Shown here piece after piece: positions 1 to 64,000 of a stretch of 64,000 bases of DNA. Within the stretch, counting starts at the first letter, position 1; each line of letters begins with the position of its first letter. The notes under the pieces were generated by a model, which worked only from the letters and a program-made list of their open reading frames with translations, was not told where the DNA came from and did not search any database. Source of the stretch: Halobellus sp. MBLA0158 (lineage in GTDB: Archaea > Halobacteriota > Halobacteria > Halobacteriales > Haloferacaceae); assembly GCF_041477585.1 (NCBI RefSeq), contig NZ_JBGNYA010000001.1, positions 2,542,001 through 2,606,000 on the forward strand. Reading direction: 5' to 3'. Both the position numbers and the translations under genes were made by a program.

Positions 1-136
1 CCGTCGTTTGATCCGTGCGTCCAGGTCCATACTTCGGTCGGCCCCGGGTCAGGTGCCCGACCGCGTCCGCGCTCGGGCGGGCGTCGCCTCCGGGGACCAG
101 CGAGCGACGCCGTCGGCCATCGGTTCCGTCATTCAT
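1..136 (-). CDS. Possible N-terminal fragment of a gene running off the left edge
   Basis: On the minus strand an ATG at 136 opens a frame that stays open to the window edge, giving about 45 residues beginning MNDGTDGRRRRSL. A TATA-like, AT-rich element lies about 20-30 bases upstream (154-166), as expected for a leaderless haloarchaeal gene. The fragment matches no family I recognise, and 45 open codons at this GC content could arise by chance. A second ATG at 132 in another frame closes after 27 codons. It lies downstream of glpK in the same direction, so a glycerol-related role is possible but is inference only. Confidence 0.35.
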   Translation of the reverse strand, partial: MNDGTDGRRRRSLVPGGDARPSADAVGHLTRGRPKYGPGRTDQTT

Positions 137-166
137 TATTGTCGATGAGGCCTATACAATAAAAAT
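136..166 (-). promoter_or_regulatory. Minus-strand promoter with TTATTGT/ACAATAA inverted repeat
   Basis: The arms TTATTGT (136-142) and ACAATAA (156-162) form a perfect 7-bp inverted repeat with a 13-base spacer. The right arm sits inside a TATA-like AT-rich stretch. The 10-mer ATACAATAAA at 154-163 recurs at 2900-2909 upstream of glpK, in the same orientation relative to transcription. A shared regulator of the two promoters is an inference. Confidence 0.4.
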
Positions 167-210
167 CACCCGGTCACGCGGACCGACGGTGATCGGAGGC
201 GTCACAGAGG

Positions 211-1296
211 CTACAGCGCGAGATATCCTGCGTTCGGGAAGAGCCCGAGCAGGTAGAGGATCCCGACGAAGAGCATCGCGATGACGATCGCCATCGCCGG
301 CGGGTCGACGTGCGTCCCCGAGTGGGAGTACATGATCCGCTGGGTGAACTCCCCGAGGAGGCCGCTGATCCCGCCGAAGAGACCCGCCGCGACCAGCGCG
401 ATGAACTGGCTGCCCGTCGCGGGCAGGAAGAGCACCGCGCCCACCGCGCCGATCAGCGTCATATGGTGGGTGACCGGGATCTTCTCGACGCCGAGTTGGA
501 GGAACAGGAGGCTGACCGCCGAGATCGCGTAGCCGAGGAAGATGCTCTGGGTCTGTAGCCAGATGTATCCGGCGAGGACCCCCGCGACGAGTCCGATCGC
601 GGTGACGCCGGACCACTTGTACTGGTGCGGGAGCCACGGTTCCGTCGCCAAGCGCCCGGCGTGTTCGGCCGGCACCTCGCCCCCGTCGGTCGCGGCGCGC
701 TTTTCCTCGCGCTCGAAGGGCGACATATCCAGGAGGCTCGAACCGGCCGCCTTCCCGACGAGCGGGTAGCCGAAGGCGACGCGGGCGATGACGGCCGTGA
801 GGACGACAGACAGCGCGATGCCGTCGGTCGGGAGCCCGATCGCGCCGGAGACCCGCGCGATGAGCATCCCGAGCCCGCCGAAGACGGCGCCGACCGCCAG
901 GATATCGGGCTTGGTCCCGAACGCGTAGAGGATGTTCTTCCCGAAGTGGTAGTCCCAACCGTCGGGCTCCATCTCGGGGTACTTCTTGCCCGCGTAGGCG
1001 GAAGCGGCGACGCCGCCAGCGAAGGCGATATGCGGCCCGGTGATCGCGCCGAAGCCGATGACGCCGGTCACGCCCGCGGCGAGTTCGCCCTTCGGGACGG
1101 CCTCCAGGGTGCCGATCTGGCGCTGGAGGATGGCCAGCCCCTCGCCGAGGAAGACGACGAACCCGGTGAAGATGAACGCGGGAAGCGCTCCGATGGCCGC
1201 CCCGAAGGCCCCACCGGCGAGCGCGGTCAGGAGGAGCACGAGAAACGGCTCGACCTCCATCCCGATCAGCGGGATCTGGAGAAGTGCGTCCACCAT
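211..1296 (-). CDS. Multi-pass membrane protein downstream of glpK, probable glycerol facilitator/transporter (GlpX-like)
   Basis: 361 residues with about eight hydrophobic segments rich in Gly and Ala. A cytoplasmic-looking charged loop (around residues 190-225, including MSPFEREEKR) divides the protein into two halves. It starts 3 bases after the glpK stop codon, so the two are surely co-transcribed. It is not a MIP-family aquaglyceroporin: no NPA motifs are visible. From memory, in Haloferax volcanii a membrane protein of unknown mechanism sits beside glpK and has been proposed as the glycerol facilitator, and this protein occupies the same place. The membrane location is well supported; glycerol transport is inferred from the neighbourhood. 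Confidence 0.65.
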   Translation of the reverse strand: MVDALLQIPLIGMEVEPFLVLLLTALAGGAFGAAIGALPAFIFTGFVVFLGEGLAILQRQIGTLEAVPKGELAAGVTGVIGFGAITGPHIAFAGGVAASAYAGKKYPEMEPDGWDYHFGKNILYAFGTKPDILAVGAVFGGLGMLIARVSGAIGLPTDGIALSVVLTAVIARVAFGYPLVGKAAGSSLLDMSPFEREEKRAATDGGEVPAEHAGRLATEPWLPHQYKWSGVTAIGLVAGVLAGYIWLQTQSIFLGYAISAVSLLFLQLGVEKIPVTHHMTLIGAVGAVLFLPATGSQFIALVAAGLFGGISGLLGEFTQRIMYSHSGTHVDPPAMAIVIAMLFVGILYLLGLFPNAGYLAL

Positions 1297-1299
1297 CGG

Positions 1300-2832
1300 T
1301 CACTCCTCCTGGGCCCAGTCCAGCGAGCGCTCGACGGCGTCGTCCCACCGGCTGTACAGCCCGTCGGCTTCGTCCTGGCTCATCTCCGGGGCGAACTCCT
1401 TGTCGACCTGCCAGTTCGAGCGGAGCTGGTCGAGGTTGTCCCAGTAGCCGACCGCGAGCCCGGCCGCGTAGGCCGAACCGAGCGCGGTCGTCTCGTCGAC
1501 CTCGGGACGGGCGATCTCGGTCTGGATGATGTCCGACTGGAGCTGACAGAGGAAGTTGTTCTTGACCGCGCCGCCGTCGACTCGGAGGGTCGTCGTCTCG
1601 ACGCCGGAGTCGGCCTCCATCGCCTCCGCGATGTCGCGGGTCTGGTAGGCGATCGACTCCAGAGTCGCGCGGACGAGGTGTGCCTTCTCTGTGCCGCGGG
1701 TCATCCCGACGATCGTCCCGCGTGCGCGGCCGTCCCAGTGCGGCGCGCCCAGGCCCGTGAACGCCGGGACCATATAGACTCCGTCGGTGGAGTCGACAGA
1801 GCGCGCGAGTTCGGCCGTCTGGGCCGCGTTGTTGATGAGGTCGACGTCTTCGAGCCACTCGATGGCCGCGCCGGTGACGAAGATCGACCCCTCCAGGGCG
1901 TACTGGACGGGCTCGCCCGATCGTTGGAAGCCGATCGTCGTCAGCAGGCCGTGGTCGGACTCGACGGCCTCGTTGCCGGTGTTCATCAGGTAGAACGACC
2001 CCGTGCCGTAGGTGTTCTTCGCGTCGCCGGCGTCGAAGCAGGTCTGACCGAACAGCGCCGCCTGCTGGTCGCCGAGCGCGCCGGCGACCGGGACCGCCTC
2101 GCCGAGGAACCCGTCGGGGTCGGTGTGGCCGTAGTAGTCGGTGTCCGAGGACGGCCGGACCTCGGGGAGCATCGTCTCGGGGACGCCGAACTCCGCGAGG
2201 AGCTCATCGTCCCACGCGAGGTCGTGGATGTTGTATAGCATCGTCCGCGAGGCGTTCGTCACGTCCGTGATGTGGTTGCCGGTGAGGTTGTAGATGAGCC
2301 AGGTGTCGATCGTGCCCATCAGGAGCTCGCCGTCGGATGCGCGGGTGCGCGGATCGTCCGAACGGACGTGGTCGAGCTTCAGCGGTTCAGCGTTGTCGAG
2401 GATCCACTCGGTCTTGGTCGCCGAGAAGTACGCGTCCGCTTCGAGTCCGGTCTTGCCGCGGATCCACTCGATCTTGTCCTCGGCCTCCAGCTCCTCGATC
2501 CGGTCTGTGGTCCGGCGGTCCTGCCACACCAGGGCGTTGTGGACCGGCTTGCCGCTGTCTTTGTCCCAGACGATCGTCGTCTCCCGTTGGTTCGTGATCC
2601 CGAGCGCCTCCAGTTGAGAGGCGTCGATGCCCGCCTGCTTGAGCCCGTTCGTGACGACGTCTTTGGTGTTCTCCCAGATCTCGACCGGATCGTGTTCGAC
2701 CCAGCCGGGATTGGGGTAGATCTGTTCGTGCTTCTCGTAGTCGTTGGCGACGACCCGTCCACTGTGGTCGAAGACCATGAACCGCGTGCCAGTGGTCCCC
2801 TGGTCGATCGCGCCGACGTATGTGTCTGCCAT
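1300..2832 (-). CDS. glpK: Glycerol kinase
   Basis: 510 residues from the start MADTYVGAIDQG. It phosphorylates glycerol to sn-glycerol 3-phosphate with ATP, the entry step of glycerol catabolism in halophilic archaea that live on Dunaliella glycerol. FGGY-family signatures are present: the N-terminal phosphate-binding loop DQGTTGTR (residues 10-17) and the C-terminal DGGAVKNN (from about residue 419). The open frame extends 29 codons further upstream through AT-rich promoter sequence, so I place the start at 2832, where similarity to the family begins. It is divergent from glpABC, which oxidises its product, and 3 bases upstream of the membrane protein gene. Confidence 0.97.
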   Translation of the reverse strand: MADTYVGAIDQGTTGTRFMVFDHSGRVVANDYEKHEQIYPNPGWVEHDPVEIWENTKDVVTNGLKQAGIDASQLEALGITNQRETTIVWDKDSGKPVHNALVWQDRRTTDRIEELEAEDKIEWIRGKTGLEADAYFSATKTEWILDNAEPLKLDHVRSDDPRTRASDGELLMGTIDTWLIYNLTGNHITDVTNASRTMLYNIHDLAWDDELLAEFGVPETMLPEVRPSSDTDYYGHTDPDGFLGEAVPVAGALGDQQAALFGQTCFDAGDAKNTYGTGSFYLMNTGNEAVESDHGLLTTIGFQRSGEPVQYALEGSIFVTGAAIEWLEDVDLINNAAQTAELARSVDSTDGVYMVPAFTGLGAPHWDGRARGTIVGMTRGTEKAHLVRATLESIAYQTRDIAEAMEADSGVETTTLRVDGGAVKNNFLCQLQSDIIQTEIARPEVDETTALGSAYAAGLAVGYWDNLDQLRSNWQVDKEFAPEMSQDEADGLYSRWDDAVERSLDWAQEE

Positions 2833-3203
2833 TGTTACGCTCACCATCCGGCGACATTTTGACTGCCATTGCCGCCTTGGTAATGAATAATAGACCAGGA
2901 TACAATAAATGTTATCCAAGATACGCGACTAATAGTAAAGATAATTTAGAGCGGCCGAAAACCGAAGAATCCGGCGTTACTTGTGACGCTATCCTGACGC
3001 CGCCCTGCGGTTTCGCCCCGTCGACTGTGTCGATTGCGCCGAAAATCGGCTGCGGCTGGGTTCGCTGGGCGCGGTCGGCGGCAGGGACGCTGAGACCCTG
3101 GCGTTCGGCCGATCGATTCCCACAGGGACGATCTTTATTTTTACTACAGGGTCCGATTCACCGATGAAATAAAGTAGGGCGACCCCAAACCGTGTGGGTA
3201 CGA
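2833..3203. promoter_or_regulatory. Divergent glpK / glpA control region
   Basis: 371 bases without a gene. The glpK-proximal half is strikingly AT-rich for this genome (about 2877-2955) and contains ATACAATAAA at 2900-2909, which reads as a TTTATTGTAT TATA-like element towards glpK. The glpA side has two TATA-like elements, one in CTTTATTTTTA (about 3133-3143) and one in GAAATAAAG (about 3166-3174). The second is at the right distance for a nearly leaderless glpA transcript. Haloarchaeal glp genes are known to answer to glycerol and to GlpR-type repressors; I could not assign a specific operator. Confidence 0.6.
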
Positions 3204-4961
3204 ATGGCATCGGCACCACACATCGTCGTCGTCGGCGGCGGATCCACCGGGACGGGCATCACCCGGGATCTGGCGATGCGAGGGCTCGACGTGACGCTCG
3301 TCGAGCAGGGGAATCTGACGCACGGCACGACGGGCCGGATGCACGGGCTGCTCCACAGCGGCGGGCGGTACGCGGTCTCCGATCAGGCGAGCGCCGAAGA
3401 GTGCATCGAGGAGAACCGGGTCCTCCGCGACATCGCCAGCCACTGCGTCGAGCTGACCGGCGGGCTGTTCGTCAAGCGCCCGGAGGACACAGAAGAGTAC
3501 TTCCAGGCGAAGCTGGAGGGCTGTGAGGCCTGCGGCATCCCCGCGGAGGTGCTCACCGCCGAGGAGGCCCGCGAGCTGGAGCCGCACCTCGCGCCCGACA
3601 TCGACAAGGCGATCTCGGTCCCCGACGGCGCGGTCGATCCCTTCAGGCTCGTCGTCGCCAACGCCGCCAGCGCCCAGGAGCACGGCGCGCGCATCGAGAC
3701 CCACTCGGAGGTGACGGACCTGCTCGTCGAGAGCGGCGAGATCGTCGGCGTCGAGGTTGAGCACGCCTCCGGCTCCGGGAAGCGCGTCCACGGCACCGCG
3801 GGCGGCACCGAGGAGATCCGCGCCGACCACGTCGTGAACGCGACGGGCGCGTGGGCGGGCCAGATCGGCGAGATGGCCGGCGTCGACATCGAGGTCCGGC
3901 CCTCCAAGGGCGTGATGACGATCATGAACGTCCGGCAGGTCGACACCGTCATCAACCGCTGTCGGCCGAAGGGCGACGCCGACATCGTCGTCCCCCACGA
4001 GACGACCTGCATCCTCGGGACGACGGACGAGGAGGTCGACGACCCCGAGGACTACCCCGAGGAGGGCTGGGAGGTCGACCTGATGATCGAGACGCTCTCG
4101 GAACTGGTGCCGATGCTGGAGGACGCGCGGACGATCCGCTCCTTCTGGGGCGTCCGCCCGCTGTACGAGCCCCCCGACGTCGGCAGCGACGACCCGACCG
4201 ACATCACGCGGGACTACTTCCTCCTCGACCACGAGGAGCGCGACGACCTGGGCGGGCTGACGAGCATCGTCGGCGGGAAGTTCACCACCTACCGGATGAT
4301 GGCCGAGGAGATCGCAGACCACGTCTGCGGGAAGTTCGGCGTCGACGCCGACTGCCGGACCGCCGAGGTGCCCCTCCCGGGCAGCGAGGACTTCTCGGTC
4401 CTCCGGGACTACATGGACGAGTTCGGCCTCCGCTCGCCGATCGGGCGGCGGAGCGTCGAGCGCCTCGGCTCGCGCGCCGACGACGTGCTCGACGTCTCGG
4501 GCCCGAATCCCACGATCTGCGCCTGCGAGGGCGTCACGCGCGCCGAGGTTCAGGACGCCATCTCCCAGTCCGGCACCGATCTCAACGCCGTTCGGATCCG
4601 CACGCGAGCGTCGATGGGCAACTGCCAGGGCGGCTTCTGTGCCCATCGGCTGGCGAGCGAACTCCACGGCGACTACGACGAGTCCGCGGCGCGACGGGCC
4701 TGGGACGAACTGCTCCAGGAGCGCTGGAAGGGGCAGCGCCACGCGCTGTGGGGCGAACAGCTCTCACAGGCGATGCTGAACTACGCGCTGCACGCGGCGA
4801 CGCAGAACCGCGACCGCGACCCGGCCGACCGCGGCGGAAGCGGGGGCGAGGCCGAAATCGACTACGGCGCGTTCGACGCCGGCGGGTCCGACGACGCTCG
4901 GGCCGGCGGCACGGACGGCGAAAGCGCCGTCGCCGACGGGGGGAACGAGCGTGGCTATTGA
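3204..4961 (+). CDS. glpA: Anaerobic-type glycerol-3-phosphate dehydrogenase subunit A (FAD)
   Basis: 585 residues. It oxidises glycerol 3-phosphate to dihydroxyacetone phosphate and passes electrons through GlpB and GlpC to the quinone pool. The N terminus carries the FAD-binding GGGSTG (residues 11-16). The C-terminal region has a BFD-like [2Fe-2S] site with Cys near 439, 441, 474 and 479 (CAC and CQGGFC). I chose the ATG at 3204 over an upstream GTG at 3192 because the Rossmann fold starts directly after it. A disordered Gly/Asp-rich tail of about 45 residues follows the conserved part. The last 11 bases overlap glpB, indicating translational coupling. Confidence 0.96.
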
Positions 4962-6234
4962 CTCCGAGGTCCTTGTGATCGGCGGGGGCCTCGCCGGGAT
5001 CACGAGCGCGCTCTCGGCCGCCCGCGCGGGCGCCGACGTGCGCCTCGTCTCCTACAAGCAGAGCACGCTCCGGCACGCCTCCGGGCTCGTCGACCTCCTG
5101 GGCTACGCGCCCGACGGCGAGGGCCCGCTCGTCGATCCCTACGCGGCGATCCCGGACCTCCCCGAATCGCACCCGTACCGGACCGTCGGCGTCGACGGGG
5201 TGCGAGAGGCGATGGCGCTCTTCGACGACGTCGCCGGGGACTATCGGGGCGGCCACACCGACGCCAACGCGCTCGTTCCAACCCACGGCGGCACGGTCAA
5301 GCCGACCGCGCGCTACCCCGCGAGCGCGGCCGCCGGCCTCGCGAGCGACGACCGCGACGTCCTGCTGGTCGGCTTCGAGTCGCTCTCGGACTTCGACGCG
5401 CCGCACGTCGCCGCCCACCTCCGCGCGGCCGGCGTCCCCTTCGACGTCCGCGGCGTCACGGTCCGCTTCCCCGGCGACCTCAACGCCGACGCGAAGGTCA
5501 CGCGCTACGCGAAACTGCTCGACACCGACGGGTCGGTGACCGTCCGCGGCCGCGAGCGGCCCGCCCGCGACGCGCTCGCCGAGCGCGTGAACACCGAACT
5601 GGAGGGCGAGGCGCGCGTCGGCTTCCCGGCGGTCCTCGGCGACGACGCGGCCCGAGACGTCCGGGAGTCGCTCGCCGACCGCCTCGGCGCCGACGTCTTC
5701 GAGGTGCCGATGGGGCCGCCGTCGCTGCCGGGGCTCCGGCTCGAAGACGCGCTCTTCGACGCGCTCGACGCCGCGGGCGCGCGCTTCGAGACCGGAAACC
5801 CCGTCGTCGGCTACGACGCCGACGGCGACAGCGTCGCCAGCGTCTCCGTCGAGAAGAACGGCGCCGAGATCCCCTACGCGGCCGACGAGTACGTCCTCGC
5901 GACCGGCGGGCTCGTCGGCAAGGGCGTCGAGTCCGAGCGCGACCGCGTCTACGAACCGATCTTCGACTGCCACGTCTCCCACCCCGAGGACCGCTACGAG
6001 TGGTCGGACTTCGACGCGTTCGGCGACCACGCCTTCGCGCGGTTCGGCGTGCGCACCGACGGCGACCTGCGGCCGCTGGACGGCGACGGCGCGCCGGAGT
6101 TCGAGAACCTCGCGGCCGCCGGCGCGGTGCTCGGCGGCCACGACTTCGCGGCCGAGAAGTCCGGGAGCGGGGTGTCGATCGCGACGGGCCACGCCGCGGG
6201 CCGAAACGCGGCGCGGAGGGCACGATCACGATGA
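4951..6234 (+). CDS. glpB: Glycerol-3-phosphate dehydrogenase subunit B
   Basis: 427 residues with a GTG start inside the end of glpA. The N-terminal dinucleotide-binding motif GGGLAG is at residues 11-16, and the C terminus has the second FAD-contact segment typical of GlpB ([14 protein letters not shown]). In this family GlpB links the GlpA flavoprotein to the Fe-S membrane anchor GlpC. It overlaps glpC by four bases (ATGA), so glpA, glpB and glpC are one translationally coupled operon. Base and codon use match the neighbours. Confidence 0.94.
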
Positions 6235-7595
6235 GCGACGCAGAGCGACCATTCGAACCCATCGAACCGAACGCGGGCGAGGACTTCGAGCCGGTCGACG
6301 TCTTCCCCGACAGCACCGACTTCGACCTCCGCCCCGGCGCGGACTCCTGCTACAAGTGCTCGGCCTGCGATACGAACTGCCCGGTCGCGGAGGTCGACGA
6401 CGACTTCCCCGGGCCGAAGTTCCAGGGCCCCGAGCAGTGGCGGCTCAAGCAGCAGGACGACGACTACGGCGTCGACGAGTCCGTGATGGACTGCTCGAAC
6501 TGCATGCGCTGCGACAGCGCCTGCCCCTCCGGCGTCCCCCTCTCGCAGATGCACAACACCGCCCGCGGGGAGTACGTCGAAGAGGAGATGTCCAAGCTCT
6601 CCGTCGAGTACTGGCGCAACCGCATCCTCGCGAACTACCGCACGTCGGCGTGGCTGGCGAGCAAGGCCCCCCGACTGGCGAACGTCGCGATGAACTTCGG
6701 GCCCGCGCGGTGGCTGATGGAGAAGACGATGGGGATCACGAGCGAGCGCGACTTCCCCGCGTTCGCCACCGAGACCTTCCGGGAGTGGTGGGAGCGGAAG
6801 GGCGCCGCCGCCGGCTCCCGCGAGCGCGCACAGGAGCACCGCGAGCGCCGCGGCGAGCCCCGCGACGCCGACAAACGGGTCGCGTACTTCCACGGCTGTT
6901 ACGCGAACTACAACACCCCCGAGGTGGGCAAGTCGATGGTCCGGGTCTTCGAGCACTTCGGCTACGAGGTCGTCGTCCCCGAGCAGGGCTGTTCGGGCAC
7001 GCCGATGTTCGCCAACGGGATGCTCTCCGACGCGCGCCGCCACGCGGAGGTCAACGTCTCGTCCTTCGCGGACCTCGTCGACCAGGGTTACGACGCCATC
7101 GCCTCCTGTACCTCCTGTTCGATGGCGCTCCGCCAGGAGTACCCCGAACTGTTCGACATCGACGGCATCGACGACGTCGCGAAACACACCTTCGAGTCCG
7201 TCGAGTACCTCCGGATCCACGAGGACCTCCGCGAGGAACTCCGAGAGGCGGACGTCGACGGCGACCTCGCGCGGGAGTTCGCCTACCACGCGCCGTGTCA
7301 CGCGCGGAATCAGGGGCTCGAACGCCAGGCGGTCGAGCTCTTCCGCGACCTCGACGGCGTCGACGTCGCGGACGTCGGCGACTCTTGCTCGGGCATCTCC
7401 GGCACCTACGGCTGGAAGGACGAGAAGTACGAGAAGTCGATGGCGATCGGCGAGGAGATGTTCGAGCATATGGAGGCCACAGAGGGCGAGACCGGGATGA
7501 CCGAGTGCCCGACGTGCGCGATGCAGATGGAACACGGGACCGGCTACGAGATCAGACACCCGCTGGAACTGCTCGACGCCGCGCTCGTCGAGTGA
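6231..7595 (+). CDS. glpC: Glycerol-3-phosphate dehydrogenase subunit C (Fe-S, membrane-associated)
   Basis: 454 residues. Two [4Fe-4S] ferredoxin-type motifs are visible at Cys 40/43/46/50 and Cys 88/91/94/98. They are followed by two CCG-type domains (motifs around HGCYANY, QGCSGTPM, APCHARN and ECPTCAMQ) of the heterodisulfide-reductase-like family. It carries electrons from the GlpAB flavoproteins to quinone at the membrane. The start at 6231 overlaps the glpB stop as ATGA; the frame is open further upstream but only as an out-of-frame shadow of glpB. Confidence 0.95.
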   Translation: MSDAERPFEPIEPNAGEDFEPVDVFPDSTDFDLRPGADSCYKCSACDTNCPVAEVDDDFPGPKFQGPEQWRLKQQDDDYGVDESVMDCSNCMRCDSACPSGVPLSQMHNTARGEYVEEEMSKLSVEYWRNRILANYRTSAWLASKAPRLANVAMNFGPARWLMEKTMGITSERDFPAFATETFREWWERKGAAAGSRERAQEHRERRGEPRDADKRVAYFHGCYANYNTPEVGKSMVRVFEHFGYEVVVPEQGCSGTPMFANGMLSDARRHAEVNVSSFADLVDQGYDAIASCTSCSMALRQEYPELFDIDGIDDVAKHTFESVEYLRIHEDLREELREADVDGDLAREFAYHAPCHARNQGLERQAVELFRDLDGVDVADVGDSCSGISGTYGWKDEKYEKSMAIGEEMFEHMEATEGETGMTECPTCAMQMEHGTGYEIRHPLELLDAALVE

Positions 7596-7664
7596 TCCGG
7601 TAGAGATCGGAGGCGACGGGGCCGGGAAGATACCGGCGGGCGCTTCCGAGCAAGCCGGAGCCGC

Positions 7665-7690
7665 CGAAAAATACAATGTGAATTGTCTGT
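7665..7690 (+). promoter_or_regulatory. AT-rich element with ACAAT/ATTGT inverted repeat
   Basis: Within the 242-base gap between glpC and the permease gene the only AT-rich stretch is about 7665-7690. It contains ACAAT (7673-7677), four bases, then ATTGT (7682-7686), a perfect 5-bp inverted repeat. It could be the core promoter and operator of the permease, but it lies about 150 bases before the ATG at 7838, leaving a long leader that is uncommon in haloarchaea. I see nothing else in the gap. Confidence 0.3.
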
Positions 7691-7837
7691 ACCGTGGCTG
7701 TGTGTGTTCCGATCCGGCGCGGACACGGGGCCGACCGACGGCGGCCGGGCGTCCGTCAACGGCGGCGCGTGCTCGCGTCCCGACCCGGACGACGACAGAA
7801 CAGGGCGGACGAACAGCCGACGACCCACCGGTGACCG

Positions 7838-9292
7838 ATGAGTAGCCACGACGAGCGCGCCCCGGAGGCCGAACTCGGCCTGCTGGACGCGACGATGATC
7901 GGGATGGGCGCGATGATCGGCGCGGGGATCTTCGTCCTCACGGGGCTGGCCGCCGAGATCGCCGGCCCCGCCGCGATCCTGGTGTTCGTCCTCAACGGCG
8001 TCGTCACGGCGTTCACCGGGCTCTCCTACGCCGAGCTGGCGAGCGCGATCCCGAAGAGCGGCGGCGGGTACGCCTTCGTCAACGAGACCTTCGAGGCGCT
8101 GCCCTCCTTCCTGATGGGCTGGATGCTCTGGTTCGCGTACATGATCGCCGGCGCGCTCTACGCGCTGGGGTTCGCGCCGAACTTCATCGAGCTCCTGCAC
8201 GTCTACGGCATCGTCCCGCCGCCGGACCAGGTCGGCGCCGTCGCCCTTCCGATCCTGGACGCCGCCGTCCCGCTCGGCTTCGGGCTCGCGCTCGTCGCGG
8301 TCGCGCTGTTCGTCGGCCTCAACGCCGTCTCGACCGCCGCCAGCGGGAGCGTCGAGACGATCTTCACCGCGACGAAGGTGACGATCCTCCTGATCTTCGT
8401 CGGCTTCGGCGTCGCCTCCCCGATGTTCTCGTCCGCGGAGTTCCAGCCGCTCTTTCCCGAGGCCTCGGGCGCGTTCGCGATCCTCCCGGCGATGGGCCTG
8501 ACGTTCATCGCCTTCGAGGGGTACGACCTCATCACGACCGTGACCGAGGAGGTCAAGAACCCGAGGGAGAACATCCCGAAGGCGATCTTCGTCAGCCTCG
8601 CGGCGACCGTCGTGGTGTACATGGCCGTCGTCACGGTCGCCATCGGGACGCTCGGCGCCGACGGGCTCGCGGCGGCCGGTGAGGCCGGCATCGCGGCGGC
8701 CGCGACGGAGTTCATGCCGACCGGGATCCCCGTGATTATGAACGGCGGCGCGGTGATCGTCTTCGGCGCCGTCTTCTCGACGCTGACCGCGCTGAACGCA
8801 GTCGTGATCGCCTCCTCGCGCGTCGCGTTCTCGATGGGCCGCGAGGGGCAACTGCTCCCGTCGTTCGGGCAGATCCACCACCGCTTCGGGACGCCCTTCG
8901 TCGCCATCCTCGCGAGCGCGGTGGTGATGCTCGGCTCGGTCGCGCTGCCGACGAAGAGCGCCGGCAACATGTCCAGCCTGTTCTTCCTGCTCTCCTTCGT
9001 CGTGGTCAACGGCGCGGTGATCAAGCTCCGGCGGGAGCGGCCGAACCTGAACCGACCGTACGAGATGCCGTACTACCCCGTGCCGCCGATCCTGGGAATC
9101 GTGCTGAATCTGGTGCTGACCGGCGTGCTGGTGGAGTACCTGGTCCGGACCGACCCGACGGCGCTGGTCCTCAGCGTCGCGTGGATCCTGCTCGGCGCGG
9201 TCGTCTACGTCGCCCTGGACCGATACCGGACGCGGGGGACCGAGGCGGACGCGGAACCGACCGCCGACGGCGAACCGATCGCGGAGGACTGA
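7838..9292 (+). CDS. APC-superfamily amino-acid permease
   Basis: 484 residues, about 12 membrane segments. The family signature GAMIGAGIFVLTG is at about residues 27-39, in the first membrane helix where APC permeases bind substrate carboxyl and amino groups. The C-terminal 25 residues are a short acidic tail. Substrate cannot be read from the sequence. The gene is followed by a TrkA-like NAD-binding regulatory protein, an arrangement suggesting that the permease is gated by a cytosolic RCK subunit. A second APC permease in this window (38523-40778) has stress-protein domains fused in the same role. Confidence 0.9.
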   Translation: MSSHDERAPEAELGLLDATMIGMGAMIGAGIFVLTGLAAEIAGPAAILVFVLNGVVTAFTGLSYAELASAIPKSGGGYAFVNETFEALPSFLMGWMLWFAYMIAGALYALGFAPNFIELLHVYGIVPPPDQVGAVALPILDAAVPLGFGLALVAVALFVGLNAVSTAASGSVETIFTATKVTILLIFVGFGVASPMFSSAEFQPLFPEASGAFAILPAMGLTFIAFEGYDLITTVTEEVKNPRENIPKAIFVSLAATVVVYMAVVTVAIGTLGADGLAAAGEAGIAAAATEFMPTGIPVIMNGGAVIVFGAVFSTLTALNAVVIASSRVAFSMGREGQLLPSFGQIHHRFGTPFVAILASAVVMLGSVALPTKSAGNMSSLFFLLSFVVVNGAVIKLRRERPNLNRPYEMPYYPVPPILGIVLNLVLTGVLVEYLVRTDPTALVLSVAWILLGAVVYVALDRYRTRGTEADAEPTADGEPIAED

Positions 9293-9318
9293 CGCGCGGA
9301 TGCTGAAGATCGCAACCC

Positions 9319-9360
9319 CGAACCCAAACTCGAACTCGAATCCGAACCCGAATCCAAACC
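9319..9360 (+). repeat. Seven-unit imperfect hexamer tract (CRAAYY)
   Basis: Seven consecutive hexamers of pattern C-(G/A)-A-A-(C/T)-(C/T) fill 9319-9360 and end one base before the ATG of the TrkA-like gene at 9362. The units are CGAACC, CAAACT, CGAACT, CGAATC, CGAACC, CGAATC and CAAACC. The tract contains no G/A-rich ribosome-binding site. It occupies most of the short gap after the permease gene. Confidence 0.75.
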
Positions 9361-9361
9361 A

Positions 9362-10015
9362 ATGACGAGCAAACAGGACATCATCGTCGCCGGCGGCGGG
9401 CGCGTCGGACTCCAGACCGCCCGACTGCTCGCCGACCGCGACAACGACGTATCGATCATCGAACCCGATCCGGACGTCGTCGACGAGATCGCCGACGAGT
9501 GGATCGCGACCGTGATCCGCGGGGACGCGTCGACGCCGGACATCCAGAAGCAGGCGGGCGTCGAGGGGGCCGACGCCATCGCCGCGCTGACGGGCCACGC
9601 GGGGCTGAACCTCGCGATCTGCCTGGTCGCGAAGGAGCTCAACCCCGAGATCAGGACGGTTACCCGGATCCAGGAGGCGACCGGCGAGGCCTACGCGGAG
9701 TTCGTCGACGGCGTGGTGTTTCCCGAGCACGCCGGCGCCCGCGTGGCCGCGAACGAGATCGTCGGCAGCGACGTGCAGACGCTCGCGGACGTGACCGGGC
9801 GGATCGACGTGATGCAGATCCGGGTCCAGGAGGGCGCGCCGGCTGCGGGCAAGACGCTCTCTGAGGTCCGCTTCCCCGCGGGCGCGCTCGTCGTCTCCGG
9901 CGAGGAGGGCGAGCAGATCGCCCAGCCGGAGACGGTCATAGAGCCCGGCAAACGCTACGTCGTCGCCGTCGATCCCGACGTCGCCGACGAGGTGATGAAT
10001 CTGCTCCGCGGGTAG
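9362..10015 (+). CDS. TrkA-family NAD-binding regulatory protein (TrkA-N plus TrkA-C)
   Basis: 217 residues. The N-terminal Rossmann domain (about residues 5-118) has GGGRVG at 11-16 and the acidic end of the second strand (IIEPDPD), the usual NAD(H)-binding pattern of RCK domains. A TrkA-C domain occupies about 135-215. Such proteins sit on the cytosolic face of potassium channels or transporters and gate them in response to nucleotides. No Trk/Ktr membrane subunit is nearby. The immediate upstream partner is the APC permease, 69 bases away, so it more likely regulates that transporter. Start chosen at the only suitable ATG. Confidence 0.88.
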   Translation: MTSKQDIIVAGGGRVGLQTARLLADRDNDVSIIEPDPDVVDEIADEWIATVIRGDASTPDIQKQAGVEGADAIAALTGHAGLNLAICLVAKELNPEIRTVTRIQEATGEAYAEFVDGVVFPEHAGARVAANEIVGSDVQTLADVTGRIDVMQIRVQEGAPAAGKTLSEVRFPAGALVVSGEEGEQIAQPETVIEPGKRYVVAVDPDVADEVMNLLRG

Positions 10016-10058
10016 CCGCCGCGGGAACCGAACGAACGCCGCTCCGCCCGCGGCGGCG

Positions 10059-11378
10059 CTACTCGCCCTCCGGTCCGAGGTACCCCCACGCCAGGAGGCG
10101 GTCGCCGTCGCCGTCGATCCAGCGCTCGCCGATGTCGTCGCGGTAGTAGAGGTTCGGGATGACGACGTCGTCGACGCGCTCGTAGGCCCGTTCTCGCGCG
10201 CGCTGCATCGTGTCGCCTTTGCCGGTCACGACAATCGGCATCCCATTGTCGCCCGCGGACCGCCACTGCCCATCGACCTTCTTCGCGTCTTCGAGGTGGA
10301 TCCCTTCGCGGCTCTCGGTTTGGAAGACGACAGCAGCGTTCCGGGAGTTCTCATCGTACGTCTTCTCGTCGTCGAACGGGAACGGTGGCAGCACGACCCG
10401 AACACCGATTTGGTAGCCGTTGTGCACCTCCAGTTCAGGATCGTTTCCGTGGGCGAGATCATAGAAGAACTCGCCGGTTGACGACTCGATTGACTCTTCC
10501 TGCAGTGCGATGGTCGGGTACCCGAACCGCGGCGTGAACTCCAGTGGGTAGATCCCGTTCTCGTTCACGATGCAATTCAGGTCGATACTCCCGACGTAGC
10601 CCTCGTTGGCGAGCCAGTCTTCGATTTTCCCGAAGGTCTCTTTGAACAGTTTGTTCTGCCCCGCCCAGAACATGGACGTCCCCATCTCACCGGTCTGCGG
10701 GCCGATGTTTCCTGGGAATAATTTCTTATGCTCAAAATTAAAGTTGACCTGGTCAATGAACTCGTTGCCGTTGAAGAACCCGCAGATAGCGACTTCAACA
10801 CCCTCGACTTTCCGCTGGAGTTGGAACCCCTTCATCCGGTGGCCCCACGCTTTCTTGTAGGCCCGCAGGACATCGACAACATCGCTCCCGTCATCGTCGT
10901 TCCCAACGTAGAGGAGTCGCTTGACGTTCTGGACTTCGCCGAGTGGTTTGATCACGTACGGGGCAGGGTTCTCTTGGACGTGCTGGATGCCGGCATCGAA
11001 GTCGTCGAAGATGTGGTGCTCGACGGTATTCACACCATGTTCTTCGAGGATCTCCATCGCATACCCCCGGTCCTCTTCGAGATGATCAGTGTTTGGTGTC
11101 CCGCCGACGACGGCTTTCCCGTCCTCGCGGAGTTCCTTAGCGAGCGCGCCAGTCCCGATGTCGGAGCCGACCCAGATGTCGTCGAAGATGATGACATCGG
11201 CCCACTCAACTTCGGCGCGCCAGTCATCCGTCTTTGGGACGAAGCCGTCGCCGATCTCTTGATCGCTTTCGGCTTCGATGTAGTACTTCACGTCGTGGCC
11301 CTCGCGGTGAACTTGCCAGGCCAGGTCAGTGATCAATGCGGCGTCGGCGGAGACGAACAGGAAGTGTTTGGATTCCAT
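10059..11378 (-). CDS. PurD-like ATP-grasp ligase, chimeric full-length copy
   Basis: 439 residues beginning MESKHFLFVSADAAL. Haloarchaeal proteins of this type are usually named phosphoribosylamine-glycine ligase; visible features fit an ATP-grasp carboxylate-amine ligase, including YVIKPLGEVQN for nucleotide binding and the metal-site segment YPLEFTPRFGYP. Classical PurD features such as an N-terminal GGGGREHA motif are absent, so the substrate is uncertain. Base composition is mixed: from roughly 10210 to 11378 the gene is visibly richer in A and T than its surroundings, while the last 150 bases (10059 to about 10200) have normal high GC. Together with the truncated homologue next to it, this indicates a recombinant gene. 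I place the start at 11378, since the preceding 15 codons lie in an AT-rich promoter region. Confidence 0.85.
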   Translation of the reverse strand: MESKHFLFVSADAALITDLAWQVHREGHDVKYYIEAESDQEIGDGFVPKTDDWRAEVEWADVIIFDDIWVGSDIGTGALAKELREDGKAVVGGTPNTDHLEEDRGYAMEILEEHGVNTVEHHIFDDFDAGIQHVQENPAPYVIKPLGEVQNVKRLLYVGNDDDGSDVVDVLRAYKKAWGHRMKGFQLQRKVEGVEVAICGFFNGNEFIDQVNFNFEHKKLFPGNIGPQTGEMGTSMFWAGQNKLFKETFGKIEDWLANEGYVGSIDLNCIVNENGIYPLEFTPRFGYPTIALQEESIESSTGEFFYDLAHGNDPELEVHNGYQIGVRVVLPPFPFDDEKTYDENSRNAAVVFQTESREGIHLEDAKKVDGQWRSAGDNGMPIVVTGKGDTMQRARERAYERVDDVVIPNLYYRDDIGERWIDGDGDRLLAWGYLGPEGE

Positions 11379-11458
11379 AGTATAATATTTAAGTTTGGGT
11401 CTGTAGTGTTTACGTAGCCACATTTAATGGACAATTGTGCACTAAATCACACCTTTTG
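11379..11458 (-). promoter_or_regulatory. AT-rich spacer and promoter brought in with the chimeric PurD-like gene
   Basis: About 80 bases between the breakpoint of the truncated copy and the start of the intact copy. It is AT-rich, with a TATA-like CATTAAATG (minus strand, about 11421-11430) and a second stretch CTTAAATATTATAC just before the ATG. An 8-bp palindrome, ACAATTGT, lies at about 11431-11438. Base composition resembles the low-GC part of the downstream gene rather than the flanking genome. Confidence 0.5.
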
Positions 11459-12108
11459 TGCCCGAAGTTGAAGTTGACCTGGTCAATGAACCGCTCGCCG
11501 TCGAAGAACCCACAGATGGCGATTTCGACGCCCTCGACCTTGCGCTGGAGCTGGAAGCCCTTCATCCGGTGCCCCCAGGCTTTCTTGTAGGCACGGAGGA
11601 CGTCGACGACGTCGCTGCCGTCGTCCTCGTTGCCGACATAGAGGAGGCGCTTGACGTTCTGGACCTCGCCGAGCGGCTTGATCACGTACGGGGCGGGGTT
11701 CTCCTGGACGTGCTGGATGCCGGCGTCGAAGTCCTCGAAGACGTGGTGCTCGATCGTGGTGACGCCGTGCGCTTCGAGGACGTCCATCGCGTAGCCGCGA
11801 TCCTCTTCGAGCCGATCGGTATTCGGCGTGCCGCCGACGACCGCCTTCCCTCGCTCGCGGAGCTCCTGAGCGAGCGCACCGGTGCCGATATCGGATCCGA
11901 CCCAGATGTCGTCGAAGACGACGACGTCGGCCCAGTCCACTTCCGCCCGCCAGTCGTCGGTCTTCGGGACGAAGCCGTCGCCGATCTCCCTGTCCGATTC
12001 GGCCTCGATGTAGTACTTCACGTCGTGGCCCTCGCGGTGGATCTGCCACGCGAGGTCCGTGATCAGGGCGGCGTCGGCGGACACGAAGAGGAAGCGTCGA
12101 GTCTCCAT
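11410..12108 (-). pseudogene. Truncated native 5' half of the PurD-like gene
   Basis: Starts METRRFLFVSADAAL and follows the intact neighbour with roughly 89% amino-acid identity for about 218 residues, up to DQVNFNFGHK. Similarity then stops abruptly and the frame runs into unrelated sequence (RCDLVHNCPLNVAT) and a TAA at 11410-11412. The intact homologue continues for a further 220 residues. GC content matches the host, so this is most simply the original gene's 5' part, cut off by the arrival of the foreign segment. The missing C-terminal half contains the metal-binding part of the ATP-grasp fold, so the product should be inactive. Confidence 0.85.
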
Positions 12109-12148
12109 ACCGGCACCAGGGGGCCGACGGACTTCCCTGTACGGGTGT

Positions 12149-12158
12149 CTTTTTATGC
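12149..12158 (+). promoter_or_regulatory. TATA box for the universal stress protein gene
   Basis: TCTTTTTATG lies with its centre about 27 bases before the ATG at 12180, in an otherwise GC-rich gap. This is the spacing expected when transcription starts at or next to the start codon. Confidence 0.6.
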
Positions 12159-12179
12159 GATCCACGCGGCCATCGTAGT

Positions 12180-12584
12180 ATGGCGACCTACGTACTCGCG
12201 ACGAACCACGTCGACACGAGCGCACAGCTGTGCGACTACCTCCTCGATCGGGTCTCCCGCAGCGACGAGATCCACGCCGTCAACTCCCTCCCCGGCGGCG
12301 ACGACACCTCGAGCCAGGACGTCCGGGACGGCGAGGAGGCCCTCAACGTCATCTCCGCCCGGCTCGCCGGCGTCACGACCGTCGAGACCCATCAGTTCGT
12401 CCGCGGGAACGACCCCCATACCGACGTGCTGGAGCACGCCGACGACGTCGACGCCGACGAGATCGTCATCGGCATCCGCAAGCGGAACCCGACCGCGAAG
12501 GTGGTCTTCGGCAGCACCGCCCAGCGGATTCTCCTCCACTCGAATCGCCCCGTCGCGGTCGTCCCCCTCGTCGAGGTCGAGTAG
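12180..12584 (+). CDS. UspA-family universal stress protein
   Basis: 134 residues, one UspA domain. The C-terminal GSTAQRILLHSNRPVAVVP segment (about residues 111-129) is the family's phosphate-binding region, here GSTAQ-type rather than the classical GSxS. The N terminus ATYVLATNH is the first strand. Single-domain proteins of this kind form dimers in the cytosol and often bind ATP. The gene has its own TATA box at the distance for leaderless transcription, and it ends one codon boundary away from the convergent hydrolase gene with no gap. Confidence 0.88.
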   Translation: MATYVLATNHVDTSAQLCDYLLDRVSRSDEIHAVNSLPGGDDTSSQDVRDGEEALNVISARLAGVTTVETHQFVRGNDPHTDVLEHADDVDADEIVIGIRKRNPTAKVVFGSTAQRILLHSNRPVAVVPLVEVE

Positions 12585-13547
12585 TCACTCGCCGACCGCG
12601 CCGTCGAGGAACGCGAGCCCGTGGCCGACCGCACGCGCCCTGCCCTCTCCGGAGTAGAACTCGAAGTGATCGACCGGCAGGCTGACCAGCGTCGACTCCG
12701 GGATTCCGTCGGCCGCGTCCTCCACTGCTTCGATGGGGACGATGTCGTCGCGCGTCCCACCGACGAACAGGACGGGACAGGACGGACGCGGCGGGTCGTC
12801 CGGCGCGTGCCGCGCGAGCGCGAGCAGCGACCGCGCGGGCAGGCGGTTCTCCCAGTCGGCGTCGTCGGGGACGACCTCGCGATAGCGGCGGTGCGCTCCC
12901 GGCGTCGACACGAGTGCGAGTCCGCGCTTCTCCGCGCGGTCGGCGGCGACGGAGACGGAGTGGACTCCGAACAGCGGCGACTGGAGGCGGTCGCGGACGC
13001 CAGCCAGAACGCCCCTGGCGAGGAATCCGAGGCCGCGGGCGCGCAGGAACGCCCGCCCCGAGAGGACCGGCGCCTGTGAGACGACGCCGCGGATGCGCGG
13101 ATCGGCGGCGGCGACGTCGAGAACGATCCCGCCCGCGAGACCCGCACCCCAGAGGACGGTCCGATCGCTCGCGACGTCTGCCCGACCGCGAAGCCCCGAA
13201 AGCGCCGCCTCCCAGTCCGCTCGCTGTCGGGCGGGGTCGACGAGGTTCCGGGGCTGTCCGTCGCTATCGCCCGTGTGTCGCGGATCGAAGTGGAACGCGG
13301 CGTAGCCCGCCGACGCGAGCCGCTCGGCGTACTCGTCGAGTCCGAACGCGCTCGCGCCGACGAGCCCGCCCGACAGCACGACGAGCGCCGGATCGGCGGG
13401 CCGGTCGGGGCGGTACAGCCGGCCGACGCAGCGCTCGCCGCCGCTCCGGAACGTCATCCGCACGGTCGAGAAGTCGTAGCGCGAGGGCCGATCGCGCCGT
13501 CTCTTTGGTCCTGAACCACCCTCGTTCCCCGCCGCGCTCCGGGTCAC
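12585..13547 (-). CDS. Alpha/beta-hydrolase-fold protein
   Basis: 320 residues from a GTG start whose GTGA overlaps the stop of the upstream gene. Serine-hydrolase fold elements are visible: VVLSGGLVGAS (oxyanion strand-loop), FDPRHTGDSDG, the nucleophile-elbow position LWGAGLAGG, then an Asp in GTRDDIVP and a His in PVDHFEFYS. The elbow reads GAGLAG instead of GxSxG, so the nucleophilic Ser is replaced by Gly or lies elsewhere, and catalytic activity is doubtful. An internal ATG (MTFRSGG) would give a protein about 25 residues shorter. No substrate can be inferred. Confidence 0.75.
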   Translation of the reverse strand: MTRSAAGNEGGSGPKRRRDRPSRYDFSTVRMTFRSGGERCVGRLYRPDRPADPALVVLSGGLVGASAFGLDEYAERLASAGYAAFHFDPRHTGDSDGQPRNLVDPARQRADWEAALSGLRGRADVASDRTVLWGAGLAGGIVLDVAAADPRIRGVVSQAPVLSGRAFLRARGLGFLARGVLAGVRDRLQSPLFGVHSVSVAADRAEKRGLALVSTPGAHRRYREVVPDDADWENRLPARSLLALARHAPDDPPRPSCPVLFVGGTRDDIVPIEAVEDAADGIPESTLVSLPVDHFEFYSGEGRARAVGHGLAFLDGAVGE

Positions 13548-13894
13548 GGCTCGTCCTCCGCGAGCGTGTCGATGACGCGCTCGGAGAACTCCTCGCCGCT
13601 GATGTCGTAGCCGACGTACGCCCGGAACCACTCGGGCTCGGCGTACCACGTGCCCTGGATGTCGTCGTCGTGTCGGAGCACCGTCGCCTCGACGCGCTTC
13701 GGCTCCCACTCGTCGGCTTCGAGCGCGTCGATGAAGGTGTTGAGCGCGCGGCCCATCTCCTGGTGGTTCACCGAGACGTCCGGGAACGCGGTCAGATAGA
13801 CCAACTCGACCGTCTCGCCGCTCGTGTCGAGCGACTCGACGCTGATCCCGTTGGAGCGGAGCTCCCCTTCCAGGCCGGAGATGACGTCGTTCAT
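13544..13894 (-). CDS. Small conserved haloarchaeal protein of unknown function
   Basis: 116 residues starting MNDVISGLEGELRSNG, acidic, no membrane segment, no recognised motif. Predicted pattern is an alpha/beta protein with an amphipathic N-terminal helix. A start five codons upstream is possible but would put the first residues in the GC-rich leader. It is translationally coupled (GTGA) to the downstream alpha/beta-hydrolase, so the two probably act together. I do not recognise the family. Confidence 0.7.
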   Translation of the reverse strand: MNDVISGLEGELRSNGISVESLDTSGETVELVYLTAFPDVSVNHQEMGRALNTFIDALEADEWEPKRVEATVLRHDDDIQGTWYAEPEWFRAYVGYDISGEEFSERVIDTLAEDEP

Positions 13895-14001
13895 ACACGG
13901 GGGTTCCACGCCGGGGGAGTAAACAGTTACCGCGGTGCGGCGCTCCGCCGGCCGGGCGGTCCGGTCCCCGGCACGACGACGCCGGCGCGCCGACCGCCCT
14001 C

Positions 14002-14083
14002 ATAGTGGTTACTCTCGTCTTTTCCCGCCGAACGCCGTCACCGGGGGTGGCGTTCGGCGGTAAACAGTGAGAGTAATCACTAT
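14002..14083. repeat. 82-bp palindromic dispersed element, copy 1
   Basis: Ends are ATAGTGGTTACTCTC and GAGAGTAATCACTAT; the centre has CCGCCGAACGCC and GGCGTTCGGCGG arms, so almost the whole element can fold on itself. Copies of identical length lie at 24104-24185 and 45312-45393. Here the element starts at the last base of the TGA stop of the minus-strand metallo-beta-lactamase gene. A hairpin of this strength directly after a stop codon could end transcription or protect the message. The alternative is a non-autonomous mobile element of the MITE or REP type. Confidence 0.9.
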
Positions 14084-14826
14084 CAGACCTCGATCCGGAG
14101 GCCGTCGCTCGCGAACCGGACGTCGCCGTCGTAGCGGGCGGTTACGGAATCGAGCATCTCCTCGTGCCGACCCCTGGTGTGCGGGTACAGGTGCGTCAGG
14201 TAGACCCGGCCGATGTCGTGCCCCGCGAGGGCCTCGCCCAGCAGCGACGGCGTCGGGTGGTTCGAGACGTCGACGTCGTCGGGGAACGAGCAGTCGTGCG
14301 CCAGGACGGCGGCGCCGTCGGCGAAGCGCGCGGTGCTCGCGGCGGCCTCGCCGTCGCCCGAGAAGACGACGTCGCCGTTCCCGTCGCCGGCGAAGCGGTA
14401 CGCGAGGCAGTCCATCGAGTGCCGCATCTCGGTCGCGGCGACGTCGAAGCCGGCGACGGAGAACTCCGTCGGGCCGATCTCGCGGACGCTCAGGTCGACG
14501 CGGTCGTCGAGGTAGTCGTGGACGTCGAGCAGGCCGTCGAGCAACGACTTCGTGCCCGCGGGCCCGACGACTTCGAGGTGTTCCTCGCCGGCCAGCCAGC
14601 GCGCCTTCAGGAGCGGGAGGAGGTCCGCGACGTGGTCCAGGTGGTGGTGAGTCAGAAGCACCGTCGAGACGCCCTCGTAGCCGATGTCGGTGCCGGAGAG
14701 CCGCTGGAGGACGCCGCTCCCGCAGTCGACGAGGAGCGCGCGGTCGTCGGACTCCAAGAGCAGTCCCGTCTGCGCGCGGTCGGGAACGGCCATCGCGCTC
14801 CCGGTCCCGAGGAAGGTCAGTCGCAT
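14083..14826 (-). CDS. Metallo-beta-lactamase-fold hydrolase (RNase Z / phosphodiesterase-like)
   Basis: 247 residues beginning MRLTFLGTGSAM, the typical opening of ElaC/RNase Z-like and phosphodiesterase members. The metal-binding motif HHHLDH spans His60, His62, Asp64 and His65. Later ligands are suggested by the His in EMRHSMDCLAYRF, the Asp in VFSGDGEAAA and the His in VYLTHLYPH. The exosite arm of true tRNase Z is not obvious, so a phosphodiesterase or other hydrolase role is equally possible. The stop codon is continuous with the palindromic element. Confidence 0.85.
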   Translation of the reverse strand: MRLTFLGTGSAMAVPDRAQTGLLLESDDRALLVDCGSGVLQRLSGTDIGYEGVSTVLLTHHHLDHVADLLPLLKARWLAGEEHLEVVGPAGTKSLLDGLLDVHDYLDDRVDLSVREIGPTEFSVAGFDVAATEMRHSMDCLAYRFAGDGNGDVVFSGDGEAAASTARFADGAAVLAHDCSFPDDVDVSNHPTPSLLGEALAGHDIGRVYLTHLYPHTRGRHEEMLDSVTARYDGDVRFASDGLRIEV

Positions 14827-15091
14827 CGGCGGCGGTACGACTGGCCCACGGATAGGGATTCTGGAGGCCGAGCCGACGGCTCCGGAGCGATATTTCCGGT
14901 CGTTGCGAGCAGCCGACACGGCGGTTTCGCTCGGCCCGCGTCGACGTGTCGGGCAACCGCTGCTCGACGCGGGGCAGACCTCAGCGCACGGGGTGGCTGG
15001 TCCCGGTCTCGAACATAAACCTTCGGCGCCGGAGAGCGAACGTCGTCGAACGGACAGAACCCACTTACCCGTGCGGGCCAAGCCGTATACG

Positions 15092-17944
15092 ATGGCGACC
15101 ACCGGGCGCGACCTGCTCCGACGCCTCGCCGAGGAGGGACGCGGGCCCGAGAGCGAACGCGGCGACGCGGCCGAGTCCTCGGACGGAGTCGAACTGGACT
15201 TCGATCCCGACGCGGTCGAGATCGGCGACGGGGACGTCCTCGGCCGGCTGGAGCCCGCGGTGCGGGAGTGGTGGGTCGATCAGTTCGGCCCCTACGTCGC
15301 GCAGAACGGCGGCTTCTTCACGCCGCCGCAGCGCGAGGCGATCCCGCTCGTCGACGAGGGGACGAACGCCCTGGTCTGTGCGCCCACGGGGTCGGGCAAG
15401 ACGCTCGCGTCGTTCACCGCGATCTTGAACGACCTCTTCCGGCGGGGCCGCGAGCGCGAGGACGGCCTCGACAACTCCGTGTACTGCCTGTACATCTCGC
15501 CGCTGAAGTCGCTCGCGAACGACATTCACCGCAATCTCACCGTGCCGCTGGAGGGGGTCCGCGAGCGGATGGAAGCGAAGGGCGGCGACGTCGAGGTCAG
15601 ACACGCGATCCGCCACGGCGACACCGACTCCGCGGCGCGCCAGCGGATGCTGGAGGAGACGCCGCACATCCTCAACACGACGCCGGAGACGCTCGCGATC
15701 CTGCTCAACGCGCCCAAGTTCAGGGAGAAACTCAGGACTGTCGAGTACGTGATCGTCGACGAGATCCACAGCCTCGCGGAGAACAAGCGCGGGACGCACC
15801 TGTCGGTCTCCCTGGAACGGCTGGAGGACCTCGCGGACGCGTCGCCGACGCGGATCGGCTGTTCGGCGACGGTCGAGCCGCTCTCGACGATGGCGGAGTA
15901 CCTCGTCGGGCGCGACGACCGGGGCGTCGTGCGGGACCACGAGATCGTCGACACGCGCTTCGTCCGCGACTTCGACCTCCGCCTGGAGTGTCCGACCGAC
16001 GACCTGATCCACACGCCGCGCGCGGAGATCCAGTCGGGGTTCTACGACCGGCTGCACGAGCTCATTTGTGATCACGAGAACACCCTCGTGTTCACGAACA
16101 CGCGCTCGGGCGCCGAGCGGGTGCTGGAGAACCTCCGCGAGCGCTTCGACGCCTACGACGACGCGAACTCCGGCTGCCACCACGGGAGCCTCTCGAAGGA
16201 GAAGCGCCAGGCGGTCGAGGAGGGGCTGAAGTCCGGCTCGCTCGACGTCGTGACGACCTCGACGAGCCTGGAGTTGGGAATCGATATGCCGCACCTCGAT
16301 CTCGTGGTCCAGGTCGGCTCGCCCAAGTCGGTCGCGGCGCTCCTCCAGCGCGTCGGCCGCGCGGGCCACAGCCTCGGCCAGACCGTCGAGGGGCGCGTGC
16401 TGGCGCTCGACCGCGACGAGCTCGTCGAGTGCGCGGTGATGCTGCGGAAGGCGGAATCTGGCTTCGTCGACCGCGTGTTCGTCCCCGAGAAGCCCCACGA
16501 CGTCGCCGCCCAGCACGTCTACGGGATGGCGATCAACGCCGTCCGGCGCGAGGCCGACGTCCTCGCGACGCTTCGGCGGGCGTATCCGTACCGGAACTAC
16601 ACGGACGACGACTGGGAGCGGCTCTGTCGGTACCTCACCGCCGACTATCAGGGACTTGAGGACAAGAACGTCTACGCGAAGATCTGGCGCGACACCAACG
16701 ACCCGCCCGCGGGCGAGCACCACTACGAGGAGTTCGACGTCGGCGAGCCGCTCGTCGGCAAGCGCGGCCGGATGGCCCGCGTCATCTACATGACGAACAT
16801 CGGGACGATCCCGGATTCGTTCACCTGCGAGGTGCGGCTCAGGGAGAGCGACGAGTGGGTCGGCACCCTCGACGAGGACTACCTCGACACCCTAGAGAAG
16901 GGCGACGTCTTCGTCCTCGGCGGCGACCGCTTCGCCTACCGCTACCGACGCGGGTCGAAGGTCTACGTCGACCGGACGACCGCACAGCCGACGGTGCCGT
17001 CGTGGTTCTCCGAGCGCCTGCCCCTCTCGTACGACCTCGGACGCGAGATCGCCGCGTTCCAGGGCGCCCTCCTGGAACGGCTCCGCGCCGGTGGCTCCCC
17101 CGCGGTCCGCGAGTGGCTCCGCGAGTTCCCGATCGACGAGAACGCCGTCCGCGCGATCGCCCGCCTGTTCGACGAACAGCGCCGCTACGCCGGCGAGGAG
17201 AGCGTCGCCACCGACGGGCGGCTCGTCGTCGAGGAGGAACTCGACCGGCAGGACTACCGCCGGCACTTCTACGTCCACTCGACGTACGGCCGGCGGTTCA
17301 ACGACGGCCTCTCCCGTCTCGTGGCCGCGAGGTGCGCCAACAGGGCGAACGCGAACGTCCAGATCGCCGTCGCCGACAACGGCTTTTCGCTGTCGATGCC
17401 GCTCAACAGGAAGGTTGACGTCGAGGCCGTCATCCGCGACCTCGATCCCGACGCCGTCCGGGCGGAGCTGCGTGACGCCATCGACGGTACCGACCTCCTG
17501 AAGCGGTACTTCCGCATCGACGCGACGCGCTCGCTGATGATTCTCAAGCGCTACAAGGGCTACGAGAAGTCCGCGGCCGAACAGCAGGTCTCCGCGGAGA
17601 TGCTGCTGTCGTTCGCCGACGACTTGGAGGATTTCGCGGTGATGGAAGAGACCTACCGCGAGATCATCGAGGACAAGCTCAACGTCGCCGCGATCGAGGA
17701 GGTCCTCCGCGACGTCCGGGCAGGGAACATCGAGGTGTCGTCGATCAGCGTCGACTCGCCCACGCCGCGGGCGTTCGGGCTGGCGACGCTGCTCGCGAGC
17801 GACGTCGTCCTCGCCGAAGACGAGAGCGCGGTCCTCCAGGAGTTCCACGCGCGTGTGCAGGCCGAAATCGGCGAGGAATCGGAGGGAGACGAAGCCGCCA
17901 CACCCGCGGACGCCCCGGCCTCATCGTCGCGCCCAGTCGAGTAG
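15092..17944 (+). CDS. lhr: Lhr-family superfamily-2 ATP-dependent helicase
   Basis: 950 residues. Motif I is APTGSGKT (residues 97-104), motif II DEIH (near residue 225), motif III SATVEP, and motif VI sits in LQRVGRAGHSLGQ. A long C-terminal part follows with the winged-helix and Lhr-specific domains. Lhr proteins translocate on single-stranded DNA and act in repair, including on stalled replication forks and RNA-DNA hybrids. The start follows a TATA-like CACTTACCC about 27 bases upstream, so leaderless. The frame is open for over 130 codons upstream but that stretch is antisense to another gene and not protein-like. The 3' end overlaps the convergent Dna2-type gene by 24 bases. Confidence 0.94.
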   Translation: MATTGRDLLRRLAEEGRGPESERGDAAESSDGVELDFDPDAVEIGDGDVLGRLEPAVREWWVDQFGPYVAQNGGFFTPPQREAIPLVDEGTNALVCAPTGSGKTLASFTAILNDLFRRGREREDGLDNSVYCLYISPLKSLANDIHRNLTVPLEGVRERMEAKGGDVEVRHAIRHGDTDSAARQRMLEETPHILNTTPETLAILLNAPKFREKLRTVEYVIVDEIHSLAENKRGTHLSVSLERLEDLADASPTRIGCSATVEPLSTMAEYLVGRDDRGVVRDHEIVDTRFVRDFDLRLECPTDDLIHTPRAEIQSGFYDRLHELICDHENTLVFTNTRSGAERVLENLRERFDAYDDANSGCHHGSLSKEKRQAVEEGLKSGSLDVVTTSTSLELGIDMPHLDLVVQVGSPKSVAALLQRVGRAGHSLGQTVEGRVLALDRDELVECAVMLRKAESGFVDRVFVPEKPHDVAAQHVYGMAINAVRREADVLATLRRAYPYRNYTDDDWERLCRYLTADYQGLEDKNVYAKIWRDTNDPPAGEHHYEEFDVGEPLVGKRGRMARVIYMTNIGTIPDSFTCEVRLRESDEWVGTLDEDYLDTLEKGDVFVLGGDRFAYRYRRGSKVYVDRTTAQPTVPSWFSERLPLSYDLGREIAAFQGALLERLRAGGSPAVREWLREFPIDENAVRAIARLFDEQRRYAGEESVATDGRLVVEEELDRQDYRRHFYVHSTYGRRFNDGLSRLVAARCANRANANVQIAVADNGFSLSMPLNRKVDVEAVIRDLDPDAVRAELRDAIDGTDLLKRYFRIDATRSLMILKRYKGYEKSAAEQQVSAEMLLSFADDLEDFAVMEETYREIIEDKLNVAAIEEVLRDVRAGNIEVSSISVDSPTPRAFGLATLLASDVVLAEDESAVLQEFHARVQAEIGEESEGDEAATPADAPASSSRPVE

Positions 17945-20698
17945 GCGCGCATAGAACGGCTCCGACCCGAGGGCGTCGGCGTCGCCGACGAGCGCGAGCG
18001 CCTTCTTCGCGCGGGTGAGCGCGACGTTCACCCGCCGGTAGTCCTCGAAGAGCGGGCCCTCAAGCGAACCGGTCGCGACGAACGAGACCACGATCACCTC
18101 CTTGGCCGACCCCTGGAAGCGATCGACGGTGTCGACGGTGACGTCCGTCCGCTTCGATATCTCGGCGACCTGGGCGCGGAAGGGCGCGATGACGCCGACG
18201 TCCCCGGAGTCGACGCCCGCATCGACGTAGGCGTCGACGATCTCGGCCACGCGATCCGCCTCGGTGGGGTTGGTGTTGCCGACGCCGTCGCCGTCGGGAT
18301 CGACGAACGCGACCGGGTCGCGGAGTGCGGGCGGGAGGTCCGCCTCGTCGACGCCGAGGTCAGAGAGCCGCTGTGCCGCGACCGCGCCGTTCGCCGGGCG
18401 GAGCGCGCCGTCGTAGAACTCGGTGGAAGAAAAGGCCTGGATGCGCTGGGCCATCCGGTACTGGCGGTCCAGCAGGACCGACGCCTCCGGGTGAGCCTCG
18501 ATGAGGCGCTCGAACAGCGAGGTTTGGAGGTCGCTACCGTTGCCGACTCCCCCGCCGTCGCCCTCGTCGGACCCGCTGGATCCGCCGGACCCGCTCGCGC
18601 CGCCGGATCCCCCCGACTGCACGACCGGCGGGAGCTGCTGGTGGTCGCCGACGAGCACGAACCGGTCGGCGCGGTTCACGGCCGCGAGCGTCCCCGGCTC
18701 GGTGAGCTGGGACGCCTCGTCGACGAGCGCGACGTCGAAGTCCTGCTCGCGCAGCACTCGCGACCCGCAGGCGGCCGTCGTCGCGGCCACGACCGGCGCC
18801 TCCCGGAGCGCCGCCGCGCGCTCGTTCGGCTCGCCGCCGCGTTCGAGCCGCACGTCCAGCATATCCTCGCGGACGCCGTTTTCGGTGCCCACGCGGACGA
18901 CGTCGCCGACGCCGGCGTCGCGGACGGCTTCGAGGGCGTTGTCGACCGCGCGGTTCGTGAACGCCGACAGGAGGACGCGCTCGCCCGACTCGACGAGCGT
19001 GCGGACGATCCGCGCGATGGTGTGGGTCTTTCCCGTCCCCGGCGGCCCGTGGACGAGCGCGAAGTCCTCGGCGTCGACCGCGCGGCGGACGGCCCCGTCC
19101 TGGGCCTCGTTGTTATCGACGTAGGTGCCGGGCGCCCCCGATCGGTCCGCGAACGCGGGCTCGCGCCGCCCGAAGAGCACGTCTTTCATCTCCGGATCGC
19201 CCTTCAGCACGAAGTCGTGGAGCGCGGTGAGCATCCGGTCGACGCCGATCTCGGAGGGGTAGACGTCGAGCCGGCGGACCGAAAGCGGCTCGTCGGCGCG
19301 GACGACGACCTCCTCGCCCATCTCCCGGATCCGACAGAGTTCGGCGTATCCCGAGACGGGATCGCCGTCGCTGGCGAGGGCGACGTCGCCCTCGCGGAGC
19401 TTCGAGACGGCGCCGCCCGGCTTCCGCGCCCGGAGCTCCCACCGGCCGTCGTCGAGTTCGGTTCTCCCGAGCGGTTCGAGGCCGATCAGCGCCCGGTCGT
19501 CGTCGGCACGCTCTTCGGCGGACTGCTCCCAGAGCTTTCGATATTCGGCGTGGACCGCGCGGCGCTCGGCCTCGATCGCCTCGTAGAATCGCTCGAAGTA
19601 CTCGCGCTCCTCGGCGGGCACGGCACTGCCGATCTGACCCGCCTTCGACTCCTGGTCCAGGCGGCCGGAGACGACCATACACGCGTCCTGCTCGAAGCAG
19701 TACTCGCATTTCGCGTCGGCCTCGTAGCCCGTCGGGACCGAGGCGTCGTACTCCATCGCGGCGATCTCGTTTCGCGTTCGGACGACGAAGTCGAGTAGGC
19801 CGTCGCCGATCGAGAACTCCTTGGCCGGCGAGAGGTCGCCGCTCTCCTCGTGGCGCTCCAGGGCCGTGTTCTTCGTGTACAGGAGCGTTCCCGTGTCGGC
19901 GGGGACGCCGCGTTCGGCCAAAATGAGCGCGTAGGCGGCCGCCTGGATCTTGTCGTGGAAGCGCGGCTCCCGCTTCGTGTTCTTCCCCGTCTTGAGTTCG
20001 ACCGGCATCCCCCGGCGCAGGGCGTCCGCGCGGCCCTTGATCCCGAACGTGGGCGAGATGAGCGTGTACTCCGAGCGCCAGGCGTCCTCCTCGGTGAGCG
20101 TGCCCTGGGCGAGCCAGCCTTCGATCGCCGCGGCGTTCCGCCGGACCTCGTCGCGGACCTCGTCGGCGTCGCGGCCGAGCAGGCCGAGTTCGAGGCCCGC
20201 CTCGCCGACGCGCTCGTCGATCGCAGAGTCCAGGTCGCGGTCGCGCAGGAGGTCGCCGAACACCTCGTGGACGATCGTCCCCTTGACGACCGGATAGTTG
20301 AGCGGAATCCCCGAGAGCTTGTTCAGGTAGTACATCCGCGGGCACTGGACCCACGAGCGGATGTCCGTCACGTCGACGAGGAACCCGGGTTCGAGGACGA
20401 CGCGCGAGTCGCCGGTCGTCCCGTAGGTCGTCTCCCCGCGGAACTCCGAGGGCTCGACGTCCGTCGCCAGCAGTTCCATCCCGGGCGCGGCGTGCTCGGC
20501 CGTCTCGGTCCACTTGCCCCAGAGCGTGAGCCGGACGACGTCGCGGTCGATGCCCTCGGCCGACTCCTCGCCCGCGGCGTTCGCGGTCCCGGAGCCGTCC
20601 GCCGTCCGCAGCGTCACCTCCGCGAGCGACCGCGTTCCGTAGGAGGTCTCGACCTCGCGCTCGTCACCCACGTCGACGAGTCGACCGCGCAGTTGCAC
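17921..20698 (-). CDS. Dna2-type helicase-nuclease (OB-like, Cas4-type PD-(D/E)XK nuclease, SF1 helicase)
   Basis: 925 residues. The first 110 residues look like an OB-fold. Then comes a Cas4/RecB-type nuclease: WVQCPRMYYLNK with Cys119, the acidic and Lys residues of PVELKTGKNTK, and the cysteines of CEYCFEQDAC that would complete an Fe-S cluster with Cys119. The second half is a superfamily-1 helicase with GPPGTGKT, DEAS, GDHQQLPP and LDRQYRM, ending in ALTRAKKALALVGD. This is the order in eukaryotic Dna2. Family members process flaps and DNA ends in replication and repair. A Gly/Ser-rich insert of about 25 residues interrupts the helicase after QLPPVVQ. Confidence 0.93.
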   Translation of the reverse strand: MQLRGRLVDVGDEREVETSYGTRSLAEVTLRTADGSGTANAAGEESAEGIDRDVVRLTLWGKWTETAEHAAPGMELLATDVEPSEFRGETTYGTTGDSRVVLEPGFLVDVTDIRSWVQCPRMYYLNKLSGIPLNYPVVKGTIVHEVFGDLLRDRDLDSAIDERVGEAGLELGLLGRDADEVRDEVRRNAAAIEGWLAQGTLTEEDAWRSEYTLISPTFGIKGRADALRRGMPVELKTGKNTKREPRFHDKIQAAAYALILAERGVPADTGTLLYTKNTALERHEESGDLSPAKEFSIGDGLLDFVVRTRNEIAAMEYDASVPTGYEADAKCEYCFEQDACMVVSGRLDQESKAGQIGSAVPAEEREYFERFYEAIEAERRAVHAEYRKLWEQSAEERADDDRALIGLEPLGRTELDDGRWELRARKPGGAVSKLREGDVALASDGDPVSGYAELCRIREMGEEVVVRADEPLSVRRLDVYPSEIGVDRMLTALHDFVLKGDPEMKDVLFGRREPAFADRSGAPGTYVDNNEAQDGAVRRAVDAEDFALVHGPPGTGKTHTIARIVRTLVESGERVLLSAFTNRAVDNALEAVRDAGVGDVVRVGTENGVREDMLDVRLERGGEPNERAAALREAPVVAATTAACGSRVLREQDFDVALVDEASQLTEPGTLAAVNRADRFVLVGDHQQLPPVVQSGGSGGASGSGGSSGSDEGDGGGVGNGSDLQTSLFERLIEAHPEASVLLDRQYRMAQRIQAFSSTEFYDGALRPANGAVAAQRLSDLGVDEADLPPALRDPVAFVDPDGDGVGNTNPTEADRVAEIVDAYVDAGVDSGDVGVIAPFRAQVAEISKRTDVTVDTVDRFQGSAKEVIVVSFVATGSLEGPLFEDYRRVNVALTRAKKALALVGDADALGSEPFYARLLDWARR

Positions 20699-20797
20699 GT
20701 GGCGTACCTGCGGGTCGCGGGGTAAGACGCTATCGGTCGGCAGGAAACGATGACGAAGTCGGACGACTGCGGCGGGGCGTCAGCCCTGATCCGTCGG

Positions 20798-21040
20798 CTA
20801 CCGGCGTCCGCGTCCGGGACCGGGGTTCGGCAGGAACTCCGCCCACCACCGCAGGAGGAACCAAAGCAGCGCGCTCCCGAGCGCGAGTCCGCCGACGACT
20901 CCCGCCGCGACGATCGGCAGCGACCCGCCGGCCTGGAGCGCGATCAGTCCGCCGGAGGCCGCCACGAGCCCCACGAAGCCGAGCTTGAGCCGTCGGCTGG
21001 CGAGGTCGCGCTCGGCGTCGGACATACTGGGGCCGACCAT
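20798..21040 (-). CDS. Small two-helix membrane protein
   Basis: 80 residues (or 75 from the internal MSDAE at 21025). After a charged N terminus (MSDAERDLASRRLK) come two hydrophobic stretches, about residues 21-42 and 44-65, separated by a tight turn, and a basic, proline-rich C terminus. It would form a membrane hairpin. I do not recognise a family. It lies 45 bases downstream of the next gene in the same direction and is probably co-transcribed with it. Confidence 0.6.
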   Translation of the reverse strand: MVGPSMSDAERDLASRRLKLGFVGLVAASGGLIALQAGGSLPIVAAGVVGGLALGSALLWFLLRWWAEFLPNPGPGRGRR

Positions 21041-21085
21041 CTCAGATCGCCTCCACGGGCCGTTCGAGGGTCGCCGTCGGCGCCA

Positions 21086-21643
21086 TCACTGGAACCCGCG
21101 GCCGACGCCGTCCTCCTCCACGAGGTCGTCGAGGTCCTTCGAGAGCAGTTCCTCGGCGTCTTCGAACTCCTCTTGCAGTCGGTCGAGGCGGTCCGGTCGC
21201 CCGTCGAACTCGTAGTCCATCGGGCCGAACGCCGGGCTGTCGAGCGCGTCCATCACGTCCTCGAAGAAGTCCTCGGGGCCGGTCGGCGCCTCGGCGTGGA
21301 CCTTCACGGTCTCCTCGAGGCGCTTTGCCATCGTCTCGGCGTGGTCTTCGTCCTCGGGCGGCGACTGGACGGCGAACCGCCCCGCCTCGTCGCGGTCCTG
21401 GGTGGGAAGCAGGGGTTCGAGGTCCTCGTCGATCCGCCGGGCGACGCGTCCGCCGACGCCGCGGAGCTCGGTCGGGTTCTTCGTGTACGTCTTCAGCGCG
21501 TACACGCCGGCGTCGGGGTGCCCGAGGTAGAGGTCCTCGCCGAGGCCGCCGCGGCGGTCGCCGGCGACCGCCCGCCAGCCGTCGGGGTCGACGTCGGCGT
21601 CGGTCACGTCCGCGAGGATGTCCTGCCAGTCTCTGACGCGCAT
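21086..21643 (-). CDS. Conserved acidic protein of unknown function
   Basis: 185 residues starting MRVRDWQDILADVTDADVD. Highly acidic and soluble, with a predicted alpha/beta N-terminal domain (RAVAGDRRGGLGEDLYLGH, then VYALKTYTKNP) and a long helical C-terminal half with coiled-coil character (DRLDRLQEEFEDAEELLS). A haloarchaeal lineage-specific family is likely. I cannot suggest a function. The frame extends further upstream, but that part crosses the promoter region of the divergent toxin-antitoxin genes. Confidence 0.72.
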   Translation of the reverse strand: MRVRDWQDILADVTDADVDPDGWRAVAGDRRGGLGEDLYLGHPDAGVYALKTYTKNPTELRGVGGRVARRIDEDLEPLLPTQDRDEAGRFAVQSPPEDEDHAETMAKRLEETVKVHAEAPTGPEDFFEDVMDALDSPAFGPMDYEFDGRPDRLDRLQEEFEDAEELLSKDLDDLVEEDGVGRGFQ

Positions 21644-21720
21644 ACTGTGTCTTCGGCCCCCCGCAGAAAGAGTATGACGATTACGGCTGGTGCGGTCGGT
21701 GTCGGGGGCCAATTCGCGAC

Positions 21721-21730
21721 AGTTTATTGC
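21721..21730 (+). promoter_or_regulatory. TATA box of the UPF0175-like/PIN pair
   Basis: AGTTTATTGC, with TTTATT at 21723-21728, lies 27-32 bases before the ATG at 21755. The spacing fits leaderless transcription of the antitoxin gene. Confidence 0.55.
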
Positions 21731-21754
21731 CCAAAGCGACGGAACGTACCAGCG

Positions 21755-21976
21755 ATGGCGTCTACCAGCCACGACCCGAGCGAGGAACTGGCCACCGCGA
21801 TCGGCCGGTACGTCCTGGGAGATCTCTCACTCGGACGGGCGGCCGAGGAAGCGGGGCTCTCTCGCTGGGAGTTCGAGGAGGTGCTCCGTGACGCCGGCTT
21901 CGCCGCGCTGTACGGTCCTCGAACGGAAGAGCAGTTACAGGCCGAACTCGACGCCGCGCACGATCTCGGAGAGTAG
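21755..21976 (+). CDS. UPF0175-like antitoxin
   Basis: 73 residues. The central part is a helix-turn-helix-like segment (YVLGDLSLGRAAEEAGLS RWEF, about residues 20-40), as in UPF0175 proteins that bind DNA and neutralise a PIN-domain partner. Its TAG stop is followed at once by the ATG of the PIN gene (no gap), the tight coupling usual in toxin-antitoxin pairs. GC content is a little below that of neighbouring genes, consistent with lateral spread. Confidence 0.8.
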   Translation: MASTSHDPSEELATAIGRYVLGDLSLGRAAEEAGLSRWEFEEVLRDAGFAALYGPRTEEQLQAELDAAHDLGE

Positions 21977-22492
21977 ATGGGAGATCGGTATCCGCTGCCC
22001 GTCTTTCTCGATGCGACCGTCGTCAGCAACTTTGCGAGCACGGACGCGATCGGTTTCCTCGTCGCGGTGCTCGGTTCGCCGCTCGTCGTACCGGCAGTCC
22101 GCGAGGAGATCGAGCGCGGTCAGAACCTCGGCCACGAGTATCTCGCGTCTGCTGTCGAGGCGTTCGACGACGAGGGAATCGGAGTCGCGGACCCACCGGA
22201 CGGATCCGTCGAAAGAGGCCTACGAAACCGACTCGACGCCGGAGAGGCAGAAACCTTGCGTGCCGCGGCCGAGCGCGGCGGGACAATCGCGACAGACGAT
22301 CTCGCTGCTCGCCGCCTGGCCGGGGAGCTTTCGATTCCGGTAGTCGGGTCGATCGGTCTCCTCGTCGTCGGCGTCGAGCGGGGTGAGATCACTCGGGAGA
22401 CGGCGGACGCCTGGCTCGAAACGTGGCGCGAGGAACGGGGATACTACGCGCCGGTAGAACGCATCGGCGACGTCCTCGACGGCGACGGATAG
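21977..22492 (+). CDS. PIN-domain protein of DUF3368 type, probable ribonuclease toxin
   Basis: 171 residues. PIN-fold acidic residues are visible: Asp12 in VFLDATVVSN, a Glu in VREEIERG, and Asp in GGTIATDDLAARRLA. The DUF3368-like conserved block is GEAETLRAAAERGGTIATDD followed by VVGSIGLLVVGVERGEIT. Proteins of this type pair with UPF0175 antitoxins, and that is the gene immediately upstream. RNA target unknown. A C-terminal extension of about 20 residues is rich in aromatic and charged residues. Confidence 0.82.
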   Translation: MGDRYPLPVFLDATVVSNFASTDAIGFLVAVLGSPLVVPAVREEIERGQNLGHEYLASAVEAFDDEGIGVADPPDGSVERGLRNRLDAGEAETLRAAAERGGTIATDDLAARRLAGELSIPVVGSIGLLVVGVERGEITRETADAWLETWREERGYYAPVERIGDVLDGDG

Positions 22493-22520
22493 TACGCGGT
22501 TCTCCTGCCGCCTCGCGATC

Positions 22521-23489
22521 TCACGAATCGACGCGCGCGAGCCACCGCGCCGGCGTGTCGAGTTCCTCGTCGGTCGGCAGATTCTCGGGGCGGTCCCAGA
22601 CGGCCGCGGCGGCCGCGACACCCCGCCGGTCGGCGACGGTCTCGAAGAAAGACGCCCCGCGCTCGTACTGCCGGCGCTTCAGGCCGAGGCCGAGCAGGCG
22701 TCGCATCAGGCGCGTGAGCGGACTGCCGCCGCGCCGTCGGGCGTCCAGCTTCGCCCGGAGGTCGGCGTACTCCGCGTCGAAGGCGCGGTCCATCAACAGC
22801 TCGGCGTAGCCCTCGACGGCGGTCATCGCGACGTCCAGGTCGTGGAACGCCTCCCGGTCGAAGCCGCCGCTCGCGAGGGTCTCCAGGCCGTCTTCCAGCC
22901 GCGATTCGAGGTGTTCGGAGAGCCACGGCGCGGCGCCGAACTCCGCGGCGTGGGTGACCTCGTGGAAGGCGATCCACCGGCGGAACCGCGGGTAGTCGAC
23001 GTCGAGATCCGCCGCGGCGGCGACGATGTTGGGGTGGACGAAGTAGAGGCCGTGGGCCTCGTCGTCGCCCTCCGCGAGCAGGAGCGGGTCGTACTGGCCG
23101 AGGACGTGCGAGCCGAGAAACGAGAGGACGAGCGCCATCGACCCGGTGTTTACCACCCGGGTCGCGTTCGGGAAGGCGACGCTCACTTCCGTCTCGATCG
23201 GCCGCATCACCCGGCGGAAGGTCGCGACGTTGGCATCGATCCAGTGGTGGCGGTTCTGGACCTCGATCGTCTCCGGGACGTCGAAGTCGAGACCGCCGAC
23301 CGAGCGGAGTCGCTCGCGGGCGTCGCGGACGTCCGCGGCGTAGCCCTCCCGCTCCGCGTCGGAGAGATCGAGCCCGCCGGGGTCGGTCGCGCCCTTCGCG
23401 GCCGTCCCGACGGCGTCCCAGTCGATCCGGCCGCTGCCGTCGCCGTCGCCCGCGTTCGCGACCGCCCGCACGCTCCGAAAGAGATCCAT
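22521..23489 (-). CDS. Zinc-dependent metalloprotease-like protein (DUF2342 type)
   Basis: 322 residues. The HEVTH zinc-binding motif is at residues 176-180, preceded by VHPNIVAAAADLDVDYP and followed by the conserved AAPWLSEHL and a Glu in AVEGYAELLMDRAF that may be the third ligand. Members of this family occur in actinobacteria and haloarchaea and have been labelled F420-biosynthesis-associated from gene context; no substrate is established to my knowledge. I placed the start at MDLFRSVRAVAN, since the 21 codons upstream overlap the promoter of the divergent gene. Confidence 0.82.
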   Translation of the reverse strand: MDLFRSVRAVANAGDGDGSGRIDWDAVGTAAKGATDPGGLDLSDAEREGYAADVRDARERLRSVGGLDFDVPETIEVQNRHHWIDANVATFRRVMRPIETEVSVAFPNATRVVNTGSMALVLSFLGSHVLGQYDPLLLAEGDDEAHGLYFVHPNIVAAAADLDVDYPRFRRWIAFHEVTHAAEFGAAPWLSEHLESRLEDGLETLASGGFDREAFHDLDVAMTAVEGYAELLMDRAFDAEYADLRAKLDARRRGGSPLTRLMRRLLGLGLKRRQYERGASFFETVADRRGVAAAAAVWDRPENLPTDEELDTPARWLARVDS

Positions 23490-23594
23490 ACCGACTCGAA
23501 GGGTCGGGCGCGCAAAACCCTTGTTCCGGTCGCCGAGCGCATTCGTAATCATCTTCTAGTATGTATTTAATACCGAGTGTCGCGTGTCGGTCCT

Positions 23595-24104
23595 ATGGCA
23601 CGAACGTTCCGTGCGGCGGCGACGGTGACGGTGGAACGGGACATCGAGGACGTCTTCGCCTACCTCGCGGCGGTCACGACGATGGACGACTGGGTGAAGG
23701 GAGTCTCGGAGACCCGACACACGGGCGGGACGCCGGGCGAAGTCGGGGCGACCTACGCGTACCGGTACCGGTCGGCCGGGACGACCCGATCGATGGAGAT
23801 GACAGTCGAAGCGGTCGAGCGGCCCACCAGGCTCGTGATCGGCGTCCCCGACGGCTCGCTGGCGTTCACGAGCGAGATCACGCTCGAGGCGGTCGACGGG
23901 GGCACTCGCGTCACCAACGCCATCGACGCGACGGTCACGGGCCGCGGGCTCGCGCTGCTTACCGCCGTCGCGCCGCCGCTGGTCCGCTGGCTCGCGACGC
24001 GCGAGATGACGGGCGAACTCGAACAGCTGAAGTCGAACCTGGAGGACGAGGAGATCGCCGTCGCCGACGACCGCCGGCGGCGGGAGTCGACGGCCGCGGC
24101 CTGA
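23595..24104 (+). CDS. SRPBCC-fold ligand-binding or cyclase-like protein
   Basis: 169 residues with the START/Bet v1-like pattern: an N-terminal strand FRAAATVTVERDIEDVFAYLA, DDWVKGV, then alternating strands and a C-terminal helix that lines a hydrophobic cavity. Such proteins bind lipids or polyketide-like ligands; none can be named here. A TATA-like GTATTTAATAC lies about 25 bases upstream, fitting leaderless transcription. The last base of the stop codon is the first base of a palindromic element. Confidence 0.8.
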   Translation: MARTFRAAATVTVERDIEDVFAYLAAVTTMDDWVKGVSETRHTGGTPGEVGATYAYRYRSAGTTRSMEMTVEAVERPTRLVIGVPDGSLAFTSEITLEAVDGGTRVTNAIDATVTGRGLALLTAVAPPLVRWLATREMTGELEQLKSNLEDEEIAVADDRRRRESTAAA

Positions 24105-24185
24105 TAGTGATTACTCTCACTTGTTGCCGCCGAACGCCACCCTCGGTGACAGCGTTCGGCGGGAAGAGACGAGAGTAATCACGAT
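24104..24185. repeat. 82-bp palindromic dispersed element, copy 2
   Basis: Same length and end sequences as the copies at 14002 and 45312, but more diverged in the centre. Its reverse complement aligns best with copy 3. It starts on the A of the SRPBCC gene's TGA and ends seven bases before the stop of the convergent rhodanese/metallo-beta-lactamase gene, so it fills the whole convergent gap. That is an ideal position for a bidirectional terminator. Confidence 0.88.
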
Positions 24186-24191
24186 GAGTAT

Positions 24192-25346
24192 TCAAACGGC
24201 GCAGTTGTTCGGTCCCAGTTCCAGTTCCTCGCCCTCGTCGGGCTCCAGCTCGAAGACGCCGCGGTTGGCGTCGATGATCGTCCGGTAGTTCGCCGGTTGG
24301 TCGCTCCCAGCGTCGGCGACCCGCTCGACGAACGCCTCGCGGTCGAGCGAGAACAGCTCCAGGTCCGCGCGGAGATCTCCGAGCCGGCCGGCGACGACGT
24401 CGCCCGGACGTCCGACGGCGAACGTCCCGTCGGCACCGACCGAGACGTGGCCGGGGAGCACCACCACGTCGTCGGCGAGGTCGCCGTAGCGCTCGTGAAT
24501 CGTCTCGTAGAGCATCTCCGCGCCGGTCTCGGCGCCCTCCTCGCCGAACTCCAGTTCGGTCCGACCGACCGACTCGACGAAGAGCGTATCCCCCGAGAGG
24601 AGGTACTCGCCGTCGACGAGGAGGCTCACGTGCTCGGTCGTGTGGCCGGGCGCCGCGCGGACCGCGACGTCGACGCTTCCGACCGAGAGCGTCTCGCCGT
24701 CGGAGATCGGATGGAAGTCGTACTTCAGATCGCGGGCGGTCGCGTCGGCGCTCAGGTAGTACGGGACCGAGAGCCGCTCGGCCAGGTCGCGGCCGCCCGA
24801 GAGGTGGTCCGCGTGGACGTGGGTGTCGAGGACGCCCGTAACCACGAGGCCGGCGTCGGCCGCGACGAGTTCGTGCTCGTGGTGCTGGCGCGTTGGGTCG
24901 ACGACGAGCGCCTCCCGGGCCGCGGCGTCGCCGACGACGTAGCCAAGACAGCCCTTCGCCCGGCGCTGGATCTGCGCGAGGAACAGGTCCCCGTCGGTCT
25001 CAACCTCGACGACGTCGTAGAGCTTGCTCCAGTCCACCATTCCGCCCTTGACGACGCTGACGTTCTCGTAGCCCCGCCTCGACAGCTCGAAGCCGAAGGC
25101 GGTCGACGCGAGGCCCCGGGCGCAGACGACCGCCACCGGCTGGCCGTCGACGACGGCCGCGACGTCGTCCCAGGTGAAGCCCGCGCCGAGGCCGTCAACG
25201 GGATGGTACGGGACGTTCACCGCGCCGGAGACGTGCCACGCCTCGAAGCTGTCGGGCGGCCGCGTGTCGACGACGGTGAGGGGCTCGTCGGCGTCGATCG
25301 CCCTCGCGAGGTCGTCGACGGTGCGCTGAGCGAGGAGGTCCGGCAT
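24192..25346 (-). CDS. Rhodanese plus metallo-beta-lactamase fusion (persulfide dioxygenase-like)
   Basis: 384 residues. Residues 1-110 form a rhodanese domain with Cys75 in the active-site loop (VCARGLAS). Residues 120-330 form a metallo-beta-lactamase domain with HVHADH (His176, His178, Asp180, His181) and further ligands in the His of APGHTTEH, the Asp of LLSGDTLF and the His of VVLPGHVS. This resembles ETHE1-type persulfide dioxygenases fused to a sulfurtransferase, but in bacterial fusions the order is usually the reverse. A role in sulfane-sulfur oxidation is inferred. Confidence 0.85.
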   Translation of the reverse strand: MPDLLAQRTVDDLARAIDADEPLTVVDTRPPDSFEAWHVSGAVNVPYHPVDGLGAGFTWDDVAAVVDGQPVAVVCARGLASTAFGFELSRRGYENVSVVKGGMVDWSKLYDVVEVETDGDLFLAQIQRRAKGCLGYVVGDAAAREALVVDPTRQHHEHELVAADAGLVVTGVLDTHVHADHLSGGRDLAERLSVPYYLSADATARDLKYDFHPISDGETLSVGSVDVAVRAAPGHTTEHVSLLVDGEYLLSGDTLFVESVGRTELEFGEEGAETGAEMLYETIHERYGDLADDVVVLPGHVSVGADGTFAVGRPGDVVAGRLGDLRADLELFSLDREAFVERVADAGSDQPANYRTIIDANRGVFELEPDEGEELELGPNNCAV

Positions 25347-25445
25347 ACCAACCGATAGGCGCCGGCGGCGAATAAAGCTCGTTGCCGTGGCCGCGTGGCG
25401 ACTCCGCCGGCGAGTCGTCGCTCGGAGAGCGTCGAGCCGCGCGAG

Positions 25446-26123
25446 TCACTCCGCGTCGAGCCGGTTCTCCAGACGCCTGATGCGGATCGCGAGCGCGAGG
25501 ACCGCGCCGAGGATCGTCAGCCCGACGGCCGCGGCCGCGGCGAAGTCGTGGGCGGGAACGTTGTGATTGCCCGCGTTGACGAGCCGCGGCCCGAAGTAGG
25601 TGTGGTGGTAGTCGCCCACGATGGGGACGAAGTAGTCCACCAGGTCGTTGAAACTGAACCAGAGTGTGGCGACGCTGACCGCCGGGACCGTGAACTCGGC
25701 GTACCGGTAGACCACGAGCGCTTGGATCCCCATCCCGAAGTGGCTGACGAGCAGGAACCAGTGGTACGGGTCGCCGGTGGTGAGCACGTCGTTGATCGCG
25801 AGCTGGACGAACACCACCCAGAAGCCGTACTTCAGGTTCCCGAGGAACGCCAGCGCGTGGATCCAGTCGCGGTTCCGCCCGACCTTCCACGAGACGAGGC
25901 TCGCGGCCATACACAGCGTCGCCAGCGGGCTGTCGGCCACGGCGGGCCAGATCACGAGCCGGCTGTTCATCAGCTGGAAGCGGTAGTGCCAGAATCCGAA
26001 GACGGCCCCGGCGAGATTGACGGCGACGATCACCCAGACGAGCCGGAGCGCCAGCTCTTCGAGCCGCTCGGGCAGCGGCGCCAGGTACGCCGGGAGGTCG
26101 TGGGCAGCCGATCGTGAAGTCAT
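25446..26123 (-). CDS. DUF1405-like integral membrane protein
   Basis: 225 residues with about six membrane segments. Conserved-looking residues cluster in the loops: FGFWHYRFQL, YGFWVVFVQL, and a polar C-terminal loop DLVDYFVPIVGDYHH. The pattern matches the DUF1405 family of archaea and bacilli, of unknown function. I chose MTSRSAAHDL at 26123 as the start. The upstream 36 codons are in the 210-base gap to rps2, where I see no other gene. Confidence 0.78.
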   Translation of the reverse strand: MTSRSAAHDLPAYLAPLPERLEELALRLVWVIVAVNLAGAVFGFWHYRFQLMNSRLVIWPAVADSPLATLCMAASLVSWKVGRNRDWIHALAFLGNLKYGFWVVFVQLAINDVLTTGDPYHWFLLVSHFGMGIQALVVYRYAEFTVPAVSVATLWFSFNDLVDYFVPIVGDYHHTYFGPRLVNAGNHNVPAHDFAAAAAVGLTILGAVLALAIRIRRLENRLDAE

Positions 26124-26333
26124 CGTGTGTCGCGGAGGCTCGCCCGCCACTACTGAGTCGGTCCGGTAAAGTGCGTCGACACCGTCGCGGATTGCATTGT
26201 CCGTCCCGGAAGTCTGTCCCGACGGCCGCACGGCTCCGGATGCGGTCCTCTGTGGTTCCAGCGCGACGGGTCCGAAGCGTCGAAGCGCCGGATCGACTGA
26301 CGCGAGTACGCGAGTGAAAGCAGCGAAATCCGG

Positions 26334-27134
26334 TTAGATCTCGTCCTCGAAGTCTTCGAGGGCGTAGACCGTGTCGCTACCGCGGCGGTCGAGCGTCTCG
26401 TTGGCGAGCAGCCAGTAGACGACCGACAGCGCGCGTCGACCCTTGTTGTTCGTGGGAACGACGAGGTCGACGTTGCTCGTCTGGTTGTTGGAGTCGCACA
26501 TCGCGATGACCGGGATGCCGACCGTGATGGCCTCCTTGACCGCCTGCGCGTCGCCGATCGGGTCGGTGACGACGACCACGTCGGGCTCGATGTAGCCGTC
26601 GTAGTCGGGGTTGGTGAGGGTGCCCGGGATGAAGCGGCCGGTGCGGGCGCGCGCGCCGACCGCGTCGGCGAACTTCGTCGCCGGGAAGCGGCCGTACTGG
26701 CGCGAGCTCGTGACCAGGATCTGCTCGGGGTCGTAGTTCGCGAGGAAGTCCGCGGCCGTCCGGATCCGCGAGTCGGTCTGGCTGACGTCCAGCACGTACA
26801 GCCCGTCGTCGCGGACGCGGTGGATGAACCGCTCCATGTCCTCGGTCTTCTGCTGGGTCCCGATGTGGACCCCCGCCGAGAGGTAGTCCTCGACGGGGAT
26901 GAGGAGGTCCGCCTCCTCGTCGGGCATCACGTCCTCGTCGAACGTGGGCTCTGTCTCTGCCTCGTCCGCCTCGTCGGCGGCCGCGCTCTCGTCGGCGTCG
27001 GCCTCCGCGTCGGCGGTCTCGGCGACCGGTTCGGTCGGCTCGGCGTCGGCCTCGGTCGTCTCGACGTCCGCGTCGGCCGCGTCGGCCTCGGGCTCGTCGA
27101 CGACTTCGACCGCGTCGTTGTCGTTGTCTGTCAT
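26334..27134 (-). CDS. rps2: 30S ribosomal protein uS2
   Basis: 266 residues. The first 75 residues are an extremely acidic, low-complexity extension of Asp, Glu and Ala, followed by the normal uS2 body ([18 protein letters not shown] onward, [15 protein letters not shown], and [11 protein letters not shown]-like [15 protein letters not shown]). Acidic extensions of this kind are common in haloarchaeal ribosomal proteins. It is the last gene of the cluster and overlaps eno by four bases (ATGA). The mevalonate kinase gene that often follows rps2 in haloarchaea is not here. Confidence 0.95.
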
Positions 27135-28336
27135 ACTGCGTCGTCCGCGATGCGGATGAGTTCGTTGAGTTTGGCGGTTCGCTCGCCGCCCACCGTGCCG
27201 GTCTTGATGAAGCCGGCGTCGGTGGCGACGGCGAGGTGTGCGATCGTGGTGTCTTCGGTCTCGCCCGACCGGTGGGAGACGACCGTCTCGTAGCCGTTCT
27301 CGCGCGCCAGTTCGATCGCGTCGAAGGCGTCCGAGAGCGTCCCGATCTGGTTGGGCTTGATGAGGATCGAGTTGGCCGCGCCGGCGTCGATGCCGTCCCG
27401 CAGACGGCCGACGTTCGTCACGAAGAGGTCGTCGCCGCAGATCAGCGTCCGGTCGCCGACCCTGTCGGTCAGCTCGGCGAAGCCCTCGTAGTCGTCCTCG
27501 TCGAGGGGGTCCTCGACGTAGACGAGGTCGTACTCCGCGACCATCTCGGCGACGTAGTCGACCTGTTCGGCGGTCGACTTCACCTCGTCGCCGTAGACGT
27601 AGCCGCCCGCGTCCTCGTCGTAGAGCTCGGCGGCGGCCATATCCAGACCGAAGCGGATCTCGAAGCCGAGTTCCGACTCCGTGTCGGAGACGGCCTCGTC
27701 GACGACCTCGAAGGCCTCGGCGTCGGAGATCGGCGGCGCCCACGCGCCCTCGTCGCCCTTCGCGGCGGGGACACCCCGCTCGTCGAGGAGCTCGGAGATC
27801 CGCGCGTGGACGGCGGCGTTCGCGAACACCGCTTCGGAGACGCTCGGCGCGCCGACCGGCGCGGCGAGGAACTCCTGAATGTGGGTCGCCTCCTTGGCGT
27901 GCTCGCCGCCGCCGACGACGTTGCCGAGCGGCGTCGGGAATGACTCGCCGCGGAAGGTCCCGCCGAGGTGTTGGTACAGCGGCGCGCCGAGGACGTCGGC
28001 GCCGGCCTTCGCGGCAGCCATCGAGATGGCGACCGCGCTGTTGGCGCCGATCCCCGAGAAGTCGTCGGTGCCGTCTGCGGCGTGCAGTGCGGCGTCGACT
28101 TCCCGCTGATTGCCGGCGTGGGCGTCGCCGACCAGCCGGGGGATGGCGTGTTCGCGCGCTGCGGCGATGGCCTTCGCCGGATCGAGTTCGATGGCCTCGT
28201 ACTCGCCGGTGGAGGCCCCGCTGGGGGCGGCGGCGCGGCCGAAGCCGCCGGACTCGGTCAGGACGTCGGCCTCGACGGTGGGGTTGCCCCGGGAGTCGAG
28301 GACGCGACGGAGCGCGACGTTCGCGATCAGCGTCAT
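27131..28336 (-). CDS. eno: Enolase
   Basis: 401 residues. Interconverts 2-phosphoglycerate and phosphoenolpyruvate. Signature segments are visible: [10 protein letters not shown], the metal-ligand strand [28 protein letters not shown], the catalytic-Lys strand [10 protein letters not shown], and SHRSGETED. Length is slightly under the bacterial norm, as usual in archaea. Its place between rpoK and rps2 is the classical haloarchaeal arrangement described in Haloarcula. Confidence 0.97.
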
Positions 28337-28337
28337 C

Positions 28338-28520
28338 TCACTCGCCCTCCCGGTTCACCGTGAAGGGGAGGACGCCGGCGTCGTACTCCTCGGCGGCGAC
28401 CAGGATCGGTTCGGACTGGTCGGTGTCGACGAGCACGGGCGCCCCGTAGGACACCTGCAGGGCTCGCGCGCCGAGGATGCGGGCTTTCTCGTATCGGTTG
28501 TACTGGGTGCGTCCGCTCAT
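28338..28520 (-). CDS. rpoK: DNA-directed RNA polymerase subunit K (RPB6 homologue)
   Basis: 60 residues, starting [22 protein letters not shown] in three pieces that match the RPB6 core: [13 protein letters not shown], the strand around APVLVD, and [16 protein letters not shown]. It clamps the largest subunit in polymerase assembly. One base separates it from both rpoN and eno. Confidence 0.95.
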
Positions 28521-28521
28521 C

Positions 28522-28713
28522 TTACTGGTAGGGGGCGACGACGTCGACGAGGTCCTTGTGCGAGACCATCATCCGCCGGCAGCAGTGGCGGTCGATCCCG
28601 AGATCGTCGAGCACCTCGGCCGGGTCTTCGTCTCCCTCGCGGGCGCGTTCCTTGAACTCGTCCCAGTGTTCGCCGATGACGTTACCGCACGTGAAACACC
28701 GGACGGGTATCAT
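28522..28713 (-). CDS. rpoN: DNA-directed RNA polymerase subunit N (RPB10 homologue)
   Basis: 63 residues from [14 protein letters not shown] (a second ATG directly upstream at 28716 is possible). The zinc site CFTCG plus CCRRM is the RPB10 signature, with the conserved HCCRR near residue 44. It anchors subunits D and L to the polymerase core. The operon places it with rpoK. Confidence 0.96.
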
Positions 28714-28728
28714 CATAGGTAGATCACC

Positions 28729-29127
28729 TCAGCGGTAGGACTTCTGGTAGCGCGCTCGGGCGCCCGGTCCGCCCCACTTCTTGGGCTCGGACTGGCGCAC
28801 GTCGTTGACGAGCAGCGAGCGGTCGAAGTCCATATACGCGTCGCGGAGTTCGGCGTCGTTGAGATGCTGCACCAGCCCGCGGGCGATCGCCGTCCGCGCG
28901 GCGTCGGCCTGTCCGGCGAAGCCGCCGCCGGAGACGCTGACGTCGATGTCGACCTGCGAGCGGAGGTCCTCGCCGGCGATGCGGAACGGCTCCAGCATCT
29001 TCAGGCGGGCCATCTCCGGCTCGACCAGTTCGACCGGCTGGGAATCGATGCGGACGCGGCCCTCGCCGTCGCGCACGGTGGCGCGGGCGATGGCCGTCTT
29101 CTTCTTACCGGATGTGTTCGTTACCAT
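28729..29127 (-). CDS. rps9: 30S ribosomal protein uS9
   Basis: 132 residues. The [15 protein letters not shown] start, the [19 protein letters not shown] block and the basic C-terminal tail ending RARYQKSYR, which reaches the decoding site, are all present. It overlaps rpl13 by seven bases and so is translationally coupled to it. Confidence 0.97.
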
Positions 29128-29558
29128 GTGACTTTCGCCCCCAGGTTCTCGGAGATCTCTCCGAGCGAGAGGAACTTGATGTTCGAGAGTCGATCGAGCG
29201 TGGTGCCCTCGATGGCGTCGCCGTCCTCGTCGAACGGATTGCCGACGTAGACGCGGACGTTCGAGAGCGCCTCGCGGCCGCGGTCCTTGTCCGTCGGGAG
29301 CATCCCGCGGACCGAGCGCTTGAACATCCCGTCCGGGCGCGTCGGGTAGTGCGGCCCCCGGTCGGAGCCGACGTTCGCGCGCTTGCGGTAGGTGGACATC
29401 ACGTCCTCCTCGGAGCCGGTGATCACGGCGTCCTCGGCGTTGACGATCGCGACCGTCTCGCCGTCGAGGGCGCGCTGGGCGACCTCGCTGGCGACGCGGC
29501 CGACGATGCAGTTCCGCGCGTCGACGACGACGTCTGCGTCGAACTCTGCGAGGCTCAT
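29121..29558 (-). CDS. rpl13: 50S ribosomal protein uL13
   Basis: 145 residues. Conserved uL13 segments: [32 protein letters not shown], and the central [19 protein letters not shown]. Overlaps rpl18e by four bases upstream and rps9 by seven downstream. Confidence 0.97.
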
Positions 29559-29905
29559 CGAATCACCCGGACGTTGCTTCCTTCGGGGTTCTCCTCGATG
29601 GCGCGTTCGAGCGCCACCGTGTCCCCGACCTGTTCGATCTTCTTTCGCGCGGACGACGAGAAGTCGACCGCGGCGACTGTGACATTCTTCTGCAGCGCCC
29701 CGCTCCCCAGCACCTTGCCGGGGACGACGACGGTCTCGTCCTCGCGCGCGTACCGCTCGATGCGCCCGAGGTTGACCTCCGCGTGGGTGCGCCGTGGCTT
29801 CTCCAGGCGGTCTGCGACGTCCTGCCAGACATTGGCGCCGGACTCGCGGGAGACCGCCTTCAGCTCGGCGATGAGACTGTTGAGTCTCGGATTCGTCTTA
29901 CTCAT
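29555..29905 (-). CDS. rpl18e: 50S ribosomal protein eL18 (L18e)
   Basis: 116 residues beginning [15 protein letters not shown]. Matches the archaeal L18e core ([33 protein letters not shown]). It is the first protein gene after tRNA-Leu. Between them lies the unusual tRNA-like hairpin region, which its transcript presumably contains. Confidence 0.96.
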
Positions 29906-29950
29906 TGTCTACCTCCTGTGAAAAGATGGAGTGCGCCGCTCGACGGGTGC

Positions 29951-30088
29951 GTCGAGTCGAAAAGTGCAGGGAGCAGGATTTGAACCGCCGGGAGACGCAC
30001 CGCGCCTCCCGAGGTTCAAATCTCCGTGCTGCACGCACAGCTCTCCCGTTCGGTCGAGCTGAGAAGTGCAGGGAGCAGGATTTGAACC
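29951..30088 (-). repeat. Duplicated and inverted tRNA-Leu 3'-end sequences
   Basis: The 25-bp segment AAGTGCAGGGAGCAGGATTT-GAACC occurs twice in direct orientation, at 30064-30088 (the genuine T arm and acceptor end of tRNA-Leu plus the first trailer bases) and at 29962-29986. The similarity continues weakly into the trailer (GTCGAG). Between them, at about 30008-30034, an inverted version carries GAGGTTCAAATCTCC. The second and inverted copies can pair over roughly 25-30 bp, including the perfect 10-bp GATTTGAACC/GGTTCAAATC. On the minus strand the hairpin lies after the tRNA and before rpl18e. Confidence 0.85.
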
Positions 30089-30151
30089 TGCGGACCCCTA
30101 TGGGACAGCGCCCTGAACGCTGCGCCGTTGGCCAGACTTGGCTATCCCTGC
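30067..30151 (-). tRNA. tRNA-Leu (anticodon CAG)
   Basis: 85 nt, class II. Acceptor stem GCAGGGA/TCCCTGC with discriminator A; D arm GCCAAGTCTGGCC; anticodon stem-loop CAGCG-TTCAGGG-CGCTG with CAG at 34-36; long variable arm; T arm GCAGG-TTCAAAT-CCTGC. No CCA encoded and no intron. It heads the second half of the ribosomal protein cluster, as reported for Haloarcula. Confidence 0.95.
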
Positions 30152-30175
30152 TCGCACTCCGATGTACTGCGTGTC

Positions 30176-30188
30176 CCTTCAAACCCCT
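30176..30188 (-). promoter_or_regulatory. Promoter of tRNA-Leu and the rpl18e-rps2 genes
   Basis: In the 143-base gap after rpoD, the minus strand reads GGTTTGAAGGG, with the TATA-like element centred about 30 bases before the tRNA 5' end. The rest of the gap is GC-rich with no other feature. Confidence 0.45.
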
Positions 30189-30294
30189 TTCGGTCTGGCG
30201 ACGCTCGTCGCCGACGGGCTCGGCGACCGTTGCCGTCGCTTGCGGCGCGGCGGGCGTGCGTCGGGTGGTGGGTGAAGGGACAGACATCGTGCTG

Positions 30295-31077
30295 TTAAAT
30301 CGCGACTTTCTCTTCGAGCTCGGCCGCGCGGTCGCCGATCGACTCGGCGGCGCGCAGGACCAGTTCCTCGACGTCGAACGAGCCGTCGGTCTCCACGTGG
30401 AAGACGAAGGCCTCGGGGACGTCCGTGACCTCGACCTCCTTCCCCGGATACCGGTTCGTGAGGTCGTTGTCGAAGGCGTCGGTGGGAACGAGGTCGCCGT
30501 CGGTGGCGCCCTCGTCGGCCGCGTGTTCTGCGGCCCCTTCCTCGATGACGCCCCGGAGGATCTGCGGCTCCTGGGACTCGAACTCGCCGGCATCGCCGAC
30601 GACCTCCACGCGCTGGAGGTGTCGGTAGCCGACGGAGACGCCGCCCTGGTGTTTGGCGTGCTCCTTGCCGGTGTCGAGCACCGCGTCGGCTTCGAGTTCG
30701 AGCCGCTGATTCTCCTTCAGCTCGACGATCGGGACGTTCTCGTCGGCGGGCTGGACGAGGCTGTCCGCGGACTGGAGGTCCCCGGAGTACGCCGTCGCCG
30801 GCCCCTCGACGTCGAGCGAGAGGGTGACGACGTCACCCTCCTCGAAGTCGTCGATCGGCGTCGTCAGCGGCACGAGCCCCAGTCGGAGGCCGATCATCTC
30901 GTCAAACATCACAGAGGAGTTCTCGACGAACCGGACGGTGTCGATACTAAACGTGGGCACGTCGGCGATCATCGCCCGGCGAATGCCGTTGGCGACCGCC
31001 GGCGACGCGCCGCGCACCAGGAAGCGAGCCTCCCGGTCGCCGCGTTCGATGAACTCGACCTCGAAATCCTTCGTCAT
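30295..31077 (-). CDS. rpoD: DNA-directed RNA polymerase subunit D (RPB3/alpha homologue)
   Basis: 260 residues. The alpha-type dimerisation core is clear: [25 protein letters not shown] and [14 protein letters not shown], and the C-terminal [19 protein letters not shown]. It nucleates polymerase assembly with subunit L. The protein contains no cysteine at all, so the Fe-S cluster found in subunit D of many archaea is lost, as is known for halophiles. It begins three bases after rps11 ends. Confidence 0.96.
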
Positions 31078-31080
31078 CTG

Positions 31081-31476
31081 TTATAGTCGGCTGTTTTTGG
31101 GCGCGCGGGTCCCGTCGTGCGGGATCGGCGTGACGTCCTCGATGCGACCGATCTCCAGGCCGGCGCGAGCCAGCGCGCGGATCGTCGCCTGGGCGCCGGG
31201 CCCGGGGCTCTTGTTGCCGTTGCCGCCGGGGCCGCGGACGCGGACGTGCAGGCCCTCGATGCCCGCCGCCTTGATCTCCTCTGCGACGGACTCGGCCATC
31301 TGCATCGCCGCGTACGGCGACGCCTCGTCGCGATTCTGCTTCACCACGGCGCCGCCCGAGGACTTCACGATCGTCTCGGCGCCGGTCAGGTCCGTCACCG
31401 TGATGAGCGTGTTGTTGAACGACGCGTGGACGTGGGCGATTCCCCACTTGTCTCTCTCGGTCTCTGATTCGCTCAT
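31081..31476 (-). CDS. rps11: 30S ribosomal protein uS11
   Basis: 131 residues. Starts with an acidic leader ([10 protein letters not shown]), then [22 protein letters not shown], the [19 protein letters not shown] block and the [20 protein letters not shown] signature. Three bases from rps4 and three from rpoD. Confidence 0.97.
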
Positions 31477-31479
31477 AAG

Positions 31480-32007
31480 TTACTCCTGTCCCTCCGCGCG
31501 TTCGGGGTGCAGTTCGTCCGCGAGCGGACTCGTCTCATCGAAGTCGATCGCGCCCTCCTCTGCGACCTCGACGGTCTTCGAGGGGCGGGTGACGCGGGCG
31601 CCGTCGACGACGACGTGCCCGTGGACGATGAACTGTCGCGCCTGCTCGGGCGTGCTCGCGAGGCCCTGGCGGTACACGACGGTCTGGAGCCGACGTTCGA
31701 GGATGTCGGTGACGTCGAGTCCCAGGACGCGGCTGATGTCGTCCTCCGCGGAGAGGATACCGTAGCGGCGGAGCCGGTCGAGGAACTCCGCGCCGGCCGC
31801 CTCGGCGGCCTCCAGGTCGCCCTGGGCCTCGCCGATGAGGCGCCGCGCCTCGCGTCGGTAGTTCCGGAGCTCGGACTGCGCGCGCCAGAGCTCCTCTTTG
31901 TTCTTCAGGCCGTAGCGTCCGAGCAGGTCGCCCTCCTGGGCGATGCGCTCGCCCTGGAACGGGTGGTTCGGGGTCTCGTAACGCTTGGTGTTGTTTCCGG
32001 TTGCCAT
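31480..32007 (-). CDS. rps4: 30S ribosomal protein uS4
   Basis: 175 residues. The S4 RNA-binding domain is the C-terminal half (RRLQTVVYRQGLASTPEQARQFIVHGHVVVDGARV). The N-terminal part is the archaeal type without the bacterial zinc site. An acidic tail ends it. Three bases after rps13. Confidence 0.97.
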   Translation of the reverse strand: MATGNNTKRYETPNHPFQGERIAQEGDLLGRYGLKNKEELWRAQSELRNYRREARRLIGEAQGDLEAAEAAGAEFLDRLRRYGILSAEDDISRVLGLDVTDILERRLQTVVYRQGLASTPEQARQFIVHGHVVVDGARVTRPSKTVEVAEEGAIDFDETSPLADELHPERAEGQE

Positions 32008-32010
32008 CGG

Positions 32011-32541
32011 TTACTCCTCGTCGCCGCCCTCTGCGGCGGCTTCCTCTTCGGCCTCTTCTCTGATCTCCTCGACGTTGACGCCGATCGTCCCCTCGGTACG
32101 CCCGGTGGACTTCGTGCGCTGGCCGCGGACCTTCTGTCCGCGCTTGTGTCGGACGCCCTTGTAGGAGTCGATCATCTTCATCCGGTTGATGTCGTGACGG
32201 CGCTTCTCTTCGAGGTCCGAGCCGGTGACGTGGGTGGTCTCGCCGGTGAAGAAGTCGCTTCGCCGGTTGGCCATCCACTCGGGGACGTAGTCGTCGATGT
32301 TCTCGACGACGTCGACGACGCTGTCGATGTCGTCCTCGTCGAGCAGACCGAACGTCGCGTGTCGGTCCACGTCCGCGGCCTCGGCAACGATGCGCGCCGT
32401 GCGCTTGCCGATACCTTTCATGTCGGTGAGACTCCGCTCTACCGTCTTCGTCCCGTCCAGATCGGTCTGGCCGATCCTGACGAAGTATCGGAGGTCTTCG
32501 TCCTCCTCGGGAGCGTCGTCCTGTGGTTCTTCTGCACTCAT
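32011..32541 (-). CDS. rps13: 30S ribosomal protein uS13
   Basis: 176 residues. After an acidic start (MSAEEPQDDAPEEDED) come YFVRIGQTDLDGTKTVERSL, the helix-hairpin-helix MKGIGKRTARIVAEA and the basic RHDINRMKMIDSYKGVRHKRGQKVRGQ block that contacts rRNA and tRNA. A Glu/Ala-rich tail of about 20 residues follows. First protein gene of the cluster, 22 bases downstream of tRNA-Ser. Confidence 0.97.
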   Translation of the reverse strand: MSAEEPQDDAPEEDEDLRYFVRIGQTDLDGTKTVERSLTDMKGIGKRTARIVAEAADVDRHATFGLLDEDDIDSVVDVVENIDDYVPEWMANRRSDFFTGETTHVTGSDLEEKRRHDINRMKMIDSYKGVRHKRGQKVRGQRTKSTGRTEGTIGVNVEEIREEAEEEAAAEGGDEE

Positions 32542-32563
32542 ATCTTGCTGGATGTCCGGTGAG

Positions 32564-32648
32564 CGTTGCGGCGGGGATTCGAACCCCGGAGGCTTGACGC
32601 CACAGAGTTAGCAACCCTGCGCCTTGGGCCAGGCTTGGCTACCGCAAC
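32564..32648 (-). tRNA. tRNA-Ser (anticodon GCU)
   Basis: 85 nt, class II. Acceptor GTTGCGG/CCGCAAC with discriminator G, D arm GCCAAGCCTGGCCCAAGGC, anticodon loop TTGCTAA with GCT at 34-36, extra arm, T arm CGGGG-TTCGAAT-CCCCG. No CCA encoded, no intron. Reads serine codons AGC and AGU. It leads the rps13 operon. Confidence 0.95.
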
Positions 32649-32730
32649 ACACTCGGTCTGGTACTGTCGCCCTCTCGGACTCGGGAGCCGATCCCCCTAC
32701 AGCGTATCGCAGTCGGAACAAGTCGGGGTC

Positions 32731-32742
32731 GCTACTTAAACA
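32731..32742 (-). promoter_or_regulatory. Promoter of tRNA-Ser(GCU) and the rps13-rpoD operon
   Basis: The minus strand reads GTTTAAGTAGC at about 32731-32742, a strong TATA box of the TTTAAGTA type typical for stable RNA genes in haloarchaea. Transcription would begin near 32710, about 60 bases before the tRNA. Confidence 0.65.
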
Positions 32743-32892
32743 TCACGATAGGGTGGTCGGGTGCGAGCGGTCCGCATACGGCCACCAGCCGGCGGCTCCG
32801 CGTCGAATCCCGTCACGCTATGACGTGCCGGGTGTGCGCCCGCGCGGACACCGCGCGGTCGATATATAGGTGTGGGCGTCCTATGCACGACC

Positions 32893-33246
32893 GTGACGAC
32901 CGCCACCCGTACCGACGCGACGCCGGACCGTCCCGTCGCCCTCGACAGCGAGGCCGACCTCGACGAACTGCTCGCCGCCCACGACCGCGTGCTCGTGGAC
33001 TTCTACACCCAGGGGTGTACGCTGTGTGCGAGCATCGAGCCCGTCGTCGGCAACGTCGCCCGCGCGCACGACGACCTCGCGGTGGCGACGATCAATCCGC
33101 GCGACGACCCGCCGCTGATCGAGCGCTTCCGGATCACGAGCGCTCCGACGCTCGTGCTCTTCGAAGACGGCGAGGAGGTCGGCCGGCTCGCCGACGGCTT
33201 CCAGGGCGGCGACGCGATCGACGCGTTCCTCGACGACCCCCAGTAG
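32893..33246 (+). CDS. Thioredoxin-fold protein with CTLC motif
   Basis: 117 residues from a GTG start. The thioredoxin fold is evident: VLVDFYTQGCTLC (redox Cys42 and Cys45), VATINPRDDPPLIERFRITSAPTLVLFEDG with the cis-proline, and a C-terminal helix. The usual WCGPC is replaced by GCTLC, so redox potential will differ. A TATA box GATATATAGG lies at 32859-32868, about 30 bases before 32893, which supports the GTG as the leaderless start rather than the GTG at 32872. Confidence 0.85.
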   Translation: MTTATRTDATPDRPVALDSEADLDELLAAHDRVLVDFYTQGCTLCASIEPVVGNVARAHDDLAVATINPRDDPPLIERFRITSAPTLVLFEDGEEVGRLADGFQGGDAIDAFLDDPQ

Positions 33247-33247
33247 C

Positions 33248-33982
33248 TCAGTCCGTCCCGGCGGGCGGGAGGCGCCGCTCGCGCACGTCCTCGACGACGG
33301 TCAGAAAGTTCTCGAAGACCCCCTTCGCGACCTCGGTCTCGGCGTGTCGCTCCGGCGTCGCCGCCGCCAGCACGGCGTCGACCGCCTCGCTCGGGACGCC
33401 CTCCTCGCGCTTTCGCTCCGTGACGGCCCGGACCGTCTCCAGGTCGTACTCGGGGTGGAACTGCACGCCGAACGTCGGCCCCAGCGAGAACGCCTGGCAC
33501 GCGCGGTCGTTGCCGGCGAGCGCGACCGCCCCCGGCGGGAGCTCGAACACCTCGTCGGAGTGGGTCTCGAAGGCGACGAACTCGCCCGGCATACCGGCGA
33601 ACAGCGGCGAGTCGTCGTAGCACTCGATCCGCTCGTATCCGAGTTCGTAGGCGCCCATCGCGGCGACCCGCCCGCCGAGCGCGGACGCGAGGAACTGGTG
33701 GCCCCAGCAGACCCCGAGCATCGGCACGCCGAGTTCGTGGAGGTCCGCGACCAGCTCTTCGAGGGTGCTCATCCACGGCTCGTCGTCGTAGACCGACGTC
33801 TGCGAGCCCGAGACGACGACGCCGTCGTGCGGCCACGAGCCGTCGGCGCCGGGCCACTCGGGGAAGTCGCGCTCGCTCACCTTGTACGTCGTGACGTGGG
33901 CGTCGAGTTCGCGTCGGAAGTTGCGCTCGGCGGGCGTCTCGCCCACCGAAGCGTCGAACAGGGCGATGTCGGGTGCGCTCAT
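33248..33982 (-). CDS. Class I glutamine amidotransferase-like protein
   Basis: 244 residues. The triad of class I amidotransferases is visible: Cys92 in GVCWGHQ, His176 and Glu178 in VQFHPEYD. The protein is a stand-alone GATase1 domain related to GMP-synthase-like amidotransferases; no synthase domain is attached or nearby. A C-terminal helical segment of about 60 residues follows the domain. A TATA-like ATATTAAAC about 30 bases upstream (around 34012) gives a leaderless start. Confidence 0.88.
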   Translation of the reverse strand: MSAPDIALFDASVGETPAERNFRRELDAHVTTYKVSERDFPEWPGADGSWPHDGVVVSGSQTSVYDDEPWMSTLEELVADLHELGVPMLGVCWGHQFLASALGGRVAAMGAYELGYERIECYDDSPLFAGMPGEFVAFETHSDEVFELPPGAVALAGNDRACQAFSLGPTFGVQFHPEYDLETVRAVTERKREEGVPSEAVDAVLAAATPERHAETEVAKGVFENFLTVVEDVRERRLPPAGTD

Positions 33983-34061
33983 ACGCTCCGCTACGACGCG
34001 CGTCCGGTTTAATATTGTGTAGAATAGTCATATAGTCGCACAACCGAATCGGAGCGAGGAT

Positions 34062-34175
34062 ATGAGCGGAAGCGGGGTCGAGAATGGGGGCGAAAGCGAG
34101 AGCGAGGCCGAGAACGGACGTAAAAGACTCAGAGAACGAGAATATCGGGCGGAGGCGCGTCGCGTCAGTGGGTGA
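34062..34175 (+). CDS. Possible 37-residue micro-protein
   Basis: ATG at 34062 preceded by GGAGCGAGGA; the peptide [19 protein letters not shown]... turns basic at its C terminus ([15 protein letters not shown]) and ends inside the convergent moaA gene. The sequence is repetitive in GCGAGA-type hexamers, so an ORF may be fortuitous. Too short to judge. Confidence 0.2.
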
Positions 34176-35178
34176 CCGCGGCGTCGATGTAGTCGTCGTT
34201 GACGACCCACTCGCCGTCCTCTCTGACCATATACTCGCCGTAGTACGGCACGCGGTTTGCGACGGTCTCGCGGAAGGTCTCCCGGATCTCGTCTCTGCTC
34301 ATCTCGCCCATCGAGCGCAGGTCGTCGTTGCGGTTGAGACAGCCCTTGAGGTAGCCCTCGTGGGTGACGCGGACCCGGTGGCAGTTCGCACAGAAGTGCG
34401 GGTTCTCGACGGGGTCGACGATCTCGACCATCCCGCCCTCGCCGTCGCCGTCCTCGCCGACGTAGTACCGCCGGCGGTTGTGCATCTCCCGAGTCTCGAC
34501 GCGGTCGGCCTTCTCTTCGAGCCAGTCGTGGACCCGCTGGATGTCGATGTTCCACTCGGGGTGGCCCGTCAGCTCCGGCATATACTCGATGAGCTGGAGC
34601 TGGAGGCCGTCGTTCTCGGCGACGTGGTCGACCATCCCCTCGACGTATCCCGCAGTGTGCTCGAACACGACCATATTCAGTTTCACGGGGTCGAGCCCGG
34701 CATCGAGGGCGGCCTCGACGCCCTCGATCACCTTCTCGTAGGCGCCGGACTTGGTGATCTCCGCGAACGCCTCGGGGTCGATCGCGTCCTGGGAGACGTT
34801 GACGCGTTCGAGGCCGGCGTCCCGGAGGGCCTCGGCGCGGCCGGGGAGGAACGAGCCGTTCGTCGTCATCGAGACCTCCATCGAGTCGGGCGTGCGCCGG
34901 ATGATCTCTTCGAGGTCGCCGCGGAGCATCGGCTCGCCCCCGGTGAACTTCACCTTCTCGACGCCGAACTCCGAGACGACCTCGAGGAAGCGCACCACCT
35001 CGTCGGCGGTCATCTCGTCGTCCTGCGGGTCCATCGGGCCGCGAGTGTCGCCGAGCCCCTCGTTGTGACAGTAGACGCAGTCGAAGTTGCATCGATCCGT
35101 CAGGGAGACGCGAACGCCCGACACCTCGCGCCCGAAGTCGTCTTCGAGCATCGTCGGACACTTCGTGGGGACGCTCAT
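34165..35178 (-). CDS. moaA: GTP 3',8-cyclase MoaA (molybdenum cofactor synthesis)
   Basis: 337 residues. Radical SAM motif CNFDCVYC with Cys30, Cys34 and Cys37, the glycine-rich [11 protein letters not shown] for SAM, and a second cluster in the C-terminal half ([10 protein letters not shown] and KGCL). MoaA with MoaC makes cyclic pyranopterin monophosphate. The C terminus ends AAVTH without the Gly-Gly tail reported in many MoaA proteins. A molybdopterin enzyme is encoded elsewhere in this window (53284-54381). Confidence 0.93.
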
Positions 35179-35301
35179 AAATTCGCCGTCGTCCGCGGGG
35201 TGTGCGTAACGTGTTGTGGTTACATATTCCCCGTCCGTAGCCGTTCGAGCCGACGTCCGACGGACACAACGCTTATCGGCCGCTCCGCCCGACGACGGGG
35301 T

Positions 35302-36351
35302 ATGAACGTCGATGCCGTCCGGGACCGACTCGCCTCGGTCTCGGATCCCGACCTCGGCGACGATATCGTTTCACTCGGCCTCGTGAACGCCGTCGACGTC
35401 GACGACGACGCCGGCGTCGTGCGGATCTCGCTGGCGCTCGGCGCCCCGTACTCGCCGACGGAGACGCAGATCGCCCGCGACGTCCGCGAGGCGCTCTCGG
35501 ACACCGACTACGAGGTCGACCTCTCTGCGAGCATCGCCTCGGACGTCGCGGCCGACGAGGACGTCCTCCCCGGCGTGGAGAACATCATCGCCGTCGCCTC
35601 GGGGAAGGGCGGCGTCGGCAAGTCCACGGTCGCGGTGAACCTCGCGGCCGGGCTCTCGAAGCTCGGCGCGGACGTCGGGCTGTTCGACGCCGACGTCTAC
35701 GGCCCGAACGTCCCGCGGATGGTCGCCGCCGACGAGGCGCCCCGCGCGACCGGCGACGACACCATCGTCCCCCCGGAGCGCTACGGGATGAAACTGATGT
35801 CGATGGCCTTCCTCGTCGGCGACGACGACCCGGTGATCTGGCGCGGCCCGATGGTCCACCAGCTCCTCACCCAGCTCGTCGAGGACGTCCAGTGGGGCGA
35901 GCTCGACTACCTCGTCTTGGACCTCCCGCCGGGCACCGGCGACACGCAGCTGACCGTCCTCCAGACCCTCCCCCTGACGGGTGCCGTGATCGTCACGACG
36001 CCCCAGGACGTCGCCGTCGACGACGCCCGCAAGGGCCTGGAGATGTTCGGCAAGCACGACACCAACGTCCTCGGGATCGTCGAGAACATGTCGACGTTCC
36101 GGTGTCCCGACTGCGGGTCGACCCACGACATCTTCGGGACGGGCGGCGGCGAGGCCTTCGCCGCGGAGCACGAACTGCCGTTCCTGGGCGCGCTCCCGCT
36201 GGACCCCGCGGTCCGCACCGGCGGCGACGGCGGCGAGCCGGTCGTCCTGGAGGACGGCGAGACCGCCGACGCGTTCCGGGTGATGACCGAGAACGTGGCC
36301 GATATGACCGGCGTGGTGCGGCGGCGCGAGGCGTCCCGGCGGAGTCGCTGA
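35302..36351 (+). CDS. Mrp/ApbC-type P-loop ATPase (Fe-S cluster carrier)
   Basis: 349 residues. N-terminal MIP18-like (DUF59) domain, about residues 1-80; deviant Walker [12 protein letters not shown] at 99-109; then [12 protein letters not shown] and a C-terminal FRCPDCGS whose two cysteines (about 268 and 271) can bridge an Fe-S cluster in the dimer. Family members assemble and deliver [4Fe-4S] clusters. A TATA-like CGCTTATCGG about 27 bases upstream of the ATG supports a leaderless start. The frame is open far upstream but antisense to moaA. Confidence 0.92.
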
Positions 36352-36423
36352 CGGTCCGCTACGGCGGCCGCGACGGCGACCGCGGATGCGACGGTTTTTG
36401 CCCGCCGAACCGGTACGGGAAGT

Positions 36424-37059
36424 GTGGACGCCGAACAGGACTCCCTCGCGAACCCGTTCAGCATGGACGCCGACTGCCGGAACTGTGACGGCCTCTGTGA
36501 GGCCCGGTCGAACGTCGTCCACGGCTACGGCGACGTCGGCGCGGAGTTCCTCTTCGTGGCCGAGCGCCCCCACGCCGGCGCGGACCGGACCGGCGTCCCC
36601 TTCACGGGCGATGCGGCCGGTCGGCGCCTCCAGTCGATCCTCGGCGAACTCGGGTTCGCGCGCTCCGAACCCGAAAGCGAGGAGCCGGACCTCCAGAACG
36701 TCTTTCTCACGTATCTCACGCGCTGTCGCCACCCCGAGCGCGCGCCGACCGACGAGGAAGTCCGCACCTGCGAGCCCTACCTCAACGCCGAGGTGCGGAT
36801 GATCAACCCCGAGATCATCGTCCCGATCGGCCAGCGCGTCCTCGACGCGCTCGCGACGGACTACACGACGAACCGCCCCGGCGATATCGACGTCAGAGAG
36901 GCGCACGCGACGACGATCCGCGGCCGGGGCTTCGAGCTGGTGCCGATGGTCGACCTAGAGTCCCAGACCGACGCCCAGACCGAGGCGTTCGTCGAGCACC
37001 TGCTGGAGAACGTCTTCGCTCGCGACTACCGGCAGACGAAGGGGCGTCGCGGCCGATAG
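36424..37059 (+). CDS. Divergent uracil-DNA glycosylase-like Fe-S protein
   Basis: 211 residues from a GTG start. The fold and spacing resemble family 4/5 uracil-DNA glycosylases: three N-terminal cysteines (18, 21, 25) and further cysteines in LTRCRHP and VRTCEPYL for an Fe-S cluster, the PFTGDAAGRRLQSIL block, and INPEIIVPIGQRVLDAL. The catalytic motif is unusual: VAERPHAGADRTGVPF replaces GEAPGxxEDxxGxPF. Loss of the GEAPG motif makes standard uracil excision uncertain; altered substrate range is possible. Confidence 0.8.
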   Translation: MDAEQDSLANPFSMDADCRNCDGLCEARSNVVHGYGDVGAEFLFVAERPHAGADRTGVPFTGDAAGRRLQSILGELGFARSEPESEEPDLQNVFLTYLTRCRHPERAPTDEEVRTCEPYLNAEVRMINPEIIVPIGQRVLDALATDYTTNRPGDIDVREAHATTIRGRGFELVPMVDLESQTDAQTEAFVEHLLENVFARDYRQTKGRRGR

Positions 37060-37125
37060 CACGTCGGGGAGCGGCGCCGACCGCGGAGCGTCGGGTTCAA
37101 GACCGCCGGCGGCCGAGACGCGGGT

Positions 37126-37887
37126 ATGACCGTCGTCGCCGTCCTGGCCGACCCGCCGCGACCCGGACTCGCACTGCCGCGGCTCGCGGAGACGAGCCCG
37201 CTCTCGGAATCCGAGACCGCCGCGCTCGCCGAAGCGATGCTCAAGGACACGCTCCAGGCCGTCGAGCGCTCCGGGGGCGACCTGCTCGTGAACTACCGAC
37301 CTGACGACCTGCTTCCCGAGTCCCACGTCGACCCCGAGGGGCCGGCCGAGGCGGCGGTCCGCGCCGTCGCCGAGGACGCGCTCGACGACCCCGAAGAGGC
37401 GCGTTTCGAGGTACAAGTCGGCTCGTCGCTGTCGGCGCGCGCCGGCAACACGCTCACCCACCTCCTCCGGGAGGAGGGGGTCCAGTCGGCGGCGGTCGTC
37501 CGCGGCGATGCCCCGTTCCTGCTCCGCTCGACGATCGACTCGGCGGCGATGAAGCTTCGCTCCAACGCGGTCGTGCTCGGGCCGTCGACCGACGGGCGCG
37601 TGTACTTCGCGGGCTTCCGCGAGCCGATCGACTTCGAGGGGGCCTTCGCGGCGCCCGAGGCCGAGACGCTCGTCGACCGCGCGAACGACGCCGACCGCGA
37701 CGTCGGCTTCATCGAGATGCAGCCGACCGTCAGGACCGGTGCCGACCTCGCGACGGTCGTTCCGATAATCCGCTCGCGCTGGCAGGCCGAACGGGTCGTC
37801 CCCGCCCACACCGCGGAGTTCGTCGTCGAGAAAGGACTGGCCGCGGTCGAAGGCGACGGCGGCGACCTGGAACTCATCCGGGAGTGA
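37126..37887 (+). CDS. DUF2064-like nucleotidyltransferase-fold protein
   Basis: 253 residues. The order of strands and the segments VVAVLADPPRPG, ALAEAMLKDTLQAVERSGGDLL and VVLGPSTDGRVYFAGF suggest a GT-A/nucleotidyltransferase fold close to CofC and DUF2064 proteins. The canonical acidic metal-binding motif is weak (RGDAPFLL). Activity and substrate unknown; a role in F420 or cell-surface metabolism would be a guess. It stands between the glycosylase-like gene and tRNA-Ser. Confidence 0.6.
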   Translation: MTVVAVLADPPRPGLALPRLAETSPLSESETAALAEAMLKDTLQAVERSGGDLLVNYRPDDLLPESHVDPEGPAEAAVRAVAEDALDDPEEARFEVQVGSSLSARAGNTLTHLLREEGVQSAAVVRGDAPFLLRSTIDSAAMKLRSNAVVLGPSTDGRVYFAGFREPIDFEGAFAAPEAETLVDRANDADRDVGFIEMQPTVRTGADLATVVPIIRSRWQAERVVPAHTAEFVVEKGLAAVEGDGGDLELIRE

Positions 37888-37945
37888 CCGCGTAGTCGTC
37901 CGTGACCGACAACTCTTAGACGCGCCGTCGGAAAGGGTCGACTGC

Positions 37946-38029
37946 GGTGGGATGGCAGAGCGGACTATTGCGCCTGCCTTGAGAGCAGGTGGCCGTCAGG
38001 CCTCCTGGGTTCAAATCCCAGTCCCACCG
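37946..38029 (+). tRNA. tRNA-Ser (anticodon UGA)
   Basis: 84 nt, class II. Acceptor GGTGGGA/TCCCACC with discriminator G, anticodon stem-loop CCTGC-CTTGAGA-GCAGG with TGA at 34-36, variable arm TGGCCGTCAGGCC, T arm CTGGG-TTCAAAT-CCCAG. The bases just outside (GC before, GC after) extend the acceptor pairing in the precursor. A TATA-like ACTCTTAGA lies about 30 bases upstream. Confidence 0.95.
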
Positions 38030-38154
38030 CATATTGCGCGAGCGACAGCGAGCGCTATTGCTGATACGAGTGGGATTTGAATCAGGGAGCGCACCATCCA
38101 CGTCGCCGACGATGGATGCGTAACGGCTTTGACGTGGCCTCCCAACACGCGGGT

Positions 38155-38472
38155 ATGGACTGGCCACACGACCCCGACGGCGAGGAGGGCTCCGAGGGAC
38201 GGCGCAAGTACGGCCACGCCGTGATCGCGAAGAAGGTCGACGAGGAATCGGACTTCCCGCTCGACCGCGACGAGTTCGTCGAGGAGTACGGCGACGACCC
38301 GGTCCGACTGGACTACGACCGCGTCGTCTCGCTGCGGGAGATCTTCGAGGGCGTCGAACAGTCCGAGTTCGAGGACTTCGTCGACTTCCACAAGGCGGTG
38401 GGAAGGGCGATGCGCGAGAACGGCTACTGGTTCTACGAGGGCGCGGATCAGTTCGTCGACGGCGAGGCGTAA
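38155..38472 (+). CDS. Small conserved haloarchaeal protein (DUF5785-like)
   Basis: 105 residues beginning MDWPHDPDGEEGSEG, very acidic, soluble. The block RKYGHAVIAKKVDEE and the C-terminal AVGRAMRENGYWFYEGADQF are the conserved parts of a family found across haloarchaea that I recall as DUF5785. Function unknown. The frame is open 26 codons upstream, through the tRNA trailer, but conservation starts at MDWPHD. Confidence 0.8.
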   Translation: MDWPHDPDGEEGSEGRRKYGHAVIAKKVDEESDFPLDRDEFVEEYGDDPVRLDYDRVVSLREIFEGVEQSEFEDFVDFHKAVGRAMRENGYWFYEGADQFVDGEA

Positions 38473-38522
38473 GGCGAAAGAAGCGACCCCTAATTTTCGG
38501 TTCGGATCGGATCGGTTTTCGG
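38473..38522. terminator. T-rich convergent gap, possible bidirectional terminator
   Basis: The 50 bases between convergent genes contain TAATTTTCGG and GGTTTTCGG, giving T-runs on the plus strand near both ends. Archaeal termination often uses such T-tracts. No strong hairpin is seen. Confidence 0.3.
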
Positions 38523-40778
38523 CTACCGGCGACCGAAGAGCCGCTGCCAGAGCGACCGCTTGCGCTTGCGCTCGGCCAGAAGGACGGAGCACTCGACGTC
38601 GTCGAGGACGTCGAGGACGAGCGTCCCCCGCACGATCCGCGACAGGAGCCCGCGTTCGGTCGCGCCGACGACGAGCATCGTCGCGTCGGCGGCGTGGCGC
38701 TCGATCGCGGCCTCGACGTCGCCGGTCTCGACGATGAGTTCGGCGTCGCCGAGGCCGTTGTCCTCGGCCCACTCCTCGAGGAAGGCCCGCCCCTCGCGTT
38801 CGTCGTCCGCGACGTGAAGGAGCGACACCGCGGCGTCGTACTCGGCCCCGAGCGCGTCGGCGATCCGCGCGGACAGCTCCGAGTCGGGGCCGCCGGCGGT
38901 GGGCAACAGGATCCGCGAGGGGTCGAACCCGCGGTCTTTCATCACGAGGAAGTCACACGGCAGCGACGACGCGAGCTCGTCGATCGCGCCTTCGGCGCGA
39001 CCCGGGGCGCCGTGGGAGCCCGGCCCCCAGCCCATCACCGTCAGGTCGGCGTCGTAGGTCTTCGCCGCGTCGAAGACGCCCTGGAAGCTCTGGTGAGAGA
39101 GGACCGTGTGGGTCTCGACCGGGACCTCGAACTCCTCGGCGTCCTCGCGAGCCTGTTCGAGGAGGTCGTGGGACTCGGAGAGGTCCATCTCCTCGCGGGC
39201 GAACTCCAGGGCCGTCTGGTCGGGCACCTGCTCGATGTGGACGGCCACGAGCGTGCCGTCGCGCTGCTTGGCGACCGCGCTGGCGAGCGCGATGAGGTCC
39301 GTCTCGTGGGCGGGGTTCGCGAGCGGCACCAGCACGCGGTAGTCGCCGCCGTCGGGCTGAACCGACGACGCGGCCGAGACCGCGGCGTCGGGCATCTCGT
39401 CGGAGCGGCGCAGGATGTACTGTCCGAGGATGCCCTGTTTGGTCGCCCGCGAGCGGGCGTAGGCGAGGTACCAGATCACCGCCGCGGCCGTGACGCCGAA
39501 CGAGAGCAGCCGCGCGTTGGGCTCGACGTACGCCAGCAGGGCGAAGGAGAGCACGGTCCCGATGATCGGGAGCAGCGGGAACAGCGGCACCGTGAACTCC
39601 GGCTGGTACTCCTCGGGGTTCACATAGCGCATCGTGATGAGCGCGATGTTCAGCAGGCCGTAGATGATGAGGTGGAGCCCCGAGGCCGCACCCGAGAGCA
39701 GGCCGATGTCGCCGAGCAGGATGAACACGAGGATGAGCCCGCCGGTGATGCCGATCGAGCGGTACGGCGTCCCGAAGCGGGGGTGGATCTCGTTCAGCGC
39801 GGGCGTGACGATCCGGTCGCGACCCATCGCGAAGTTGATGCGCGAGGAGGCGAGGATCGACGCGTTCGCGCTGGAGGCGGTCGCGAGCAGGCCGCCGAAC
39901 AGGAGCGCACCGGCCATCACCGTGCCCTGCACTCGCCGGCCGACCTCGACGACCGCGATCGGTTGGGTCTCGCCCGGCGCGACGTTCGTGACGAGATCCG
40001 CGATGAACCCCTGGGGGACGGCTGCGCTCATCACGAGGAGCACCAGCGCGTAGATCGCCGTCACGAGGACGACGCTGCCGATGACCGCCCGCGGGAGGTT
40101 CTTGCCGGGGTCCTGGATCTCCTCGGCGACGCTCGTGATCTGGACGAAACCCAGGTAGGAGACGAAGATGAACCCGGTCGTCCCGAGCGTCTCCCCCACC
40201 GTGCTGGGGTCCGGGAGGTTCGCCAGGTCTGCCTGGAGCGTCCCGAGCAGCGTGAACACGGCGAGGATGACGACGAGCAGGATGACGATCGCGTTCTGGA
40301 GGCGGCCGGTCTCCTTCGCGCCGACGTAGTTGACGAACACGAAGAACGCGCCGCCGACGACGGCCGCGAGCGTCACCGCGTCGAGGCCGACGGGACCGAT
40401 CCCGATCTGGCCGCTGACGCCGAAGATCCGGGAGATGTAGCGGCCGAAGCCGACCATATAGAACGCGCTGGCGAACGCCAGCCCGAGCCAGTTAGCCCAG
40501 CCCGCGACCGAGCCCAAGAGCGGCCCGAGCGCGTGGTTGACGTAGTAGTACGCCCCGCCGGATCGGGGCATCGCCGTGCCGAGTTCGCTGGCCGACAGCG
40601 CCGTGAACATCGCGATGACGCCGCCGAGCACGAACGCGACCGCGGCGAAGGAGCCGGCCCGGAGGACCGCGTCTCCGGGGAGGACGAAGATGCCCGCGCC
40701 GATCATCGTCCCGACGCCGATGGTGAGCGCGGCGAGCGGGCCGAGGTCCTTCGCGAGCTCTTCCTCCTGGCCGCTCAC
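38523..40778 (-). CDS. APC-type amino-acid permease fused to two universal stress protein domains
   Basis: 751 residues. About residues 1-450 form a 12-helix APC permease with GVGTMIGAGIFVLPG near the start; two UspA-like domains follow (about 470-600 and 615-745). The second has ILLPTAGGPDSELSA and a C-terminal VVGATERGLLSRIVRGTLVLDVL, close to the ATP-binding GxxGxG pattern of Usp proteins. Such fusions are common in haloarchaea and are often called cationic amino-acid transporters. The stress domains probably sense nucleotides and gate the transporter. It overlaps the next Usp gene by four bases. Confidence 0.92.
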   Translation of the reverse strand: MSGQEEELAKDLGPLAALTIGVGTMIGAGIFVLPGDAVLRAGSFAAVAFVLGGVIAMFTALSASELGTAMPRSGGAYYYVNHALGPLLGSVAGWANWLGLAFASAFYMVGFGRYISRIFGVSGQIGIGPVGLDAVTLAAVVGGAFFVFVNYVGAKETGRLQNAIVILLVVILAVFTLLGTLQADLANLPDPSTVGETLGTTGFIFVSYLGFVQITSVAEEIQDPGKNLPRAVIGSVVLVTAIYALVLLVMSAAVPQGFIADLVTNVAPGETQPIAVVEVGRRVQGTVMAGALLFGGLLATASSANASILASSRINFAMGRDRIVTPALNEIHPRFGTPYRSIGITGGLILVFILLGDIGLLSGAASGLHLIIYGLLNIALITMRYVNPEEYQPEFTVPLFPLLPIIGTVLSFALLAYVEPNARLLSFGVTAAAVIWYLAYARSRATKQGILGQYILRRSDEMPDAAVSAASSVQPDGGDYRVLVPLANPAHETDLIALASAVAKQRDGTLVAVHIEQVPDQTALEFAREEMDLSESHDLLEQAREDAEEFEVPVETHTVLSHQSFQGVFDAAKTYDADLTVMGWGPGSHGAPGRAEGAIDELASSLPCDFLVMKDRGFDPSRILLPTAGGPDSELSARIADALGAEYDAAVSLLHVADDEREGRAFLEEWAEDNGLGDAELIVETGDVEAAIERHAADATMLVVGATERGLLSRIVRGTLVLDVLDDVECSVLLAERKRKRSLWQRLFGRR

Positions 40779-41326
40779 GCGCCGTCACCTCCGGGCGGGT
40801 CGCCGTTCCCGTCGGGCGACTCGTCCGTCGGTTCGTCGGGAGAGTCGGCCTCCGATTCGGAAGCCGATTCCGGCTCCGATTCCGATTCCGCCTCCGCCTC
40901 GGGGAACACGACCACGGGGACGTCACTCTCGGTGGTGAGCGCCTCGCGGACGTCGCCGCTGAAGAGGTCCCACCACGACCGGCCGCCGCGGGGCGAGAAC
41001 ACGATCGCGGTCGCGTCGATCTCGTGTGCGGCCGCGACGATCGCCTCGGCGACGTCGGTGCCGTAGCGCAGTTCGGTCTCGACCGCGACGTCGGCCGCGT
41101 CGGCCGCCTCGCGCGCGAGATCGAAGATCTCCTCGGCGGCCTCCTCGCGGGCTTCGAGCGGCGCCTTGTCCGGCGCGCCGCCGGCCTTCTCGATCACGTG
41201 GAGGACTGTCGCCCGGCCGCCGGCCGCCCGCACGTACGGGAGGGTCGAAGCGAGCGTTCGGTCGGCGTCGTCCTCGTTGGCGACGGGAAACAGCGGGCGG
41301 GCGAACAGGGGGTCGACCTCACTCAT
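40775..41326 (-). CDS. Universal stress protein partner of the permease
   Basis: 183 residues. UspA domain at about 8-140 (LFPVANEDDADRTLASTLPYVRAAG, TVLHVIEKAG, and AIVFSPRGGRSWWDLFSGDVREALTTESDVPVVVFP). A 40-residue tail of alternating Glu, Ser, Asp and Pro follows, encoded by a hexamer-like GA-rich tract. It is first in a two-gene operon with the fused permease (ATGA overlap), so the complex may have three Usp domains per permease. The 210-base gap upstream holds only its promoter. Confidence 0.86.
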   Translation of the reverse strand: MSEVDPLFARPLFPVANEDDADRTLASTLPYVRAAGGRATVLHVIEKAGGAPDKAPLEAREEAAEEIFDLAREAADAADVAVETELRYGTDVAEAIVAAAHEIDATAIVFSPRGGRSWWDLFSGDVREALTTESDVPVVVFPEAEAESESEPESASESEADSPDEPTDESPDGNGDPPGGDGA

Positions 41327-41536
41327 TCGCGTGCGGTGTCGGAGGTCGGTTTCGCGAGGACTGACCGCGGCGACGACGTCCGTCGACGGTCCGTGGCGCG
41401 TGTGCGGTTCGTCGATCGGGACGCGCGACCGACAGAGACGCTGTCGGTCCGGTGTTCACTCATACACGTCGCATACGGACGCATCCCGTATAGGGGTTCC
41501 CACTGCGAACGACGGCGTGCGACCCTCTCCCGGGGT

Positions 41537-41935
41537 TCAGATCGCCGTCACCCACGCCCGGTAGTCGTCGTCACGACCGTAGACCTCCAGGAACACGCGG
41601 TCGGCGAACGTCGCCAAGCGGTTGGCGTCGGAGCGGGCCGTGATCCGGACGTTCGTCCCCTCGGCCTCCTCGGGCGACTCCAGCTGGTCGATCCGAAAGG
41701 CGGGGAAGTCGTCGACGAGGTCGTTCAGGGCCGCCAGTTCCTCGTCGTCGACGTCGAGGTTGAAGGTGCTCTCGGCGAACTGGACCCACGGCGCGGGCGA
41801 GTCCTCGCCGTCGATTTCGGGGTCGTGGTCGGCCTCCAGCGTCAGGAACGCGCTCGCCCGCGTCCGGTGGGCGGCGATGGCGTCGGCGAACAGTTTCCTC
41901 CGCTCGCGGGGGTCGTCGGCGTCGAAGCGACTCAT
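41537..41935 (-). CDS. Conserved haloarchaeal protein of unknown function
   Basis: 132 residues starting MSRFDADDPRERRKLFADAI. Soluble, acidic, alpha/beta pattern with conserved-looking VQFAESTFNLDVDDEE and RITARSDANRLATFADRVF. No catalytic motif recognised. It is divergent from adk. The upstream open frame crosses the adk promoter and is unlikely to be translated. Confidence 0.7.
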   Translation of the reverse strand: MSRFDADDPRERRKLFADAIAAHRTRASAFLTLEADHDPEIDGEDSPAPWVQFAESTFNLDVDDEELAALNDLVDDFPAFRIDQLESPEEAEGTNVRITARSDANRLATFADRVFLEVYGRDDDYRAWVTAI

Positions 41936-42072
41936 AGGCGAGCACACGCGTCCGGCCCCCAAATCGGCACCGACTGGGACGCGACGGGAGCGTCCGTGCG
42001 GCGTGGTATGACGGCGCATACGCTCGGACGCGTTTCTTCAACGTTATACGGGCGGGTCCAATCTTGGCAGGT

Positions 42073-42711
42073 ATGGGTAAGCACATCCTGCTTCTGGGCC
42101 CGCCGGGGGCCGGCAAGGGCACGCAGTCGAAGCGCCTCGCCGAGGAGTTCGACCTCGAACACGTGACGACCGGCGACGCGCTCCGGTCCAACAAGGGGAT
42201 GGACATCAGCGACATGGACACCGAGTACGACACGCCGGGCGAGTATATGGACGCCGGCGAACTCGTCCCCGACGAGGTCGTCAACGCCATCGTCGAGGAG
42301 GCGCTCACGAGCGCCGACGGCTACGTCCTCGACGGCTACCCGCGGAACCTCGAACAGGCGGAGTTCCTCACCGACATCACGGACTTAGACGCCGTGATCT
42401 ACCTCTCGGTCGACGACGAGGAGCTCGTCGACCGCCTGACCGGCCGCCGGGTCTGTCCGGACTGCGGCGCGAGCTACCACGTCGAGTTCGCTCCGCCCGA
42501 AGAGGAGGGCGTCTGCGACGAGTGCGGCGCCGACCTCGAACAGCGCGACGACGACACCGAAGAGACCGTCCGCGAGCGCCTCCGCGTCTACGAGGAGAAC
42601 ACCGCGCCGGTCGTCGAGCACTACCGCGAGGAGGGCGTCCTCGTCGAGGTCGACGGCGAGGGCTCGCCGGACGAGGTCTTCGAGACGCTCGTCGACGTCG
42701 TCGACGCGTAA
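42073..42711 (+). CDS. adk: Adenylate kinase
   Basis: 212 residues. P-loop GPPGAGKGT at 9-17, [10 protein letters not shown] in the NMP-binding region, and a LID domain with a four-cysteine zinc site (CPDCG and CDECG). This is the long, zinc-LID bacterial-type form, as usual in haloarchaea. It balances ATP, ADP and AMP. TATA-like ACGTTATACG about 27 bases upstream. In archaea it typically precedes the DUF106, cmk and cbf5 genes, as here. Confidence 0.96.
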
Positions 42712-42828
42712 TCTCCCGTCGAAGGCCGAGGACCGAGGACCGTTCTCGAAGCGTCGCGCCGCGAGCGGCGCGCCCCGGCGCGCGCAGAGTAAAAGGTTCA
42801 TAACCGATGGGGCGGTACGCGTAGGTAG

Positions 42829-43740
42829 ATGCCACGAATCGAATCGAAGGTCCGCACGCTCGTCTCCGACGACGACGAGATGCGTGCGGCCGTCGAGACG
42901 GTCTTAGAGCGGGCCGACGACGGCGAGGTCAAATGGCTCGACGTGAAGGGCGACATCTCCTCGGGCCAGTGGGGCCGCCTCATCGAGAAGGGAGTCCTCG
43001 TCGAGGGCGAGGAGGGGTTCGAGCTGGCCGACGCCGACGCGACGCGAGAGGGCCTCGAACCCGCCTCCGCCTCGGCGTCGGCGACCTCGTCCGGGAGCAG
43101 TAGCGACGACGACTCGTCGTGGTCGACCTACGACAAGGGCGCGGCGGTCGTCACGCTCGGGCTCTTCGTCGGCTACTCCTGGAAGCCGCTCCGGGACGTC
43201 ATCGGCACCGTGATGGACGTCCCGCTGAGCCCGCTCCAGGAGTTCCTGCCGTTCTACGCCGTCGTGATGGTGCTCGCGCTCGCGACCGGCCTGTACTCGA
43301 CGCTGTTGCAGGCGAACCTGATGGATATGGACAAGATGTCCGAGTACCAAGAGCGGATGCAGGAGATCCAAGAGCGCCGGAAAGAGGCGAAGGAGGCCGG
43401 CGACGACGAGGCGCTTGACGCCATCCAGGAAGAGCAGATGGACGCGATGGGCGACCAGCTCGGGATGTTCAAAGAGCAGTTCCGGCCGATGGTGTGGATT
43501 ATGTTCCTCACCATCCCGGTGTTCCTGTGGATGTACTGGACCATCGGCGTCGGCGGCAACGCCACCGCTCACCACGACTTAGAGCCGCTCGTGCTCCCGC
43601 TGCGCGGGCAGGTCGCCTGGACCGAGTCCGTCATCGGGCCGATCCAGGCGTGGATCGTCTGGTACTTCCTCTGCTCGATGGGCTTCACCCAGATCATCCG
43701 CAAGAGCCTCAACATCGACATCTCGCCGACGAGCGCCTGA
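42829..43740 (+). CDS. DUF106 membrane insertase-like protein (EMC3/TMCO1, Oxa1 superfamily)
   Basis: 303 residues. An N-terminal soluble segment of about 100 residues ends in a Ser/Asp-rich linker. Then come about four membrane segments with a charged coiled-coil loop (MSEYQERMQEIQERRKEAKEAG, residues about 175-215) between the second and third, the hallmark of DUF106 and the Oxa1/YidC superfamily. Membrane protein insertion is known for the eukaryotic relatives and proposed for the archaeal ones. The N-terminal extension is a haloarchaeal addition. Confidence 0.9.
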   Translation: MPRIESKVRTLVSDDDEMRAAVETVLERADDGEVKWLDVKGDISSGQWGRLIEKGVLVEGEEGFELADADATREGLEPASASASATSSGSSSDDDSSWSTYDKGAAVVTLGLFVGYSWKPLRDVIGTVMDVPLSPLQEFLPFYAVVMVLALATGLYSTLLQANLMDMDKMSEYQERMQEIQERRKEAKEAGDDEALDAIQEEQMDAMGDQLGMFKEQFRPMVWIMFLTIPVFLWMYWTIGVGGNATAHHDLEPLVLPLRGQVAWTESVIGPIQAWIVWYFLCSMGFTQIIRKSLNIDISPTSA

Positions 43741-43818
43741 GACGACCGAAGCGGCCGGTCCCTCCCGCCAGTCGGGCGCAAAGACAACCTCTTTTACGCG
43801 CCTTCTCCCAGCATAGGT

Positions 43819-44397
43819 ATGTTGCTGACCGTCTCCGGCCCTCCGGGCGCCGGCAAAAGCACGACCGTCACGGCGCTCGCGGAGGCCTTCGATCTGGAGC
43901 ACGTGAGCGGCGGCGACATCTTCCGCGAGCTCGCCGCCGAGCGCGGGATGACCGCCGTCGAGTTCAATCAGCTCGCAGAGGACGACGACCAGATCGACCG
44001 CGACCTCGACCGCCGCCTCCGGACGATCGCCCTCGAACGCGACGACGTCCTGCTCGAATCGCGCCTCGCGGGGTGGCTCGCAGGCGACGCCGCCGACCTC
44101 CGCCTGTGGCTCGACGCCCCGATCGAGGTCCGCGCCGCGCGGATCGCCGAGCGCGAGGGCAAATCCGCCGAGCAGGCGCTCGAAGAGACTCGCACCCGCG
44201 AGGAGAGCGAGGCCCTCCGCTACCGGGAGTACTACGGCATCGACATCTCGGACCTCTCGATCTACGACATCGCGCTGAACACCGCCCGCTGGAGCCAGGA
44301 GGACGTCCCGGAGATCCTGACGACGGCGGTCGCGGCGTACGACCACGGCGACGACGAGGGGAAGTACGCCGTCGAGGGCGTCAGCTACGACTTCTGA
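43819..44397 (+). CDS. cmk: Archaeal (d)CMP kinase
   Basis: 192 residues. P-loop GPPGAGKST at 7-15, EHVSGGDIFRELA, and a LID region ERDDVLLESRLAGWLAG. Short archaeal type. Phosphorylates CMP and dCMP. TATA-like CTCTTTTACGC about 25 bases upstream of ATG suggests a separate leaderless start in addition to read-through from DUF106. Confidence 0.94.
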   Translation: MLLTVSGPPGAGKSTTVTALAEAFDLEHVSGGDIFRELAAERGMTAVEFNQLAEDDDQIDRDLDRRLRTIALERDDVLLESRLAGWLAGDAADLRLWLDAPIEVRAARIAEREGKSAEQALEETRTREESEALRYREYYGIDISDLSIYDIALNTARWSQEDVPEILTTAVAAYDHGDDEGKYAVEGVSYDF

Positions 44398-44418
44398 GCG
44401 GAACCGAATGACAGACCA

Positions 44419-45312
44419 ATGACTGAACTTCGCGCGCCTCCGGCGGACCGCACCGTCGAGGAACTGCTGTCGTTCGGCGTCGTGAACCTCGACAAGCCCG
44501 CCGGCCCGTCGGCCCACCAGGTGTCGGCGTGGGCGCGGGACGCCGCCGGCGTCGACCGCGCCGCCCACGCCGGGACGCTCGACCCGAAGGTGACCGGCTG
44601 TCTGCCGATCCTCCTGGGCGATGCGACCCGCCTCGCGCCGGTGTTCCTGGAGGGCGCGAAGGAGTACGTCGCCGTCCTGGAACTCCACGGACCCGCGCCC
44701 GGCGACCTGGAGGCCGTCGCCGCGGAGTTCGAAGGCGAGATCTACCAGAAGCCGCCGCGCAAGAGCGCCGTCGCGCGCCGCCTCCGGACGCGAGAGATCT
44801 ACGACCTCGACGTCCTGGAGGTCGAAGAGCGGCAGGCGCTCCTCCGGATCCGCTGTGAGAGCGGTACCTACATCCGGAAGCTCTGCCACGACCTGGGCCT
44901 CGCGGCGGGGACCGGCGCGCATATGGGCGACCTCAGGCGGACCGCGACCGACCCGTTCGACGACCGGGACCTCGTCTCGACCGCCGATCTGACCGACGCG
45001 CTCGCGTTCGCCGAGGAGGGCGACGAAGAGCCACTCAGAGCCGCCGTCGCGCCCGCGGAGCGGGCGCTGTCGCACCTCCCGCGGCTGACCGTCGCCGTCT
45101 CGGCGGCCGAACAGATCGCGGAGGGCGCACCGGTGTACGCGCCCGGCGTCGTCGACGCCGACTCGGATCTCGACGCGGTGGCGCAAAGCGACGAGGCGCC
45201 CCTCGTGGCCTGCTTCACCCCCGACGACGCCGCGGTTTGTCTGGGGCGGCTCGTCGGCGACCCGGACGCCGAGCGCGGCGAGGTCGTCGCGCTCGAACGC
45301 GTCCTGGTGTGA
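44419..45312 (+). CDS. cbf5: tRNA/rRNA pseudouridine synthase Cbf5 (TruB family)
   Basis: 297 residues. Catalytic Asp55 in HAGTLDPKVTG; KPAGPSAHQVSAW; GTYIRKLCHDLG; and a C-terminal PUA domain (about 210-290). In archaea Cbf5 is the catalytic subunit of H/ACA ribonucleoproteins and can also make Psi55 in tRNA. The gene ends on the A that begins palindromic element 3. It follows cmk by 21 bases. Confidence 0.94.
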   Translation: MTELRAPPADRTVEELLSFGVVNLDKPAGPSAHQVSAWARDAAGVDRAAHAGTLDPKVTGCLPILLGDATRLAPVFLEGAKEYVAVLELHGPAPGDLEAVAAEFEGEIYQKPPRKSAVARRLRTREIYDLDVLEVEERQALLRIRCESGTYIRKLCHDLGLAAGTGAHMGDLRRTATDPFDDRDLVSTADLTDALAFAEEGDEEPLRAAVAPAERALSHLPRLTVAVSAAEQIAEGAPVYAPGVVDADSDLDAVAQSDEAPLVACFTPDDAAVCLGRLVGDPDAERGEVVALERVLV

Positions 45313-45393
45313 TAGTGATTACTCTCGTCTCTTCCCGCCGAACGCCGTCACCGGTGACGGCGTTCGGCGGTAAACAGTGAGAGTAATCACTAT
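45312..45393. repeat. 82-bp palindromic dispersed element, copy 3
   Basis: The most perfect copy: ATAGTGATTACTCTC at one end and its exact complement GAGAGTAATCACTAT at the other, with inner arms CCGCCGAACGCCGTCACC/GGTGACGGCGTTCGGCGG meeting at the centre. Only a short interior (GTCTCTTC against GTAAACAGT) is not complementary. It lies directly after the cbf5 stop and about 100 bases before tRNA-Pro. Confidence 0.92.
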
Positions 45394-45492
45394 GAGTCTC
45401 GGAACCGGGCGCTCGACCGTGCGACCGACTGACGGCCGCGCGGTGAAACGAAGGACTTAACGGTACCAGCGGCATCCCATCGAATGCACTCT

Positions 45493-45563
45493 GGGACCGT
45501 GGGGTAGTGGTATCCTCTGCCGATGGGGTCGGTAGGACCTGAGTTCGACTCTCAGCGGTCCCA
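45493..45563 (+). tRNA. tRNA-Pro (anticodon GGG)
   Basis: 71 nt. Acceptor GGGACCG/CGGTCCC with discriminator A, D arm GGGTAGTGGTATCC, anticodon stem-loop TGCCG-ATGGGGT-CGGTA with GGG at 34-36, T arm CTGAG-TTCGACT-CTCAG. No CCA, no intron. A TATA-like GGACTTAACGG lies about 35 bases upstream (45453-45463). Confidence 0.94.
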
Positions 45564-45619
45564 TAACAAATTCTACGGTGGCTATCGGAGAGCGGCGCGT
45601 ATCTCCGACACCAGTTGAG

Positions 45620-45772
45620 ATGAGTGGCCTGACCCCCGGGTTCGCGAGGTCGTCTGATACGTATTACCGGGTGATCGCGTTCGGGGAGGTAACACTCACT
45701 GACGGCGTCGAGGAGCGGATCCGCGGCGAACAAGAGCTTGCGTCGCTGTACGACAGTTCGGCCGAGAGCTGA
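45620..45772 (+). CDS. Possible 50-residue small protein after tRNA-Pro
   Basis: MSGLTPGFARSSDTYYRVIAFGEV... ends YDSSAES. The gap between tRNA-Pro and the histidine kinase (284 bases) has no other candidate. The peptide could be a remnant of an accessory gene inserted beside the tRNA. No family recognised; composition is plausible but evidence is weak. Confidence 0.25.
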   Translation: MSGLTPGFARSSDTYYRVIAFGEVTLTDGVEERIRGEQELASLYDSSAES

Positions 45773-45847
45773 TTGGCAGCCAGTTCACGGCACAGCGTCA
45801 CATAGGACGACAGCGCGACGATACGAGAACTCTGGAGTTCCTATCCA

Positions 45848-46966
45848 TCACGCCGAATCCGCCGCGAACGTCGGGAGCAGCGACGACTGCGAAGGCAGAA
45901 CCAATCGAACGATCGCGCCCTGCGGATCGTTGTCTGCGAATTCGACGCTTCCACCGGACATCTGCACCGTCCAATAGATGATCCACAGGCCCAGCCCCTC
46001 GGTGTGAGCAAGTGGGGTCTCCGCCGGCAGTTCGATCGGCTTCCAGTCATCCTCCGAGATCCCCACTCCGGTGTCCGCTATCTCGACGACCACGCTGTCG
46101 TCGGCCGCTTCGTATAGCGTGACCGTCACCGCGACCCCGGCGGAGTTGTGTTCGATGGCGTTCAGTACCGCCTCTTCGATCGCGAGCGAGAGCTTCGGAT
46201 GCGCTCGGACGCAGCACGTCTCGGGGAGGTCCGTCGTGAGCGTTACCTCCGGGTAGTCCGCTCGAATGTGTGTGATCTGGGCGCGGACGACCTCCGTGAG
46301 GTCGAACTCGCGTAGCGTCTTCGTCTCCCAGATCGAAACGATCTGTCGGGTCCGGTCGGTCGTCTCAAGAAGCTCGTGGAGGTGGCGGCGAATGATACGC
46401 GTTCGCTCCGGTAGTTCCTCGACGTCATCGGCGGCCTCGACGATCTCGAGATACCCGAGTGCGATAGAGAGTTCGTTTCGGATGTTGTGCCGGAGCACGC
46501 GTTGATTGATTCTGAGCAGTTTGGAGAGCTCCCGTTCCTTGATGAGGCGTTCGGTGCTCTCGACGTAATACACACTGCTCCGCGTGCCGACGACCGCCCC
46601 GAGAGCGCCAGCAAACGAAACGAGGAACGAGAACTCGCGGGGAGGGCCTCTGATGGCCCAAATGGTCCAGACAGCGACGGCGAGGATCATAAACGCGACA
46701 GTCACACCGACGGTCAAGAACAGGGCTCGCCACCGGCCGCCCTGAGAGATGTCTCGGTCGGGGAGCGTGTAGGCCGTTGAAATCACGAAGAGCGAGAGGC
46801 TCCAGATGATGAACGATTCGAGGACGGTCTCGAGCCCCTGGCCCTCGAAGAGCGCATGTTGGGTGCCCAAAAGAAAACAGAGGGATCCCAGGGTGTAGAA
46901 CCCATAGCGTGGCGATATGTCGAGCGACATAGAAAGGTACGGAACAATAGGCATAGAGACGCGCAT
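45848..46966 (-). CDS. Orphan membrane sensor histidine kinase
   Basis: About 372 residues. Four hydrophobic segments in the first 130 residues, then the H-box RVLRHNIRNELSIALGYLE, an N-box in AIEEAVLNAIEHNSAG, and ATP-lid motifs DTGVGIS and GLGLWI. No response regulator lies nearby. Start is uncertain: the frame continues to a GTG at 47053 that overlaps the upstream gene's stop (GTGA), and internal starts at 46966, 46954 and 46930 (MSLDISPRYG) are possible. The last agrees best with the first membrane helix. Base composition is lower in GC than the flanking core genes. Confidence 0.85.
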   Translation of the reverse strand: MRVSMPIVPYLSMSLDISPRYGFYTLGSLCFLLGTQHALFEGQGLETVLESFIIWSLSLFVISTAYTLPDRDISQGGRWRALFLTVGVTVAFMILAVAVWTIWAIRGPPREFSFLVSFAGALGAVVGTRSSVYYVESTERLIKERELSKLLRINQRVLRHNIRNELSIALGYLEIVEAADDVEELPERTRIIRRHLHELLETTDRTRQIVSIWETKTLREFDLTEVVRAQITHIRADYPEVTLTTDLPETCCVRAHPKLSLAIEEAVLNAIEHNSAGVAVTVTLYEAADDSVVVEIADTGVGISEDDWKPIELPAETPLAHTEGLGLWIIYWTVQMSGGSVEFADNDPQGAIVRLVLPSQSSLLPTFAADSA

Positions 46967-47049
46967 AAAGTCATCGGCCAACGCGCCGGCAACTGCCTCA
47001 TCGTGGCGTGAAGTGCGGAATCTTCGATGGGCACAGGGACGCCTTTCGA

Positions 47050-47271
47050 TCACTCCAGAGCCAGTCCGACCACGACGAATACGATTCCCGTCAGAGCGAC
47101 CGCCGTCGCGTAGACGACCATCCGAAGTCGCTGTGTGGTTTCGGCGCCCGCGGGGTCATACCGCCACTCGCGTACGGGCACCCACGAGCGGGCTCGCCCA
47201 AGCGGGTCGCCGAGTAGATAGCCGGCGAACGCGAGGAGGAAGACCCCGAGCCCGAGCGCGGTGAGGTTCAT
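47050..47271 (-). CDS. Small two-helix membrane protein
   Basis: 73 residues: a first hydrophobic helix (ALGLGVFLLAFAGYLLG), a charged loop with VREWRYDPAGAETT, and a second helix (VVYATAVALTGIVFVVVGLAL). Located directly upstream of the histidine kinase and possibly coupled to it by a GTGA overlap, so it may be part of the sensor. Family unknown. Confidence 0.62.
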   Translation of the reverse strand: MNLTALGLGVFLLAFAGYLLGDPLGRARSWVPVREWRYDPAGAETTQRLRMVVYATAVALTGIVFVVVGLALE

Positions 47272-47372
47272 ATCCGCGGGTATCGTTCGATTTTAAAAGT
47301 GCCTTGTGGGTGGGCCCGCTCGTGGAGGCGTTTGTTTCCGTCGCCGGCGGCGAGTGACTCGCGTAGACCAAC

Positions 47373-47849
47373 GTGGCTAGAATTATCATCGATCGCCGGC
47401 TACGAAATACCGTGTCCGCCCTCCAGCGACGGTTCGCGATATCGGGTCCGTGGAAGCGCCCTCTCGCTATCAGCACCGCCGTCACCGTTCTCTACGCGAG
47501 TTGCGTGTTCGGGTATAGTCTCCTGCCCGGCTCGAACGTCTCAATCTCGGGGACGCTATGGGGCGCACTTGCGTTGTCTACGGCCCTTGGATTGGTGACG
47601 ATAGGGGTTCCCGTCTTTCTCTGGCTTCGGTACGAGATTCGCAGTCCGGGGGTGCTGTTGGCGGCCATCCTCACGTTCTGGCACGTCCTGGTATACGTTC
47701 CACCGATCGGAAGCGGACAGGGCGATTCGCCCGGGTTCCTCTTCGTGTTCGTCTGGGCACCGATGTATCTCGGCGCCTACGTCCTGCTGGCCGTGGTAGA
47801 GTACTGGCTCCGGAATCACGACCTCCCCGTTTCCGTTCCGAGTTCGTAG
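47373..47849 (+). CDS. Four-helix membrane protein of unknown function
   Basis: 158 residues from a GTG start. An amphipathic, basic N terminus (ARIIIDRRLRNTVSALQRR) precedes four hydrophobic segments; the C terminus is short. A shared AT-rich block CGATTTTAAAAG (about 47289-47300) stands between it and the divergent small membrane gene and may serve both. Not recognised. GC content is lower than the core genome. The 234 bases downstream to cysK hold no gene that I can support. Confidence 0.58.
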   Translation: MARIIIDRRLRNTVSALQRRFAISGPWKRPLAISTAVTVLYASCVFGYSLLPGSNVSISGTLWGALALSTALGLVTIGVPVFLWLRYEIRSPGVLLAAILTFWHVLVYVPPIGSGQGDSPGFLFVFVWAPMYLGAYVLLAVVEYWLRNHDLPVSVPSS

Positions 47850-48083
47850 TTAGACCGGACCATCCCCGGACCGAACGGTGAGCGCCTTCTGCGGACTGTT
47901 CAGTGGGGATCCACGAGCAGGTGTACCCGATCGATCAGCACGGATGAATACCGCCAAACTGCATTCGACGGATAAGCAGTCGGAAAACCGACGGAATACG
48001 GAGGATAAATTCACTACGGACACAGTTTCCAACTGCTGAGAATCGGATGTCCGTTTTTCCGCCCGTTCGTCGAATCACCAACG

Positions 48084-49025
48084 ATGGCCTCCCACCAGCG
48101 GACATACTCGGAGATGCATATCGCATCTTCGATCGACGAGTTCATCGGCGAGACGCCGCTGCTCCGTCTGGACGCCTTCGCGGACAACCTCCTCGGAAAG
48201 GTCGAGGCGCAGAACCCGTATTCGGTCAAGGACCGCATCGCCCGCGAGATCATCGATGCGGCCGAGGCCGACGGGGCTCTCGAACCGGGCGGCACGGTCG
48301 TCGAGTCCACGAGCGGGAACACCGGTATCGGCTTGGCGGCCGTCTGCGCCGCCCGGAACTACGACTGCGTGCTCACGATGCCGTCCTCGATGTCCGAGGA
48401 GCGACGGGCGATACTCAGTGCTCTCGGGGCGGATCTGGAGCTCACCCCCGCAGAGGACGGGATGGGCGGCGCCAACGAGCGTGCCTCGGAGATCGCCGCT
48501 GAAGACGAGAACGCGGTCCTCGCGCGTCAGTTCGAAAACGAGGCGAATCCCGCCGCACACCGCCGAACGACGGGGCCGGAGCTGTGGCGCGCGACGAACG
48601 GCGAGATCGACGCGGTCGTCGCGGGTGTCGGGACGGGGGGCACGATCACCGGCGTCGCCGAGTACATCAAAGAAGAACGGGGGAAGCCGACGCTCACCGC
48701 CGTCGCGATAGAGCCCGCCGAGTCGCCGACGATCTCGGAGCGGTGCTCGGACGGTCACGACATCCAGGGAATCGGTCCGGGGTTTCTCCCGGAGGTGCTC
48801 CGGACCGAACTGATCGACGAAGTGCGGGGGGTCGACGCGTCCGACGCAAAGACGGCGGCTCGAAAATTGGGACGCACCGAGGGCTTGCTGGTCGGGATCT
48901 CGTCGGGAGCGGCGCTCGCCGCCGCGGCCGAGTACGCGACCGAGCATCCGGACGAACTGGTCGGCGTCGTGTTGCCGGACCCGGGCGAACGGTATCTTTC
49001 GACGGACCTGTACGAAACGGGCTGA
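48084..49025 (+). CDS. cysK: Cysteine synthase family PLP enzyme
   Basis: 313 residues. PLP lysine Lys49 in NPYSVKDRIA, the phosphate- or substrate-binding STSGNTG (about 75-81), GVGTGGTITG for the PLP phosphate, and GISSGAALAAA at the ring nitrogen. Closest to O-acetylserine sulfhydrylase CysK/CysM; related beta-replacement enzymes cannot be excluded. A shorter start at MHIASSIDEF is possible. No serine acetyltransferase gene lies nearby. Two candidate AT-rich elements occur upstream (GGATAAATTC near 48001 and GTTTTTCC near 48053). Confidence 0.9.
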   Translation: MASHQRTYSEMHIASSIDEFIGETPLLRLDAFADNLLGKVEAQNPYSVKDRIAREIIDAAEADGALEPGGTVVESTSGNTGIGLAAVCAARNYDCVLTMPSSMSEERRAILSALGADLELTPAEDGMGGANERASEIAAEDENAVLARQFENEANPAAHRRTTGPELWRATNGEIDAVVAGVGTGGTITGVAEYIKEERGKPTLTAVAIEPAESPTISERCSDGHDIQGIGPGFLPEVLRTELIDEVRGVDASDAKTAARKLGRTEGLLVGISSGAALAAAAEYATEHPDELVGVVLPDPGERYLSTDLYETG

Positions 49026-49219
49026 CGGGCTAGCTCTCTCAGGTGGCGGTCGCAGGTGCGCAACCGCAGTCTCTTCGGGTGCCGATTCGTCGAACGGCCG
49101 TCGTGGTCTCCACTCTTCGATCGCTCGATGCAGATCGCACCGTGGACTTCCCAGTCGGTGAAGCCGTCTAGTCGATAGTCCGTGTCGGCTCCGCCGCTGA
49201 GCGCGCGAAGCCCAAGAGA

Positions 49220-49234
49220 TATTACCAAGTAATA
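49220..49234 (+). promoter_or_regulatory. Operator-like palindrome over the thiC TATA box
   Basis: TATTAC-CAA-GTAATA, a perfect 6-bp inverted repeat, ends 15 bases before the thiC ATG and begins 29 before it, so it coincides with the TATA position of a leaderless transcript. A repressor here would block TBP. Haloarchaeal thiC is known to be controlled by the ThiR regulator; whether this is its site is inference. No TPP riboswitch fold is apparent in the 223-base gap. Confidence 0.6.
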
Positions 49235-49245
49235 TAACCTAGTGA

Positions 49246-50697
<1,452 letters not shown>

Positions 50698-50863
50698 AGT
50701 CTCGGTCAAGCATCAGCGTCCGTGCCTCTGAGCGACGGGCTCGAATGCTGGACTCGACGCAATCGGTGGTGCATCGGTGGTGCGACAGACGCCCGCACGG
50801 TCGGCGCCAGAAGGGCTGTGGGCCCTCCACGAAGCTTATGAGCGGGTGTCGATCACTCGGAAT

Positions 50864-51097
50864 ATGGTCCGGTTCGGAGCCCTCCTCCTGGGCGTCGTCC
50901 TGACGTTCTTCGGATTTGGCGCCGCCTGGAACGCCCGCGAAGTCGCCCGGAAGGACGAACAGTACGACGCGATCGGAAGCCGACGCGGGTGGCTCGACGC
51001 GGAGCCGGCGGGATGGAAGGTGTCGGTCGTGCGGCTGTCGTGGGGGATCGTGGGAATCATCGGCCTCGCGCTCGTCGGCGCGGGGCTGTTGTTGTAA
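50864..51097 (+). CDS. Small two-helix membrane protein
   Basis: 77 residues from MVRFGALLLGVVLTFFGF. One N-terminal and one C-terminal hydrophobic helix frame a charged 35-residue loop (AREVARKDEQYDAIGSRRGW). A TATA-like GCTTATGAGC about 30 bases before 50864 favours this ATG; a GTG at 50777 would add 29 residues. The layout resembles the 73-residue protein at 47050-47271, with a similar Arg/Trp-rich loop, but I cannot say they are related. Function unknown. Confidence 0.6.
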   Translation: MVRFGALLLGVVLTFFGFGAAWNAREVARKDEQYDAIGSRRGWLDAEPAGWKVSVVRLSWGIVGIIGLALVGAGLLL

Positions 51098-51217
51098 TCG
51101 TTCGTCGGCGCATGCACCCCGCGCTGGCGTTGCCGCTGGAATCTCGAACCGACGAGAAATATCGACACCGATCAGAAAATGTCCGCTCGGATGTGGATAC
51201 AGCGCCGACCCGGCCGA

Positions 51218-52786
51218 TCAGAACTGGCCGGCGTCGGCGTCCCGGGAAGAGCCCCCGTCGGTCGCCGCCGGGCTGTGTCCCGTGCTGCTCGCGTCGACGC
51301 CGGGATTGGCCTGATCGCCCGCGTTCCCGCTCCCGCTCCCGGCGACACCGATGTCGAAGGTCGCGAGGTGGGCCTCCAGGTCGGACGCCTGCTCGGCGAG
51401 GACATCGGCGCTCGACGTCACTTCGGTGAGCGAGGCGGCCTGCTCTTCGGCCGCCGCGGAGACGTTCTCGGTCTCGGCGTCGACCTCTTGGCTGTCGTCG
51501 ACGACCTCGTCGATCATCGCCACGACCTCTTGGGCGGAGGCCGCCTGTTCGTCTGTGGCGCGGCTGACCTCCTGGATGCTGTCGTTGATCGATTCGACGT
51601 ACCCGGTGATGGCTTCGAGCGCGTCGACGCTCTCTTCGATCGTGTCCGCGCCGTCTGTCACCTCCGAGCGCATCTCCTGGATCTCCTCGACGGTGCCGGT
51701 GGTCGACTGCTCGACCGCCCCGATCCGCTCTTCGATCTTCCGGGTGGCCTCGCCGACCTCCATCGCGAGGTCCTTGATCTCGTCGGCGACGACCGCGAAG
51801 CCCTCGCCCGCCTCGCCGGCGCGGGCGGCCTCGATCGAGGCGTTCAGCGCCAGCAGATTGGTCTGTTCGGCGATGTCGTCGATGAGGTCGACGATCTCGC
51901 CGATCTCGGCCATCTGCGATTCGAGCGACTCGATCTCCTCGACGGTCCGCTCGCTCTTCGCTTCGATCTCTTCTAGGGCCTCGATCGCCTCTCCGGCGTT
52001 CTCCCGCCCGTCGTCGCCGCGATCGGCGGCTTCCTCCGCCGTCGACGCGACCTCGTCGGCCGAGGAGGCGACCTCCTCGACGGTGGCCGAGAGGTCGTTC
52101 ATCTCGTCGGAGACGGTCTCCAGGCTCTCGGTCTGTCGGGTGCTGGTCGAGGCGATGCCCTGGACGGACTCGCTGACCTGCTGGCTCGCCGACTCCACCT
52201 CGCGGGCGCTGTTTGCGACCGTCTCCGTCTCGCTGGCGACCGCGCCGGAGAACTCCCGGATGTCCACCATCGTCGCCTGCAGATCACTCATCATCGAATT
52301 GAACGACTCCGCGATCTCCACCATCGCGTCGCTCCGGCTCTCGGGGTCCATCCGCCGGGTCAGGTCGCCGTCGGCCGCCGCGTCCATCGTGGCGCTGAAG
52401 GCCGCCGCTTTCGAGACGAGAGCGTCGTTCAGCTCTTCGGCATCGTCTTTCGCTTCCTGGGCCCGCCGTCGCTCCTGTTCGACGCTCTCCCGTTCGGCCT
52501 TCAGTTCGACGACCGACGAAAGCGACCCGGTCGAGGTGATGGCGAAGACGCCGATGGTGATCGACAGGAGGATCAGGCTCAGCAGGTCCCAGAAGGACCC
52601 GCTGATGCCGAGCCACTCCAGCGCGACCACGCCGGTCCACATCGCTCCGAGGAGGCTCCCGAACGCCACGTTCGACCAGAAGCCGGCCTCCAAGTCGAAG
52701 TCGTGATAATTGCGCACCGAAAGAACCGCCGCGGCCCCGAACCCCGCGACCGCCAGCAGGTCCAAGACCGCGGTGAAGGAAACCAT
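51218..52786 (-). CDS. Methyl-accepting chemotaxis-type transducer
   Basis: 522 residues. Three hydrophobic segments occupy residues 1-90. A HAMP-like stretch follows (about 135-180, [29 protein letters not shown]), then a long coiled coil with the conserved hairpin tip [33 protein letters not shown]. The extracellular part is nearly absent, so the signal must be sensed in the membrane or via a partner. It is three bases downstream of a small three-helix membrane gene and presumably forms a receptor with it. No other che gene is nearby. Confidence 0.92.
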
Positions 52787-52789
52787 CGG

Positions 52790-53122
52790 TCAGCCCTCCA
52801 CGGCGTCCGAGCCGCCGAGCGTCTCCGATCCCCCGAGGCCCGCCTCTTCGGCCGCCGAGAGCCGCTCCCGGCGATCGTAGGCCGCGTAGGCGAACGCCAC
52901 GCCCGATCCGAGGAGCCCGAACGCGTGTTCGACGAAGTTGAACACGTCCCCCAGAACGAGCGCCTCGACGTTGGTCGCGACAGCACCGACGACCAGGCAA
53001 CAGTACCCGAGTGTGAACCACTTCGCCTCGTCTGTGTACCTGAGTATCACCGGAACTAATCCGACGATAGCGACCGTCAAAAGCACCAATTCCCCCGGTT
53101 CGAGCGCGCCAAGCGACACCAT
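52790..53122 (-). CDS. Three-helix membrane protein, likely partner of the transducer
   Basis: 110 residues. Hydrophobic segments at about 11-27, 36-58 and 65-84, then a short charged tail (YDRRERLSAAEEAG). It lies immediately before the transducer gene in the same operon. The transducer has its own three N-terminal helices, so together they could form a six-helix sensing unit. Alternative: an independent small protein. I chose MVSLGALEPGELVLL as the start, as the frame upstream has no hydrophobic continuity. Confidence 0.68.
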   Translation of the reverse strand: MVSLGALEPGELVLLTVAIVGLVPVILRYTDEAKWFTLGYCCLVVGAVATNVEALVLGDVFNFVEHAFGLLGSGVAFAYAAYDRRERLSAAEEAGLGGSETLGGSDAVEG

Positions 53123-53283
53123 ACGCGCCAGTTGCCAAACCGTCGCATAAACGTTCCGCGCCAAAACTCACGTTTGATAATTATTATATACTGGATGTTG
53201 TCAACCGATAAATATTTCTTGGTCGAGGACCCGATCCGATGCCTTTCGATCGGGGGAACGCCGTCCGAAACGCGGGGGTGCCG

Positions 53284-54381
53284 TCAGTCGAAGCCGCTGA
53301 CGAGCGTCACGAGCCACTGGGCCGGGTCGTCGCGGCGGCGGACCTCGACGCGCTCGACCCACTTGACCCACTGGAAGCCGCGCCGGCCGGGCGCGACGAG
53401 CCGCATCGGGCCGCCGTGGCCGTGGCTCAGCCGCTCGTCGGCGACGTGCGTGGCCAAGAGCGCGTCGCGGGCCTCCTCGACCGGGAGCGACCACCGGTAG
53501 CCGGTGACGGAGACGAAGCGGACGTACCGCGCGCTTTCGTCGACGCCCGCGGCGTCCAGCAGATCGCCGACGCGGATCCCGCGCCACCGCTGGACCGTGT
53601 ACCAGCCGCTCGTGCAGTCCAGGAGGGCTTCGCGCTCGCTGAGAGCCTCGCCGTCGACGACGACCTCGTCGTACGCGAGCGACAAGGGCGTCTCGACCGC
53701 GCCGCGAACCGCCAGCGACCACTCGCCGGGGTCGATCGGGTCGGGGTCGTCGGCGACCCACGAGGTCACCGGAAACGCGCCGTTGCCGTCGCCCTGACGG
53801 GGCTGTGACCCGGTGAAGCGGCGGTCCGCGCCCGGCGTCTCCAGGACGTCGTTCGCGACTTCTTGCGCTCGGTAGACGACGCCCCCGCCGAGGAGGAGCG
53901 CCGCGTACTTCAGCGTCGTCCGCCGACGGTGGAAATCCCGACGCTGCGGGAGGCGAAAGCGCGTCGCGAGGTGGGCGGCGATGAGCGGGACGAGCACGAG
54001 GCCGAAGCCGACGTGGACGCTCAGGAGCGTCCACAGCCACAGCCGGGCGTCGAGGCCGAGGACCCACGCGATCCCCGTCGCGAGCGCGCCGACGGCCGCG
54101 ACAAGCGTCGCCACCGAGAGCGCGGTCGTGGGTCGCCACCGGGAGCGGTCGGTGAGCCGGTGGCGGACCCGCGCGAGCTTGAATCCGAGGAGCGCGACGA
54201 TCGTCAGCCCGACGATCCGGTGGAGCCAGAACAGCGGCCAGCCCGAGGGCGACCCCACCGTGAAGGAAAGCAGTCCCGAAGCGGCCTCGACGCCGACGAG
54301 CGCGAGGAGCGACCAGTCGACGAGCCGCGGCGGCGGCCGCACCGCGTCGGCGACGTCGCGGAGCCGGGAGGCTGGCCACAT
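53284..54381 (-). CDS. Membrane-anchored molybdopterin oxidoreductase with cytochrome b-like N terminus
   Basis: 365 residues. The first half has about five hydrophobic helices with paired histidines (LFWLHRIVGLT, LLSVHVGFGLV and LIAAHLATRF), like a di-haem cytochrome b561-type domain. The second half is a sulfite-oxidase-type molybdopterin domain with the ligand Cys near residue 255 (LDCTSGWYTVQRW), RFVSVTGYRWSLP, and LVAPGRRGFQWVKWVERVEV. Substrate unknown: sulfite, methionine sulfoxide or chlorate-type reactions are all possible in this superfamily. The fusion would send electrons directly between Moco and the membrane quinone pool. Confidence 0.86.
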   Translation of the reverse strand: MWPASRLRDVADAVRPPPRLVDWSLLALVGVEAASGLLSFTVGSPSGWPLFWLHRIVGLTIVALLGFKLARVRHRLTDRSRWRPTTALSVATLVAAVGALATGIAWVLGLDARLWLWTLLSVHVGFGLVLVPLIAAHLATRFRLPQRRDFHRRRTTLKYAALLLGGGVVYRAQEVANDVLETPGADRRFTGSQPRQGDGNGAFPVTSWVADDPDPIDPGEWSLAVRGAVETPLSLAYDEVVVDGEALSEREALLDCTSGWYTVQRWRGIRVGDLLDAAGVDESARYVRFVSVTGYRWSLPVEEARDALLATHVADERLSHGHGGPMRLVAPGRRGFQWVKWVERVEVRRRDDPAQWLVTLVSGFD

Positions 54382-54532
54382 ACTCCTTGCTAGGCCCGCC
54401 GCCGCAAGAAGCGTTCGGGCCGCAGACGACGGAGAGGGCATCGAGGAGGCTCCGTCGCCGCCGACGACACCGACCGGATCGCCGAGTGACCGACAGCGAC
54501 AGTATAATACTCGGCCGGCATCGCCTACGGGT

Positions 54533-55915
54533 ATGGAGCGATTCGACGTAGCAGTCGTCGGCGGCGGCCCCGCGGGCTCGTCGGCCGGCCACGCGGCCGC
54601 GTCCCGCGGCGCGTCGGCGGTCGTCCTGGAGAAAGGGGTGCCGCGGACGGACCGCCCCGATCGATTGGGACCGGACTCGACGGACGCCGCGGGCATCCTC
54701 GACTACTGGGTCGACATTATGGGGATCCACCCCGACGAGATGCCCGAGGGCGTCGTCCTCGGCACTCTCGACCGCGCGGAGTTCATCGGCCCCTCTGAGT
54801 CGCTCACGCTGCGGTCGACGGGGATCGAGTCCTCGTACGACAACTTCGGGTTCTGTATGCAGCGGGCCCGCTTCGACGACTTCCTCCGCGACCGCGCCGA
54901 AGAGGCCGGCGCCGAGTACCGCGCCGGGGTCTCGGTCCGAAGCGTCGAGACCGACCGCGACGGCGACGGTCCGCGACACCGACTCGAACTCGCGAGCGGC
55001 GACGAGCTCGGCGCGGAGTACCTGATCCTCGCGGACGGCCCCCAGCGCCAGGTGACGAACCGCGTCCTCGACGAGTACCTCCCGTTCGACGTCACGGAAC
55101 GGCTCTCGACCCGCGAGACGAACCACATCGCCTACCAGGAGCACCGCCGGCTCCCCGAGGAGGTCTTCGAGGAGGTCGCGGGCGCGATCAAATTCTGGTG
55201 GGGACACATGCCCGGCCACACCGCCTATCCGTGGATCTTCCCGAACGACGACAACGTCGCCCGGATCGGGCTGACGATGCCGATCGGGATGGACATCGAG
55301 GCCGTCGAGAACCGCGGGGACTACCCGCTCCTGCGGCCCGACGACGAGCGGATCCCCCAGGGGAAGGAGTACATCCGCCGGCTGCTCGAACAGGAGTACG
55401 GCGACGAGTACGACATCGAGGACGACTTCCCGCTCGTCGAGAATCGCGGGAAGTCGAAGGGGACAGAGACCTACGCCATCTCCTCGACGCGGCCGATCGA
55501 CTCTCCCACGGGCGCGGGCGTCGCCGTCGTCGGCGGCGCGATGGGCGCGACCTCGGCGTTCCACGAGGGCGGCGACCACACGGCCGTCCGCACGGGCGCG
55601 ATCGCTGGCGAACTCGCCGCCGAGGGCGATCTCGCACCATACAACGCCCGCTGGAAGGACGCCATCGGCGACGAGATCCTCCGCAACGTCGCGATGGCCG
55701 ACATCGTCCACGACTACGAGCCCGACGACTGGGACTGGGCGTTCGCTACGGCCCGCAAGCTCCTCGAAAACAGCGAGGGCTACGGGCTCTTCGACACGAG
55801 CAACCTCAGGGCCGGGTTCGGCGCCGCGAAGCTCGTCACGACCTACAAGCGGACGAAGTTCTCCTTCCGGAACGGGAAGTACGTCCAGATCGGCGAATCC
55901 GACTACACGGTGTAG
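54533..55915 (+). CDS. Geranylgeranyl reductase-family flavoprotein
   Basis: 460 residues. FAD motif GGGPAGSSAGHAA at the N terminus (about 9-21), the second FAD-binding LILADGP, and GVAVVGGAMGATSAFHEGG near the C terminus where the isoalloxazine ring is bound. The family reduces isoprenoid chains of archaeal lipids, menaquinone or related molecules; the exact substrate cannot be told. A TATA box AGTATAATAC (54501-54510) lies 27 bases before the ATG, so it is leaderless. Confidence 0.88.
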   Translation: MERFDVAVVGGGPAGSSAGHAAASRGASAVVLEKGVPRTDRPDRLGPDSTDAAGILDYWVDIMGIHPDEMPEGVVLGTLDRAEFIGPSESLTLRSTGIESSYDNFGFCMQRARFDDFLRDRAEEAGAEYRAGVSVRSVETDRDGDGPRHRLELASGDELGAEYLILADGPQRQVTNRVLDEYLPFDVTERLSTRETNHIAYQEHRRLPEEVFEEVAGAIKFWWGHMPGHTAYPWIFPNDDNVARIGLTMPIGMDIEAVENRGDYPLLRPDDERIPQGKEYIRRLLEQEYGDEYDIEDDFPLVENRGKSKGTETYAISSTRPIDSPTGAGVAVVGGAMGATSAFHEGGDHTAVRTGAIAGELAAEGDLAPYNARWKDAIGDEILRNVAMADIVHDYEPDDWDWAFATARKLLENSEGYGLFDTSNLRAGFGAAKLVTTYKRTKFSFRNGKYVQIGESDYTV

Positions 55916-56249
55916 CGGGTCGGGCCGGTGAGTCGGAACGGCCTTTGCCCTCGACCGCCTTCCCCCGAGTGCGCACCCTCAGTCCCCGCCCGAGTACTCC
56001 CGTCACGGGAGCGATGACACGGCGGCGAACCCGGGTGTGCGACACAGGGACCGTCCGCGCCCCACAGACGGACCGCCCGACACGAGGGTTTCCCGGCCGA
56101 CGCGGCGTGCCGCCACGGGATGAGGCCGGTCGTTAGTGTTTCGGGCGACATACCGACCTTTCGTACTGGGCGAGTCTGCGGCTCGTTCGGTGAAAACTCG
56201 ATCAAAGATGCTCCTCGTTGGTCGCCGGGGGTCGAACGCTATAGCCCAC
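55916..56249. other. Gap without a supported gene
   Basis: 334 bases between the flavoprotein gene and the convergent toxin gene. I see no RNA gene, repeat or believable ORF. Short open frames on both strands have no protein-like composition. The right third is less GC-rich than the left. Confidence 0.6.
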
Positions 56250-56591
56250 CTACAGCCAGTTCCGGCTCACGTATTCAAGTGTCACTTCGGATTGGTCGAT
56301 GTACTCGGAGAGTTCGTGTACGATATCTCCTACCTCTCGGGCCGAAAGCGTCTGATCCGTCTGGAAGAGAACACCGGCGGTATCTTCGACAGTGATCTGA
56401 GTGAAGAAGTCGTCGTCCTGAGTGAGAACGAGACGGTCTGTCTCGCGTGCATACGCAGCGATCGATTCATCTTCAGCACCCAGGCCGAGTTCTGCGATAT
56501 CCCCGATCCGTTCAACGCTATGTCCGAGCTTCCGCAGGTAGTTGATCGTCGCCTGCTCGACGTTTTCGTCAGCGAGGATACGATACCCCAT
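56250..56591 (-). CDS. DUF5615 PIN-like toxin
   Basis: 113 residues. PIN-like acidic sites: Asp8 in ILADENVEQ and the Asp run in LVLTQDDDFFTQ. The pattern is that of DUF5615, a compact PIN-like family commonly encoded next to DUF433 antitoxins, as here (start overlaps the antitoxin stop). Probable ribonuclease; target unknown. The gene is lower in GC than neighbours, as often for mobile pairs. Confidence 0.84.
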   Translation of the reverse strand: MGYRILADENVEQATINYLRKLGHSVERIGDIAELGLGAEDESIAAYARETDRLVLTQDDDFFTQITVEDTAGVLFQTDQTLSAREVGDIVHELSEYIDQSEVTLEYVSRNWL

Positions 56592-56872
56592 CAGTCACGA
56601 ACGTCGTCTGGATCGGTCGCCAAGTGAGCGTGTGCTTCGATCGCGGATCGTCGCCGACGTTCGATCGTCCGCATCTCTTCGGGGTGGTCGTGGTAATAGG
56701 TGAGCGCCCGATAGACATCAGCCACGTCAAGATCGTGGCGATCGGCGACCGTACGCGGATCGAGTCCCCGTTCCTCGATTTGCTCTTTGAGGAACCGAAC
56801 CGTAATCCGTCGGCCCTCGAGATGCGGCTCGTCGTGGAGTTCCTGCACGATACGTTTCGTCACTTGGCTCAT
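56591..56872 (-). CDS. DUF433-family antitoxin
   Basis: 93 residues. DUF433 core: PHLEGRRITVRFLKEQIEERG and VADRHDLDVADVYRALTYYHDHPEEM, a helix-turn-helix-like fold that binds DNA. The rest is a helical tail, probably the toxin-binding arm. It precedes the toxin with a one-base overlap. The 162 bases between it and the kinase gene (56873-57034) hold no gene. Confidence 0.84.
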   Translation of the reverse strand: MSQVTKRIVQELHDEPHLEGRRITVRFLKEQIEERGLDPRTVADRHDLDVADVYRALTYYHDHPEEMRTIERRRRSAIEAHAHLATDPDDVRD

Positions 56873-57034
56873 ACTGGGCGCTACGCCGCCATCACACTTG
56901 AACGTCTGGACCGGATTTCTTCCGGAGTCACTCTCACCGGTCCTACTGATAGCACCTCACCCGATAGAGGCCCCAGAGATACCGATTCCGCCACGGATTC
57001 AAACCGACCGCGGGCTCGGATTCGCTCACCGATA

Positions 57035-58258
57035 CTACGCGCTCTGTAACTCTACTGTGACCCGCGTGCCGTCCCACTCGCTGGTCTCGACATCGAGCTG
57101 CCCGCCGGAGCTCCGCACGATCCACTGGGTCAGCCACAGCCCGACGCCGGTGCTGTGAGTGAGGTCCGTCTCCGTCCCGTTCCGCAGGACCTCGCGTTCG
57201 TTCGTCGGCAGTCCGGGACCGTTGTCGGCGATGACCAGTCGGACGCCCGCAGAGGAGTCGTCGGGCTTTCGGGCTTCGATCCGCACCCGCGGGTCGTCGG
57301 CGTCGTTGTGTTCGACGGCGTTCTCCAGGAGGTTGTCGAGCCCGTACGGGAGGAGTTCGTGCGCGGCGACCGGAAGCGACTCGGGGACGTCGACGTCGAC
57401 GCGGGCGTCGGGCCAGTCGCGTCGGAGCCGCGCGGCGTGCTCCCGCAGTTCGGGCCCGAGATCGAACGTCGCGGGGGCCGAATCGTCGGGCTCGCCGAGC
57501 CGCTCGATGTTCCGCGCCGCCTCGCTCAGATTGCTGATGTTCGCGACGCGCTCGTCGATGACCTCGAGGTGATCGGACTCGGGAATCTCCTCGGAGAGCA
57601 GATCGAGGTGGCCGCGGATGACGGTGACGTCGTGGCGGATGTTGTGCCGCAGCGCCCGGTTCAACACCGTCAGGCGCTGCTCGCGCTGTTTCCGCTCGGT
57701 GATGTCGCTGATCACGAAGGTCGCGCCGGTGAACTGCCCCTCGTGGTTGTAGAGGGGCGCGCCCCACAGGCGGACGTCGAGGAGCGAGCCGTCCTTGTGA
57801 CGGTGCCGAGTCTCGACGCCGGTCAGCCGCTCGCCGTCCTCCAGCTCCGAGACCGGCGGGATCGACTCCGACGGCTCGGCCACGACGCGGGCGTACGGCT
57901 TCGATAGCACCTCGCGCTCGCTCCAGCCGAACGTCCGCTCGGCGCCGTCGTTCCACAGCTGGATGCCGCCGTCTTCGTCCAGCACGACGATGGCCACGGG
58001 CGCGACGTCGACGACGGACACGAAGCGGTTGACGAGGTACTCCACGGTCGTGGTGAGCACCGCGGCGCCCTCCCGGGGCGTCAGGTGTTCCTGGAGGATC
58101 GTCACCAGGTCGGCGGCGAGTCGATCGACCAGTTCGTCGCGGTCCGACGGCGCGTGCGACTGGTACGTCTCGACGAGCAGCCGCTGGGCCTCGTGGTGCC
58201 CCTGCGACCCGAGGATTCTGAACAGGGACCCGACGAGCTGGTCCGCGTGGCGATCCAT
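57035..58258 (-). CDS. PAS-domain sensor histidine kinase (soluble, orphan)
   Basis: 407 residues. The first ~100 residues are a helical domain (GSLFRILGSQGHHEAQRLLVE). A PAS domain with a PAC motif follows (about 100-205: GIQLWNDGAERTFGW, HRHKDGSLLDVRLWG). The H-box is LRHNIRHDVTVIRGHLDLL, the ATPase has DNLLENAVEHND, DNGPGLP and GVGLWL. No membrane helix, so it is cytoplasmic and likely senses an internal redox or ligand cue. No response regulator is adjacent. I start it at MDRHADQLVG. Confidence 0.88.
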   Translation of the reverse strand: MDRHADQLVGSLFRILGSQGHHEAQRLLVETYQSHAPSDRDELVDRLAADLVTILQEHLTPREGAAVLTTTVEYLVNRFVSVVDVAPVAIVVLDEDGGIQLWNDGAERTFGWSEREVLSKPYARVVAEPSESIPPVSELEDGERLTGVETRHRHKDGSLLDVRLWGAPLYNHEGQFTGATFVISDITERKQREQRLTVLNRALRHNIRHDVTVIRGHLDLLSEEIPESDHLEVIDERVANISNLSEAARNIERLGEPDDSAPATFDLGPELREHAARLRRDWPDARVDVDVPESLPVAAHELLPYGLDNLLENAVEHNDADDPRVRIEARKPDDSSAGVRLVIADNGPGLPTNEREVLRNGTETDLTHSTGVGLWLTQWIVRSSGGQLDVETSEWDGTRVTVELQSA

Positions 58259-58274
58259 TTTAGGCCAGCCTAAA
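58259..58274 (-). promoter_or_regulatory. Perfect palindrome touching the kinase start codon
   Basis: TTTAGGC-CA-GCCTAAA, a perfect 7-bp inverted repeat, ends exactly where the start codon of the PAS kinase begins. Its outer AT-rich part (CTATTTAGG on the minus strand) could also be a TATA element, though close to the ATG. A regulator bound here, possibly for autoregulation, is inference. Confidence 0.5.
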
Positions 58275-58370
58275 TAGTGGGGCGTCAAAGCAGTTCCGGA
58301 TCCCGTCCCCGAAATGACAACTGAATTTCGGGTGCGCGCGAGACGTCGCCGCGAATCCCGAGACGGGCGG

Positions 58371-58380
58371 TAATAATTAA
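58371..58380 (+). promoter_or_regulatory. TATA box upstream of the panE leader ORF
   Basis: TAATAATTAA is the only AT-rich element in this gap. Counting 27 bases puts the transcript start near 58403, two or three bases before the ATG of a 14-codon reading frame, not at panE itself. Confidence 0.55.
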
Positions 58381-58405
58381 CCGAAGGCGAGCGGAAGACG
58401 GTGGT

Positions 58406-58450
58406 ATGCCAGCGAGACAGTCGAACGCAGCCGATTGGACGGAACGATGA
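58406..58450 (+). CDS. 14-residue leader ORF coupled to panE
   Basis: ATG at 58406 begins MPARQSNAADWTER, and its TGA (58448-58450) overlaps the panE ATG (58447-58449) as ATGA. The predicted transcript start lies directly in front. The layout resembles an upstream ORF that hands ribosomes to panE. The peptide itself has no recognisable feature. Confidence 0.4.
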   Translation: MPARQSNAADWTER

Positions 58451-59382
58451 AGGTCGCGGTGTACGGGGCCGGCGGGGTCGGCGGCTACGTCGGCGGTCGC
58501 CTCGCGCAGGCCGGTGCCGAGGTCCACCTCATCGCGCGGGGCACCCACCTCGACGCGCTCAGAGAAGCGGGGCTCCGCGTTGAGAGCGTCGAGGGCGACT
58601 TCGCGGTCGACCTCCCGGCGACCGACGATCCCGCGGAGATCGGCCCGTGCGACTACGTGCTCTTCACGGTGAAGTCCTTCGACACCGAGGCCGCGGCCCG
58701 GAATCTGGCGCCGCTCGTGGGCGAGGACACCGCCGTCGTCTCGCTCCAGAACGGCGTCGACAACGAGTCGGTCCTCGCCGACGAGGTCGGGGCCGAGCAC
58801 GTGATGGGCGGCGTCGCGTACGTCTTCTCGACGATCGGCGAGCCGGGGGTGATCGAACACACGGGCGGTCCGACGAGCTTCACCATCGGCGAACTGGACG
58901 GCTCGCGGAGCGAGCGCGCCGAACGGCTGGCGAAGTGGTTCGAGCGCGCCGACGGAATGGACGTGGAACTCTCCGAATCGGTGCGGACCGAGATCTGGGA
59001 GAAGGCCGCGTTCATCTGTGCCCAGGCCGGGATGACCGCCGCTGTCCGCCTCCCGCTGGGCGAGATCCGCCGCCACGAGGAGTCCTGGTCGATGTACCGA
59101 CGGCTCTTCGAGGAGGTCTGCGAAGTCGGCCGCGCGGCGGGGACGGACCTGACCGAAGAGACCGTCGAGGAGTGGATGGCGTTCGCCGAGGGGCTGGAGG
59201 GCGACGCCTACTCGTCGCTGCACTACGATCTGACCCACGGCAAACGGATGGAACTGGAGGGGCTCCACGGCGCGATCATCCGGCGGGCGCGCGAGCACGA
59301 CATCGCCGTCCCGATGAACGAGGCCGTCTACGCGATCCTCACGCCGTGGGCCGCGCGGAACGCCCAGAGCGACGAGGACTGA
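58447..59382 (+). CDS. panE: 2-dehydropantoate 2-reductase-like protein (PanE/ApbA family)
   Basis: 311 residues. NADPH site GAGGVGGYVGG at 7-17; VLFTVKSFDT and LQNGVDNE; a catalytic-type Lys in TEIWEKAAFICAQ. The two-domain form with a helical C terminus is complete. PanE reduces ketopantoate in pantothenate or CoA synthesis. In many archaea this family also includes other 2-keto reductases. Predicted to be translated from the ATGA overlap with the leader ORF. Confidence 0.88.
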   Translation: MKVAVYGAGGVGGYVGGRLAQAGAEVHLIARGTHLDALREAGLRVESVEGDFAVDLPATDDPAEIGPCDYVLFTVKSFDTEAAARNLAPLVGEDTAVVSLQNGVDNESVLADEVGAEHVMGGVAYVFSTIGEPGVIEHTGGPTSFTIGELDGSRSERAERLAKWFERADGMDVELSESVRTEIWEKAAFICAQAGMTAAVRLPLGEIRRHEESWSMYRRLFEEVCEVGRAAGTDLTEETVEEWMAFAEGLEGDAYSSLHYDLTHGKRMELEGLHGAIIRRAREHDIAVPMNEAVYAILTPWAARNAQSDED

Positions 59383-59691
59383 AAGGCGTCTTTATCCGCG
59401 ATCCGCTTTCGATTCGCTCGGTCTGCTCGGGAGATACTTTGGAATCCAACACGAATACGTCGAGGAAACGGCGCGTCGATCGCGTTCTCGGAACGCGTCG
59501 ACGACGTGGGTGCGGACCGGCGTCTCGTACTTGATTCCGGCGTTTCTCTCGTTCGTCACTTCGGATTCTGAACTTTCGTCCGCCGATCGATTCGGAATAT
59601 GAGTCGCAATCGCATTGGGAGGGGAACGTGTAGGCTAGACCGACACGATGAGACTGAAACGGTCCGAATCGTCCGTCGGAGGTGAACCGCG
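59383..59691. promoter_or_regulatory. Gap upstream of the YHS permease gene
   Basis: 309 bases with no ORF I would support. Composition is less GC-rich than coding DNA. A clear Shine-Dalgarno GGAGGTGA lies at 59678-59685, six bases before the permease ATG. A TATA-like CTTTATCC near 59390 and a weaker GGAATATGAG near 59595 are candidate promoters. The strong ribosome-binding site implies a leadered mRNA. Confidence 0.5.
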
Positions 59692-60918
59692 ATGGTAGTC
59701 GAGACCGCCGTCGAGGGGCTCCGGCTCGCGGGCGAGATGGCCTGGGAGACGTGGTGGGCGCTCGTCCTGGGGTTCACCATCGCCGGCGCGGTCGAGACGT
59801 TCGTCAGCGAAGAGCGGATGTCGGCGGTCCTCGGCGGGGACGGCTGGCGCGAGCTCGGCCTCGGCACGGTCTTCGGGGCGGCCTCCTCGTCGTGTTCGTT
59901 CGGCGCGGTCGCGACGACGAAGTCGCTGTTCAAGAAGGGCGCGTCGCCGGTCGCCAGCCTCGCGGCCTTCCAGTTCGCCTCCACCAATCTCGTGATCGAA
60001 CTGGGGCTCGTGATGTGGATCCTGCTCGGCTGGCAGTTCGTCCTCGCGGACTACGTCGCCGGCCTCCTCCTCATCGGCCTGCTCGCGGTGGCGTTCAAGT
60101 ACGTCGTCCCCGAGTCGTGGTTCGCGGCCGCGCGCGAGCACCTCCAGTCGACCGAGGGCGTCCGCGACCCCTCCTGCGGGATGGAGGTCGACCCAACGAG
60201 CGACGACGTCCTGAGCGTCGAGACCGACGGCGGCACGGAGTACTTCTGCTCGGAGTCCTGCAAGGAGGCGTACCTCGAATCCGAGCGGCAGCGGGACGCG
60301 ACCTGGCGCGACAGACTCCTCACCGGTGACGGCTGGCGCCTCGCCTCGAAGAACGCGCTGGGCGAGTGGGAGATGCTGTGGACCGACATCGTCGCGGGCT
60401 TCCTGATCGCCGGGCTCATCGGCGCGTTCGTGCCCCGGGCGTGGTGGACGACGCTGTTCGGCGTCGGCGCCGAGGGGACGTTCGCGTGGGTGCTCGCGAG
60501 CGCGGTCATCGGCGTCGCCATCGGCGTCGTGACGTTCGTCTGCTCTGTCGGGAACGTCCCCTTCGCGGTGATCCTCTGGAACAACGGCATCGCCTTCGGC
60601 GGCGTGATGTCGTTCATCTTCGCGGACCTGATCGTGCCGACGATCGACGACGCCTACCGGCGCTACTACGGCCTCCGGCTGGCGGCGGTCCTCTTCGTCA
60701 GCATCTTCGTCGCCGCCGTGATCGCCGGCGTCGCCATCCACTACCTCTGGAGCGGCATCGGGCTGGTCCCGCCGCAGGGGCAGGCCGGCGGGACCGCGCC
60801 GTCCGGATACACCATATACCTCAACGCCGCGTTCACCGTCGTCTTCCTGGCGCAGGTCTACGTGGGCTACTGGCAGACCGGAAGCGACGCCGAGAGCGAG
60901 GGCGCGCACGCCGGCTGA
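59692..60918 (+). CDS. ArsP/DUF318-type permease with an inserted YHS metal-binding domain
   Basis: 408 residues, about eight membrane helices in two halves. The first half has the AASSSCSFGA motif (Cys68), the second FVCSVGNVPFAV, both typical of the DUF318/ArsP permease family. Between the halves a YHS domain (about 158-200) provides Cys162, Cys186 and Cys190 (DPSCGMEVDP and YFCSESCKEAYL). The YHS domain suggests transport of a soft metal, such as copper, zinc or arsenic species; relatives are annotated as heavy-metal efflux. No metal-responsive regulator gene lies next to it. Strong Shine-Dalgarno sequence six bases upstream. Confidence 0.87.
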   Translation: MVVETAVEGLRLAGEMAWETWWALVLGFTIAGAVETFVSEERMSAVLGGDGWRELGLGTVFGAASSSCSFGAVATTKSLFKKGASPVASLAAFQFASTNLVIELGLVMWILLGWQFVLADYVAGLLLIGLLAVAFKYVVPESWFAAAREHLQSTEGVRDPSCGMEVDPTSDDVLSVETDGGTEYFCSESCKEAYLESERQRDATWRDRLLTGDGWRLASKNALGEWEMLWTDIVAGFLIAGLIGAFVPRAWWTTLFGVGAEGTFAWVLASAVIGVAIGVVTFVCSVGNVPFAVILWNNGIAFGGVMSFIFADLIVPTIDDAYRRYYGLRLAAVLFVSIFVAAVIAGVAIHYLWSGIGLVPPQGQAGGTAPSGYTIYLNAAFTVVFLAQVYVGYWQTGSDAESEGAHAG

Positions 60919-60927
60919 TCGGACCGG

Positions 60928-61674
60928 TCACGCCGCGTCGCCGTCGACGACCGTCCCCGCCGACTCGCCAGCCAGGAAGGCCGCGAGATCGTCCGGTCCG
61001 AAGATGTGGGCCGGCGAGTCCAGTTCCAAGAGCGCCCGCACCTTCTCGGCCATCCCGCCGGTCACGTCAGTCGCGTCCGACGCGCCGAGGACGTCCTCGA
61101 CCTCGGCGAACGACGAGATTCGCGGGATCACCGCGCCGGCGTCGTCGTAGACCCCCGGTACGGTCGAGCAGAGCCCGACGCGGTCGGCGTCGAGTCCGCG
61201 GGCGAGCCGCGTCACGACCTCGTCGCCGCTGATGATCGTCGCGCCCGCGCCCGCCTGCGCGACGACGTCGCCGTGGAGGACGGGAACGAAGCCCTCGCCG
61301 AGCAGCGTCGCCGTCGAGTCGAGCGGCATCGAGAGCGCAGCGTCGGCGTCGCGAGCGGCGAGAGAGAGCGGGTGGACCGGGAGCGCCGGGACGCCGGCGT
61401 CGTGGAGCCTCGCGACGACCTCGTCGTTCAGCCGGCGCATCGCGTCGTGGATGGCCCAGACGCCGGGGGCGTCGCGGCTGCCCGCCGAGAGACTGACGCC
61501 GTGTTTGTCCGCCTGGTGGTGGCCGAAGCTCCCGCCCCCGTGGACGAGGACGAGGCGGTCGAGGTCGGCCTCGGCGACCGCTTCGACCGCCGCGTCGAGT
61601 GCGTCGTCGTCGACGGTCTCGGGGGTCTCCTTGTCGGTGACGACGCTGCCGCCGAGCTTGAGGACGACCGTCAT
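60928..61674 (-). CDS. ipk: Isopentenyl phosphate kinase
   Basis: 248 residues. Amino-acid kinase fold: VVLKLGGSVVTDK, VLVHGGGSFGHHQADKHG with the family-specific His near residue 52, GDVVAQAGAGATIISGDEV, and DVTGGMAEKVRALLEL. Makes isopentenyl diphosphate from isopentenyl phosphate in the archaeal mevalonate pathway. It follows the mevalonate kinase gene by one base. Convergent with the permease gene. Confidence 0.94.
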   Translation of the reverse strand: MTVVLKLGGSVVTDKETPETVDDDALDAAVEAVAEADLDRLVLVHGGGSFGHHQADKHGVSLSAGSRDAPGVWAIHDAMRRLNDEVVARLHDAGVPALPVHPLSLAARDADAALSMPLDSTATLLGEGFVPVLHGDVVAQAGAGATIISGDEVVTRLARGLDADRVGLCSTVPGVYDDAGAVIPRISSFAEVEDVLGASDATDVTGGMAEKVRALLELDSPAHIFGPDDLAAFLAGESAGTVVDGDAA

Positions 61675-61675
61675 C

Positions 61676-62728
61676 TCAGGCGTCCCCGCGGTCGGCGGCC
61701 GCGGTGCCGTCGCCGGACGACTCGACGCGGACGCCCTCGCGATCGAGTTCGGCGCGGAAGGCGTCGCGGCACTCGGCGGTGTACCGAAGCGCGGTCCGGG
61801 TCTCGGGCGTCTCGTCGAGCGCGACGATGCACCCCCCGCCGCCGGCGCCGGTCAGTTTCGCGCCGTGGGCGCCGGCCTCGCGGGCGGCCCAGACCATGTT
61901 GTCGAGCGTGCGCGAGGAGACGCCCAGGGCCTCCAGGAGGCCGTGGTCGAAGTCCATCAGCCGGCCGAGTTCCGCCAGGAGGTCGGCTGTCGGCTCCGAG
62001 TCGGGGTCGGCGTCGTAGAGGCGTTCTTCGCCCGCGCGGACGATGTCGCCGATGCTCTCGACGGTGTCGGCTGCGAAGCCGTACTCCGCGCGGAGGTCGC
62101 GGACGCCCGCGACGAGTTCGCCCGTGTCGCCCGCGCCGCCGTCGAAGCCGACGACGAAGGGGAGGTTCGGCGTCTCGATGCGGCGGCAGTCGTCGCCCTC
62201 GACCCTGACGGCGCCGCCCATCGCCGAGCAGAAGGTGTCCGCGCGGGAGGCCTGCCCGTCCTGGACGTCGTACTCCGCGCGGTAGGCGCGGTCGGCGATC
62301 TCATCCTTGCTCAGTTCGACACCCAGCTCTCGGGTCGCGGCGTCGATGCCGGCGACGACGACCGCGGCCGACGAGCCCAGTCCGGCGCCCAGCGGGATCT
62401 CGCTCTCGACGGTAATATCGAACCCCGCGTCGGGGGCGTCGGCCGCGTCGCGGGCCTGTTCGACCGCGGCGTCGATGTAGCCCATCGCGGCGTCGACGAG
62501 TCCCTCGGGGACGTCGACGTCCGGCCGCTCGGCGGTGTCGCCGGCGTACTCGACGGTGAAGCCGTCGAGGCTCAGGTCGCGGGCCTGGACTCTGATGTGG
62601 TCGTCCGCGCGGGCGTCGACGGTGACCGTGGCCCGGCGCTCGATGGCGCAGGGGACCGCCGGCTCGCCGTAGACGACCGCGTGTTCCCCGAAGAGGTACA
62701 CCTTCCCGGGGGCGCTCGAAACGGTCAT
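61676..62728 (-). CDS. mvk: Mevalonate kinase
   Basis: 350 residues. GHMP kinase motifs: SAPGKVYLFGEHAVVYGEPAV, PLGAGLGSSAAVVV (P-loop-like) and LTGAGGGGCIVAL. Phosphorylates mevalonate. Together with ipk this supplies the isoprenoid precursor steps between mevalonate and isopentenyl diphosphate; the decarboxylase is not in this window. In several haloarchaea mvk follows rps2 directly, but here rps2 lies 35 kb away. Confidence 0.95.
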   Translation of the reverse strand: MTVSSAPGKVYLFGEHAVVYGEPAVPCAIERRATVTVDARADDHIRVQARDLSLDGFTVEYAGDTAERPDVDVPEGLVDAAMGYIDAAVEQARDAADAPDAGFDITVESEIPLGAGLGSSAAVVVAGIDAATRELGVELSKDEIADRAYRAEYDVQDGQASRADTFCSAMGGAVRVEGDDCRRIETPNLPFVVGFDGGAGDTGELVAGVRDLRAEYGFAADTVESIGDIVRAGEERLYDADPDSEPTADLLAELGRLMDFDHGLLEALGVSSRTLDNMVWAAREAGAHGAKLTGAGGGGCIVALDETPETRTALRYTAECRDAFRAELDREGVRVESSGDGTAAADRGDA

Positions 62729-62800
62729 ACGGGAGGAATACGAGGGGCGCCGCTTAAGCCATCCGACCGCCAGCGAGGGGGTGCGCCCGTCCGGGCCGCC

Positions 62801-63136
62801 TCACGCGGCGCCGTCCGCGTCGTTCGCGTCGTCCCCGCTCCCGGTAGTGAAGTCCGTGAGTTTGGTGCGTTCGCCGTCTCCGCGAGAGCGGGCCGCGAGG
62901 AGTTCGATGACGAGCGCGACGAGGGCGATGAACACGACGAGCAGGAGGCGCTTCGAGACGCAGCCGCCGCGCCCCGCCCCCGAATCGTCGCTCTCGTCGT
63001 CGCTTTCGTCGCCCTCGGACGACGAGCCGAAGAGCCCGCCGATCGCGGGCGCGGTGTTCGTCGCCTCCGCGTTCGCGGAGAAAGTAAGGCCGTCGTGCAG
63101 GTGGATCTCGAAGAGGGTGAATGACGTGTCGCTCAT
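62801..63136 (-). CDS. Single-pass membrane protein of unknown function
   Basis: 111 residues starting MSDTSFTLFEIHLHDG. An N-terminal strand-rich part of about 35 residues, an acidic Asp/Ser linker, then a hydrophobic helix (RLLLVVFIALVALVIELLA, about 63-81) and a charged C terminus. The helix is preceded by a single Cys. Divergent from the M42 peptidase gene. Family not recognised. Confidence 0.62.
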   Translation of the reverse strand: MSDTSFTLFEIHLHDGLTFSANAEATNTAPAIGGLFGSSSEGDESDDESDDSGAGRGGCVSKRLLLVVFIALVALVIELLAARSRGDGERTKLTDFTTGSGDDANDADGAA

Positions 63137-63271
63137 CTCTCGTCTCGGTACGCCGACAGGAGGAATAACCGTTGTGGAGCCCGGGCCGCGGGCCGAGTGA
63201 CGGGGCGGTTTCGAACCGACCAAAGGGCCGGTATCCCGTAGTTTCAGGTGAACGGGGTGCGGAGCGGAGAT

Positions 63272-64000
63272 ATGGACGAGGACAGACGCGGGTTCCTTAC
63301 GGATCTACTGACCACGGCCAGCCCCTCGGGGTTCGAATCGGCTGGCCAGCGAGTGTGGCTCGACTACGTGCGGGCGTTCGCCGACGACGTCTGGACCGAC
63401 GACTACGGCAACGCGGTCGCGGTCCACGAGGGCGGCGCGGACGCGTCGATCGCCTTCACCGGGCACGCCGACGAGATCGGCTACATCGTCCGGAACATCA
63501 CCGACGACGGCTTCCTCCGGATCGGCTCGATCGGCGGCGCCGACCGCACGGTCTCGCAGGGCCAGCACGTCACCGTCCACGGCGACGAGTCGGTGCCGGG
63601 CGTGATCGGCCAGACCGCGATCCACCTCCGGGACCGCGAGGACGAGTCCTACGAGGACATCGCAGAGCAGTTCGTCGACGTCGGCGCCGACGACGAGGAG
63701 GAAGCCCGCGAGCTCGTCGAGATCGGCGACCCCGTCACGGTCGAGACGCGCGTCCGCGACCTCCACGGTACCAAAGTCGCCGCCCGCGGGATGGACAACC
63801 GCGTCGGGACCTGGTCCGCGGCGGAGGGGCTCCGCGCGGCCGTCGAACGCGACGTCGACGCGACGGTCTACGCCGTCAGCACCGTCCAGGAGGAGGTCGG
63901 CGTCCAGGGCGCGAAGATGGTCGGCTTCGGGCTGGAACCGGACGCGGCGATCGCGGTCGACGTGACCCACGCGACGGACAACCCCGACATCCCCGGCAAG
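63272..64000 (+). CDS. M42-family aminopeptidase (partial, runs off the right edge)
   Basis: 243 residues visible, starting MDEDRRGFLTDLLTTASPSGFE. Metal ligands of the TET/PepA-type fold are in view: His65 in TGHADEIGY, Asp175 in RGMDNRVG, then the catalytic Glu pair in VQEEVGVQGAK (about 205-207) and the Asp in AVDVTHATD. A dinuclear zinc or cobalt peptidase that clears oligopeptides. The insert between about 105 and 150 contains an acidic stretch (VGADDEEEARELV). The end lies outside the window. Confidence 0.93.
   Translation, partial: MDEDRRGFLTDLLTTASPSGFESAGQRVWLDYVRAFADDVWTDDYGNAVAVHEGGADASIAFTGHADEIGYIVRNITDDGFLRIGSIGGADRTVSQGQHVTVHGDESVPGVIGQTAIHLRDREDESYEDIAEQFVDVGADDEEEARELVEIGDPVTVETRVRDLHGTKVAARGMDNRVGTWSAAEGLRAAVERDVDATVYAVSTVQEEVGVQGAKMVGFGLEPDAAIAVDVTHATDNPDIPGK

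Follow-up and report, generated by a model that had tools for sequence, protein, structure and literature searches.

What places a palindromic element, to the base, on the stop codon of the preceding gene, and does so three times in one stretch of DNA? The stretch analyzed here (the window) is 64,000 nucleotides of Halobellus sp. MBLA0158, and its first-pass annotation listed 82-bp palindromic copies at 14002-14083, 24104-24185, and 45312-45393, in each of which base one is the A of the upstream gene's TGA. Two explanations were offered there: selection for a 3'-end function or very specific insertion into TGAG targets. Our analysis bears out the three positions, the shared A in all three cases, and the inversion of copy 3 relative to copies 1 and 2, and it favors an insertion-based answer, in which survival after insertion also plays a part.

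Anatomy of the element and its three window copies

The mobile unit is an 80-bp near-palindrome that runs from TAG to CTA and lies between two direct TGA repeats; the earlier length of 82 bp arose because one base of each repeat had been counted in. The features are as follows.

14003..14082, minus strand: copy 1 of the 80-bp element (locus L007), from sequence, fold, and genome-wide search
14083..14085, minus strand: TGA repeat of copy 1, the stop codon of the upstream gene
14000..14002, minus strand: second TGA repeat of copy 1, target duplication
14083..14826, minus strand: gene upstream of copy 1, metallo-beta-lactamase superfamily (start uncertain; longest open reading frame to 15102)
24105..24184, plus strand: copy 2 of the 80-bp element (locus L023)
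24102..24104, plus strand: TGA repeat of copy 2, the stop codon of the upstream gene
24185..24187, plus strand: second TGA repeat of copy 2
23595..24104, plus strand: gene upstream of copy 2, Polyketide_cyc2 family
24192..25346, minus strand: convergent gene after copy 2, rhodanese and metallo-beta-lactamase domains
45313..45392, plus strand: copy 3 of the 80-bp element (locus L001), internal orientation opposite to that of copies 1 and 2
45310..45312, plus strand: TGA repeat of copy 3, the stop codon of the upstream gene
45393..45395, plus strand: second TGA repeat of copy 3
44419..45312, plus strand: gene upstream of copy 3, TruB/PUA pseudouridine synthase

The element is short and noncoding, with inverted, covarying terminal arms of 14 bp. 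A search of the window for its palindrome arms, ATAGTGATTACTCTC, gave six occurrences at up to 3 mismatches; shuffled sequence would be expected to give 0.2. Each window copy folds, as the annotation had proposed, into a single long hairpin (-50 to -59 kcal/mol as RNA, z scores of -8 to -11). The element end together with the TGA always reads TATGA, and intact copies thus offer an ATG (14000-14003 in the window). Because of this ATG, the long open reading frame that starts at 14003 is probably an artifact.

Copies across the genome

The element occupies at least 40 places in the 3.29-Mb genome, a lower bound given that 40 of 69 candidates were scored. The coincidence with stop codons extends well beyond the window: 36 of the 40 copies overlap the in-frame stop of the upstream gene to the base, 34 of them by script and two more (L014 and L062) by inspection of the reading frames, with L030 the least certain of the 36. 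These are hand-checked figures; automated anchoring, which misplaced decayed copies, gave 33 of 39. Among the copies not at a stop, L003 and L013 are in frame but downstream of an earlier stop, and L028 adjoins a stop on the opposite strand. L059 (at about 1497) is decayed; it has lost the stop codon at its border, and the gene now reads into the element. Three further loci (L067, L068, and L069) are solo arms that look like deletion products, and the TGA left at the junction in L067 and L068 is consistent with deletion between the short TGA repeats of the hairpin. Relative to the outer arms, the hairpin loop points one way in some copies of this genome and the other way in others, which gives the impression that it can invert.

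Other genomes and element families vary in this respect. Copies lie at stops in 21 of 25 cases in genome G014, 23 of 32 in the set G007/8/10, 31 of 59 in G137, and 7 of 15 in G086. In family f4, four of five copies in G297 do so; in family f6, both copies in G064 and all six distinct sites do so (seven listed loci, L047 and L116 being one place, and L121 coinciding with L181, which belongs to the G064 count). In family f7, the coincidence is near chance, at 4 of 19 copies in three genomes (G080, 1 of 5; G298, 2 of 10; G186, 1 of 4). In the independent RefSeq annotation of the Halobellus limi plasmid, the stop of a coding sequence touches the element at five of the eight places read, and the end of a sixth coding sequence is some 5 bp distant. 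The first-pass annotation had named numerous copies off stops as the pattern that would speak against it; Halobellus does not show this pattern, and other genera show it in part, with 28 of the 59 copies in G137 off stops.

Distribution and recent spread

A covariance model of the element matches 62 of 292 Halobacteria genomes, in 28 of 77 genera. The model was built from 24 elements, a hand-picked subset of 51, with one row (L020) in the opposite internal orientation, and the survey applied strict filters and scored up to 16 candidates per genome, so that copy numbers from it are to be read as "at least". Some genomes have amplified the element recently. G137 carries about 80 near-identical copies (81 forward and 84 reverse arm matches) and G086 about 33; 12 of the 52 copies scored in G137 and 9 of the 15 scored in G086 equal the consensus, and 21 of the 24 scored in G014 are within 3 bases of it.

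The arms vary between lineages yet stay complementary, with double changes in 16 of 29 pairs. In the 24-row alignment, 50 cells covary, against 12.4 in shuffles, and both helices contribute. A single protein that binds both ends would account for this covariation as well as a function of the hairpin would.

Searches of other sequence collections returned little. Phage records held no match, and of 38 matches in viral contigs, one had a loosely matching partner, by the look of it a chance match in AT-rich DNA. Of 23 stretches examined, 15 were flagged; one of these (L322) is a loose, probably chance match, and the other 14 are from Halobellus inordinatus. Rfam gave three matches, all below the gathering score.

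Target duplication, orientation, and empty sites

TGA flanks the element on both sides in 54 of 59 copies in G137, in 23 of 25 in G014, and in 24 of 39 of the older copies in MBLA0158 itself. The element's orientation relative to the TGA at stops is roughly random: the two internal orientations are represented 15:18 in MBLA0158, 5:16 in G014, 12:11 in G007/8/10, 14:14 in G137, and 3:4 in G086. Mixed orientations imply that the TGA belongs to the target and not to the element.

Comparison with related genomes points the same way. At 10 sites of MBLA0158, the element is present at none of 40 relative loci, and by eye, the gene stops at the same codon in 32 of the 40; the other eight comprise every one of the six relatives of L017, plus a single relative of L007 and a single relative of L011. 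The idea that the insertion created the stop codon can thus be set aside, as the element-free orthologues mostly stop at the same codon. At the L015 site, five relatives (L080, L108, and L110 to L112) read TGAGCG where MBLA0158 has TGA, the element, and TGAGCG. These empty sites also dispose of a TA duplication of the kind made by Tc1/IS630-type elements, as they read TGAGCG and not TGATATGAG.

An oxidoreductase gene gives the clearest pair. In H. limi, it ends GCC TGA GC, uninterrupted and followed by homologous downstream DNA, while G012 carries the element inside that same TGA, with downstream DNA 85 percent identical to that of H. limi. G008 and G014 are occupied as well (G014 with a weaker downstream match), and G002, G003, and G006 are empty. 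The empty-site check in sister species thus finds a single, uninterrupted TGA at the end of the same gene, and this, together with the random orientation, identifies the TGA as a 3-bp target duplication and the element as MITE-like.

Relatedly, the element can use the TGA that a previous insertion provides: in tandem copies, the second element occupies the TGA beside the first (L213 in G137). At L213, L230, and L252 of that genome, two different elements stand side by side with a common TGA, the second apparently from another subfamily. In G086, a copy (L148, about 840) interrupts an open reading frame that, by eye, begins like VapC (PIN domain) and directly follows a VapB-like frame. Insertion inside genes therefore does occur.

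The account that we consider probable is that of a nonautonomous, MITE-like DNA element of about 80 bp, moved in trans by a transposase that makes a staggered cut and a 3-bp duplication, with the surviving copies mostly on stops. Multicopy spread, direct TGA repeats, empty sites, and insertion in both orientations are all observed. Judging by the anatomy, the enzyme acting in trans would be of the cut-and-paste DDE type, and its target would be a near-symmetric GNC-T(G/C)A-GNC in GC-rich DNA. Stop codons would be good targets because haloarchaeal genes often end in GNC-TGA. Insertion at a stop would duplicate the TGA and leave the protein unchanged, while copies within a gene, or within roughly 45 bp ahead of a start, would be lost, and the remainder would sit on stop codons. 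The annotation's suggestion of very specific insertion into TGAG targets is in this respect supported by the TGA repeats, a C-TGA-G core, the empty sites, and insertion in either orientation.

Target preference and the excess at stops

The target preference can be read from the insertions that are not at stops. Among 56 of these, C precedes the TGA in 41 (position -1) and G follows it in 45 (position +1), with G at -3 in 27 and C at +3 in 31. The preferred site is thus GNC-TGA-GNC, with a conserved C-TGA-G core and GC-rich flanks; the DNA 6 to 30 bp from the insertion is 65 percent GC, above the level at ordinary noncoding TGA sites. The stops of haloarchaeal, GC-rich genes resemble this target. 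Loss elsewhere also leaves a trace. In tandem gene pairs, all 50 of the 50 insertions at stops keep a distance of 45 bp or more to the next start, and the same holds for 132 of 229 ordinary tandem junctions (P = 4e-11); such a difference would be expected if neither core promoters nor tight operon junctions tolerate the element.

How far these two factors go was assessed against null models built on our own codon-bias gene calls. Against all promoter-free noncoding sites, 23 to 39 percent of copies would be expected at stops, and the counts observed were 36 of 39 in MBLA0158, 21 of 25 in G014, 23 of 31 in G007/8/10, and 31 of 53 in G137 (combined P = 5e-29). When sites were restricted to within 60 bp downstream of a stop and weighted by motif alone (56 non-stop insertions in the preference model), 44 to 65 percent were expected and 78 to 92 percent observed (P = 8e-4 to 2e-5 per genome set). 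Adding flank GC (42 non-stop insertions in the model) gave an expectation of 74 percent for MBLA0158 against 36 of 39 observed (P = 3e-3), 69 percent for G014 against 21 of 23 (P = 1e-2), and 61 percent for G007/8/10 against 23 of 27 (P = 6e-3), with no excess in G137 (31 of 40; P = 0.37); the four sets combined gave P = 7e-5. The binomial tests leave out copies called inside coding frames (one in MBLA0158, one in G007/8/10, and six in G137), and the non-stop copies near a 3' end (3, 2, 4, and 9) were read by hand.

The nearness of the element to gene ends is therefore strong and not explained by the target word alone. Target preference, combined with loss from coding and promoter DNA, accounts for most but not all of its exact coincidence with the stop. 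Since an excess remains under the strictest null, simple target choice and loss do not explain everything, and a further preference for gene 3' ends in Halobellus is likely.

One reading of this residue is that transposition is itself directed to stops, the enzyme or a host partner recognizing where genes end (perhaps by the termination of transcription or translation there, or by open DNA) so that new copies prefer sense-strand TGA stops. We regard this as a possible but minority explanation. It would account for the mostly young-looking copies of G014 being at stops as often as they are, for the excess over the motif-weighted 3' null, and for the complete coincidence in family f6. Copies at stops are also similar in age to the others, with none of five tests finding them measurably older (P = 0.09, 0.32, 1.0, 0.91, and 0.43), and slow retention is therefore unlikely as the cause. 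Yet adding flank GC to the motif raises the expectation to a level at which the excess in G137 disappears, family f7 is seldom at stops, and copies also use the TGA beside an older element or sit within a gene. The wider proposal, that haloarchaeal transposition finds sense-strand TGA stops beyond what sequence and survival provide, guided by a signal linked to the termination of transcription or translation, is slightly more doubtful still.

A role for the upstream gene

Alternatively, the hairpin might be kept at stops for the sake of the upstream gene, as a terminator, a protector of the mRNA 3' end, or a mark for the end of translation. The strong, conserved hairpin with covariation in both helices would suit such a role, as would the avoidance of tight operon junctions and, in the family found in MBLA0158, a stop followed by in-frame TAG and TGA. 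Yet a transposase that had to bind both ends would be expected to produce covariation too, and the additional in-frame stops are not kept in every family (they are missing from G298 copies), which rules out a backup-stop function. The pattern of an intrinsic terminator (a GC hairpin plus a T run) occurs at none of the three window copies, which have no T-rich tail; relatives have no element at the 10 sites compared; and at-stop copies are no older than others. We consider a service to the upstream gene unlikely. The selection for a 3'-end function proposed in the annotation accordingly finds no support in the missing T-rich tail, the ages of the copies, or the weak coincidence in family f7, and the sequences examined give no evidence of host use of the element.

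The mover and other mechanisms

Returning to the MITE-like element, we looked for its mover in several ways. G137 and G086 contain no transposase element whose outer 11 bases match, and MBLA0158 contains no paired ends at other spacings. Among 853 neighboring proteins, no transposase-like family was seen by eye to recur in the 14 largest clusters. The IS5-type element of the Halobellus plasmid NZ_CP134947 was rejected as a partner, its ends being unrelated. That plasmid (NZ_CP134947.1, locus L343) carries two nearly identical IS5-family elements, at 15318-16133 and 28697-29512.

Single-strand transposition of the IS200/IS605 or REP-like type, in which TGA would be the word that is cleaved and the element itself would bring along one TGA, is very improbable. 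It would explain the hairpin form and the constant short target word. However, IS605-type and PATE insertion is strand-specific, and the element occurs in both orientations with the TGA always on the sense strand of the gene, which is not expected if the TGA is part of the element and which excludes single-strand or RNA-based insertion. A Y1 transposase is present in five of the seven carriers searched, but there is none in MBLA0158 or H. limi (G010), both rich in copies. Finally, luck or an annotation artifact, conceivable when three copies were all that the first-pass annotation had seen, is a negligible prospect, refuted by the genome-wide count (36 of 40; P of about 1e-16 versus motif-weighted noncoding TGA sites) and by the coinciding RefSeq ends in the H. 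limi plasmid.

Comparison with known elements

The element resembles MITEs in being short and noncoding, with terminal inverted repeats, a target duplication, many dispersed copies, and recent spread. It differs in that searches of G137, G086, and MBLA0158 turned up no partner transposon sharing its ends, the duplication is nearly always TGA, and the copies are mostly on stops. ERIC, Correia, RUP, and BOX of bacteria are palindromic mobile repeats of about 100 bp near gene ends, and several of them duplicate TA; going by these general descriptions, the element is likewise a palindromic mobile repeat, with TGA as its duplication. REP sequences, associated with RAYT transposases, are extragenic palindromes of 20 to 40 nt with a GTAG foot and no target duplication. 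The element is likewise a palindrome, but it has 80 bp and a TGA duplication, and two of its carriers are without any Y1 transposase.

Closer to home, the SMR-A and SMR-B elements of Haloquadratum walsbyi are about 80 to 110 bp long, with inverted terminal repeats, without a transposase, and with a mobilization called enigmatic; HqIRS41 is 80 bp (PMC3119063). As described in the relevant passages of that source, SMRs make no target duplication and enter other mobile elements. The present element is also haloarchaeal, similar in size, with inverted ends and no transposase; set against those passages, it differs in duplicating TGA, in following ordinary genes at the three window copies, and in having most of its MBLA0158 copies at gene stops. 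The same passages describe PATEs and IS605-type elements as palindromes with short fixed target words and without terminal inverted repeats (PMC3119063), whereas the ends of our element are inverted repeats and it inserts either way round. The open-access literature searched held no description of the element or of stop-codon targeting. We know of no described family with such a target.

Implications

In summary, the element is of an ordinary kind, a MITE-like repeat, and has a habit that is uncommon but well supported. If the residual preference for stops proves to be real at the step of insertion, it would represent a targeting principle without precedent known to us. Occupied and empty stop codons in sister species also provide a clean natural test of whether gene-end hairpins affect archaeal termination or mRNA stability. 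For the Halobacteria, in which these tiny mobile hairpins are widespread, the element illustrates how a parasite can become almost harmless when its target word happens to be a stop codon.
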